NCBI RefSeq assembly: GCF_029946185.1
Contig: NZ_JAQSEA010000155.1
Span: 1-36,915 of the forward strand
DNA from: Prosthecobacter sp.
GTDB taxonomy: Bacteria > Verrucomicrobiota > Verrucomicrobiia > Verrucomicrobiales > Verrucomicrobiaceae
DNA length: 36,915 bases
Direction of reading: 5' to 3'
Every line of letters starts with the position of its first letter. The first letter of the stretch is position 1. A model generated the notes under the pieces. It made no database searches. It was not told the origin of the DNA and was given only the letters and a program-made list of their open reading frames with translations. Position numbers and translations under genes: made by a program. Shown here piece by piece: positions 1-36,915 of this stretch.

Positions 1-933
1 GAAGCTTTCACGCAGTTCCATGAGGCGTTTCTCCATGCTGGAGACCTGATTCTGCACGTGCTCGTGATTCAGCTCAACGGCTAGAAACCGGGCCACATCG
101 CGGTCACGTTGCGCAGCGACGCGTGTTTCGGAATGCTGGCGGATGGTTTGCAGCCGAGTGAGCTGCCCGCGCAACTGGCGCAGCTCGTTCTCGTAGGATT
201 CAAAATCGCGATAGCTCGCCACGACGTCATCCACCGGCACGGCTTCGCCCGGGAGGACGAAGCGGCGGCAAAAGTCGTCGAAGCTCTTCAGATTGGTGAA
301 CGACATCGCGCTCGGCAGCAGGCGGTCAAGAACCTCGCGATTGAAGTTGAGATGAGCGCTGTTGCTCATGTCGCGCAGGTATTCGCGTGAGGAGGTAAAC
401 ACTCGCCCGTTCCGGCTCTCGACGAGCTGGCGGAAGCCGAGGATGTCCAGCGTGCGGCGCTTGCCATCTTCGGCAGAGGTTTGGATGAAATCGCTCTTTT
501 CCAAGGCTCCCTGGCAGAAGAAAGGCGTGATGTGGCCGTCGTTCTCCGCTGTGTTGCGAAATTCGACACGCAGGCCCCAGGTCTCGATGCGCTTGCCATC
601 CGGCCAGACGAACTCCGCCGCGACGTAGGTAGTCACGCCTTTGTCATGGTAAAACTGGGGCTGGCCGCTTTCGGACTGCTGCTTCGTGTCGAGCAGGCAG
701 TAGCCCTTCAGGGTGCGGTCTGACTGCGCGCCGGTGGCGCTGCGGTTGAAGTGATGGCGTGCTTTTTCCGGCCCGACGAGCACCAGCATGAGCATGTCCA
801 TGAGGATGGATTTCCCCGAGCCGGTGACACCGGCGAGCACGAGATTTCCCTGCACGGGGAGCGTGTCCTGATAGCCATACCAGTTGATGGCATGCAGGCG
901 GGAGAGGCGAATGGCGCGGCTTTTGGTGCTCAT
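1..933 (-). CDS. jetC: JetC, SMC-like ATPase of a Wadjet system (N-terminal 311 codons, truncated by window edge)
   Basis: This is the ATPase motor of a Wadjet system, a MukB/SMC-like protein that in characterised systems extrudes DNA loops so that JetD can cut small circular plasmids (established). The frame is open from the ATG at 933 to the left edge with no stop. Residues 35-42 read GVTGSGKS, a Walker A P-loop, preceded by the INWYGYQD stretch typical of the N-terminal ATPase head of this family. From about residue 245 the sequence becomes Glu/Arg/Gln-rich and helical, as expected at the start of the coiled-coil arm. The start overlaps the jetB stop as ATGA, so translation is probably coupled. 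The ABC signature, Walker B and the second half of the arm lie outside the window, so completeness cannot be judged. Confidence 0.85.
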   Translation of the reverse strand, partial: MSTKSRAIRLSRLHAINWYGYQDTLPVQGNLVLAGVTGSGKSILMDMLMLVLVGPEKARHHFNRSATGAQSDRTLKGYCLLDTKQQSESGQPQFYHDKGVTTYVAAEFVWPDGKRIETWGLRVEFRNTAENDGHITPFFCQGALEKSDFIQTSAEDGKRRTLDILGFRQLVESRNGRVFTSSREYLRDMSNSAHLNFNREVLDRLLPSAMSFTNLKSFDDFCRRFVLPGEAVPVDDVVASYRDFESYENELRQLRGQLTRLQTIRQHSETRVAAQRDRDVARFLAVELNHEHVQNQVSSMEKRLMELRESF

Positions 934-1583
934 GCCTCCACCTCCTCTTCGGTGCTGGAAACGACGGCTTCACCACGGCTGAAGGCGTTTGCGGTTTCCG
1001 TCCACTCGGCCAGTTCACGGAATGGTACGACGCGGCGGATGGCGGGGAGGACTTCGATGCCGGAGTCTTCGAAGGGCTCTGCTGGCTGAAAGCGGATGAG
1101 ATTGAAACGAGCGGCCTGACGCAGGATCTCGCGCAGGCGACCACGGGAAATCTGGCCGATGGCATCTGAGAGGAGCTGGTCTTTGAGCAGTGCGTTCAAC
1201 TCCGCCACGGTCAGGAATGCCTGCGTTTCTCCCTCATCACGCCAGCGCACATCTCCGGCGTACCATAGCGCCAGCCAGATCAGCGTCGCGTCTTGCCGCA
1301 GATGCAGAACCATCGAACTGACACGCGGAATGGCCTGCACCATGCGTTCTTCATGCAGCAGGGCCACATCAAGGCCGGCAAGGGCGGCGGTTTCACGCAA
1401 CCATTCGAAATTTTGCCGGCACCAATTGTAAAGAGCGCTTTGGCCGCTCTCCAGACCAAGCAGGGAGCCATGCGCGAGCAACTCCTGCAGCGCCTCGGCT
1501 AGACGCGCGCGATCCTGATCCTGCAACCGGAGCAACGGCTCCGGCGCGGGCGCTTCATTGATGTTGGGGTCGGCTTCGGTCAT
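930..1583 (-). CDS. jetB: JetB, DUF4194-type kleisin-interacting subunit of Wadjet
   Basis: A 217-residue protein matching the DUF4194 (JetB) pattern: an acidic Pro-rich N-terminus, a helical middle, and a C-terminal winged-helix-like part with the conserved run around LRQDATLIWLALWY and a basic-hydrophobic segment near GRLREILRQAARFNLIRF. In known Wadjet and MukBEF/MksBEF systems this is the MukE/KITE-like partner that binds the kleisin JetA and the SMC JetC (established). Both ends are ATGA overlaps: its ATG at 1583 overlaps the jetA stop and its stop overlaps the jetC ATG at 933. This tight packing fits a complex made in fixed ratio. Assignment rests on the family pattern and the neighbours together. 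Confidence 0.85.
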   Translation of the reverse strand: MTEADPNINEAPAPEPLLRLQDQDRARLAEALQELLAHGSLLGLESGQSALYNWCRQNFEWLRETAALAGLDVALLHEERMVQAIPRVSSMVLHLRQDATLIWLALWYAGDVRWRDEGETQAFLTVAELNALLKDQLLSDAIGQISRGRLREILRQAARFNLIRFQPAEPFEDSGIEVLPAIRRVVPFRELAEWTETANAFSRGEAVVSSTEEEVEA

Positions 1584-3064
1584 TTCTTGATGAGGTCAAA
1601 ATGCTCCACGCGGGCACCGGGAAGGGGATCAAGCGCGATCTCACGCACGTCAGCGCGGCTGCGGGTGGATTCCAGCTTATAGGCGGCTTCATTCGACTCC
1701 GCATGGAGCATGAGGGCGATGAGTTCGGTGAGGTCTGCCTCGGAGGCGACGGGGAGATCGGCGCTGGAGATACGCGCGCCTTTTTCACCGGGCAGGCGCT
1801 TCACAAATTCATTCGCACGCCGCACGGAAAGTGAGTCACGCAGGGCGCGCTCCATGCCGCGCAGGCCTTCGTCGCGCTCGGCATCGGTGACCTCGTCATC
1901 CAGAGCGGCCTGCTCGCCCGCGACGCGGCGGGTTACCGGTGCATAAAGGCTGTCGAGTCCTGCGGGCATGCGGGTTTCGGGCAGGCGGAGTGCTGGAAGT
2001 TCCGGCAGTTCCCACGCACTGGAAAGGCGCTTTCCGGCGAGCATGTCATTCGCTTTCATGAAGAAGTCCCTGACCTCGCTGCGGCGCTCGCCGGTGACAT
2101 CTTGGAGATAGCGGAAACGTGAGAGCGAACGACGGGTGAAGTCGGCGGTGCGCCTGTCGATTTCGTCCGCCATCGGCTGGACGAGTTCGAGCAGGTGAGC
2201 GAGTTCATCCAAACGCTGGCGCACGCGGGCGCGGGCTGTTTCGGCGCTGAGGGTGGACTCGCGGCGCAGAAGTTCTGTCTGCATCTCCGCCATAGCGGTC
2301 GAGTCATCCTGCAAGCGTTCGCCGATGCGTCTCACGGCCTCGGGTAGGAGGGCGGGCAGGCGGGCGCGGATGAGCTCGGCATAGGCGCCGTGGGCGATCT
2401 GCTCGGCGTAGTCTTCAAACACTAGCGCGAGATTGCCTCTGAGCGTGTTTTCCTCCAACTGCCGACGCGTGAGGCGCTGCACGGATTTCTGCATGGTGCG
2501 CAGTTCGCCGAGGCCCTGGCGGGTGTTTGCCAGACACACGTCCACGGTTTGCAGCGGACGCTCGATTAGTTCTGGTTCGTTTGCCAGCATGGCGCAGACG
2601 GCGGTGAGCTTGTCTGTGAAAACGGCCGCTTCCGGGTGGGCGATCTGCCGCAGGGCGGCGATCAGCGTGGAGCCATGCGCATCGAAATAGAGCCGTCGCC
2701 GCCAGTCCTTGCGTGGTGGTTCTTCCAGCCAGCGGCAGCGGGAGAGATGATCGAGCACCCGGCGCGAGGTTTCACGCGGAGGAAGGGCTCCTGCGATTTG
2801 CTCGCCCTCGGCGTGAAATTCGTCTCCTTCGGGTTGGAATTCCGGATGCTTGGCGAGCACTTCGGCAATGATTTCAATGGCGTCCTCGCGCTCCAGGCCG
2901 TCCGGCTGTTCGGTGCACTCGCGATCCAGCGCATCCAGGACATCGACATACGTCGGGGCATTTTTGCCCGCCAGCAAGCGGAAGAACGCGGGATCGCGCA
3001 CTTCGCGGTAAAGGCTGGAGGAGAGGAGGTCGGGCATGAGCCGCCCATCATGGGGAGAGTTCAC
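1580..3064 (-). CDS. jetA: JetA, kleisin-like subunit of Wadjet (looks closer to the type II JetA family than to DUF3375)
   Basis: A 494-residue, highly charged, mostly helical protein and first gene of the jetABC operon. The N-terminus (about residues 20-130) has the layout of the type II JetA family: FFRLLAGKNAPTYVDVLDAL, then a helix-rich block and a winged-helix-like region ending in CRWLEEPP...RRRLYFDAHG. Residues about 170-330 are long amphipathic helices that could pair as a coiled coil. In characterised systems JetA is the MukF/kleisin-like bridge between the SMC heads (established). The gene is transcribed away from the large secreted-protein gene at 3200. ATG 3064 is the longest start; Met10 at 3037 is an alternative, and neither has a clear Shine-Dalgarno. 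The subtype call is from memory of the family pattern and is less certain than the JetA call. Confidence 0.78.
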   Translation of the reverse strand: MNSPHDGRLMPDLLSSSLYREVRDPAFFRLLAGKNAPTYVDVLDALDRECTEQPDGLEREDAIEIIAEVLAKHPEFQPEGDEFHAEGEQIAGALPPRETSRRVLDHLSRCRWLEEPPRKDWRRRLYFDAHGSTLIAALRQIAHPEAAVFTDKLTAVCAMLANEPELIERPLQTVDVCLANTRQGLGELRTMQKSVQRLTRRQLEENTLRGNLALVFEDYAEQIAHGAYAELIRARLPALLPEAVRRIGERLQDDSTAMAEMQTELLRRESTLSAETARARVRQRLDELAHLLELVQPMADEIDRRTADFTRRSLSRFRYLQDVTGERRSEVRDFFMKANDMLAGKRLSSAWELPELPALRLPETRMPAGLDSLYAPVTRRVAGEQAALDDEVTDAERDEGLRGMERALRDSLSVRRANEFVKRLPGEKGARISSADLPVASEADLTELIALMLHAESNEAAYKLESTRSRADVREIALDPLPGARVEHFDLIKK

Positions 3065-3199
3065 GGCGAGGCAACTGCCCGTCGAACTCCGCTATGGGCA
3101 TGGACGATCCCGCCCTCGGGGCCGGGGCGCGCAAGACATGCACCTTGGGAGGCGTTTCCGCGTGCTGCTCTTATTGTCAAAACGCCCAACGCCAACCCC

Positions 3200-6100
3200 A
3201 TGAAGACACGTCTCCTCATTGCTGTACTCTTCCTCGCCGCCGCCGCCGCTGTGCATGCTGCACCGCCGAAGAAGGAGGAGGGCATTGACCCGAACAAGCC
3301 GATCTCATTCTATAAGCACATCCGCCCGATTTTCCAGGCGCAGTGCAATGGCTGCCATCAGCCCGCGAAGAAGAAGGGCGAGTACATCATGACGGAGTTC
3401 GTGGCGCTGCTCAAAGGGGGCGAGGAAGGCCATGCGGTGGTGGCGGGCAAACCGGCGGAGTCCAATTTGCTGAAGCTGATCAAACCCGACGAAAAGGGCA
3501 AGGTAGAGATGCCACAGAAGGCCGACCCGCTGCATGAGACGCAGATCGTCCTGATTGAACGCTGGATCGCTGAAGGTGCGAACGATGACACGCCGCCATC
3601 AGCCAAGGTGCAGTACGACATGGCGCACCCCCCTGTCTATGTGAAGGCTCCGGCCATCACATCCATCGATTATTCGCCGGATGGTAGCATGATCGCGGTG
3701 GCGGGTTATCATGAGGTCTTGATTCATAAGGCTGACGGCAGCGGCATCGTGGCGCGTCTCGTCGGTCTGGCGGAGCGCATTCAGAAGCTGGCCTGGTCTC
3801 CGGATGGGAAGAAGATCGCGCTTACCGGCGGCAGCCCGGCGCGGATGGGTGAAATTCAAATCTGGGACGTGGCGGCGAAGAAACTCGAACTCTCCAAGTC
3901 GCTGACTTTTGACACGCTGTATGGCGCAAGCTGGTCGCCGGATGGCAAATTCCTCGCTTTCGGCTGCGGTGACAATGCGGTGCGCGCCATCGATGTGGCC
4001 ACTGGCAAGGAAACGCTCTTCATGGGTGGGCACAGTGACTGGGTGCTCGACACCGTGTGGGGTGTGGACGGCAAGAACATCGTCTCCTGCGGTCGTGACA
4101 TGAGCGTGAAGCTCACTGAGGTCACCACGCAGCGCTTTGTGGATAACGTCACCTCCATCACTCCCGGTGCACTCAAAGGCGGTGTGCAGGTGCTGGCGCG
4201 GCATCCGCTGCGCAATGAAGTGCTCATTGGTGGCACGGATGGCGTGCCTGCGATCTATCGCATGGAACGCATGACGAAGCGCGTCATTGGTGACAATGCG
4301 AATCTCATTCGCAAATTCCCCGGCATGGAGGGCCGCATTTTTGGCGTCGATTTCGCGCCGGATGGCAAGCGCATCGCTGCTGGTACCTCGTTTGAAGGAA
4401 CAGGGACGGTGAACATCTACGCCAGCGATTACGACAGCACCATGCCCGAAAGCGTTAAGAAGCTGGTGGAAACGGTGAACGGCAAGGGCAAGGAGCTGGA
4501 TGACTGGGTTGTCCAAGGCGTGAAGCAGCTCAGCAGCACGGCAATTCCCTGCGGCATCTTCAGCGTGACCTTCAGTCCCGATGGCAAAACCGTTGCCGTG
4601 GCAGGTCAGGACGGGCAGATCCGTCTCATCGATGCTGCCAACGGTGCCATCGCCAAGGAATTTGTCTCGGTGCCGCTGGTGATGGAAAAAACCCTCGCGG
4701 CTTCGGACGTTCTCGTGGACGACAGCGTGCGTGTGGTGATCGAGAAGGATCACAAGATCGAAACTTTGCACACTGGGCCGACGGTTGCCTCCATCGACGT
4801 CGAACCGACCACGATCAAGATCGGCAAGCCCACCGAGTACGCGCAGCTTCTCGTTACCGCTCGCATGAGCGACGGCACTCGCGCTGATGTCACACGCATG
4901 GCCAAGGTCACCGCTGCAAATATCGATGTCGTGGCCGTGAACGCCCGTGGCATGGTGCGCCCGGGCAAGGATGGTGCTACCAGCGTCAAAATCTCTTTCC
5001 TCGGCAAGACTGCCCACATCCCGGTGAACGTGAGCGGCATGAATGCATCTCTCCACCCCGACTACGTGCGCGATGTGATGCCGATTATGTCGAAGCTGGG
5101 TTGCAATCAAGGCACCTGCCACGGCGCGAAGGAAGGCAAGGCTGGCTTCAAGCTTTCGCTGCGTGGTTATGATCCCGTTTACGATGTGCTCGCTTTTGCA
5201 GATGATCTCTCCAGCCGGCGTGCGAACGTTGCCTCACCAGAACATTCGCTCATGCTGCTGAAGGCCAGCGGCAGCGTGCCGCATGAAGGCGGTCAGCTTA
5301 CGGTGCCAGGTGAGCTTTACTACGAGTCGCTCAAAGCGTGGATCGGCCAAGGTGCGAAGCTGGACATGAAGACGCCGCGCGTCACCAGCATTGAGTTGTC
5401 GCCGAAGAATCCGGTCATTGAGCGTGTCGGTGGTCGCCAGCAGCTTCGTGTTATCGCGCGTTATGCGGATGGCTATGTCAAAGATGTCACCGCTGAGTCC
5501 TTCCTCGACAGCGGCAATGGCGATGTCATCGAAGCGGACAAGAAGGGCCTCATGACCAGCCTGCGTCGTGGTGAGGCACCGATCCTTGCCCGCTTTGAAG
5601 GTGCTTATGCCGCCACTACCATCACCGTGATGGGCGACCGCACGGGCTTCGCCTGGAAAGAGCCGGAGAAGTGGAACAAGATCGACGAACTCGTGGCGCA
5701 AAAATGGCAGCGCATGAAGATCGAGCCGAGTGGCCTGTGCAAGGATGAGGAATTCTTCCGCCGCATTCATCTCGATCTCACCGGCCTGCCGCCAAAGCCT
5801 GAAGAAGTCATCGCATTCATGGCTGACAAGCGTGACACCCGCACCAAGCGCAGCGAGGTGGTGGACAAGCTCATCGGCAATCCTGATTTTGTCGAGCATT
5901 GGGCCAACAAATGGGCCGACATGTTGCAGGTGAACGCGAAGTTCCTCGGTGCTGAGGGTGCCGGCGGTCTGCGCACCTGGATCAAGCAGCAGGTGGCAGA
6001 CAACACGCCGTATGACCGTTTTGCGTATCGCATCATCACCGCCACAGGTTCGAACAAGGACAATCCGCCCGCGGCTTACTTCAAGACGGTGCGCACCGCC

Positions 6101-8305
6101 GAAGACATCAGCGAAAACACCACGCACCTGTTCCTGGCGACGCGCTTCAACTGCAACAAGTGCCACGACCATCCTTTCGAGCGCTGGACGATGGATCAGT
6201 ACTATGAGACCGCGTCTTACTTCGCGCAGATTGATCTCAAGGGTGATCCTGCTGCCAAGGGCCAGACCATCGGCGGCAGTGCTGTTGAAGGCGCTAAGCC
6301 GTTGTTCGAGATCGTCTCCGACAAAAAAGAGGGAGACGTGCTGCACCTGCGCACCAACAAGCCCGTCGCGCCGCAGGTGCCGTATGAGAATGAACTTGTG
6401 AGCAAGACGGCAAGCAGCCGGCGTGAGCAGTTTGCCACCTGGATGACGAGCCCGCAGAACGACTACTTCGCCATGAGCTACGCCAACCGCGTCTGGGGCT
6501 ACCTCACCGGCACCGGCGTCATCGAACCGCTGGATGACATCCGCGCCGGCAATCCGCCGAGCAATCCCGAACTGCTGCAATACCTGACCAACGAATTCAT
6601 CCAGAGCGGCTTCAATGTGAGGCACCTGATGAAGATCATCGCCAACAGCCGCACCTACAACCTGAGCCTCGCCACCAACAAATGGAACGAAGACGACAAG
6701 ACCAACTACAGCCACGCCAAGGCCCGCCGCCTGCCGGCTGAAGTGCTGTTTGACTCCGTCTTTGCCGTCACGGGCAGCATGCCGAACATCCCCGGCATGC
6801 CCAAGGGCACCCGCGCCGCCGCTTTGGCTGACGGTCAGGTCAAACTGCAGGATGGCTTCCTCGCCAACTTCGGCAAACCCGCCCGTGAATCCGTGTGCGA
6901 GTGCGAGCGCAGCAATGAGGTCAACCTCGGTCCAGTCATGGCCCTCATGAGCGGCCCGACTGTGGGCGATGCCATCAGCGATCCCGGCAACGCCATTGCC
7001 AAGCTGACCAGTGAGATCAAAGACGACCGCCAACTCGTCGATGCCATCTTCCTGCGCATCCTCAACAGCCATGCGAACGAGAAGGAAATCGACGCCGCCC
7101 TGGCCTCCATGAGGGAGCTCGATCCTGAGAACAAACAGCTCGCCGCTGTCCTTCAGGCCAAGGAGGCGGAACAGAAGCCGTTGATCGATAAAGCCGAGCA
7201 GGAGCGCCTTGCTGGTATTGATGCCGCGAAGAAGGAACTCGAAGCTTACAAGGTCAAGATGGCTCCCGAAATTGCCAAAAAGGAAGCTGCACGCAAAGCG
7301 GCCATCACTGCTGCGGAAGCCAAGGTGAAGACCGTTCAGGGCACCGCTGCGGCCAACCAGCCTGCGTGGGAAAATTATCTCGATCTCACCACGGAATGGC
7401 AGCCGTTTGATAGCCTCAAAGTACAACGCGCCGGGGGTGTCGAAAAACTCGAGCTTCAGCCTGATGGCAGCCTCTTTGCCACGGCCATGCCCGCAGGCCG
7501 TGAGACCACCGGAAACTACATGCTCATTGGCAAAACGACACTCTCCAACATCACGGCGATCAAGCTGGAGATGATCCCCGATGATCGTCTGCCCAGCAAT
7601 GGTCCAGGCCTGGCTACTGATGGGAACTTCGTCCTCGGTGAATTCACTGTCAGCACGGATCCGATGGATGCCAAGCGCAGCAAACGCGGTGGCGAAGCGC
7701 AGGTGCTGAAAAATCCGAAAGCCGACTTCGAGCAGGATAAGTTTGCCGTCACCGAAGCTCTCAAAAAGGGCAATCGTGACCGTGGCTGGGCCGTCAGTCC
7801 GCAGGGCGGCTTCCGTCATGAGGCGACCTTTGAATTCATGAAGCCCATTGCGCATGAAGGCGGTTCGCAGTTCACCATCGTGATGACCTCCAACTTCCAG
7901 AACGGGAAGTACAACCCCGGTCGCTTCCGTTTGTGGGTCACCACCAGCCCCGCGGTTCGCTTCGGTGTTCCCTCCGCCGTCGCCGCCGCGCTGAAGGCTC
8001 CAAAACGCACGCCTGAGCAAAATGCAGTGCTCACCCAGCACTTCCTCAACCAGTTCAAAGACTACCAGACACAGAAGAAGGTTCTCGCAAATGCACGCAG
8101 ACCACTGCCGGTGGATGCGCAACTCGTGGCGCTTGAAACCAAGCACACTGACAGTCAGAAGGCGATCCCGCTTGATCCCAAACTGGTACAGCTTCGGCGT
8201 GACGCCGGTCTGAGCCAGACCCAGCTCGGCAACAAGCGCCTGACGGCTGCGCAGGATCTGGCATGGGCTTTGATCAACTCACCAGCCTTCTTGTTTAATC
8301 ATTGA
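3200..8305 (+). CDS. Giant secreted multidomain protein: PSCyt1, WD40, two BIG2-like domains, DUF1549 and DUF1553
   Basis: A 1701-residue exported protein. The start at 3200 gives a signal peptide (MKTRLLIAVLFLAAAAAVHA, cleavage near residue 20); a longer open frame upstream overlaps jetA and is rejected. In order: a cytochrome-type CNGCH motif at 49-53; WD40-like repeats with recurring SPDGK at about 150-490; a BIG2-like domain at about 528-612; CNQGTCH at 635-641 (CxxxxCH, non-canonical); a second BIG2-like domain at about 727-812; DUF1549 at about 825-1015 with CNKCH at 985-989; DUF1553 at about 1074-1300; a Lys/Glu/Ala coiled coil at about 1315-1380; a beta-rich segment at about 1385-1600; and a C-terminal tail ending in WALINSPAFLFNH. 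These domains are hallmarks of planctomycete and verrucomicrobial secreted proteins of unknown enzymatic role, often next to DUF1501 genes. No DUF1501 gene is present here. Confidence 0.92.
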   Translation: MKTRLLIAVLFLAAAAAVHAAPPKKEEGIDPNKPISFYKHIRPIFQAQCNGCHQPAKKKGEYIMTEFVALLKGGEEGHAVVAGKPAESNLLKLIKPDEKGKVEMPQKADPLHETQIVLIERWIAEGANDDTPPSAKVQYDMAHPPVYVKAPAITSIDYSPDGSMIAVAGYHEVLIHKADGSGIVARLVGLAERIQKLAWSPDGKKIALTGGSPARMGEIQIWDVAAKKLELSKSLTFDTLYGASWSPDGKFLAFGCGDNAVRAIDVATGKETLFMGGHSDWVLDTVWGVDGKNIVSCGRDMSVKLTEVTTQRFVDNVTSITPGALKGGVQVLARHPLRNEVLIGGTDGVPAIYRMERMTKRVIGDNANLIRKFPGMEGRIFGVDFAPDGKRIAAGTSFEGTGTVNIYASDYDSTMPESVKKLVETVNGKGKELDDWVVQGVKQLSSTAIPCGIFSVTFSPDGKTVAVAGQDGQIRLIDAANGAIAKEFVSVPLVMEKTLAASDVLVDDSVRVVIEKDHKIETLHTGPTVASIDVEPTTIKIGKPTEYAQLLVTARMSDGTRADVTRMAKVTAANIDVVAVNARGMVRPGKDGATSVKISFLGKTAHIPVNVSGMNASLHPDYVRDVMPIMSKLGCNQGTCHGAKEGKAGFKLSLRGYDPVYDVLAFADDLSSRRANVASPEHSLMLLKASGSVPHEGGQLTVPGELYYESLKAWIGQGAKLDMKTPRVTSIELSPKNPVIERVGGRQQLRVIARYADGYVKDVTAESFLDSGNGDVIEADKKGLMTSLRRGEAPILARFEGAYAATTITVMGDRTGFAWKEPEKWNKIDELVAQKWQRMKIEPSGLCKDEEFFRRIHLDLTGLPPKPEEVIAFMADKRDTRTKRSEVVDKLIGNPDFVEHWANKWADMLQVNAKFLGAEGAGGLRTWIKQQVADNTPYDRFAYRIITATGSNKDNPPAAYFKTVRTAEDISENTTHLFLATRFNCNKCHDHPFERWTMDQYYETASYFAQIDLKGDPAAKGQTIGGSAVEGAKPLFEIVSDKKEGDVLHLRTNKPVAPQVPYENELVSKTASSRREQFATWMTSPQNDYFAMSYANRVWGYLTGTGVIEPLDDIRAGNPPSNPELLQYLTNEFIQSGFNVRHLMKIIANSRTYNLSLATNKWNEDDKTNYSHAKARRLPAEVLFDSVFAVTGSMPNIPGMPKGTRAAALADGQVKLQDGFLANFGKPARESVCECERSNEVNLGPVMALMSGPTVGDAISDPGNAIAKLTSEIKDDRQLVDAIFLRILNSHANEKEIDAALASMRELDPENKQLAAVLQAKEAEQKPLIDKAEQERLAGIDAAKKELEAYKVKMAPEIAKKEAARKAAITAAEAKVKTVQGTAAANQPAWENYLDLTTEWQPFDSLKVQRAGGVEKLELQPDGSLFATAMPAGRETTGNYMLIGKTTLSNITAIKLEMIPDDRLPSNGPGLATDGNFVLGEFTVSTDPMDAKRSKRGGEAQVLKNPKADFEQDKFAVTEALKKGNRDRGWAVSPQGGFRHEATFEFMKPIAHEGGSQFTIVMTSNFQNGKYNPGRFRLWVTTSPAVRFGVPSAVAAALKAPKRTPEQNAVLTQHFLNQFKDYQTQKKVLANARRPLPVDAQLVALETKHTDSQKAIPLDPKLVQLRRDAGLSQTQLGNKRLTAAQDLAWALINSPAFLFNH

Positions 8306-8314
8306 AGCAGTTCG

Positions 8315-8327
8315 GTTGCGGCGCAAC
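8315..8327. terminator. Small stem-loop just after the large secreted-protein gene
   Basis: GTTGC-GGC-GCAAC is a perfect five-base inverted repeat with a three-base loop, ten bases after the stop at 8305. There is no T-run after it, so it is at best a weak or factor-dependent terminator. Confidence 0.25.
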
Positions 8328-8412
8328 GAGTCCGATTTCAACTATACTGTGCAAAAAATCTGGCATCTCCTCCTGCGTTGACTCAGGGAATCCGTCGTCG
8401 TAATCTCGCGTC

Positions 8413-8607
8413 ATGATCGTCGAACGTTTTCCAGGAGTCGCGCTATTGCCCGACGAGGACAAGAGGTCTCTCATGGCCGACACGCCGGATGACAACCCTG
8501 CGTTGGCCGAATTCGTTGAACAGCGTTGGCAGGAATATCAGCAGCACCCAGACCGCGTGTCGCCTTGGAGCGATGTCAAAGCTCGCGTTCTCGCCTCTTG
8601 TGCATGA
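8413..8607 (+). CDS. Small antitoxin-like protein (putative addiction-module family)
   Basis: A 64-residue acidic protein. The C-terminal half, with EFVEQRWQEYQQHPDRVSPW followed by SDVKARVLA, closely follows the pattern of the short putative addiction-module antitoxins (PF09720-like), whose C-terminus normally reads ELERRLAEYEADPS-x-G-x-PWEEVKARL (family knowledge, from memory). Such antitoxins are usually followed at once by a ParE/RelE-type toxin gene. Here the stop TGA overlaps an ATG at 8604 that opens only a 31-codon frame. The N-terminal half is less conserved. The likely role is as a solo or relic antitoxin; it could also be an unrelated small protein. Confidence 0.55.
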   Translation: MIVERFPGVALLPDEDKRSLMADTPDDNPALAEFVEQRWQEYQQHPDRVSPWSDVKARVLASCA

Positions 8608-8699
8608 AACCAGAGATTGCCTGGACGCGGGCCGCCGAGGCTGACATGCATAGTAATCCGGATGAATTGTGGAATGAACTCCGCAGTCGAATGCCATGA
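8604..8699 (+). pseudogene. 31-codon remnant of a ParE/RelE-type toxin gene
   Basis: The ATG at 8604 overlaps the antitoxin-like stop as ATGA. The frame reads MKPEIAWTRAAEADMHSN and then PDELWNELRSRMP. The first 15 residues resemble the start of ParE-type toxins, which typically begin with a strand such as V-I-W-T and then AE-x-D-L. Full toxins are about 90-100 residues, and the catalytic and core strands are missing, with no room for them in any frame before 8696. I infer an internal or 3-prime deletion. The stop overlaps the hydrolase ATG at 8696, so a translated stub could also serve to couple translation into the next gene. Confidence 0.4.
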
Positions 8700-9370
8700 A
8701 TGCCAGCCAATCGAGTTCTCCCATCCCCACTGTCGTCCTCATCCACGGACTCGGGCGCACACGGCGCAGCATGTGGGTGGTGGGGCTGTGGCTGAAGGTT
8801 TGTGGTTATCGGGTGAAGAGCATTGGCTATCCGTCGCATCGTGTTTCGATTGCAGACGCAGTGCAGAAGCACCTTAATCCAGCACTGGAACGGCTGGAAA
8901 TTGCGGCGGATTCGCAGGTGCATTTCGTCACCCATTCGCTGGGTGGCATCGTGTTTCGTGCTTGGGCGGCGCAGCGTGACCCCGCGTTTCCGCTGGGGCG
9001 TGCGGTGCTCCTGGCACCGCCGAATCAGGGCAGCCAGATCATTGATGAACTGGGCCAGTGGCGCTGGGTGCGCTGGCTGCGAGGGCCGGTTTCAGCAGAG
9101 CTCGGCACGGATGCTGGCAGCACGCCGAACACGCTGGGTCCGCTGCCACCGGAGACGGGTGTGATCATGGGAAACAAGGATACGCTGCCGGTTTTCCGGC
9201 GTCTGCTTGGTGCCGAGTCCGATGGTGTCGTCACCATCGCCAGCTCCCATGCCGAAGGCGAGGCCGACTACACTCTGCTACCGACCAATCACGCCACCAT
9301 CATCCTCCAGCCTGCGGTTTTCCGTGCGGTGCATCGCTTCCTGCAAACCGGCAGCTTCAAAGAATCGTGA
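8696..9370 (+). CDS. Alpha/beta-hydrolase, small lipase/esterase-like
   Basis: A 224-residue alpha/beta-hydrolase without a signal peptide, so probably cytoplasmic. The strand-turn HGLGRT at 17-22 supplies the oxyanion-hole region. The nucleophile elbow is THSLGG, with Ser81 in an HSLGG setting (first Gly replaced by Thr-His, as in PGAP1/DUF676-type lipases). The likely catalytic Asp is Asp176 in ESDGVVT and His is His199 in NHATII. The pattern VTHSLGGIVFRAW followed by LLAPPNQGSQ is typical of lipase-like esterases that act on acyl esters, but the substrate is unknown. Its ATG overlaps the stop of the 31-codon frame upstream, and it converges on the pyrophosphatase gene with only six bases between the stops. 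Confidence 0.8.
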   Translation: MNASQSSSPIPTVVLIHGLGRTRRSMWVVGLWLKVCGYRVKSIGYPSHRVSIADAVQKHLNPALERLEIAADSQVHFVTHSLGGIVFRAWAAQRDPAFPLGRAVLLAPPNQGSQIIDELGQWRWVRWLRGPVSAELGTDAGSTPNTLGPLPPETGVIMGNKDTLPVFRRLLGAESDGVVTIASSHAEGEADYTLLPTNHATIILQPAVFRAVHRFLQTGSFKES

Positions 9371-9376
9371 GGCTCA

Positions 9377-11131
9377 TCAAGGCGCCGCCAGCTTCGTCAC
9401 GACGTGGCTCATATACGGGAAGAGCTGCTTCTTCCGGCTCACAACGCCTGCCATGTCATAGACATGCTCATTCGCCTGAGGGTAGTCGATGGAGTCGATG
9501 ACGCGCTGATCTCCCGCGACCAGCAGCACGCTGTGATGGCGTGTGATGTCGGTGACCATCAGACAGGCAAAGTGCAGATTGTGCTTCGTCAGCAGGGATT
9601 GCAGTGCGCCCTGAAGATCCACTTCGCGCTTCCAGAATTCGTCGAGGCCGAGTTCTTCGATCTGGGAAATGCTGATGTGCCAGCCGTTTTCTTCGAAGAC
9701 CTTGCGGTCGCTTTCCAGCGCGCGCTCAGGCGTCTGCTCGCGCAGCATGGAGCCGGCGGCGAAGAAGTCTTTGACGAACTGCGAGCTGTCGATGCCGCCG
9801 ATGCCGCTGAGCCATTTGAGGATATCCCTGTCCGTGTCTGTCGTGGTGGGGCTGGTGAGGTGCAGCGTGTCGGAGATGATGCCGGCGCAGAGGCAGATGG
9901 CCGTGGACTTGTCCGGCGCGGCATTGCGCATGCGGTACATGATGCCCACGATGGTCGAGGTGCTGCCCACGGGTTCGTTGATGAAACGAATCGGCTCCTT
10001 GGTGCGCAGATTGCCGCTGAGACGGTGGTGATCGATGACCTCGATGATTTCAGCCTCATCAGCACCAGCGACGGCCTGAGCGAATTCGTTGTGGTCCACC
10101 AGCACGAGCTTCATGCGCGGCAGGTCGAGGAGATCCGACTTGGAAAAGACGCCCAGGAGCTTCCGCGTTTCCTCATCGACCACAGGAAAGAGAGGCTGAC
10201 TGGAATGCTGCGCTGCCGGGACGATCTCACGGAGGGGGGTGCGTGAACCGAAGGAAATGAACTCGTGTGACAGCGCCTCGCCGATGGGACGCGAGAAACG
10301 CAGCAGCTGCGAGGTGCTGGCGGTGTCGTAGGGCGAATAAATGATGGCAACACCCTGCTGCGCCGCGCGTGTCAGGATGCTGGAGGCCGCTTTGAATTTG
10401 CCGGTGATGATGAGGCAGCGGGCATTCATCTCGACTGCCAGTTCGTGAATTTCCGGGCGGTCGCCCGTGATCATCACCAAAAGGTTTGTGGGAAACTGCT
10501 GGGCACGTTTGCGCGTGGTTTCCAAACTGGATGCAGCGACGACGAGCACGAAATCCTGAATCGTTTCGAGATCAGGAGCGCCGCCGCCCACGATGCCATC
10601 CAGTGCATTCACGATATTGAGCAGGCTGCTGCGGACTTCACGATTGGCCTTGTCCGTTTTTTCATTTGTCTGTGCCGGCAGAAAGAGCTGCCCGAGCTCC
10701 TGAATGGCCGGCATGCCGAGCAGGCGTCCTTCGTTATCGACGATGGGAATGCTGCGGAAATTGTGGTCCATCATCATCCGGTACACCGAGAGGAAAGTCT
10801 GGTGCGGGCTGGCGGTAAACACCTCACGCCGGCAGATGGAGGCAGCCGTGGGCCGTACATCCAGCAGCAGCTTGGGACCGGGAACACCCGCGGTTTGCAG
10901 CACCCAGTTGGTGCGCACGCTGAGTTCGCCACAGCAGGCGGCTTCGGCCTTCATCCCACGGACATCGCGCAAAAATGCCGCATAGCCGATGGCGGAACAG
11001 ATCGCATCCGTGTCGGGATTGCGATGCCCGATCACATGAATCGTGTCCGGCGAGGTGGAAGGACGCAGAGACGAGGGATTACGGCTGATCAGCGATGAAC
11101 TGTCCGTCGCGACTGTTTCAAAGGCGGCCAT
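9377..11131 (-). CDS. ppaC: CBS-domain family II inorganic pyrophosphatase (Mn-dependent, DHH family)
   Basis: A 584-residue cytoplasmic enzyme that hydrolyses pyrophosphate to phosphate. Metal-binding motifs of family II pyrophosphatases are present: GHRNPDTD at 35-42 (His36, Asp40, Asp42), VDHNE at 345-349, IDHH at 366-369 and GIISDT at 417-422, followed by a DHHA2 domain at about 450-584. Between the first motifs is a regulatory insert: a CBS repeat at about 91-150, a DRTGG-like domain at about 170-280 and a second CBS repeat at about 290-340. CBS-pyrophosphatases of this layout are controlled by adenine nucleotides and diadenosine polyphosphates (established), so pyrophosphate removal here probably follows energy charge. 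The gene lies 23 bases after leuD on the same strand and may be cotranscribed with it. Confidence 0.93.
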   Translation of the reverse strand: MAAFETVATDSSSLISRNPSSLRPSTSPDTIHVIGHRNPDTDAICSAIGYAAFLRDVRGMKAEAACCGELSVRTNWVLQTAGVPGPKLLLDVRPTAASICRREVFTASPHQTFLSVYRMMMDHNFRSIPIVDNEGRLLGMPAIQELGQLFLPAQTNEKTDKANREVRSSLLNIVNALDGIVGGGAPDLETIQDFVLVVAASSLETTRKRAQQFPTNLLVMITGDRPEIHELAVEMNARCLIITGKFKAASSILTRAAQQGVAIIYSPYDTASTSQLLRFSRPIGEALSHEFISFGSRTPLREIVPAAQHSSQPLFPVVDEETRKLLGVFSKSDLLDLPRMKLVLVDHNEFAQAVAGADEAEIIEVIDHHRLSGNLRTKEPIRFINEPVGSTSTIVGIMYRMRNAAPDKSTAICLCAGIISDTLHLTSPTTTDTDRDILKWLSGIGGIDSSQFVKDFFAAGSMLREQTPERALESDRKVFEENGWHISISQIEELGLDEFWKREVDLQGALQSLLTKHNLHFACLMVTDITRHHSVLLVAGDQRVIDSIDYPQANEHVYDMAGVVSRKKQLFPYMSHVVTKLAAP

Positions 11132-11154
11132 GCGTGAAGCGGTAGGGGACAGGC

Positions 11155-11751
11155 TCAGGCAAATCCCAGCGCCGTGATGCGGGCATGCACGGCGTCCTTG
11201 TTTTCAAGGAGTTCGGCGATCGGGTCCCACTTGCCGGTGGTCAGCGCTTCGTGCGCAGTGCCTGGCAGGGTGACGGAGAATTCCTGGTCTTCAAAGAACA
11301 CCTTGCCGGAGGCGACGTCGATGGTGACTTCGAGCTTTGGGTTGCGCTCGATCTCGTTGGCCAGCACGCGGATGTCCGCAGCGCTTGCACACACGCAGGG
11401 GATGCCCAGCGTGGTGCAGTTGCCGAAAAAGATTTCGGCGAAGCTCTCGGCGATCACGGCTCGGATGCCGAAACGATACAAAGCCTGTGGGGCGTGCTCA
11501 CGGGAGCTGCCGCAGCCGAAATTGGTGCCGGAGAGCAGGATGTTGGCGCCTTTGAAGCGTGGATCATCAAGCGGATGGCCGGTGGGCTTGTCGTCCTTGT
11601 CGAAACGCACGTCGTAGAAGGCGAATTCGCCGAGTCCGTCAAACGTCACGCATTTCATGAAGCGTGCCGGAATGATGCGGTCAGTGTCGATGTCCGAGCC
11701 AGGAACGTAAACGCCGCAGCCGGTAACTTGGGTGATTTTTGCGAGTGCCAT
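11155..11751 (-). CDS. leuD: 3-isopropylmalate dehydratase small subunit
   Basis: LeuD pairs with the iron-sulphur subunit LeuC to isomerise 2-isopropylmalate to 3-isopropylmalate in leucine synthesis. The 198-residue length is usual. The swivelling-domain motif GTNFGCGSSREHAPQAL lies at 75-91, and GSDIDTDRIIPARF near residues 18-31 is the family's N-terminal substrate region. Cytoplasmic. LeuC is not in the window, so the two subunits are unlinked here, at least within the flanks visible. The gene is co-directional with the pyrophosphatase downstream (23-base gap) and the O-antigen ligase-like gene upstream (47-base gap). Confidence 0.95.
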   Translation of the reverse strand: MALAKITQVTGCGVYVPGSDIDTDRIIPARFMKCVTFDGLGEFAFYDVRFDKDDKPTGHPLDDPRFKGANILLSGTNFGCGSSREHAPQALYRFGIRAVIAESFAEIFFGNCTTLGIPCVCASAADIRVLANEIERNPKLEVTIDVASGKVFFEDQEFSVTLPGTAHEALTTGKWDPIAELLENKDAVHARITALGFA

Positions 11752-11798
11752 GAGGGGCGAGACAGTAGCGGAATTCGGCGCGAGGGCAAATGCACATC

Positions 11799-13715
11799 TC
11801 AGCGGCCTTGCTGCTGGATCAGGGCGGTCCGTGCCTGATCGGCCTCCAGGGTGGTTTGGCGCAGGAGTTCGCGGTAGGTTTCCAGCCAGTTGGCGGTGCC
11901 TTCAGGGTTCTTGACGTGGGCCTTTCCGGCCCAGAGGTAGGCAAATTCAGCCTCCTGGTAGCGTTTGAGGCGGTGATAGTGCATGCCCAGGGCCAAGCGG
12001 GGCTCTTCGTAGAGCGGGGCGAGGGCGAGGGCCCGTTGGATGGCCTGAAACGCGGCGTCATTTTTGCCGGCGGCATCCAGGGCATCCGCCAGCGCGAGCT
12101 GGTAAAGGTAATTGTAGGGATTTAGGGCCGTCGCGCGGGTGAGTTCTTTCATCGAGGCGTCCACCGTGCGGAGGTAGGCATCTTTGGTCATGTCCTGCTT
12201 GATCGAGTCCATCAAAGCCAGTCCGTGCTGATAGGCCAGGGCGGCGTTGCGTGGGTCTATGAGCGTGGCGCGTGCGAAATGACCCAGGGCTTTCCCGGTT
12301 TCACCACGGCTGTTTTCGAGCCGTGCATAGGCGGCATAACCATCTGCCGTGCCAAAGATCGCAGCGGCACCCAGCAACGCGATGGATGCTGCCAGCATGG
12401 CAATTTTCATGAGGAAGCGCAGCCCCCAGATGCGGCGGGCTTTGAAAACTTCGCTCTCGATGCCCGGATTGGCGAGCAGGCCGAGGAGGATGGCGCCGAC
12501 GACCGCCGTGATCGGGATGTGTCCCTGAAATTCAAATGCCGCCTGCACCAGCGTGGCCAGCAGTGCGGCGATGCCGCCGAGCGTGAGCGCTAGCGCATTG
12601 CTGCTGAGCATGCCGGTGGCTGGAAATTTCTCTGTGATGAACCAGCGCAGGAAACGCAGGCCGTTCAGCAGGTGTGCCAGCAGCACCAGCAGCACCAGCG
12701 CCAGCCCCGCCCAGCCGTAATCCGCCATCGTCTGCAGGTATTCGTTGTGGGCGAAGAGCGCATCTCCCATGTAGGGCGAAGACGCCGGGTCCCGATGCGT
12801 GATGCTGCCTTCGTAAAACATGCGTGAACCCACGCCGATCCATGGAGAATCCGCGTGCTGTGCCAGCGCGGAGCGCCAGATGTTCACGCGCATGTCCTCG
12901 CCCAGCGGGCTCGTCAACTGCCGCCTGAGCATGGATTCTTCATTCACCTTGTAGATTGCGCCGCCCGCAGCGCCACCCACTAGCAGCAGGGCGATGACCA
13001 GCCATTTGAACAGCGGCCGCTTCGTGCTCCATACGACCCAGAGCGTCAGCAGCACAAACACCAAGCCACCGACGGCAAAACCCAGCATTGCCGCCCGGCT
13101 GGCTGTGAGAGCCACGCCTGCGAGCATCGATAAAATGCCAAAACCCAGCAGCAGCCGTGAGGCGATGTGAATGCGCGCAAACAGCATCACGCCTGCCGAC
13201 AGGAAGGCCGTAAAGGACAAAAACGCGGCGAGATGATTGGGGTTGTTGAAAAAGCCGCCGATGCGTCCAGGGGGGAAGGAACGCGAGAAGCCCGGCACCA
13301 AGTGGAAATCCCAGCGGCCATTGAAATTTAGCCAGCCGGCGCTGAGATTTCCCGCCACCAGCACGAGCAGCACACATAGGATGCCCAGCCGCCATTTGGA
13401 ATCACTGACGGCCGTCACGGTCAATAAATAGGCCACGAAACCCGCCAGAAGAACGGCGGCGTCCTCACGTGCATACACCTCCACGGGGGAGGCCCATGCG
13501 CGCCAGCCCACATAACCTGCCAGCATCAGAACTGTGAGCAAACACCCGTCACTTGGCTGAAAGCTCACGCGAAGCTTCCAGCGCAACACGGCCACCAAGC
13601 CTGCCAGTCCAAGCAGGAAGCACCCCGGCCAGAAGAAAAGCAATCGTGTTTCTGTGCCGAGCAATCCGGTCACAAACAGGCCGAGGAGAAAGAGAATGAG
13701 AGCGAATTTTTGCAT
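11799..13715 (-). CDS. O-antigen ligase/polymerase (Wzy_C/WaaL-type) membrane protein with C-terminal TPR repeats
   Basis: A 638-residue inner-membrane protein with about 12-13 hydrophobic segments up to residue about 450, then a soluble helical tail. The long exported loop carries the Wzy_C pattern: WIGVGSRMFYEG, then ALFAHNEYLQTMADYGWAGL, in which the His-Asn-Glu-Tyr region and the following Gly-rich helix match O-antigen ligases/polymerases. The tail (about 470-620) has TPR-like helical pairs such as GKALGHFARATLIDPRNAAL and ALADALDAAGKNDAAFQAIQ. Proteins of this type join or polymerise surface polysaccharide on the periplasmic side; whether this one is a ligase, a polymerase or a protein glycosyltransferase cannot be told. 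No other polysaccharide genes are nearby. It lies between the MurC-MurB gene and leuD on the same strand. Confidence 0.82.
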   Translation of the reverse strand: MQKFALILFLLGLFVTGLLGTETRLLFFWPGCFLLGLAGLVAVLRWKLRVSFQPSDGCLLTVLMLAGYVGWRAWASPVEVYAREDAAVLLAGFVAYLLTVTAVSDSKWRLGILCVLLVLVAGNLSAGWLNFNGRWDFHLVPGFSRSFPPGRIGGFFNNPNHLAAFLSFTAFLSAGVMLFARIHIASRLLLGFGILSMLAGVALTASRAAMLGFAVGGLVFVLLTLWVVWSTKRPLFKWLVIALLLVGGAAGGAIYKVNEESMLRRQLTSPLGEDMRVNIWRSALAQHADSPWIGVGSRMFYEGSITHRDPASSPYMGDALFAHNEYLQTMADYGWAGLALVLLVLLAHLLNGLRFLRWFITEKFPATGMLSSNALALTLGGIAALLATLVQAAFEFQGHIPITAVVGAILLGLLANPGIESEVFKARRIWGLRFLMKIAMLAASIALLGAAAIFGTADGYAAYARLENSRGETGKALGHFARATLIDPRNAALAYQHGLALMDSIKQDMTKDAYLRTVDASMKELTRATALNPYNYLYQLALADALDAAGKNDAAFQAIQRALALAPLYEEPRLALGMHYHRLKRYQEAEFAYLWAGKAHVKNPEGTANWLETYRELLRQTTLEADQARTALIQQQGR

Positions 13716-13810
13716 GCCAAAAGTCCGCCTGAAGACGGAATAAGTGGAAACTGAACACCTGTTCTCCAGAGTTGGACACTGAAAAAGCGCGCTGAGTTGT
13801 CAGAGGTTTG

Positions 13811-16114
13811 TCACAGCGGCAGCGGTTGGTCTTCGCCGATGACTTTCACTTCCATCTCCAGGGTCACGCCGCGTTCCTGCTGGGCGGACTCTTTGATCTG
13901 GGCCACGAGGTCGAGGACTTCGCGGGCCGTGGCGCCGCCTTGGTTGACGATGAAGTTGGCGTGGACATCGCTGACGATGGCTTTGCCGACGTTACGGCCT
14001 TTGAGTGCGAGATCGTCGATCAGTTTGCCAGCACCACAGATTTCCGGATTCTTGAAAGTGCAGCCGGCGCTGGCTCCGACGGGCTGGGAGGTGCGGCGTT
14101 TTTGATGGGAGGCGGCGAGCTTGGTGTCGATTTCGACCTGCGGGGCAGGGGTGCCTTTGAAAACGGCGGACACGACGTAGCGCTCTTCAAACTCGGGCAC
14201 GCTGCGGTAGTGGTGGGTGATCTCGGCCAGCTGTTTTTCTTTGACGCTTCCGTCCGTGTCGATGAAGCGGACACTGACGATTTGATCGAAGGTCTCGGAG
14301 CCCATCGCTCCGGCGTTCATGCGGATGGCCCCGCCGAGATTGCCGGGAATGCCTTCCATCCATTCAAATCCACCGAGTCCTGCATTGCGGGCTGCGCTGG
14401 CGATTTTCTTGAGCCGTGCTCCGGCTCCCGCGGTGATCAGATCGCCATCCACCGTCACATTTTCGAAATCGCCTTTGGTGTGAATCACCGCACCACGGAT
14501 GCCGCCGTCTTTGACCAGCAGATTGGAACCGCGACCGATGACGCGAATCGGAATCGATGCCGAGCGCAGGTAGCGCACGACTTTAGCGAAGGAGGCTTCA
14601 TTGCGCGGCTCGATCCAGTACTGCGCGGGGCCGCCGATGAGCCAGGTCGTGTGGCGGGACATGGGCTCATACAGCCGCGCCACGCCGCCGCCGTTGGCAT
14701 CAAGGATGCCGCAGAGTTTTTCGAGCACGGGCAGGTCGCGCGCGATGCAGCGGCCGACCTCGTGCACGTTGCCTGCGCCGAGCGTGATGAGAAGATCGCC
14801 GGGGCGGAGCGCATTGCCCACCTTGTCGCGGGCAATCGGCATCGTGGGCGTGCTGCCGGTTTTGGTGTGATCGTTTTGCAGCTTCACCTCTTCGAGGATC
14901 GTTTCGCCACTGACGCCGGGCAGTGGCTTTTCGCTCGCCGGATACACATCGGTCACGAACAGCTCCTCCACGTCGCCAAAGCTCGCGCCAAACTCCTTCT
15001 TCAAAAGCTGCGTGCGGCTGTAGCGATGTGGCTGGAAGAGGCAGACGATGCGTTTCGCGTTCAGGCCTTTCGCCGTGGCGAGTGTTGCGGCGATTTCGCT
15101 CGGGTGATGGCCGTAATCGTCCACCACAGTGAAGCGCTCGCCACTGTGGCGGATTTCAAACCGGCGTTTCGCGCCCCGAAACGTACGCAGCGCATGCTGG
15201 ATGGCCTCAAATGTGACGCCGCAGCGGGTGGCGAGAGCGATGGCAGCGAGCGCGTTGCTGACATTGTGCTTGCCTGGAATGCCGAGTGTGGCGGTGCCGA
15301 GCAACTGGCCCTTTTGATACACCTCGAACTCGGAATGATCCGGCTTCATCGAGAGGATGTTCGCCGAGAAATCGTGGTCACGGCTCCAGCCATAACTCAC
15401 GCCTTGGGGCCCGGCGCAGACTTCGCTGGCCACCGGGTCTTCGGCGCAATACACCCAGTGGGTGCGGGTCTGGCTGAGTACCTGGCGGAACACGGCCTTG
15501 ATGGCTTCGATGCCGTCATAGAAATCCAGATGCTCGGGCTCGATGTTCAGCACGATGGCGTGCTCAGGGTGGAAATTCACCAGTGTGCCGTCGCTTTCAT
15601 CGCCTTCGGCCACAAACAGTTCGCCCTCGGTATCCCAGTGCGCGTTGGAGCCCAGGATCGGAATTTCTGCGCCGACATAGTGGCTCGGCTTGAGGCCGCC
15701 CTGCCGCAGCACGTGCGCGGCGAGCGCAGAAGTCGTGGTCTTGCCATGTGTGCCGCAGACGACCACTCCCTTTTTGTTCGCCATCACGGCAGCGAGCGCT
15801 TCTGCACGGCGGACGAGTGGGATGCCCTGCTTGAAGGCGGCTTCATAGGCCACGTTGCCCGGCTTGATGGCGCTGGAGTAGATGACCATGTCGCAGTCCT
15901 CGACCTCTTTTTCGGTGTGGCCGTGGAAGAACTGGAGGCCGAGCTTTTGCAGGCGCTCTGTCTCCAGGGTCGTCGCCTTGTCCGAACCGCTGACCTTGTG
16001 CCCCAGGCCCAGCAGCAGCAGCGCCAGCCCGCTCATTCCCGACCCTGCGACCCCGATAAGGTCGATGCGCATGGGGTGACGGCTTTCTTTGAGGAGGCTG
16101 AGGACGGCGTTCAT
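13811..16114 (-). CDS. murC-murB: Bifunctional MurC-MurB: UDP-N-acetylmuramate--L-alanine ligase fused to UDP-N-acetylenolpyruvoylglucosamine reductase
   Basis: A 767-residue fusion covering two neighbouring steps of cytoplasmic peptidoglycan precursor synthesis. MurC is residues about 15-455: Rossmann-like GVAGSGMSGLA at 21-31, the ATP P-loop GTHGKTTT at 121-128, the NIEPEHLDFYD region and a C-terminal Mur ligase domain with DDYGHHPSEI. MurB is residues about 465-767: an FAD-binding stretch around RVIGRGSNLLVKDGG, then EWMEGIPGNLGGAIRMNAGA, and the catalytic loop SAGCTFKNPE. At residue 685 Cys occupies the position of the proton-donating Ser of the Escherichia coli enzyme. MurB makes UDP-MurNAc and MurC adds L-alanine, so the fusion reverses pathway order along the chain. 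It is not in a dcw cluster here. Confidence 0.95.
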   Translation of the reverse strand: MNAVLSLLKESRHPMRIDLIGVAGSGMSGLALLLLGLGHKVSGSDKATTLETERLQKLGLQFFHGHTEKEVEDCDMVIYSSAIKPGNVAYEAAFKQGIPLVRRAEALAAVMANKKGVVVCGTHGKTTTSALAAHVLRQGGLKPSHYVGAEIPILGSNAHWDTEGELFVAEGDESDGTLVNFHPEHAIVLNIEPEHLDFYDGIEAIKAVFRQVLSQTRTHWVYCAEDPVASEVCAGPQGVSYGWSRDHDFSANILSMKPDHSEFEVYQKGQLLGTATLGIPGKHNVSNALAAIALATRCGVTFEAIQHALRTFRGAKRRFEIRHSGERFTVVDDYGHHPSEIAATLATAKGLNAKRIVCLFQPHRYSRTQLLKKEFGASFGDVEELFVTDVYPASEKPLPGVSGETILEEVKLQNDHTKTGSTPTMPIARDKVGNALRPGDLLITLGAGNVHEVGRCIARDLPVLEKLCGILDANGGGVARLYEPMSRHTTWLIGGPAQYWIEPRNEASFAKVVRYLRSASIPIRVIGRGSNLLVKDGGIRGAVIHTKGDFENVTVDGDLITAGAGARLKKIASAARNAGLGGFEWMEGIPGNLGGAIRMNAGAMGSETFDQIVSVRFIDTDGSVKEKQLAEITHHYRSVPEFEERYVVSAVFKGTPAPQVEIDTKLAASHQKRRTSQPVGASAGCTFKNPEICGAGKLIDDLALKGRNVGKAIVSDVHANFIVNQGGATAREVLDLVAQIKESAQQERGVTLEMEVKVIGEDQPLPL

Positions 16115-16259
16115 GTGAGGGCACGGAAGCTAGGCCGTGATTCGCAGCGGGGCAAGAATGGGACTTCCCTAAGCCTGAAATCCTGGTCGATATTTGTCAT
16201 CGCCTCCACGAGCGGGGTCTGCTCAGATGGTGACGGGTTTGAAAAAAACATTCCCAATC

Positions 16260-16994
16260 ATGAAACCAGACATCCAAATCATTCCGAAACTTTGGGCCAC
16301 CATCCCGGAGGCCATCCGCAACCGGGTGGGGCGTGAGGCAGGGACACAGCGTGCGATCTATGAAGAAGAGCACCTGCTCATCATTCTCCATCAGCTTCCC
16401 GGACCCGATGATGTCGAACGGCGGCCCGCGTTGTTTTGGCGATTGCCAGACGGGACGTGGAAATCCAGTCCGGAAAACGGTGGCAGTCTCGCGCTGCAAA
16501 ACCATCTGACAGCCTACGCGGCGCGGCTGGATGAACTCGACAAGGCGGAGCACGCCGCACAAACCGCCGTCGAGTATCACAAGGTGCTGGAAGCCATCGC
16601 CCCGGTGCTCCGCAGCTCGCGCAGCATGCATCGCGCCATGCAGCAGGCCCGCGAGTTCGTCAAAGCGGACCGCGATGTGATCAATCTGCGAGATCAGGCG
16701 GCGAGTGTGGAGCGTACCGCTGATCTGCTGCTGCAAGACGCTCAGTTTGGACTGAACTTCACCGTGGCGAAACAGGCCGAGGCGCAGGCGCAAAGCGCGA
16801 AGATCATGGCGAACACCTCGCACCGCCTAAATGTGATGGCAGCGCTGTTCCTGCCGCTCACGGCGCTCACCGGTCTGTTCAGCATGTATGTGCGGGCGGA
16901 TATCGCCGACACACCGACGAACTTTTGGCTGATCGGAACCGCAGGCGTGGTCATCGGTCTGGTGATGAGTTCGCTTGTGGTTGCTAAGCGATAG
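16260..16994 (+). CDS. CorA-like membrane protein lacking the GMN signature
   Basis: The frame from 16260 gives 244 residues; starts at 16227 and 16194 are also open and cannot be excluded. The layout is that of the CorA magnesium-channel superfamily: a soluble N-terminal domain, a long charged helical stalk rich in Ala, Glu and Gln, and two closely spaced hydrophobic helices at the C-terminus (LNVMAALFLPLTALTGLFS and FWLIGTAGVVIGLVMSSLVV). CorA channels have Gly-Met-Asn at the end of the first helix; here the equivalent reads TGLFSMYVR, so the selectivity motif is absent. The N-terminal domain is also short compared with CorA (usually over 300 residues in total). Ion transport is therefore uncertain. 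It converges on the pectate-lyase-like gene. Confidence 0.7.
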   Translation: MKPDIQIIPKLWATIPEAIRNRVGREAGTQRAIYEEEHLLIILHQLPGPDDVERRPALFWRLPDGTWKSSPENGGSLALQNHLTAYAARLDELDKAEHAAQTAVEYHKVLEAIAPVLRSSRSMHRAMQQAREFVKADRDVINLRDQAASVERTADLLLQDAQFGLNFTVAKQAEAQAQSAKIMANTSHRLNVMAALFLPLTALTGLFSMYVRADIADTPTNFWLIGTAGVVIGLVMSSLVVAKR

Positions 16995-17004
16995 GCGGCG
17001 CCTA
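16992..17004. terminator. Inverted repeat spanning two convergent stop codons
   Basis: TAGGC-GGC-GCCTA is a perfect five-base inverted repeat holding the TAG stop of the CorA-like gene (16992-16994) and the stop of the pectate-lyase-like gene on the other strand (17002-17004). It may act as a weak bidirectional terminator; there is no T-run. Confidence 0.3.
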
Positions 17005-18420
17005 CTCCCCGCTCTTCTTGCGTGCCTCGACGTAATGCGTCATCGCATTCATGTTCTTGACGAATTCGCCGGCATCAATCTCGTCGCCTTTGAGCCAGCG
17101 GCCTTCGCTGTCGAGGGATTCAGCAGCTTTCCTGGCCTTTGAAGCTGCCGCTTTTGCACGGCTGGCCCAATCCTTCGGCGTCTGCGGTCCGGTATGGTTG
17201 ATCTGCAGTTCTTCGCGACCTTTGGCGAGCTGCTTTTTGAAGAGGTCGAGGCTGCTCTGCTGGCTGGTCTTGAAGGAATAATGCGTTGGCATGTTGCTGT
17301 CGTCATAGGTCAGTACGTAGGTATCCTTGACGAAGAAGAGGGGCTTGTTGGTGCGCAGTTCATAGAAGCGTGCGTGGGTGCCGTCGGGCAGCTTGGAGCG
17401 TTCGAACCAGGCGAGTGCGGACGGAATTGGCTTGAGGTACTTGTCATCACCTGTGATTACCCAGAGCCGATGCAGCACTTCCATGGCGCCGATGCTCTCA
17501 TTGCCGGTGACGGATGGCGGCTCGAATTTGCGCGCCCAGACGGGATGCATGTCGCGATCATACTGCTGCGCCCACACGGGCTGCGGCTCGGGCATCTGTG
17601 CTAGGAGAAAGAAGTCGCCGAGTTTCTTCAGGGCGGAGAGATAGCGCTCATCCTTTTCGAGTTCGTAGGCGCGGAACAGCACCTTGGCGATCTGCTGCAG
17701 ATTGTCGTCGTTCAGTGTGTAGAAGCTGGTGTACTTCACCTTAGGAAAGGTGCGCGACCATTCGGCGGGGTAGCTCGCTTTGAGCACGGGTGCCGTCGGA
17801 TCTGCCGGGCCGGTGAACTGCTGAGGCCAGGCTCCAATGGGTGCCTGGGCGGCGAGCAGGGAGTCGAAGGCAAATTTGGTGCAGCGCTTCAATTCGGCAT
17901 CGTCTTTGCAGGCGGGTTCATGCGTCATTTCCAGCAGAAAGAGCAACGCGGACTCGGTCTTGTTGTCATCAAGGGTGGTGCTGTTGCGGCGTTTGCCGGG
18001 CTCCTTGTCCCCGGCTTCGAGGTCGCTGCGCAGGTGGTATTTTTTGATCTTCTCAGGATCGAAATCGAAGTCGCTGTCCCAGCCGCCGGTGGCGAGCTGA
18101 GATTTGAGCAGCGATTGGGCGGCGTCTTTCGCGGCGCTGAGGAAAACGTCGTCACCCGTGGCTTGGTAAGCCTTCAGCATGACCAGCCCCATCGTCGTGG
18201 TGCCGTGCGGCTGGATGGAGGTGATCGTGGCGGACTTGCCGTGCTCGACTTCGCCGATCTTGCCCTCTTTGTCCCAGGTGCTCGCATAACCGCCCTCACG
18301 CGCGAGGTGCGTATGCGCATAGGTGACCGCCTTCTTCATGGCCGCGGTGATGACAGCGGGGTCAGGCTGTTCGGCAAGAGCGAACGATGAGGAAAGAGCG
18401 AGAAGGAGAAGCGGACGCAT
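17002..18420 (-). CDS. Secreted pectate lyase-like protein (PL10/PF09492-type)
   Basis: A 472-residue exported protein with signal peptide MRPLLLLALSSSFALA (cleavage near residue 16). The body is an alpha-toroid type sequence of repeating helices. It carries family-type patterns of PF09492 pectic-acid lyases: GGYASTWD near the N-terminus, GAWPQQF, SFYTLNDDNLQQI, and the run WAQQYDRDMHPVWARKFEPP followed by SVTGNESIGAMEVL. PL10 enzymes cleave polygalacturonate by beta-elimination using calcium and a catalytic Arg (established); the exact residues cannot be placed here without alignment. Related verrucomicrobial proteins may act on other uronic-acid polymers. It is 24 bases downstream of the DUF2851 gene on the same strand, without an obvious functional link. 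Confidence 0.75.
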   Translation of the reverse strand: MRPLLLLALSSSFALAEQPDPAVITAAMKKAVTYAHTHLAREGGYASTWDKEGKIGEVEHGKSATITSIQPHGTTTMGLVMLKAYQATGDDVFLSAAKDAAQSLLKSQLATGGWDSDFDFDPEKIKKYHLRSDLEAGDKEPGKRRNSTTLDDNKTESALLFLLEMTHEPACKDDAELKRCTKFAFDSLLAAQAPIGAWPQQFTGPADPTAPVLKASYPAEWSRTFPKVKYTSFYTLNDDNLQQIAKVLFRAYELEKDERYLSALKKLGDFFLLAQMPEPQPVWAQQYDRDMHPVWARKFEPPSVTGNESIGAMEVLHRLWVITGDDKYLKPIPSALAWFERSKLPDGTHARFYELRTNKPLFFVKDTYVLTYDDSNMPTHYSFKTSQQSSLDLFKKQLAKGREELQINHTGPQTPKDWASRAKAAASKARKAAESLDSEGRWLKGDEIDAGEFVKNMNAMTHYVEARKKSGE

Positions 18421-18444
18421 GGTTAGGAACCCAAAACGTCTGGC

Positions 18445-19845
18445 TCAACTCCAGTCCTTCAATCTTTCCGGAAAGGGGCAGTTCGCGCAGGCGGAGTCAT
18501 CTTCGAGGCAGAAGTCCTCATAAATCTGCAGCAGGCCTTGCTGCTGGTGCAGCTTCCGGGTGAAGTCATGGCCGCGGGTGTCCTCGCCAAAGAGGCGCAG
18601 TACAGCGCGGCGCACTTTTTGATTGTCGAGCAGGGCGGGGAGTTCGAGGTACTCTGCCCACAGGCGCGTGCGCTCTGGCACCAGCAGCGGGTAGGCGACG
18701 TTGGCCAGCATCTCCTGCACCCGCGTCTCGCCGATCAAGGCGACTGGTTTCTTCGCCTCCTCCGCGAGCAGGGTGTAGTGGACGGCCCAGAAATCATGCG
18801 TGAGAGCGAGAAGGGAGTCACGCCATGCGGCCTGGCTCCAGCGTGTGGCATCGGCCAAAGGCGTGACGATGGAAGACCAGGAACGCAGCAGCGCGGCGAG
18901 TGCGCCGAGACGGCGCTGGGGGTGATTGCCGGGACGTATGGCGTTGAGCTTCCAACGCAGAAGCTGGCGTTCATCCAGCCAGCGGCCCACGTCGCCCCGG
19001 AGCTTCCACCATTCGCTCCAGAGTTCACGCAGGTAGGAGCGTGTGGCGGGTTCGGTGTCGTCGCTGCGCACGCTTTCGAGGAAACCGGAGACGCCGAAGA
19101 GCCAGGCCTCGCGCTTCGCGGGATCGAGTTGGGTGATTCTTTTCAACGGCAGCCGCTGGGAGAGAATGGCGAAGGGCTGCTGGTTCTTGCGATAGCCCAG
19201 CGTCTGCGCCAGTGCCTGATAAATCGCCTGCTCACGACCCTGCGCGGCCACGCTGCGGTGCAGACGTTTTGATTTGAGTTCAAGACGATGCTGCGCGGCG
19301 GATTCGATGATGGACTGCACCCGCGTGGCATCCATTTCACGTAGAGGCAAGGCGCAACGCCCCAGTCGTGCTTGGGCAAGGTGGGGCTTGGGCTTGATGC
19401 CTTCCGGCAGCATGCCGGCGTGCAGCAGCACTTGAGGGACTTCGCGGTGCTCGCTCGTGCGTGTGTAGAAACGCTCTTCCGGCGCATGCATGAAGAGATG
19501 CAGCACCACACGGTTGAAGTTTTCGTTCGCGCCATGCGTGTGCCGTTCCCAGTCGCGCGCATCGGGGTCCAGCTCGATGTCACCCCGCAGGGTTTGTCCG
19601 CCGATCACGATGGCGCAGCCGTTGAAGTCCGGACCTGCGCCCGAATTCCACACACCGAAATCTGCGATACGCACGTTCTTGCCATCCGTGGTGGTGAATT
19701 CACTGCCAAAGGCACCGGAGAACCACAGACTCTGCAGTTCCATTTCCGTCATGGGTTCGGCAAAACCGGGGAGAGCCTCGGCCACGCCGGAAAAAACGGC
19801 GTCGCGAAAACGTGCGTAGCGGTCGGCGAGCGGGAGCGGCGTCAT
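18445..19845 (-). CDS. DUF2851 family protein
   Basis: A conserved protein of unknown function, about 466 residues from the ATG at 19845; a GTG at 19893 would add 16 residues and is less likely. The DUF2851 pattern is clear in the N-terminal half: LQSLWFSGAFGSEFTTTDG, then FGVWNSGAGPDFNGCAIVIG, and LRGDIELDPDARDWERHTHG followed by NENFNRVVLHLFMH. The acidic and His residues in the last block look like a metal or nuclease-type centre, but that is a guess. The C-terminus has clustered Cys in CLEDDSACANCPFPERL, consistent with a small metal site. No signal peptide. The HAD hydrolase gene lies upstream on the same strand. Confidence 0.85.
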   Translation of the reverse strand: MTPLPLADRYARFRDAVFSGVAEALPGFAEPMTEMELQSLWFSGAFGSEFTTTDGKNVRIADFGVWNSGAGPDFNGCAIVIGGQTLRGDIELDPDARDWERHTHGANENFNRVVLHLFMHAPEERFYTRTSEHREVPQVLLHAGMLPEGIKPKPHLAQARLGRCALPLREMDATRVQSIIESAAQHRLELKSKRLHRSVAAQGREQAIYQALAQTLGYRKNQQPFAILSQRLPLKRITQLDPAKREAWLFGVSGFLESVRSDDTEPATRSYLRELWSEWWKLRGDVGRWLDERQLLRWKLNAIRPGNHPQRRLGALAALLRSWSSIVTPLADATRWSQAAWRDSLLALTHDFWAVHYTLLAEEAKKPVALIGETRVQEMLANVAYPLLVPERTRLWAEYLELPALLDNQKVRRAVLRLFGEDTRGHDFTRKLHQQQGLLQIYEDFCLEDDSACANCPFPERLKDWS

Positions 19846-19921
19846 GACGATTGGGCGTGGGCATACCAAGGAGCGGCTGGCGTGGAATGCCACTGGTTTT
19901 ACCGCTACGGAGGCCGGGGCC

Positions 19922-20584
19922 TTAGATTATCAGTTCGCGCAAGGAAACCTGTGCGAGTGAATCGACACGCTTCCACGCGCCGGTGAAATCCAGATGCCGG
20001 GTCATGGGGCCCGGCGCGACGATGCAGCGGATGCCAGCGGCCATGGCCGCACGGAGGCCGTTGAGGGAGTCTTCGAAAATGAGGGCTTCCTGAGGGGCGA
20101 CGCCGAGCTTTTCGGCGGCGTGGAGAAAGAGGCTTGGGTCGGGCTTTACCTTGCCGGTGTCATCGACCGTGGAGATGTGATGAAAATGGTCATGCAGACC
20201 GAGCTGGTCCATCCATGAGTTGATCCATACGCGCGGGCTGCTGCTGGCGATGGCGATGCGCATGCCGAGTTCGGCGGCTTCCTGCAGGCGGTCTGCGACA
20301 CCGGGCAGCAGATGCAGATGTTTGCGCAGTTCATTTTCGTGGGCCTTGCGCAGCACCTCAAGGGCGTCCCAGTCAAACTCCCGGCCCGTGAGCTGTTCGA
20401 GGTCACGCTTGGGGTCGTAGGTGCCGGTGATGAAGTCGGTGCCGATTGCCTGGGCGTAGCGCTCCAGAGGAAGCTCATGGCCGTGCTGGTCATAGATTTC
20501 CCTCCAAGTATGGTAACCGGTGCTTTCAGTGTCAACGATGAGGCCGTCGAAGTCGAAGATCACGGCGCGGATGGGTGGGGGCAT
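19922..20584 (-). CDS. HAD-superfamily phosphatase/phosphomutase (beta-phosphoglucomutase-like)
   Basis: From the ATG at 20584 the protein has 220 residues and starts directly before the core domain; the longer open frame to 20707 adds a non-conserved leader. HAD motifs are all present: motif I DFDGLIVDTE with nucleophile Asp11 and general acid Asp13, motif II as IAIASSSPR, the motif III Lys in GKVKPDPSLF, and motif IV as IFEDSLNGLRAA. The helical cap between motifs I and II places it in the beta-phosphoglucomutase/phosphoglycolate-phosphatase subfamily (HAD-IA). It dephosphorylates or transfers phosphate on a small cytoplasmic metabolite; the substrate is unknown. Confidence 0.88.
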   Translation of the reverse strand: MPPPIRAVIFDFDGLIVDTESTGYHTWREIYDQHGHELPLERYAQAIGTDFITGTYDPKRDLEQLTGREFDWDALEVLRKAHENELRKHLHLLPGVADRLQEAAELGMRIAIASSSPRVWINSWMDQLGLHDHFHHISTVDDTGKVKPDPSLFLHAAEKLGVAPQEALIFEDSLNGLRAAMAAGIRCIVAPGPMTRHLDFTGAWKRVDSLAQVSLRELII

Positions 20585-20640
20585 GCGGATGGATGGCCGA
20601 AAGTAGCGAAAGATGCAAAAGATTCGAAAGCTGTGAAAAC

Positions 20641-20647
20641 GGGAGGT
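20641..20647 (+). promoter_or_regulatory. Shine-Dalgarno GGGAGGT of the DUF1990 gene
   Basis: GGGAGGT ends ten bases before the ATG at 20658 and decides that start over the in-frame ATG at 20709. It is one of very few clear Shine-Dalgarno sequences in the window. Confidence 0.55.
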
Positions 20648-20657
20648 CCCACTTTTT

Positions 20658-21245
20658 ATGCTTTTCCGTTTCGTTGAACCGACAGGCCATGGCAGCGTGC
20701 TGCCCACGATGCTTAGTTTGAAATCACCAGAGCCCGAGCGACTGCGCGAATTGCTGAAGTCATGGAGGGATGAACCTCTGAGCTACACGCCGCCACTGGC
20801 GGATGGATTCATCGCTGACGAGCATGCGGTGAGGCTGGGCAGTGGTGAGGAGGTGTATCTGAAGGCCTGCGGGGCCTTGGATGCGTGGGGCATGTTTCCG
20901 ACCTGGGCGGAGGTCAGTCGATTAGAAGTCAAGGGTCAGCAGGTGGGGCAGATTGTGGCGATGGTGACGCGCATCTGCGGCCTGTGGTGGGTGAACCCCT
21001 GCCGGATTCTGCGTCGCTGCGATTCAGCGACTACTCATGGATTTGTGTATGGAACCCTGCCTGAACACGCCGAATGCGGTGAGGAGCAGTTTGTGATTGA
21101 GCGCAGGACCGATGGCAGCGTGTGGTATGTTATACGTGCATTCTCACATCCACGTCATTGGATGGCGTGGCTCGGCTTCCCATTGGCGCGTTGGTGGCAG
21201 TGCCGTTTTGTGCGGGATTCACAGCGGAGGATGGCCATTCCGTGA
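20658..21245 (+). CDS. DUF1990 domain protein
   Basis: A 195-residue protein of the DUF1990 family. Family-type patterns: WGMFPTWAEV in the middle, GFVYGTLPEHAECGEEQFVI, and the C-terminal DGSVWYVIRAFSHPRHWMAW ending in an Arg-rich tail. DUF1990 proteins have a START-like ligand-binding fold (family knowledge, from memory), and their role is unknown. The stop TGA at 21243-21245 overlaps a GTG start of a YndJ-like membrane protein, so the two are translationally coupled. In other bacteria I recall DUF1990 and YndJ being linked or fused, which supports a shared function. The gene is transcribed away from the HAD gene. Confidence 0.8.
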   Translation: MLFRFVEPTGHGSVLPTMLSLKSPEPERLRELLKSWRDEPLSYTPPLADGFIADEHAVRLGSGEEVYLKACGALDAWGMFPTWAEVSRLEVKGQQVGQIVAMVTRICGLWWVNPCRILRRCDSATTHGFVYGTLPEHAECGEEQFVIERRTDGSVWYVIRAFSHPRHWMAWLGFPLARWWQCRFVRDSQRRMAIP

Positions 21246-22162
21246 AGGCTGAGGACAAGTTCAAATACGAGTGGCTGGTTGCAGCGCTGGCATGGGTCGC
21301 GCAGTTATGGGCGCTCAAATCACTGCCTTCAGACAGCTATTGGGTCGTGATGTTATTGCTGCTTTCAGCATGTCTCCTGATGCCATTATCGAGACGTTTG
21401 TTGGATTGCGAATCGCAACAAACATGGTGGCCCCGAGTGGAACTTGGATGTGCTCTTTTGATTGCCGTCAGCTTCATCGCAAATACGGTCGTTTATATCA
21501 TCCCTTGGTTGCTGATTCGTTCGGCGGCAGCACTTGAAGCGCTCGGAAATTGCAGAAAAAAGACGCTGGATAATTCTGCGGAATTGGCGCTTTTGTCTGC
21601 GCGCGTTTTCCCCGCCATCGGTGCTGCATGGCTGGTGGCAAATCGTGCCAACTGGACGCCCTGGGGCTTCGATCCGCTCATCGTGCTGCTCACGGCGGCA
21701 CATTTCCATCATGCGGGATTCACACTGCCGCTGATGGCGGGGCTGAATGCGAAGGCGAAACCAGGATGCTGGACCCGATTTTCGTGTGTCGCGATCCTGC
21801 TCGGCGTGCCGCTGGTGGCCGTGGGAATCACCTGCACTCACTTTGGGGTGCTGAAGTTCGTAGAACCATTTGGCGTAACGATTTTGGTCATGGGTGCGCT
21901 CGGCGTCGCTCTGTCACAAATGCGGAGAGGCTTGGAAAAAAAGCATCCGAATTGGACACGCTTCGGCTTCTTGATTTCAGGCGCATCGCTCTTCATTGCG
22001 ATGCTTCTGGCGCTCAGCTTTGGCCTGCGATATTTGATCCCAAACTACGCACTGACGATGCCACAGATGTGGATGATCCACGGGACACTGAATGCGATTG
22101 GTTTCGGGCTGTGCGGGATTCTGGCGTGGCGTGGTGCCTCTAAGCAGGCTGAGCACCCTTGA
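21242..22162 (+). CDS. YndJ-like polytopic membrane protein
   Basis: The start is the GTG at 21242 in the overlap GTGA with the DUF1990 stop, giving 306 residues; the frame upstream of it lies inside the DUF1990 gene. There are about nine to ten hydrophobic segments. Conserved YndJ-type features are AAHFHHAGFTLPLMAG, with His residues in a membrane loop, and the C-terminal PQMWMIHGTLNAIGFGLCG. The His-rich motifs could hold a metal or take part in chemistry at the membrane, but no activity is known. The 3-prime end overlaps the NADH dehydrogenase-like gene on the other strand by 23 bases (22140-22162). Confidence 0.75.
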   Translation: MKAEDKFKYEWLVAALAWVAQLWALKSLPSDSYWVVMLLLLSACLLMPLSRRLLDCESQQTWWPRVELGCALLIAVSFIANTVVYIIPWLLIRSAAALEALGNCRKKTLDNSAELALLSARVFPAIGAAWLVANRANWTPWGFDPLIVLLTAAHFHHAGFTLPLMAGLNAKAKPGCWTRFSCVAILLGVPLVAVGITCTHFGVLKFVEPFGVTILVMGALGVALSQMRRGLEKKHPNWTRFGFLISGASLFIAMLLALSFGLRYLIPNYALTMPQMWMIHGTLNAIGFGLCGILAWRGASKQAEHP

Positions 22163-24167
22163 GCAAATCGAACAAGGTGATCATGCCGAGCAGTTTTTTC
22201 TGTTCATCAACGACCACCGCCTTGCTAACGCCACTTCGCATCAGCGTGCCGACAAGCACGGGCACGGGGGTGTCTGCGGTGATGCAGAACGGTTTGGTCA
22301 GCGGCAGTGCCTGCAACTGATCCACGCAGGTGAGGCCGTGGTTTTTGAGCCATTCATAAGCGACCGAGCGACGCAGCAGGCCGACGACGCAACCGTTCGC
22401 AGTGACGGGATAGGTGCTGTGTGGGTGCGCCTGAAACTCGGCCACGGCATCCTGCACGGTGACGTTGGCGTCTAGGAAAGCAATGTTTCGTGTCATCACG
22501 TCGGCGGCACAGGCCTGGCGCGTGGCCTCCGGAATCATGTTCACCGTGTTCTGGATTTCTTCGGGCAGGTGATACTGCTGCGCGGTACCTCGGAACAGGG
22601 CATCCAGCGAGCCGATGCTTTTCGCTAGCGTCTTGAAGGTCCCTCCATCAATGGCCACGAGTTCGCTCGATTCGGTGGCCTGGGCATCAAAACGCCAGAT
22701 GCCATCACCCAGGAGAGCGCGTTCACCGAAGTGCTCACCGGGGCCGGCGGCTTTGACTAGCTGGCCTTTGTCATCGGTGATGTTCACATTGCCTTTTTTG
22801 ACGGCATAGAGGGACTGTGCAGGCTCGCCCGCATGAAACAGCGAATCCCCGGGCTCAAGGTGCATCTCGCCGAGCGGCGAGGAGAAGCTAGGCGTGAGCA
22901 GATTGATGTCGCGCGGAAAGAACAGCTCAAAACTCCACTCCGCCATGACGCGTAGCTTGCGGTCAAAGCCGGGGAGTTTCATGAGGTAGATGCTGCGCCA
23001 CATGAACCAGGCAATGATGCCGGAGAAGCGCATGCCAAACACCTGCGCGACGGCCTTGCGATGGCCGATGGTGGCGAGCTCGCCGAGGCCGGTGAAGTGA
23101 AACGGCTTCAAGGGGAGCCCTGCGAAACTGGCCGCGATATTCTTCGCCACCAGCGCCCCCTGGCGCATGGCGAACTGCGCAGTCTCAGGGCAGGTGCCGC
23201 CGTCCGCCTTGGGGAAGACAGCGCAGTCCCCGGCGGACCACACATTGGTGAGCCCTTTGACCTGCCCGCTGGATTCCACGACGACCTTGCCACGCTCCAC
23301 CGGGAGCCCGCCGTTGGCACCCAGCGCGGTGATTTGCGGATGCGGTGCATTGCCGACGGTGCACACCACGAGCGTGGCGGAAAGAGAGACTCCATCCCCC
23401 AGCTGCACGGTGCGGGCGGTGACGGCACGCACGCGGCTTTTGAAGATGATCTTCACGCCCATCTCGGTGAGGCATTTGCCCGTGTAGGTGCCGAGGCTGT
23501 CGCTCAGCATGCCAAGCAAACGGTCCCCGCTGTGGATCAGCGTGACGCTCGGCTCATGGGGTTCGATGTTCTCATAGAAACGGCGCGCTCCGACGATCAA
23601 ATCCTGGATCTGCCCGGCCGTTTCCACGCCTGAGTAACCACCACCAACGATGACGAAGGAGAGCAGCTCTTTGCGCAGTTTGGGATTGGTGATGAGATTG
23701 GCCTCCTCAAGGCGGCTGATGATGGCGGCGCGCAGCTTCATAGCATCGCCCACGGTGCGCATGAGGTACGCATGCTCGCCCATGCCAGGAATGCGGCTGA
23801 GGTCCACCCCGGCACCGGGGGCCAGCATGATGTGCTCAAAGCCCACCGTGACCTGCGGTGTGAACATGCCCCCGTTCAGCGTGATGATGCGGTTCTCGAG
23901 GTCGATGTGCGTGACCTCTCCCTTGAGCACCTCGGCTCCGCGGCAGATCATGCGGATGGGATTCACCACGTGCTGTGGGGAGAGCGACCCACCCGCGACT
24001 TCCGGCAGCATCGGCTGAAAGACCATGTGGTTTTCACTGGCGATGATGCCCACCGTCATGCCGGCCACGCTCTCGGTGAGCTTGAGCAGCTTGCGTGCGC
24101 AGTACACTCCAGCAAACCCTCCGCCGATGATGGCTACTTTGAAAATACGGTCGGGTTGTTTGGGCAT
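22140..24167 (-). CDS. Type II NADH dehydrogenase-like flavoprotein fused to cyclic-nucleotide-binding and CBS domains
   Basis: A 675-residue fusion. Residues 1-420 form an NDH-2-like FAD oxidoreductase: FAD-binding GGGFAG at 15-20, NADH-binding GGGYSG at 175-180, the second FAD motif SAGDCA at 311-316, and a C-terminal amphipathic stretch (about 383-420) that could dock to the membrane. NDH-2 enzymes pass electrons from NADH to quinone without pumping protons (established). Residues about 430-515 are a cNMP-binding-type domain with EPGD, AGEPAQSLYAVKKG and GEHFGERALLG. The usual Arg-Ser/Thr-Ala of the phosphate-binding cassette reads WRFDAQA, so ligand binding is uncertain. Residues about 553-675 hold two CBS repeats. 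The layout suggests allosteric control of respiration. It lies 53 bases downstream of a potassium channel gene. Confidence 0.88.
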   Translation of the reverse strand: MPKQPDRIFKVAIIGGGFAGVYCARKLLKLTESVAGMTVGIIASENHMVFQPMLPEVAGGSLSPQHVVNPIRMICRGAEVLKGEVTHIDLENRIITLNGGMFTPQVTVGFEHIMLAPGAGVDLSRIPGMGEHAYLMRTVGDAMKLRAAIISRLEEANLITNPKLRKELLSFVIVGGGYSGVETAGQIQDLIVGARRFYENIEPHEPSVTLIHSGDRLLGMLSDSLGTYTGKCLTEMGVKIIFKSRVRAVTARTVQLGDGVSLSATLVVCTVGNAPHPQITALGANGGLPVERGKVVVESSGQVKGLTNVWSAGDCAVFPKADGGTCPETAQFAMRQGALVAKNIAASFAGLPLKPFHFTGLGELATIGHRKAVAQVFGMRFSGIIAWFMWRSIYLMKLPGFDRKLRVMAEWSFELFFPRDINLLTPSFSSPLGEMHLEPGDSLFHAGEPAQSLYAVKKGNVNITDDKGQLVKAAGPGEHFGERALLGDGIWRFDAQATESSELVAIDGGTFKTLAKSIGSLDALFRGTAQQYHLPEEIQNTVNMIPEATRQACAADVMTRNIAFLDANVTVQDAVAEFQAHPHSTYPVTANGCVVGLLRRSVAYEWLKNHGLTCVDQLQALPLTKPFCITADTPVPVLVGTLMRSGVSKAVVVDEQKKLLGMITLFDLLKGAQPA

Positions 24168-24168
24168 A

Positions 24169-24183
24169 GTCTGCAGTGCAGAC
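24169..24183 (-). promoter_or_regulatory. Perfect dyad directly upstream of the NADH dehydrogenase-fusion start codon
   Basis: GTCTGC-AGT-GCAGAC is a six-base perfect inverted repeat with a three-base centre, ending two bases before the ATG at 24167. It lies in the 53-base gap after the potassium channel gene. It could be a protein operator or an RNA hairpin that hides the start codon region. The sequence shows the symmetry only; the role is inferred. Confidence 0.4.
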
Positions 24184-24220
24184 GCAGGCAGCGAGCCAGC
24201 TTGACCGAATAATGCTGTGC

Positions 24221-25240
24221 CTAGCTCGTTGAGCGCCGCAAGACACGTTTCATCACCACCAAGGCATCCCCCGGCATGAGCATCGCTGTGGGGCTGGGAT
24301 TCAAATCTGTGACCCCTTCTTTGCGCAAAATCGCCACGGGCAGCAGGCGGCCGGCGGTCCCGGTCTCGACGTCTGAGATGCGCTTGTGGAGCCAGGGCGA
24401 GTCTGCACCGATTTCGATTTCCTCCATGTCGAGGCCGAGTTCGGTGAGATGGTGGTCAAAGTCGATGCTGGCCTTCGTCTTGCCGCCGATCAGGTCGCGC
24501 GTGTTCGGGTGCAGGATCAGGTGGGCGATGCGGTCTGCGCCAATGTGAGCGGGCAGCACCACACGGTTTGCACCCGCCTGCAGCAACTTGCGCTCGGTGG
24601 AGGGAACTTCACCGCGTGCGATGATTTGGATCGCGGGGTTCATGTTGCGCGCGCTGAGGGTGATGAAGACATTGGCCGCGTCATTGGGCAGTACTGTGGC
24701 CAGCACGCGTGCACGGCTGATGCCCGCCATCTTCAGCACCGCTTCGTCCGTGGCCTCGCCTTGCAGGGTGAGAAAGCCCGCATCCCGCACCTCTGCCACG
24801 CGGTCAGTCGCCTGATCGACGATGACGAAGGGGATGCCGCCTGCCTGCAATTGGGTGGCGATCATGCGGCCAATGCGACCGTAGCCGCAGATGATGGCGT
24901 GGTTTGTCAGTTTTTCGATTTCGTTTTCCATGCGTTTGCCTCCCAGTGCTCGTTGAATCTGTGCCTCCGTCAGCCACTGCACCAGGGTACCAGTGACGAA
25001 AATAATGCCGGTGCAGCCAAAGAGAATCAGCATCACCGTCCACGTTCGCAGCCAGGGATCGGTGATGGGCACCACCTCCCCATAGCCGACGCTGAAAGCG
25101 GTGATGACCACCATGTAGAAAGCATCGCTCCATGACCAGCCTGCCACCCGGTAGCCGATGGTGAAAACCGTCATCACCAGGCCGACGAAGGCTAAGGCAT
25201 AGAGAACATTGTTCTGCGGGCGGTTCTTGGAAATCGGCAT
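24221..25240 (-). CDS. RCK-domain potassium channel (MthK/Kch-like)
   Basis: A 339-residue two-transmembrane potassium channel with a cytoplasmic RCK (TrkA_N plus TrkA_C) gating module. Hydrophobic helices lie at about 13-30 and 66-90. Between them is the pore helix and filter TAFSVGYGE at 47-55, where the common TVGYGD reads SVGYGE. The Rossmann fold of TrkA_N starts with HAIICGYGRIGR at 114-125 and has the acidic Asp of IVDQATDR for nucleotide contact. The C-terminal part (about 265-339) is TrkA_C-like. RCK domains gate such channels in response to calcium, nucleotides or other ligands (established). The next gene on the strand is the NDH-2 fusion, also with nucleotide-sensing domains. Confidence 0.88.
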   Translation of the reverse strand: MPISKNRPQNNVLYALAFVGLVMTVFTIGYRVAGWSWSDAFYMVVITAFSVGYGEVVPITDPWLRTWTVMLILFGCTGIIFVTGTLVQWLTEAQIQRALGGKRMENEIEKLTNHAIICGYGRIGRMIATQLQAGGIPFVIVDQATDRVAEVRDAGFLTLQGEATDEAVLKMAGISRARVLATVLPNDAANVFITLSARNMNPAIQIIARGEVPSTERKLLQAGANRVVLPAHIGADRIAHLILHPNTRDLIGGKTKASIDFDHHLTELGLDMEEIEIGADSPWLHKRISDVETGTAGRLLPVAILRKEGVTDLNPSPTAMLMPGDALVVMKRVLRRSTS

Positions 25241-25369
25241 CGGATCGGGCGGAAGGCAATAGCTAGCGGAAGGCGTGCCAGAAGCCGGACAGTTGTCGAA
25301 GATTGCTCGTGCTCGGTGAAATGACGCGTGCGCTCAGGGCGTTTGCTTGCCACGTTCTCCACCCACTCT

Positions 25370-26293
25370 ATGAAGTATCTGCTCACCGCCCTCTTTGCCT
25401 TTTCACTCCTCGGCTCCGCGTTTTCGGCGGACAAAAAATCCATCGTCATGATCGCGGGGAAGCCTTCGCATGGTCCGGCGCAGCATGAACACAATGCGGG
25501 CATCCAGCTCTTGAAAAAGTGCTTGGAGCAGGGCGCGGCGGATCAGGTGGACGTCAAATTTCACCTGAATGGCGAGTGGCCTTCCCAGGAGGAGCTGGCT
25601 GCAGCGGATACCGTGGTGATCTATTCAGACGGGGGCGGCGGACATCCTGCCTTGCAGGGCGACCACCTTGCCCAGCTCGACAAGGAAATGAAGCGTGGCT
25701 GCGGCTTCCTGACGCTGCATTACGCGGTAGAGCCTACGATTGAGAAGGGTGGCAAGGAGTTCATCGACTGGATGGGCGGCTGCTTTGAGATCAACTGGAG
25801 CGTGAACCCGCACTGGGATGCCAACTTCAAAGAACTGCCAGCACACCCGATCAGCACTGGAGTGAAACCTTTCGCCACGAATGACGAATGGTACTTCTTC
25901 ATGCGCTTCCGCCCGAGCATGCAAGGCGTGACCCCAATCCTGAGCGATGTGGCTCCGGAATCCACCATGAGCCGCCCGGATGGTGCGCACAGCGGCAATC
26001 CAGCCGTGCGTGAATCCGTGAAGAATAAGGAAAAACAGCATGTCGCCTGGGCCTGCGAGCGCGCGGACGGTGGCCGTGGCTTCGGCTTCACCGGGGGCCA
26101 TTATCATCAAGGCTGGGCCAACAATGAACAGCGCAAGCTGGTGCTGAACGCTATCCTCTGGACCGCGAAGGGCAAGATTCCCGAGGGTGGCGTTGCCTCC
26201 GCAGTGACGGAAGAAGACATGAAGGCCAATCTTGATCTCAAGCCCGGCCAAGGACTTCCCGAGAAGCCAAAGCCCGCGCCGAAGGCGAAGTAA
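25370..26293 (+). CDS. Secreted ThuA-domain protein (paralog 1)
   Basis: From the ATG at 25370 the protein has 307 residues and opens with a signal peptide (MKYLLTALFAFSLLGSAFSA); an in-frame start at 25328 would push the signal inward. The body is a ThuA (PF06283) domain, a class I glutamine-amidotransferase-like fold: KKSIVMIAGKPSHGPAQHEHNAG at the N-terminus, TVVIYSDGGGGHPA, GFLTLHYAVEP, the NPHWDANFKEL region, and GRGFGFTGGHYHQGWANNEQR near the end. ThuA proteins are linked to sugar use, but no reaction is established for this type. The C-terminus is a Lys/Pro-rich tail. It is transcribed away from the potassium channel operon and converges on the CBS gene. Confidence 0.88.
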   Translation: MKYLLTALFAFSLLGSAFSADKKSIVMIAGKPSHGPAQHEHNAGIQLLKKCLEQGAADQVDVKFHLNGEWPSQEELAAADTVVIYSDGGGGHPALQGDHLAQLDKEMKRGCGFLTLHYAVEPTIEKGGKEFIDWMGGCFEINWSVNPHWDANFKELPAHPISTGVKPFATNDEWYFFMRFRPSMQGVTPILSDVAPESTMSRPDGAHSGNPAVRESVKNKEKQHVAWACERADGGRGFGFTGGHYHQGWANNEQRKLVLNAILWTAKGKIPEGGVASAVTEEDMKANLDLKPGQGLPEKPKPAPKAK

Positions 26294-26313
26294 GCTGACA
26301 GAGGTGTGATATG

Positions 26314-26336
26314 CTCAGGCGGAGTAGCCGCCTGAG
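26314..26336. terminator. Strong stem-loop between convergent ThuA and CBS genes
   Basis: CTCAGGCGG-AGTAG-CCGCCTGAG is a perfect nine-base inverted repeat with a five-base loop. It begins 20 bases after the ThuA stop (26293) and covers the last codons and stop of the CBS gene on the other strand. Its symmetry would allow a transcription stop in both directions. There is no long T-run, so this is a likely but not certain bidirectional terminator. Confidence 0.55.
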
Positions 26337-26764
26337 ATGTACGCATTCAATTGCTCAATGGTCATGCGCTGCGTGGCGATGATCCATTTCACCAGATCGC
26401 CAATCGAAACGATGCCGAGCAGTTCCTCGCCATCCACCACCGGCAGATGGCGGATGCGATGCTCCGTGATGATCTCCATGCAGCTTGAGATGCTTTGATC
26501 AGGGCCTACGGTCACCAAGTCCCGCGCCATGATGTCGCTGACGGGTGTGTCCTTGGAGGATTTACCCTTGAGCGCCACCTTGCTCATGTAGTCGCGCTCC
26601 GAGATGATCCCGACCAGCTTGGTCCTGTCCATCACCGGCAGGGCGCCGATGTTTTTCTCGGCCATCATTTGAATGGCCTGAAAGACGGTGGCTGTGGGCG
26701 GGATGGTCCAGATGTCCCGGCCCTTGTGCTCCAACAGGGTTTTGGCGGCGGTAGGAATTTCCAT
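26315..26764 (-). CDS. Stand-alone CBS-domain protein
   Basis: A 149-residue cytoplasmic protein made of two CBS repeats: the first at about 18-66 (IWTIPPTATVFQAIQMMAEK, then GIISERDYM) and the second at about 78-130 (IMARDLVTVGPDQSISSCME, then GIVSIGDLV). The start is set at the ATG at 26764, directly before the first repeat; an open frame continues to 26929 into the divergent gene and is not conserved-looking. The RDY and GDL motifs are usual contacts for adenosine-containing ligands in Bateman modules (established). It probably senses adenine nucleotide and acts on an unknown partner. It is divergent from the oxidoreductase gene. Confidence 0.9.
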   Translation of the reverse strand: MEIPTAAKTLLEHKGRDIWTIPPTATVFQAIQMMAEKNIGALPVMDRTKLVGIISERDYMSKVALKGKSSKDTPVSDIMARDLVTVGPDQSISSCMEIITEHRIRHLPVVDGEELLGIVSIGDLVKWIIATQRMTIEQLNAYISGGYSA

Positions 26765-26812
26765 GGTGTTCTTGGGTATTTTCTGAAATGCGCTTCGGAT
26801 AAGCAAGCTTCG

Positions 26813-26841
26813 TTTTCCCGGCGCTTCTGGCCGGGGGAAAA
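26813..26841. promoter_or_regulatory. Bulged stem-loop in the divergent CBS-oxidoreductase intergenic region
   Basis: TTTTCCCGGC (26813-26822) pairs with GCC...GGGAAAA (26830-26841), with a two-base bulge (26833-26834) and a seven-base loop. It lies 60 bases before the oxidoreductase ATG and about 48 bases before the CBS ATG. The T-run on each strand after the GC stem resembles a bidirectional terminator or attenuator. The role is inferred. Confidence 0.35.
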
Positions 26842-26901
26842 GCAGGAATCGGCCAACCTTGATGCTTGAGAAGGACTTTGTACGTCGTTTCATGCGGTGC
26901 C

Positions 26902-28245
26902 ATGAGCAATCCATCCACGCCTCTCTCACGTCGCCGCTTCGTCGGTGCTGCCGGTCTCGTCGCCGGGAGCATGATCACCCGCCCGCTGTTCGGCCAGAAC
27001 GCCGCCAGCAACAAACTTAACGTCGCCCTCATCGGCGTGTGGGGTCGCGGCCTCGCGCATTACGACTCCATCTCAGAGGAAAATGTCGTCGCGCTGTGTG
27101 ACATCAACGAGGCGCGTTTCCCCGATGCGCTGAAGCGTTTCCCCAATGCCACGACGTACATCGACTGGCGCAAGTGTCTCGATCACAAAGGTCTTGATGC
27201 CGTCGTCATTTGCACGCCGGATCACACCCATGCGTTCATCGCCAACTGGGCTCTGAAGCGCAATTTGCATGTCTATTGTGAGAAGCCGCTGGCCATCACC
27301 GTCGATGAAGCGCGCATCGTGCGTTCCACATGGGAAACGAAGAAGGACAAGCTGGCCACGCAGGTCGGCATGCAGCGCCATGCGAACCCGAATTTCAACC
27401 GCGTTCGCGAACTCATCCGCGATGGCGCCATCGGTGAACTGAAATCTGCCTACGCATGGGGCAATCGCCAGATTCCAAAGCCCGGCTACTTCCCCGAGGA
27501 AGGCGCACCACCCTCCAGTTTTCACTACGATCTGTGGCTTGGCCCTTCGCCATACCATCCATACAACCCAGCCTACTTCGCCGGTGGAGCAGGTGCAAAC
27601 TGCCTCTCCTGGAACATGTTTTGGGACTTCGGTGCCGGACAGATCGGCGACATGGGCAGCCACACGATGGACCTGCTCTGGAACGCCGTGGACGGTGGCC
27701 TGCCGACCTCCGCCGAAGCCAAGGGCGACGCCTACAACTCCGACGTCACACCCGTGAAATGCGAGTCGCACTTTGAACTCCCCGCAAACGACTGGCGCGG
27801 CCCCATCTCCGTGGCCTGGTATCAGGGCGGCGCGATGCCGAGCTCGCCGAAGAACTCCATCGACCTGAACAAAATCGGGCATGGCGCCATGTTCAAAGGC
27901 ACGAAGGGTTTCCTCATCGCAGACTTCGATTCACGTCTCATCCTGCCCTACGGCAACGACGCCGATATGAGCTACTACAAGCCACGCAAGAAGGAAGACA
28001 TGCTGCCAGACCTCGGCCACTTCCAGAAGCAGTGGTTTGACGCCTGCCGTGATCCGAGCAAGCCCACCGCGTGCAACTTTGGCTACAGCGCCAACATGAT
28101 CGAAATGATGCTCCTCGGCCTCGTTGCCTATCGCACCGGCAAGAAGATCCAATACGACGGCAAAACCGGCACCAGCCCCGACACACCCGAAGCAAACGCC
28201 TTCATGAAGAAGGAGTACCGCGACGGCTGGAACATCGACGGCTAA
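26902..28245 (+). CDS. Tat-exported Gfo/Idh/MocA-family oxidoreductase
   Basis: From the ATG at 26902 the protein has 447 residues. The N-terminus [17 protein letters not shown] is a twin-arginine signal (Arg10-Arg11-Arg12-Phe), as expected for an enzyme folded with tightly bound NAD(P) before export. The Rossmann fold follows with [11 protein letters not shown] at 40-50, then [10 protein letters not shown] and the family hallmark CEKPLA at 126-131. The C-terminal Gfo/Idh alpha/beta domain includes [20 protein letters not shown], whose Asp/His pair is the usual catalytic region. Enzymes of this family oxidise or reduce sugars and inositols or hydrolyse glycosides through a keto intermediate (established). 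It heads a run of exported proteins; the next gene begins six bases after its stop. Confidence 0.92.
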
Positions 28246-28251
28246 ACCACC

Positions 28252-29817
28252 ATGAATCAGCTCACGTCCATCAGCATCGTCAGCCTGGTGCTGATGGGCG
28301 GTGCGCTGACTTCACGCGCGATGGATTACTTTGACGAGACGGCGGCAACGACCGTGTTTGCTTTCGACAGCGTCTCGATCCCCTACTCGCAAAATCTTCG
28401 GCTGGAGATGCGCCCGCCCACACGGCATCCCGCCAATCCGGTCCTGCCGCGCGGTGCTCCAGGCACACCCGATGCACAAGGAGTCCAGTTCTATGGCTCC
28501 ATTATTAAGGAGAAAGGCAAGTTCCGCCTGTGGTATGTCGCCTTTGATGACGACACTGAAAACAAGGTGGCTTCATCGCGCTGGCGCGCGGCCTATGCAG
28601 AGAGCACGGATGGATTGAACTGGACGAAGCCGAACCTGGGGCTCGTCAAATACAAGGGAAACACGGATAACAACTTGCTGCCCATGGGCGGGGGACCGTG
28701 GGGATTTGTGAACATCAAGGTACTCAAGGACGTGGCGGACCCTGATCCCTCCCGGCGCTATAAAATGACAGCGCATGTCTATTTCCGGTATCAATCGCGG
28801 CTGGGGACGCTGCTGCCGTTTGTGAGCGCAGATGGTTATACCTGGAAGCCGGTCAAGGAGGTGAAGTCCGTGAAAGCCGAGCTCAAGATCGAGGATCTGC
28901 TGCTGCCGGGCATTCACTTTGAACCCAGTGGCGGCCTGTATCAGTGGGACGGCATGTTTTACGCCTGCGGGCAGAATGCGATGAATGCCACGCGTCCGTA
29001 TCAGGGCCGTGTGACACGCATGTACCGTTCGCCTGATTTCGTGCACTGGCTGCCGACGCAAAGCATCGGCTTTGTGCGGGAGCCGCAGCATCAAGTGCTG
29101 GGAGCGGGGCGGAGTCTCGAAGGTGAGCAGACGCATGAGGGCATCAGCGTGTGGAATCGGCGTAATCTGCTGCTCGGCGTGGTGGGCCTATGGCATGGCG
29201 CGAAAGAGTGGCGGGACATCTCCATCGACCTCGGCTTTGTGATCAGCAACGATGGCCTGAATTTTCGTGAACCAGCGCATGAGTGGACTTTTCTCAAACG
29301 CGGGGACGACGGCGCCTGGGATCAGGGAGGCTTGTTGCAAGGGCAGGGCTTCGAAAATATCGGCGACGAAACCTTCATCTATTATGGCGCGTGGGACCCG
29401 CGCCATTGGAAGAAGGCACCTCCACGTGGCGGCGTTGGCATCGTCAAACTGCCGCGTGATCGCTTTGGCGATCTCGTGGTCCAGACGGCCGGCAAAGGCC
29501 CAGGGAACTACCAATTACGGGAAATCGCCAGCGAGTTCACCACCGCCGCCATTCCCATCCAGGGCGCGCAGCAGTTCTTTCTCAACGCTGATGGCCTCGG
29601 GTCTGACGCTACCTTGAAGATCGAACTGCTCGGCGCCAACGAGACGCCGCTGCCGGGCTACACCAGCACCATTCGACAGAGCGGGTTCCAAACGCCGGTG
29701 CTGTGGCAGGAAGCCGCCGGTGATTTGCCTGAACGTATTCGTGTCCGCGTGACGTTTGAAGGCCGGCGCAATACGGACATCCGCTTCAGCGCCCTGTATG
29801 TAAAGCCTGACAGGTGA
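28252..29817 (+). CDS. Secreted protein, probable five-bladed-propeller glycosidase-like fold
   Basis: A 521-residue exported protein with a signal peptide (about residues 1-23, ending TSRA). The middle carries recurring propeller-type signatures of GH32/43/130-like proteins: GKFRLWYVAFDDD, AYAESTDGLNWTKPNLGLVKY, TLLPFVSADGYTWKPV, MYRSPDFVHWLPT and LGFVISNDGLNFREP, each a blade-type DG/W motif. The C-terminal part (about 405-521) is a beta-sandwich-like segment. Catalytic acids cannot be assigned without alignment, and many such verrucomicrobial and planctomycete proteins are annotated only as hypothetical. The six-base gap after the oxidoreductase gene suggests cotranscription and joint action on a glycan or glycoside. 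Confidence 0.7.
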   Translation: MNQLTSISIVSLVLMGGALTSRAMDYFDETAATTVFAFDSVSIPYSQNLRLEMRPPTRHPANPVLPRGAPGTPDAQGVQFYGSIIKEKGKFRLWYVAFDDDTENKVASSRWRAAYAESTDGLNWTKPNLGLVKYKGNTDNNLLPMGGGPWGFVNIKVLKDVADPDPSRRYKMTAHVYFRYQSRLGTLLPFVSADGYTWKPVKEVKSVKAELKIEDLLLPGIHFEPSGGLYQWDGMFYACGQNAMNATRPYQGRVTRMYRSPDFVHWLPTQSIGFVREPQHQVLGAGRSLEGEQTHEGISVWNRRNLLLGVVGLWHGAKEWRDISIDLGFVISNDGLNFREPAHEWTFLKRGDDGAWDQGGLLQGQGFENIGDETFIYYGAWDPRHWKKAPPRGGVGIVKLPRDRFGDLVVQTAGKGPGNYQLREIASEFTTAAIPIQGAQQFFLNADGLGSDATLKIELLGANETPLPGYTSTIRQSGFQTPVLWQEAAGDLPERIRVRVTFEGRRNTDIRFSALYVKPDR

Positions 29818-29878
29818 TGACCGAGTCACCTGATATGAATGAAACGCATGCTGGTACTTCCGGCCGTAACATCGGGTG

Positions 29879-29894
29879 GGCCACGGAGTTGGCC
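29879..29894 (+). terminator. Weak stem-loop within the cluster
   Basis: GGCCA-CGGAGT-TGGCC is a five-base inverted repeat in the 101-base gap after the propeller-like gene, followed by GATTAAATTTC. It may lower read-through or mark a transcript boundary before 29919. Confidence 0.25.
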
Positions 29895-29918
29895 GATTAA
29901 ATTTCATTCGGTGGCCGT

Positions 29919-31337
29919 ATGGGGAGAATGCGACTACTTCTCTGCTTCCTTTGCATTCTTTCCTCGACCACGTTTTCCGCTGATCCCGCTCGTGTTTTCC
30001 AAGCCGGAGCCGCGACGAGTAACATCACGCCGGAGCTCGGCAGCTCGATCAATGGCGGCTTTCAGGATGGCAAGGCAGTGTTCATTCACGATGAGCTGCA
30101 TGCCCGCTGCCTCGCGCTCGATGACGGAAAAACGCAGCTGGTGATGGTCGTGGCTGACAGTTGCGTCATTGGGCGCGGCATTTTTGATGAGGCTAAAAAA
30201 ATGGTACATGAGGCCACCGGTCTGCCGCTGGAGAACATGCTCATGTCCGCCACGCATTCGCATTCGTGCGGTACTGCGCAGGCCGTGGGCCAGAGCGAGC
30301 CGAACCCGATGTATCAGCGGTTTATCGCGAAGCGCATCGCCGATGGCATTCGTCGTGCGTTGAACAATCTCGCTCCCGCCAAAATCGCGTGGGGAACAGT
30401 CGATGTGCCGCAGCATGTGTTCAATCGTCGCTGGAAGATGAAGCCCGGCACCATCCCTCCCTCGCCACACGGTGTCACGACTGATCAGGTGAAGATGAAC
30501 CCTGGCATCAACAATCCCAACCTCATTGAACCTGCCGGCCCCACCGATCCTCAGGTGAGCTTCATCAGCGTGCAATCCGCAGAGGGAAAACCCATCGCAC
30601 TCTATGCAAACTACTCGCTGCATTACGTCGGCGGTGTCGGTCCCGGCCATATCTCGGCGGACTACTATGGGGTCTTTGCCAGCCGCATTGGCGAACTGCT
30701 TGGCGCGGACCGGCAGGACACGCCGTTCGTGGGCATCATGTCGAACGGCACGAGCGGCGATATCAACAACATCAACTTCCGTGGCGGGCAGGCCAAAGAA
30801 CCACCCTATGGCCGAATCAAGATCGTGGCGAATGATGTGGCGCAGGCGGTCGCGGGTGCGTGCAAAGCGGTGACGTATCACGACTGGGTGCCGCTCGGAG
30901 TCGCGCAGAAGGAAGTCACACTGGGCCTGCGCATTCCGACGTCGGAAGAAGTGGAAAAAGCACGCGCGGTGACGAAGCAGTCCAAGCTCTTTCCGCGCAT
31001 GGAAACATCGGAGCAGGTGTATGCGCGTGAGACGGTGCTGTTGGCTGATTTCCCCAAAGAAGTCTCCGCGCCGCTGCAGGTGCTCAAGATCGGAGACCTG
31101 CGTGTCTCGGCCATTCCCGCCGAGGTTTTCGTGGAGATCGGCCTCGGAATGAAAAAGCGCCATCCACAGACCTTCACCGTGTCCCTAGCCAATGCCTACC
31201 ACGGCTATCTGCCCACGCCGGAGCAGCATAAGCTTGGGGGGTATGAAACGTGGCGTGCGCGGTCAGCCTGCCTCGAGGTCGATGCTTCAACGAAGATCGT
31301 CGCGGGATTGGAGGAACTGTTTTCTTCACTGCAATGA
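29919..31337 (+). CDS. Secreted neutral-ceramidase-like protein (paralog 1), catalytic Ser not conserved
   Basis: A 472-residue exported protein with a signal peptide ending near residue 20 (TTFSA); Met4 at 29928 is an alternative start, while GGTGG just upstream favours 29919. It follows the N-terminal domain of neutral ceramidases (PF04734): FQAGAATSNITPELG at the start, MSATHSHSCG with zinc-ligand-type His113 and His115, and SLHYVGG with His235. In ceramidases a Ser follows the GD-x motif as the catalytic residue (GDVSPN); here the loop reads GTSGDINNINF with Asn283. Ceramide cleavage is therefore unlikely, although the metal site looks kept. Its stop overlaps the next ThuA gene as ATGA, so the two are translationally coupled. 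Confidence 0.8.
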   Translation: MGRMRLLLCFLCILSSTTFSADPARVFQAGAATSNITPELGSSINGGFQDGKAVFIHDELHARCLALDDGKTQLVMVVADSCVIGRGIFDEAKKMVHEATGLPLENMLMSATHSHSCGTAQAVGQSEPNPMYQRFIAKRIADGIRRALNNLAPAKIAWGTVDVPQHVFNRRWKMKPGTIPPSPHGVTTDQVKMNPGINNPNLIEPAGPTDPQVSFISVQSAEGKPIALYANYSLHYVGGVGPGHISADYYGVFASRIGELLGADRQDTPFVGIMSNGTSGDINNINFRGGQAKEPPYGRIKIVANDVAQAVAGACKAVTYHDWVPLGVAQKEVTLGLRIPTSEEVEKARAVTKQSKLFPRMETSEQVYARETVLLADFPKEVSAPLQVLKIGDLRVSAIPAEVFVEIGLGMKKRHPQTFTVSLANAYHGYLPTPEQHKLGGYETWRARSACLEVDASTKIVAGLEELFSSLQ

Positions 31338-32098
31338 AATCGTTCTTTCTCACCCTGTCTCTATTCGCCGTGCTCATCAGCCCTGCGCCTGCTGCGAACA
31401 TCGTCATCATGATGGTCGAAGATCCCAACAACTATGAAGCGCCAAGGACGATGCGTGAGTTTGCGGAGAAGGAGCTCCGGCCGCTGGGGCATCGCGTCAC
31501 GCTCATCGAGGGCGACAAGCCGCAGATGCATCATTTTGCGGGACTCACTGAGGCGTTGAAGGATGCGGATCTGCTTGTGCTCTTTTCCCGCCGCCGCTTT
31601 CCGCCGCAGGCGCAAATGGCGGCCATCCGTGCGCACCTCGCTGCCGGCAAGCCGCTGCTCGGCATCCGCACGGCGAACCATGCTTTCCTTCCCAAGCCCA
31701 ACGAGGTCATCGATGCAAGTCTGTCTCCGTGGCCGGAATTCACGCATGAAGTCCTTGGCGGCGAGAACACCGGCTATGAAACGAAGGGCCTGCCATACAT
31801 CGTCAGCGTGCCGCATGGAATCAAGACGCCGATTCTTGATGGAGTGAACGTTGCGAAAATCCACGGCCATCAGTCGCTCTACAAGGTGCTGCCGCTGGCC
31901 GCAGATGCGACCCCAATTCTGATCGGCACGGGGCAAGCAGGCAGCACCACGCCACCGCAGCCGGTTGCGTGGACGCGCACGTATGGTGTCGGCAAAGCGC
32001 GCATCTTTTACACCAGCCTCGGCGCGCCCGAGGACATGCGCAGCGCAGATGTACAGCGGCTGCTGCTCAATGCCGTGGCATGGACCTTGCAGAAATAA
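31334..32098 (+). CDS. Secreted ThuA-like protein (paralog 2)
   Basis: A 254-residue exported protein. The start at 31334 is set by the ATGA overlap with the ceramidase-like gene and gives a signal peptide (MKSFFLTLSLFAVLISPAPA). The ThuA-like core has NIVIMMVEDPNNYEAPRTM, DADLLVLFSRRRFPP, the signature AHLAAGKPLLGIRTANHAF, and KARIFYTSLGAPED. It lacks the HYHQGW-type C-terminal region of paralog 1 and is closely similar in length and motifs to paralog 3 at 34365. Translational coupling to a ceramidase-like gene suggests a complex or a shared substrate. No catalytic mechanism is known. Confidence 0.82.
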   Translation: MKSFFLTLSLFAVLISPAPAANIVIMMVEDPNNYEAPRTMREFAEKELRPLGHRVTLIEGDKPQMHHFAGLTEALKDADLLVLFSRRRFPPQAQMAAIRAHLAAGKPLLGIRTANHAFLPKPNEVIDASLSPWPEFTHEVLGGENTGYETKGLPYIVSVPHGIKTPILDGVNVAKIHGHQSLYKVLPLAADATPILIGTGQAGSTTPPQPVAWTRTYGVGKARIFYTSLGAPEDMRSADVQRLLLNAVAWTLQK

Positions 32099-32104
32099 AT
32101 CACC

Positions 32105-33580
32105 ATGAAAATACTCTGTTGCCTCTTGTTCGCATGCGTGGCCACCGCCGGGGCTGAAATGCTAGCGGGTGTCGCCAAAGTGGACATCACTGACCGTACG
32201 GGTCCCGTGAATGACCCGTGTTTTGCCAAGGCGTTGGTGCTTAAAAATGGCGACACCACGGTGGTGCTGATTACGCTGGATGCGGTGGCGGTGGGCGGCA
32301 TCGGTCGCATCGGCAATGGCTTCATGGCGGTGGTGCGTACTGGTTTGCAGGAGCTGGGCATTCCCGCGCCGAATGTCGTGGTCAATGCCAGCCACTGCCA
32401 TGGCATCGTGCGTGGCGATCTGGAGCCCCTGGTCATTCAGGCGGTGAAGGATGCCATGAAGAATCTCGTGCCGGTGAAGGCCGGCAGCGGGGTGGACTCG
32501 GAGACACGCATCAGCGAAAACCGCCGGCTCAAGATGAAGGACGGCAGCACGGTGGACATGCGCCGTGCGTACTCGATGCCTCCCGATGAGGCGGTCGCGA
32601 GCGTGGGTCCGATTGATCCGCAGGTCGGTGTGCTGCGGCTGGATCGCGCGGATGGCACCCCCTTGGCCGTGCTGTATCAGTTCGCCTGTCATCCGATCAT
32701 GAACCCGCCGAGCAAAGGATGCTCAGCGGACTATCCGGGCTTTGCCTCAAAGGTGATCGAAGACGCCACCGGAGCCATGGCGTTCTTCGTGCAGGGCTGC
32801 GGGGGCGACATCAATCCTGTCCGCTACAAAGAAATCACACGCACTGCGGATGCCGAGCCACTTGGTGCCATGCTCGGCGCGACTGTTCTGGCCGCTGCGC
32901 GGCAAATCGAAACGAAAGGCGATGGCGTGCTCAAAGTGAGCAATGCCACCATCGCCGTGCCACGCGCTGCGGATTATACCGCACGCATCAGCAACATCGA
33001 AGCAGAGCAGAAGAAGCTGCTGGCAGTGCTCAAGCCCACGAACATCAATTTCAAAAGCTTCCTGCCGCTGCTGCTCCAGCACAAGCTCTGGCCGGACACG
33101 CCCTCGCACTACTCCCAGAGCTATTTGCATGATCAGGCTCTTGATCGGAAGGCCATCTCACAGCTCGATGCTGACAACCGGGTGCTGGTGGAAAGTTATC
33201 TCGCCAACATCGAGATCATGGAGCGCCTCACGCGGCTGAATGCGAACATGGCTCTGCTGAAGATGCACCTGAAGCAAACGCAGGAGGCAGGCAAGGCCAC
33301 GCTGGATGCAGAGGTCTGCGGCCTGCGCATCGGCGACTTTAAACTGGTGACCTTCCCGGGGGAGGTCACAGTGCAGGTGGGCTTGAACATCAAGAAGGCT
33401 GCGAATGATGCCCGCGCTTTCGTCTCTGGCTACACCAATGGCTACATCTGGTACACCCCCACCGTGGAGCAGCGCCTCAATCCCGGCTACGCGCAGGAAG
33501 ACTGCGACACGCTGGTCGCGCCTGAATGGCAGAAGATCTTCGAGACGAAGGCACTGGAAGTGCTGCGCGATCTTAACTGA
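32105..33580 (+). CDS. Secreted neutral-ceramidase-like protein (paralog 2), catalytic Ser not conserved
   Basis: A 491-residue exported protein with signal peptide MKILCCLLFACVATAGA. Ceramidase-type landmarks are GVAKVDITDRTGP near the N-terminus, VNASHCHG with zinc-ligand-type His97 and His99, and QFACHPIMN with His196. The ceramidase active-site loop reads QGCGGDINPVRY with Asn237 where the catalytic Ser would be, the same change as in paralog 1. It differs from paralog 1 by a longer helical insert at about 285-400. The gene begins six bases after the ThuA-like gene, and the jelly-roll gene follows ten bases after it. A metal-dependent hydrolase on a non-ceramide substrate is the best inference. 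Confidence 0.8.
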   Translation: MKILCCLLFACVATAGAEMLAGVAKVDITDRTGPVNDPCFAKALVLKNGDTTVVLITLDAVAVGGIGRIGNGFMAVVRTGLQELGIPAPNVVVNASHCHGIVRGDLEPLVIQAVKDAMKNLVPVKAGSGVDSETRISENRRLKMKDGSTVDMRRAYSMPPDEAVASVGPIDPQVGVLRLDRADGTPLAVLYQFACHPIMNPPSKGCSADYPGFASKVIEDATGAMAFFVQGCGGDINPVRYKEITRTADAEPLGAMLGATVLAAARQIETKGDGVLKVSNATIAVPRAADYTARISNIEAEQKKLLAVLKPTNINFKSFLPLLLQHKLWPDTPSHYSQSYLHDQALDRKAISQLDADNRVLVESYLANIEIMERLTRLNANMALLKMHLKQTQEAGKATLDAEVCGLRIGDFKLVTFPGEVTVQVGLNIKKAANDARAFVSGYTNGYIWYTPTVEQRLNPGYAQEDCDTLVAPEWQKIFETKALEVLRDLN

Positions 33581-33590
33581 TTACATCTCG

Positions 33591-34349
33591 ATGAAAGCAT
33601 CTCTCACCCTCTTAATCATCGCATGGACTTGCGGTGCTTTTGCTGCTGATGAACTGCCGCAGACGCTCATGACCACTCGCGGCAAACTGCTGGTCAGCGA
33701 AGATTTCATGCCTCCACTTGCTCCGGTCACGGGCAAGCCGGTGGGCTTTGCGAGCGGCTTTACTGGCTGGCGCTACAATGCGGGTCCGGTCGGAGGAAAG
33801 TCCGGACAGTGGAAGCTGGCGGAGGGTTGTTTTACCGGAGTGGAAAGCCCGGCTGCTAATCATCCAGCAACAGCATCATTTGGGTTTCAATTCACCGATG
33901 CCATCATCCAGTGCGAGGTGCGGCTGAACGATGTGCCTGACGAGGGGCGCAAGTATCGCTCGCTGTTTGTAAAGGCGACGGATGTGAAGGACTATGTGAT
34001 CGCGCTCAGCATCGGCCCAGGCGGCTTGTTTTTGATCCCCTATGATGCCGACCGCATCAATCCCGCGACCAAGCAGCGGGACAAAGGAACGACGAGCCGC
34101 GTCTCGACCCCGGTCAAACTCAACGAATGGCACACCGTGGTGCTGGAGATCAAAGGTGATGAGGTGGTGGGCACGCTCGACGGCAAGAGCACCACCTTGA
34201 GCAATCCGCTTCTCGGCTTGCCCAAACACAGCCTCATGCTGGGGGCCAGCACCGAGGCCAGTTTCCGTCATCTGCGTGTGTGGGAGGCTCTGCCAAATGC
34301 TGGCTGGGCAGCAGCCAAGGCGACACTTCAAACAGCACCGAAACCTTAA
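33591..34349 (+). CDS. Secreted jelly-roll (DUF1080/LamG-like) protein
   Basis: A 252-residue exported protein from the ATG at 33591, with signal peptide MKASLTLLIIAWTCGAFA. The rest is a concanavalin-type beta-sandwich pattern: LLVSEDFMPP, GQWKLAEGCFTGVE, QFTDAIIQCEVRLNDVPDEG, LNEWHTVVLEIKGDEVVGTL and ASTEASFRHLRVWEA. This is the layout of PF06439 (DUF1080) proteins, now named 3-keto-disaccharide hydrolase from characterised members. Whether this member is an enzyme or a carbohydrate-binding module is unknown. Co-location with a Gfo/Idh oxidoreductase, which can form 3-keto sugars, makes a link plausible. Confidence 0.75.
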   Translation: MKASLTLLIIAWTCGAFAADELPQTLMTTRGKLLVSEDFMPPLAPVTGKPVGFASGFTGWRYNAGPVGGKSGQWKLAEGCFTGVESPAANHPATASFGFQFTDAIIQCEVRLNDVPDEGRKYRSLFVKATDVKDYVIALSIGPGGLFLIPYDADRINPATKQRDKGTTSRVSTPVKLNEWHTVVLEIKGDEVVGTLDGKSTTLSNPLLGLPKHSLMLGASTEASFRHLRVWEALPNAGWAAAKATLQTAPKP

Positions 34350-34364
34350 GCAGTCCCAGACCTT

Positions 34365-35135
34365 ATGAACCGATCCTTCTTTTTACGCACTCTGACTCTC
34401 TTTGCTGTCGTCTTCGGATGTCAGATGCAAGCCGCCGAAGCGCCGCATGTCGTCATCATGATTGGCGAGGAGGAGTATCACACCTGGGAGACCCTGCCGG
34501 AGTTCGCAGGTAAAGAATTGAAGGCCGCACCGTATCGCGTCACCGTCATTCAAGCGGACGTGTCGGACAAGAACCAGTTCCCAGGATTCGTGGAGGCGAT
34601 GAGTGATGCGGATCTGCTTTTCATCAGCGTGCGGCGTCGCACGCCAACGACGGCGGTGATGAATGCTGTGCGTGCCCATCTGGCCGCAGGGAAGCCGCTG
34701 GTGGGCATTCGCACTGCGAGCCATTGCTTTGCCCTGCGCCCGAAGGAGCCCGAGCCGAAGGCGGGGCTGACGAAGTGGCAGGCGTTTGACCCAGAGGTGC
34801 TGGGCGGCAACTACACCGGCCACTATGGTAAAGACGCCGCCACCATCACCGTGGTGCCGGGGGCGGTGTCGCATCCCATCCTGAAAGGAGTCACCATTGC
34901 CGAACTCATCGGACATGGCGGCCTGTACAAAAACACGCCGCTGCAAGCCGGGACCACACCGCTGCTCATGGGAACTCTGCCAGGCGCGGAGACGGAACCC
35001 GTCGCGTGGACGCATTTGTATGGTGAGAAGAAGTCCCGCATCTTTTACACTTCGATGGGACATTGGGATGACTTCAAGCTGCCCGCCTTCCGGCGCTTTT
35101 TGCTGAATGGTATTGAGTGGGCGCTGGGGAAATAA
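34365..35135 (+). CDS. Secreted ThuA-like protein (paralog 3)
   Basis: A 256-residue exported protein with a hydrophobic N-terminal signal (FFLRTLTLFAVVFGCQMQAA). Core motifs parallel paralog 2 block by block: HVVIMIGEEEYHTWETLPEF, DADLLFISVRRRTPTT, AHLAAGKPLVGIRTASHCF, LGGNYTGHYG and KSRIFYTSMGHWDDFKLP. The near identity of the AHLAAGKPL-GIRTA block suggests both genes come from one recent ancestor. The Cys at about residue 19 could be read as a lipoprotein site, but the sequence around it is not a clear lipobox. It ends the tightly packed part of the cluster; 103 bases follow before the SDR gene. Confidence 0.82.
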   Translation: MNRSFFLRTLTLFAVVFGCQMQAAEAPHVVIMIGEEEYHTWETLPEFAGKELKAAPYRVTVIQADVSDKNQFPGFVEAMSDADLLFISVRRRTPTTAVMNAVRAHLAAGKPLVGIRTASHCFALRPKEPEPKAGLTKWQAFDPEVLGGNYTGHYGKDAATITVVPGAVSHPILKGVTIAELIGHGGLYKNTPLQAGTTPLLMGTLPGAETEPVAWTHLYGEKKSRIFYTSMGHWDDFKLPAFRRFLLNGIEWALGK

Positions 35136-35238
35136 GGGGCCTTTCAGACCCAAGATGAAACATAAATTGGTGTTGCAGCCTTGAGCATCGCCACGCGCTC
35201 GCCATAGAAAGTCAATCCCTCAAACCACCCCGACGAAC

Positions 35239-36027
35239 ATGCGACTTCAAGACCAGGTCATCCTCATCACCGGCAGCACCACCGGTATCGGCGAATTCAT
35301 GGCGCGGCGCTTCGTCGCCGAAGGCGCCCAAGTCATCCTGCATGGCCGTGACGCGGCACGCGGCGCGGCATTGTGCAAAGAACTCGGCACGGACAAGGCG
35401 GCCTTCTGCCAGGGAGATCTCGCGGATGCCGCCTATCCGGCCAAGCTGGCGGCGGATGCGATTGCTGCCTTTGGCAAAGTGGATGCTTTGGTGAACAACG
35501 CAGCGCTGACCAATCGCGCAAAAATCGACGAGACAGATGCGGCCATGTTTGACCGCATCATCGCCGTGAATGCGCGCGCGCCGATGCTCTTGATCCGAGC
35601 CTTGCTGCCTGAATTGAAGAAGAACCGGGGTGTCGTGCTGAATATCGGCTCAGTGCTCGCACACTGCGGTCAGGCAAATTTGCTGGCCTATTCGATGTCC
35701 AAGGGCGCGCTGATGACGATGACGCGCAATCTGGCCGATGCACTCGGCACCGACCGCGTGCGCGTGAATCAGCTCAACGTGGGCTGGACGCTGACGGAAA
35801 ACGAATACCAGGTGAAACTTGGCGATGGACTCGGCGAAGGCTGGCCAGATCGTCTGCCCGCTTACGCTATTCCCATGGGACGTTTGTTGATGCCGGAAGA
35901 CATCGCTGCGGCGTCCGTTTATTGGGTCGGCCGCGAAAGCTTCCCCGTCACGGGCACCGTGGCCGAGCTGGAGCAGTATCCGCTCATCGGCCGCTACACC
36001 AATCACGAAGGCGACGAGAATAACTAA
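35239..36027 (+). CDS. Short-chain dehydrogenase/reductase
   Basis: A 262-residue classical SDR without a signal peptide, so cytoplasmic. The cofactor motif is TGSTTGIG at 11-18 with Arg at 37 (HGRDAA), which favours NADP or accepts both cofactors. The structural NNA motif is at 86-88, and the catalytic set is Ser138, Tyr151 and Lys155 (YSMSK). The C-terminus, with NVGWTLTENE and RLLMPEDIAAASVYW, is typical of sugar-acid and deoxy-sugar dehydrogenases. The next gene, 34 bases on, encodes a FAH-family hydrolase. The pair resembles 2-keto-3-deoxy-L-fuconate dehydrogenase plus 2,4-diketo-3-deoxy-L-fuconate hydrolase of non-phosphorylative fucose or rhamnose breakdown (inference from pairing). 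Confidence 0.85.
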   Translation: MRLQDQVILITGSTTGIGEFMARRFVAEGAQVILHGRDAARGAALCKELGTDKAAFCQGDLADAAYPAKLAADAIAAFGKVDALVNNAALTNRAKIDETDAAMFDRIIAVNARAPMLLIRALLPELKKNRGVVLNIGSVLAHCGQANLLAYSMSKGALMTMTRNLADALGTDRVRVNQLNVGWTLTENEYQVKLGDGLGEGWPDRLPAYAIPMGRLLMPEDIAAASVYWVGRESFPVTGTVAELEQYPLIGRYTNHEGDENN

Positions 36028-36061
36028 CGAATTAAAAACCTAAAACTAAGAACAACCGACC

Positions 36062-36915
36062 ATGAAACTGATCCGCTTTGGAAATCCTGGAGAAGAGAAA
36101 CCCGGCCTGCAACTCGAAGATGGCAGCCGCATTGATGCGAGCGCCTTTGGCAGCGACTACGATGAAAAATTCTTCGGTGGCGATGGCTTGGAACGTCTCG
36201 CCGCTTGGGCCAAAACCAACGCGGCCACTGCACCGACGGTGTCAGCAGACACACGCCTCGGCCCCTGCATCGCACGTCCGAGCAAGATCATCTGCATCGG
36301 TCTGAACTACAGCGACCACGCCAAAGAAAGCGGCATGCCCATCCCGGCAGAGCCCATCGTTTTCTTCAAAGCCACCAGCGCCATTGTTGGCCCCTTCGAC
36401 AACGTGGTCATCCCCCGCAATTCCAAAAAGACCGACTGGGAGGTTGAACTCGCCTTCGTCATTGGCAAAAAAGCCAGCTATGTCTCCGAAGAAGACGCGC
36501 TGAGCCATGTGGCCGGCTACTGCGTGCACAACGACTACAGCGAACGCGAATGGCAGCTTGAGCGCGGTGGTCAGTGGGTCAAAGGCAAGAGCTGCGACAC
36601 CTTCGCCCCCATCGGCCCCTTCCTCGCCACCAGCGATGAGATCCCTGATCCGCAGAATTTGAAGCTCTGGCTCAAGCTGAACGGCAAGACCATTCAGAAC
36701 AGCAGCACCGCGCAGATGATCTTCGGCGTGAAAACGCTGGTGAGCTACCTGAGCCAGTTCATGAGCCTCCTGCCCGGAGACATCATCACCACAGGCACGC
36801 CTCCCGGCGTCGGCCTCGGCTTCAAACCCGATCCTCTCTTCATGAAGCCCGGCGATGTCATCGAACTCGGCGTCGAAGGCCTCGGCGAGCAAGGTCAGAC
36901 CGCAGTTGCGTACGC
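36062..36915 (+). CDS. Fumarylacetoacetate hydrolase-family protein (3-prime end cut by window edge)
   Basis: 284 codons are visible from the ATG at 36062, and the family's usual length of about 285-290 means only a few residues are missing. The short N-terminal domain is followed by the FAH core from about residue 70: CIGLNYSDHAKESG, metal ligands Glu127 and Glu129 in DWEVELAFVIG, Asp158 in VHNDYSERE, KSCDTFAPIGP, and IITTGTPPGVGLGFKP near the end. Members with this WQLERGGQW signature include ureidoglycolate-lyase-annotated and 2,4-diketo-3-deoxy-L-fuconate-hydrolase-like enzymes, which cut C-C bonds in beta-diketo acids. Coupled with the SDR upstream, a role in deoxy-sugar acid breakdown is likely. 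Confidence 0.88.
   Translation, partial: MKLIRFGNPGEEKPGLQLEDGSRIDASAFGSDYDEKFFGGDGLERLAAWAKTNAATAPTVSADTRLGPCIARPSKIICIGLNYSDHAKESGMPIPAEPIVFFKATSAIVGPFDNVVIPRNSKKTDWEVELAFVIGKKASYVSEEDALSHVAGYCVHNDYSEREWQLERGGQWVKGKSCDTFAPIGPFLATSDEIPDPQNLKLWLKLNGKTIQNSSTAQMIFGVKTLVSYLSQFMSLLPGDIITTGTPPGVGLGFKPDPLFMKPGDVIELGVEGLGEQGQTAVAY

Follow-up and report, generated by a model that had tools for sequence, protein, structure and literature searches.

The window analysed here, a stretch of 36,915 bases that constitutes the entire contig C155 of the source genome (G000; 6.19 Mb, 317 contigs), very probably holds the beginning of jetABCD, a complete type I Wadjet operon of the chromosome that the assembly split between C155 and a second contig, C253. 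Since the window is all of C155 and no sequence lies to the left of base 1, the operon was cut by the assembly. Its features are as follows, with coordinates referring to the window unless C253 is named.

1580–3064, minus strand: jetA, kleisin subunit, 494 aa from a GTG start
1580–1583, minus strand: ATGA overlap of jetA and jetB, from ORF coordinates
930–1583, minus strand: jetB, KITE subunit, 217 aa
930–933, minus strand: ATGA overlap of jetB and jetC, from ORF coordinates
1–933, minus strand: N-terminal part of jetC, SMC ATPase, 311 aa, running off the contig end
808–831, minus strand: P-loop (Walker A) GVTGSGKS of JetC, residues 35–42, coordinates derived from residue numbers
C253 2–2443, plus strand: remainder of jetC, 813 residues
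C253 2433–3674, plus strand: jetD, 413 aa, intact, sharing 11 bases with the end of jetC

JetA matched the Pfam family PF18982 (JetA; 1.5e-47) and the PADLOC model JetA1 (2.8e-34), and was 93–97% identical to the JetA of four relatives (L003, L004, L006, and L007) and 64% identical to that of L009. Its start is uncertain because M10 is invariant among six aligned JetA, making residue 10 a possible alternative to the GTG. A predicted JetA model (pLDDT 49) was too poor for use. JetB matched PF13835 (DUF4194) over the cut-off (8.9e-10) and JetB1 (3.8e-10), and the IFDR motif known from the JetB N-terminus of another system was not found in its sequence. The start of JetC matched PF13555 (AAA_29; 1.6e-11), the MukB N-terminal family PF04310 slightly below the cut-off (1.1e-4), and JetC1 (6.4e-41). 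The arrangement is not due to chance, because L006 has an identical pair of four-base overlaps, the A-B-C gene order was found again among relatives, and the genes are under strong purifying selection. The preliminary description, which had read three minus-strand genes with two ATGA overlaps as a Wadjet JetABC (a kleisin, a DUF4194 protein, and an SMC-type P-loop at residues 35–42) cut by the window edge, was thus borne out in each of these respects.

The rest of the operon was located by a JetD_C profile search of the same genome, which returned a single match, on C253. This contig opens in frame inside JetC, and its JetC part aligns with residues 319–1131 of the intact L006 protein at 96.7% identity, the window supplying residues 1–311. 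Because the seven JetC residues at the junction are missing from the assembly, we infer the continuity of the two contigs from relatives. Both contigs are collinear on L006 DNA, with aligned ends at 13064 and 13089 (C253 from its base 5) and approximately 20 bases absent between them, and the contig-end comparison reported no exact overlap. The genes A-B-C-D are consecutive in L004, L005, L007, and L009, and L006 keeps this order, but its jetD is frameshifted, possibly through a sequencing error, as L006 is a MAG. The contigs of two other relatives end inside jetC (L003) and inside jetA (L008). A gene encoding an NYN-domain protein follows jetD on C253. JetC contains the P-loop, SGGE, and Walker B motifs, and a JetC profile matched solved JetC in the PDB (2.2e-157); this profile combined seven JetC from DUF5716-type operons with two from DUF3375-type operons and left out the split JetC of the source genome, so that the match cannot be credited to the DUF5716 branch by itself.

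JetD matched PF09983 (4e-14) and JetD1 (6.6e-37), and residues E273, D318, D320, and E391 were invariant in all nine aligned JetD. In a profile alignment with the PDB entry 8q72, JetD(E248A), E273 falls on the mutated position 248, and the DxD and EQE motifs also align, the match itself being weak (E 0.15). The JetD profile matched topoisomerase VI subunit A (7e-6). The only PDB matches at E ≤ 0.001 to a predicted model of the L007 JetD, built from four sequences (pLDDT 82, pTM 0.54), were two topoisomerase VI chains (8e-6 and 2e-5), with TM-scores of only 0.36–0.47; this likeness has already been published (PMC10586767). From its sequence, the JetD of the source genome appears to be an intact TOPRIM nuclease that keeps its acidic residues and may be active. 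When the PDB was searched by phmmer with individual sequences (JetA, the C-part of JetC, and JetD), no match was significant. JetA and JetD are distant from the solved proteins, none of the PDB sequence hits for JetA being meaningful.

All four Jet proteins of the source genome are under purifying selection, with omega values against relatives of 0.02–0.08 for JetABC and 0.13–0.21 for JetD. Across 18 of 18 pairs, which share genomes and are not independent, JetD omega (NG86; 0.13–0.22) lay above every JetA, JetB, or JetC value calculated for that pair; JetA of L005, the second half of JetC of L003, and JetD of the frameshifted L006/G090 were left out. This faster evolution of JetD would suit another reading, in which JetABC is an MksBEF-like chromosome condensin and the nuclease a decaying passenger, as would the frameshift of jetD in that close relative, the 46-residue ORF left of it in G087, and the survival of JetABC without JetD in other lineages. 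Against it stand the full-length JetD of the source genome, with all its acidic residues and an omega well below 1, and the availability of Smc-ScpAB for chromosome work, and we regard this reading as improbable. Smc, ScpA, and ScpB are all present in the source genome, so that JetABC comes on top of them, as a defence system would. A MukF/MksF match without JetD, which the preliminary description took as the mark against Wadjet, is not what was found: Pfam gave no MukF match for JetA at E ≤ 1 and returned PF18982 instead, and jetD is present where an MksBEF or MukBEF operon is nuclease-free. An MksBEF identity of the window operon was rejected on these two grounds.

The top PADLOC models across the four proteins were JetA1, JetB1, JetC1, and JetD1, and we take the suffix "1" to denote type I by naming convention. 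The label JetA1 covers both DUF5716-type and DUF3375-type JetA, the latter occurring in the same order (G078 and G011); JetC2 and JetD2 matches were present and far weaker than those to JetC1 and JetD1. Judged by its best PADLOC models, the system is classified as a type I Wadjet with a DUF5716-type JetA. It combines a JetA kleisin (PF18982, JetA1), a DUF4194 KITE JetB (PF13835), a JetC with Walker A, signature, and Walker B across the window and C253, and a TOPRIM JetD adjoining jetC, the contig join resting on relatives. A Wadjet of type II or III, or with a substituted effector, is barely credible, as this was solely an impression of the preliminary description, whereas the JetX1 models were best for all four proteins and JetD is an ordinary TOPRIM JetD. 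The type II likeness of JetA suggested there is accordingly not supported; jetD does follow jetC, as it had anticipated for the sequence just beyond position 1, and the suggestion that the gene might be absent or replaced is contradicted by the intact 413-residue JetD of the source genome.

In the Wadjet family, small circular DNA is sensed by the JetABC SMC motor, which in the current model does so by extruding DNA; JetD, a TOPRIM nuclease, then cuts the circle, whereupon plasmids are lost (PMC10586767). The type I Wadjet operon described here would work likewise: JetABC would act as an SMC motor with JetC as ATPase, JetA as kleisin, and JetB as KITE subunit, would sense small circular DNA by extrusion, and JetD would cut the sensed circle, leading to plasmid loss. 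Because jetD carries a frameshift in L006 and some relatives have lost it, homology by itself is not sufficient to assume function.

The window adds one complete type I Wadjet to the DUF5716-JetA branch and is otherwise ordinary; the comparison with relatives is more interesting than the operon itself. It is a comparison of gene presence and absence as read from partly incomplete genomes. Among 141 genomes of the order, PF18982 matched at E ≤ 0.001 in 62, over the cut-off in 53, and JetD_C matched over the cut-off in 46. JetD was on the contig of JetA in 33 of the 53 JetA genomes, including one with a frameshifted jetD (G090), one whose contig stops inside jetD (G005), and one with JetD in an over-long open frame (G064). 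In seven of the 53 (G000, G093, G128, G044, G028, G062, and G099), the parts were spread across contigs with JetD not on the JetA contig. For two of these genomes, a contig break may not be the whole explanation: in G028, jetA and jetB point towards each other, with jetC and jetD together elsewhere, and JetA, JetBC, and JetD lie on three contigs in G099. JetD was at another locus in four (G045, G021, G136, and G009). G045 consists of a single contig of 8.2 Mb, on which jetABC (2.78 Mb) and jetD (5.29 Mb) occupy separate positions; G021 and G136 show the same arrangement, with neighbours alike in size and order, and G009 has jetABC and jetD on separate contigs with other genes around each. In one genome (G087), jetD was reduced to a 46-residue in-frame ORF that is mostly JetD C-terminus; its JetA piece (L008, taken as the same contig from its length) was 86% identical to the window JetA. 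In G110, JetA was left only as a 138-residue piece.

No JetD was found at E ≤ 1 in the remaining category, seven of the 53 JetA genomes (G006, G132, G094, G049, G131, G036, and G040), by a sensitive JetD profile that was run on 15 genomes. The same profile did find JetD in G000, G045, G021, G136, and G122, and it also picked up the cut piece of G005 and the G087 remnant. A deletion emerged from comparing G049 with G139: DNA on both sides of it was approximately 95% identical, and nearly all of jetD was gone from G049, where about 30 bases of its start were left, with a stop codon. G006 is a single contig. The absences in G036 and G040 are weaker because of low completeness (86% and 89%, respectively) and because the G040 contig ends approximately 0.75 kb after jetC.

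A JetC tree was reconstructed from the 46 of 53 JetA genomes with near-full-length JetC, with seven X in the JetC of the source genome and G087 left out. Read by eye, the seven JetD-less rows fell in five places (G006 with G132; G094; G036 with G040; G049; and G131), four of which lie within or beside groups of JetD-bearing rows, in a quick tree with eight of 43 inner branches open and long-row warnings for G122, G032, G004, G009, and G132. G087 would add another case to these. A label test giving "1 change" concerned only JetD-less versus the four split rows and counts no losses. In G006 and G132, JetD may have been lost or may never have been there. Walker A, SGGE, and Walker B were present in 46 of 46 JetC, including the JetD-less ones. 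The JetABC omega of the JetD-less pair G036/G040 was 0.08–0.12, towards the top of the range in JetD-bearing pairs (0.01–0.12); constraint persists after a loss that we infer to be common to both, and it may be slightly relaxed. Between G049 and its JetD-bearing sister, omega was 0.10 for JetC, 0.04 for JetA, and 0 for JetB.

A replacement nuclease beside JetD-less jetABC was sought among the tested downstream genes of G049, G131, G006, G132, and G040, and none was recognised, although three tested ORFs were unmatched. The genes were a GDSL lipase in G049, a 163-aa ORF without a match and then an alpha/beta hydrolase in G131, a dihydroorotate dehydrogenase 1.2 kb away in G006, an unmatched 241-aa ORF in G132, and an unmatched 150-aa ORF, the sole one tested, before the contig end in G040. 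The JetB N-terminus was considered as a marker of coupling to JetD (first 75 columns, 41 of 50 JetB rows); by eye, JetD-bearing and JetD-less rows of the larger clade did not differ, and the N-termini of G006 and G132, which form their own clade, were unlike all others. Weak JetA matches in genus g10 (approximately 20 bits, below the cut-off) were rejected as not Jet, as no jet operon was seen at the three loci inspected; the match falls in a 416–417-aa ORF with a hydrophobic N-terminus.

Smc was found at E ≤ 1e-20 in 114 of 141 genomes, and three of 38 genera had no genome with Smc. The 27 genomes without it comprised 18 of g10, G011 and G031 (g16), G132 (g37), G092 (g19), and G080, G085, G097, G111, and G114. 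The absence in G092 is probably an assembly gap, because that genome has 730 contigs, ScpA and ScpB are present, and a genus-mate has Smc. G132, the only genome of its genus in the sample (96% complete), has a JetD-less DUF5716-type JetABC and gave no Smc match at 1e-10 and no ScpA or ScpB match. G011 and G031, which carry a DUF3375-type JetABC, gave no ScpA, ScpB, or PF09983 match (the last being the only JetD search made on them), and their Smc matches were weak and partial. A simple story of Smc replacement is opposed by the 18 g10 genomes, which had no match for Smc, ScpA, ScpB, or JetC, and by the DUF5716-type genomes without JetD, of which six out of seven keep Smc, one of the six (G036) having no ScpA or ScpB match. 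For Akkermansia muciniphila, one source reports that a known condensin was not found (PMC10197239).

These observations suggest, short of proof, that a Jet core can survive the loss of JetD and serve as a condensin. Tentatively, and with more doubt than confidence, we propose for the order as a whole that the nuclease was repeatedly uncoupled, jetD being deleted, reduced, or moved while jetABC stayed intact and constrained, and that in at least one lineage (G132; DUF3375-type G011 and G031) no condensin-like complex is found besides the JetD-less core, which replaced Smc-ScpAB. If true, the uncoupled core would be a present-day case of the proposed route from defence to a MukBEF-like condensin; the descent of MukBEF and MksBEF from Wadjet is given as speculation in a 2023 review (PMC10586767). 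Relatives with and without jetD, including the G049/G139 pair, allow testing of this idea. Among the open-licence PMC papers listed for Wadjet, MksBEF, and condensins, no title or abstract beginning described repeated jetD loss, a negative that carries little weight.

Among known systems, the operon is closest in design to the type I Wadjet JetABCD/MksBEFG of E. coli GF4-3, P. aeruginosa PA14, and C. glutamicum (PMC10586767, PMC10123090). It resembles them in having a kleisin, a KITE protein, an SMC protein, and a TOPRIM nuclease in A-B-C-D order with overlapping frames, in its JetX1 PADLOC models, and in the acidic residues of JetD. By contrast, its JetA belongs to the DUF5716 (PF18982) subfamily rather than to DUF3375 and lacks a meaningful PDB match, its JetB lacks IFDR, and its nearest named relatives are Verrucomicrobia MAGs. 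The operon has an SMC/kleisin/KITE core related to that of MukBEF and MksBEF, and its match to the MukB N-terminal profile falls just below the cut-off, but here the core comes with JetD, in a genome that also has canonical Smc-ScpAB.

In three genomes of a single genus (G045, G021 and G136), jetD, which encodes the TOPRIM nuclease of the Wadjet operon, was separate from jetABC:

L031 9602-10843, jetD, distant from jetABC
L070 4742-6157, jetD, distant from jetABC
L071 5070-6488, jetD, distant from jetABC

The genes flanking the separated jetD were alike in size and order in all three genomes, with the Pfam search of these flanking genes covering G045. In G087, all that was left of jetD was an in-frame ORF of 46 residues at the end of jetC, in which the JetD C-terminus was kept and both JetD domains were gone:

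L130 2015-2176, jetD remnant

DUF3375-type JetABC was present in two genomes of genus g16, an assignment for which the families were tested in G011:

L099 4281-9850, DUF3375-type JetABC
L108 4388-9936, DUF3375-type JetABC

Searches of both g16 genomes for PF09983 (the JetD_C profile), ScpA and ScpB gave no match, and the Smc matches in both were only weak and partial. Smc, ScpA, ScpB and JetC had no match in any of the 18 g10 genomes listed (e.g., G026, G056, and G010).

The start of the window jetA is overlapped on the opposite strand by a long open frame:

2636-8305 (+), open frame of 1889 codons

Judged from the sequence, the first part of this frame is probably non-coding, and its gene likely starts further in, at a signal-peptide-like methionine.

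Five relatives carried a nucleotidyltransferase-like gene between jetA and jetB:

L035 12033-12590, nucleotidyltransferase-like gene
L078 4982-5539, nucleotidyltransferase-like gene
L068 3449-4006, nucleotidyltransferase-like gene
L079 3693-4250, nucleotidyltransferase-like gene
L065 7145-7783, nucleotidyltransferase-like gene

The intervening gene matched DUF6036 above the cut-off in G049 and G133 and slightly below it in G084, and G139 and G105 had a 185-aa ORF in the corresponding position. A profile built from the G139, G105, G049 and G133 sequences also recovered the G084 gene, and its matches in L044 (G008) and L088 (G013) adjoined jetA. This nucleotidyltransferase-like gene may be a toxin or regulator attached to Wadjet.
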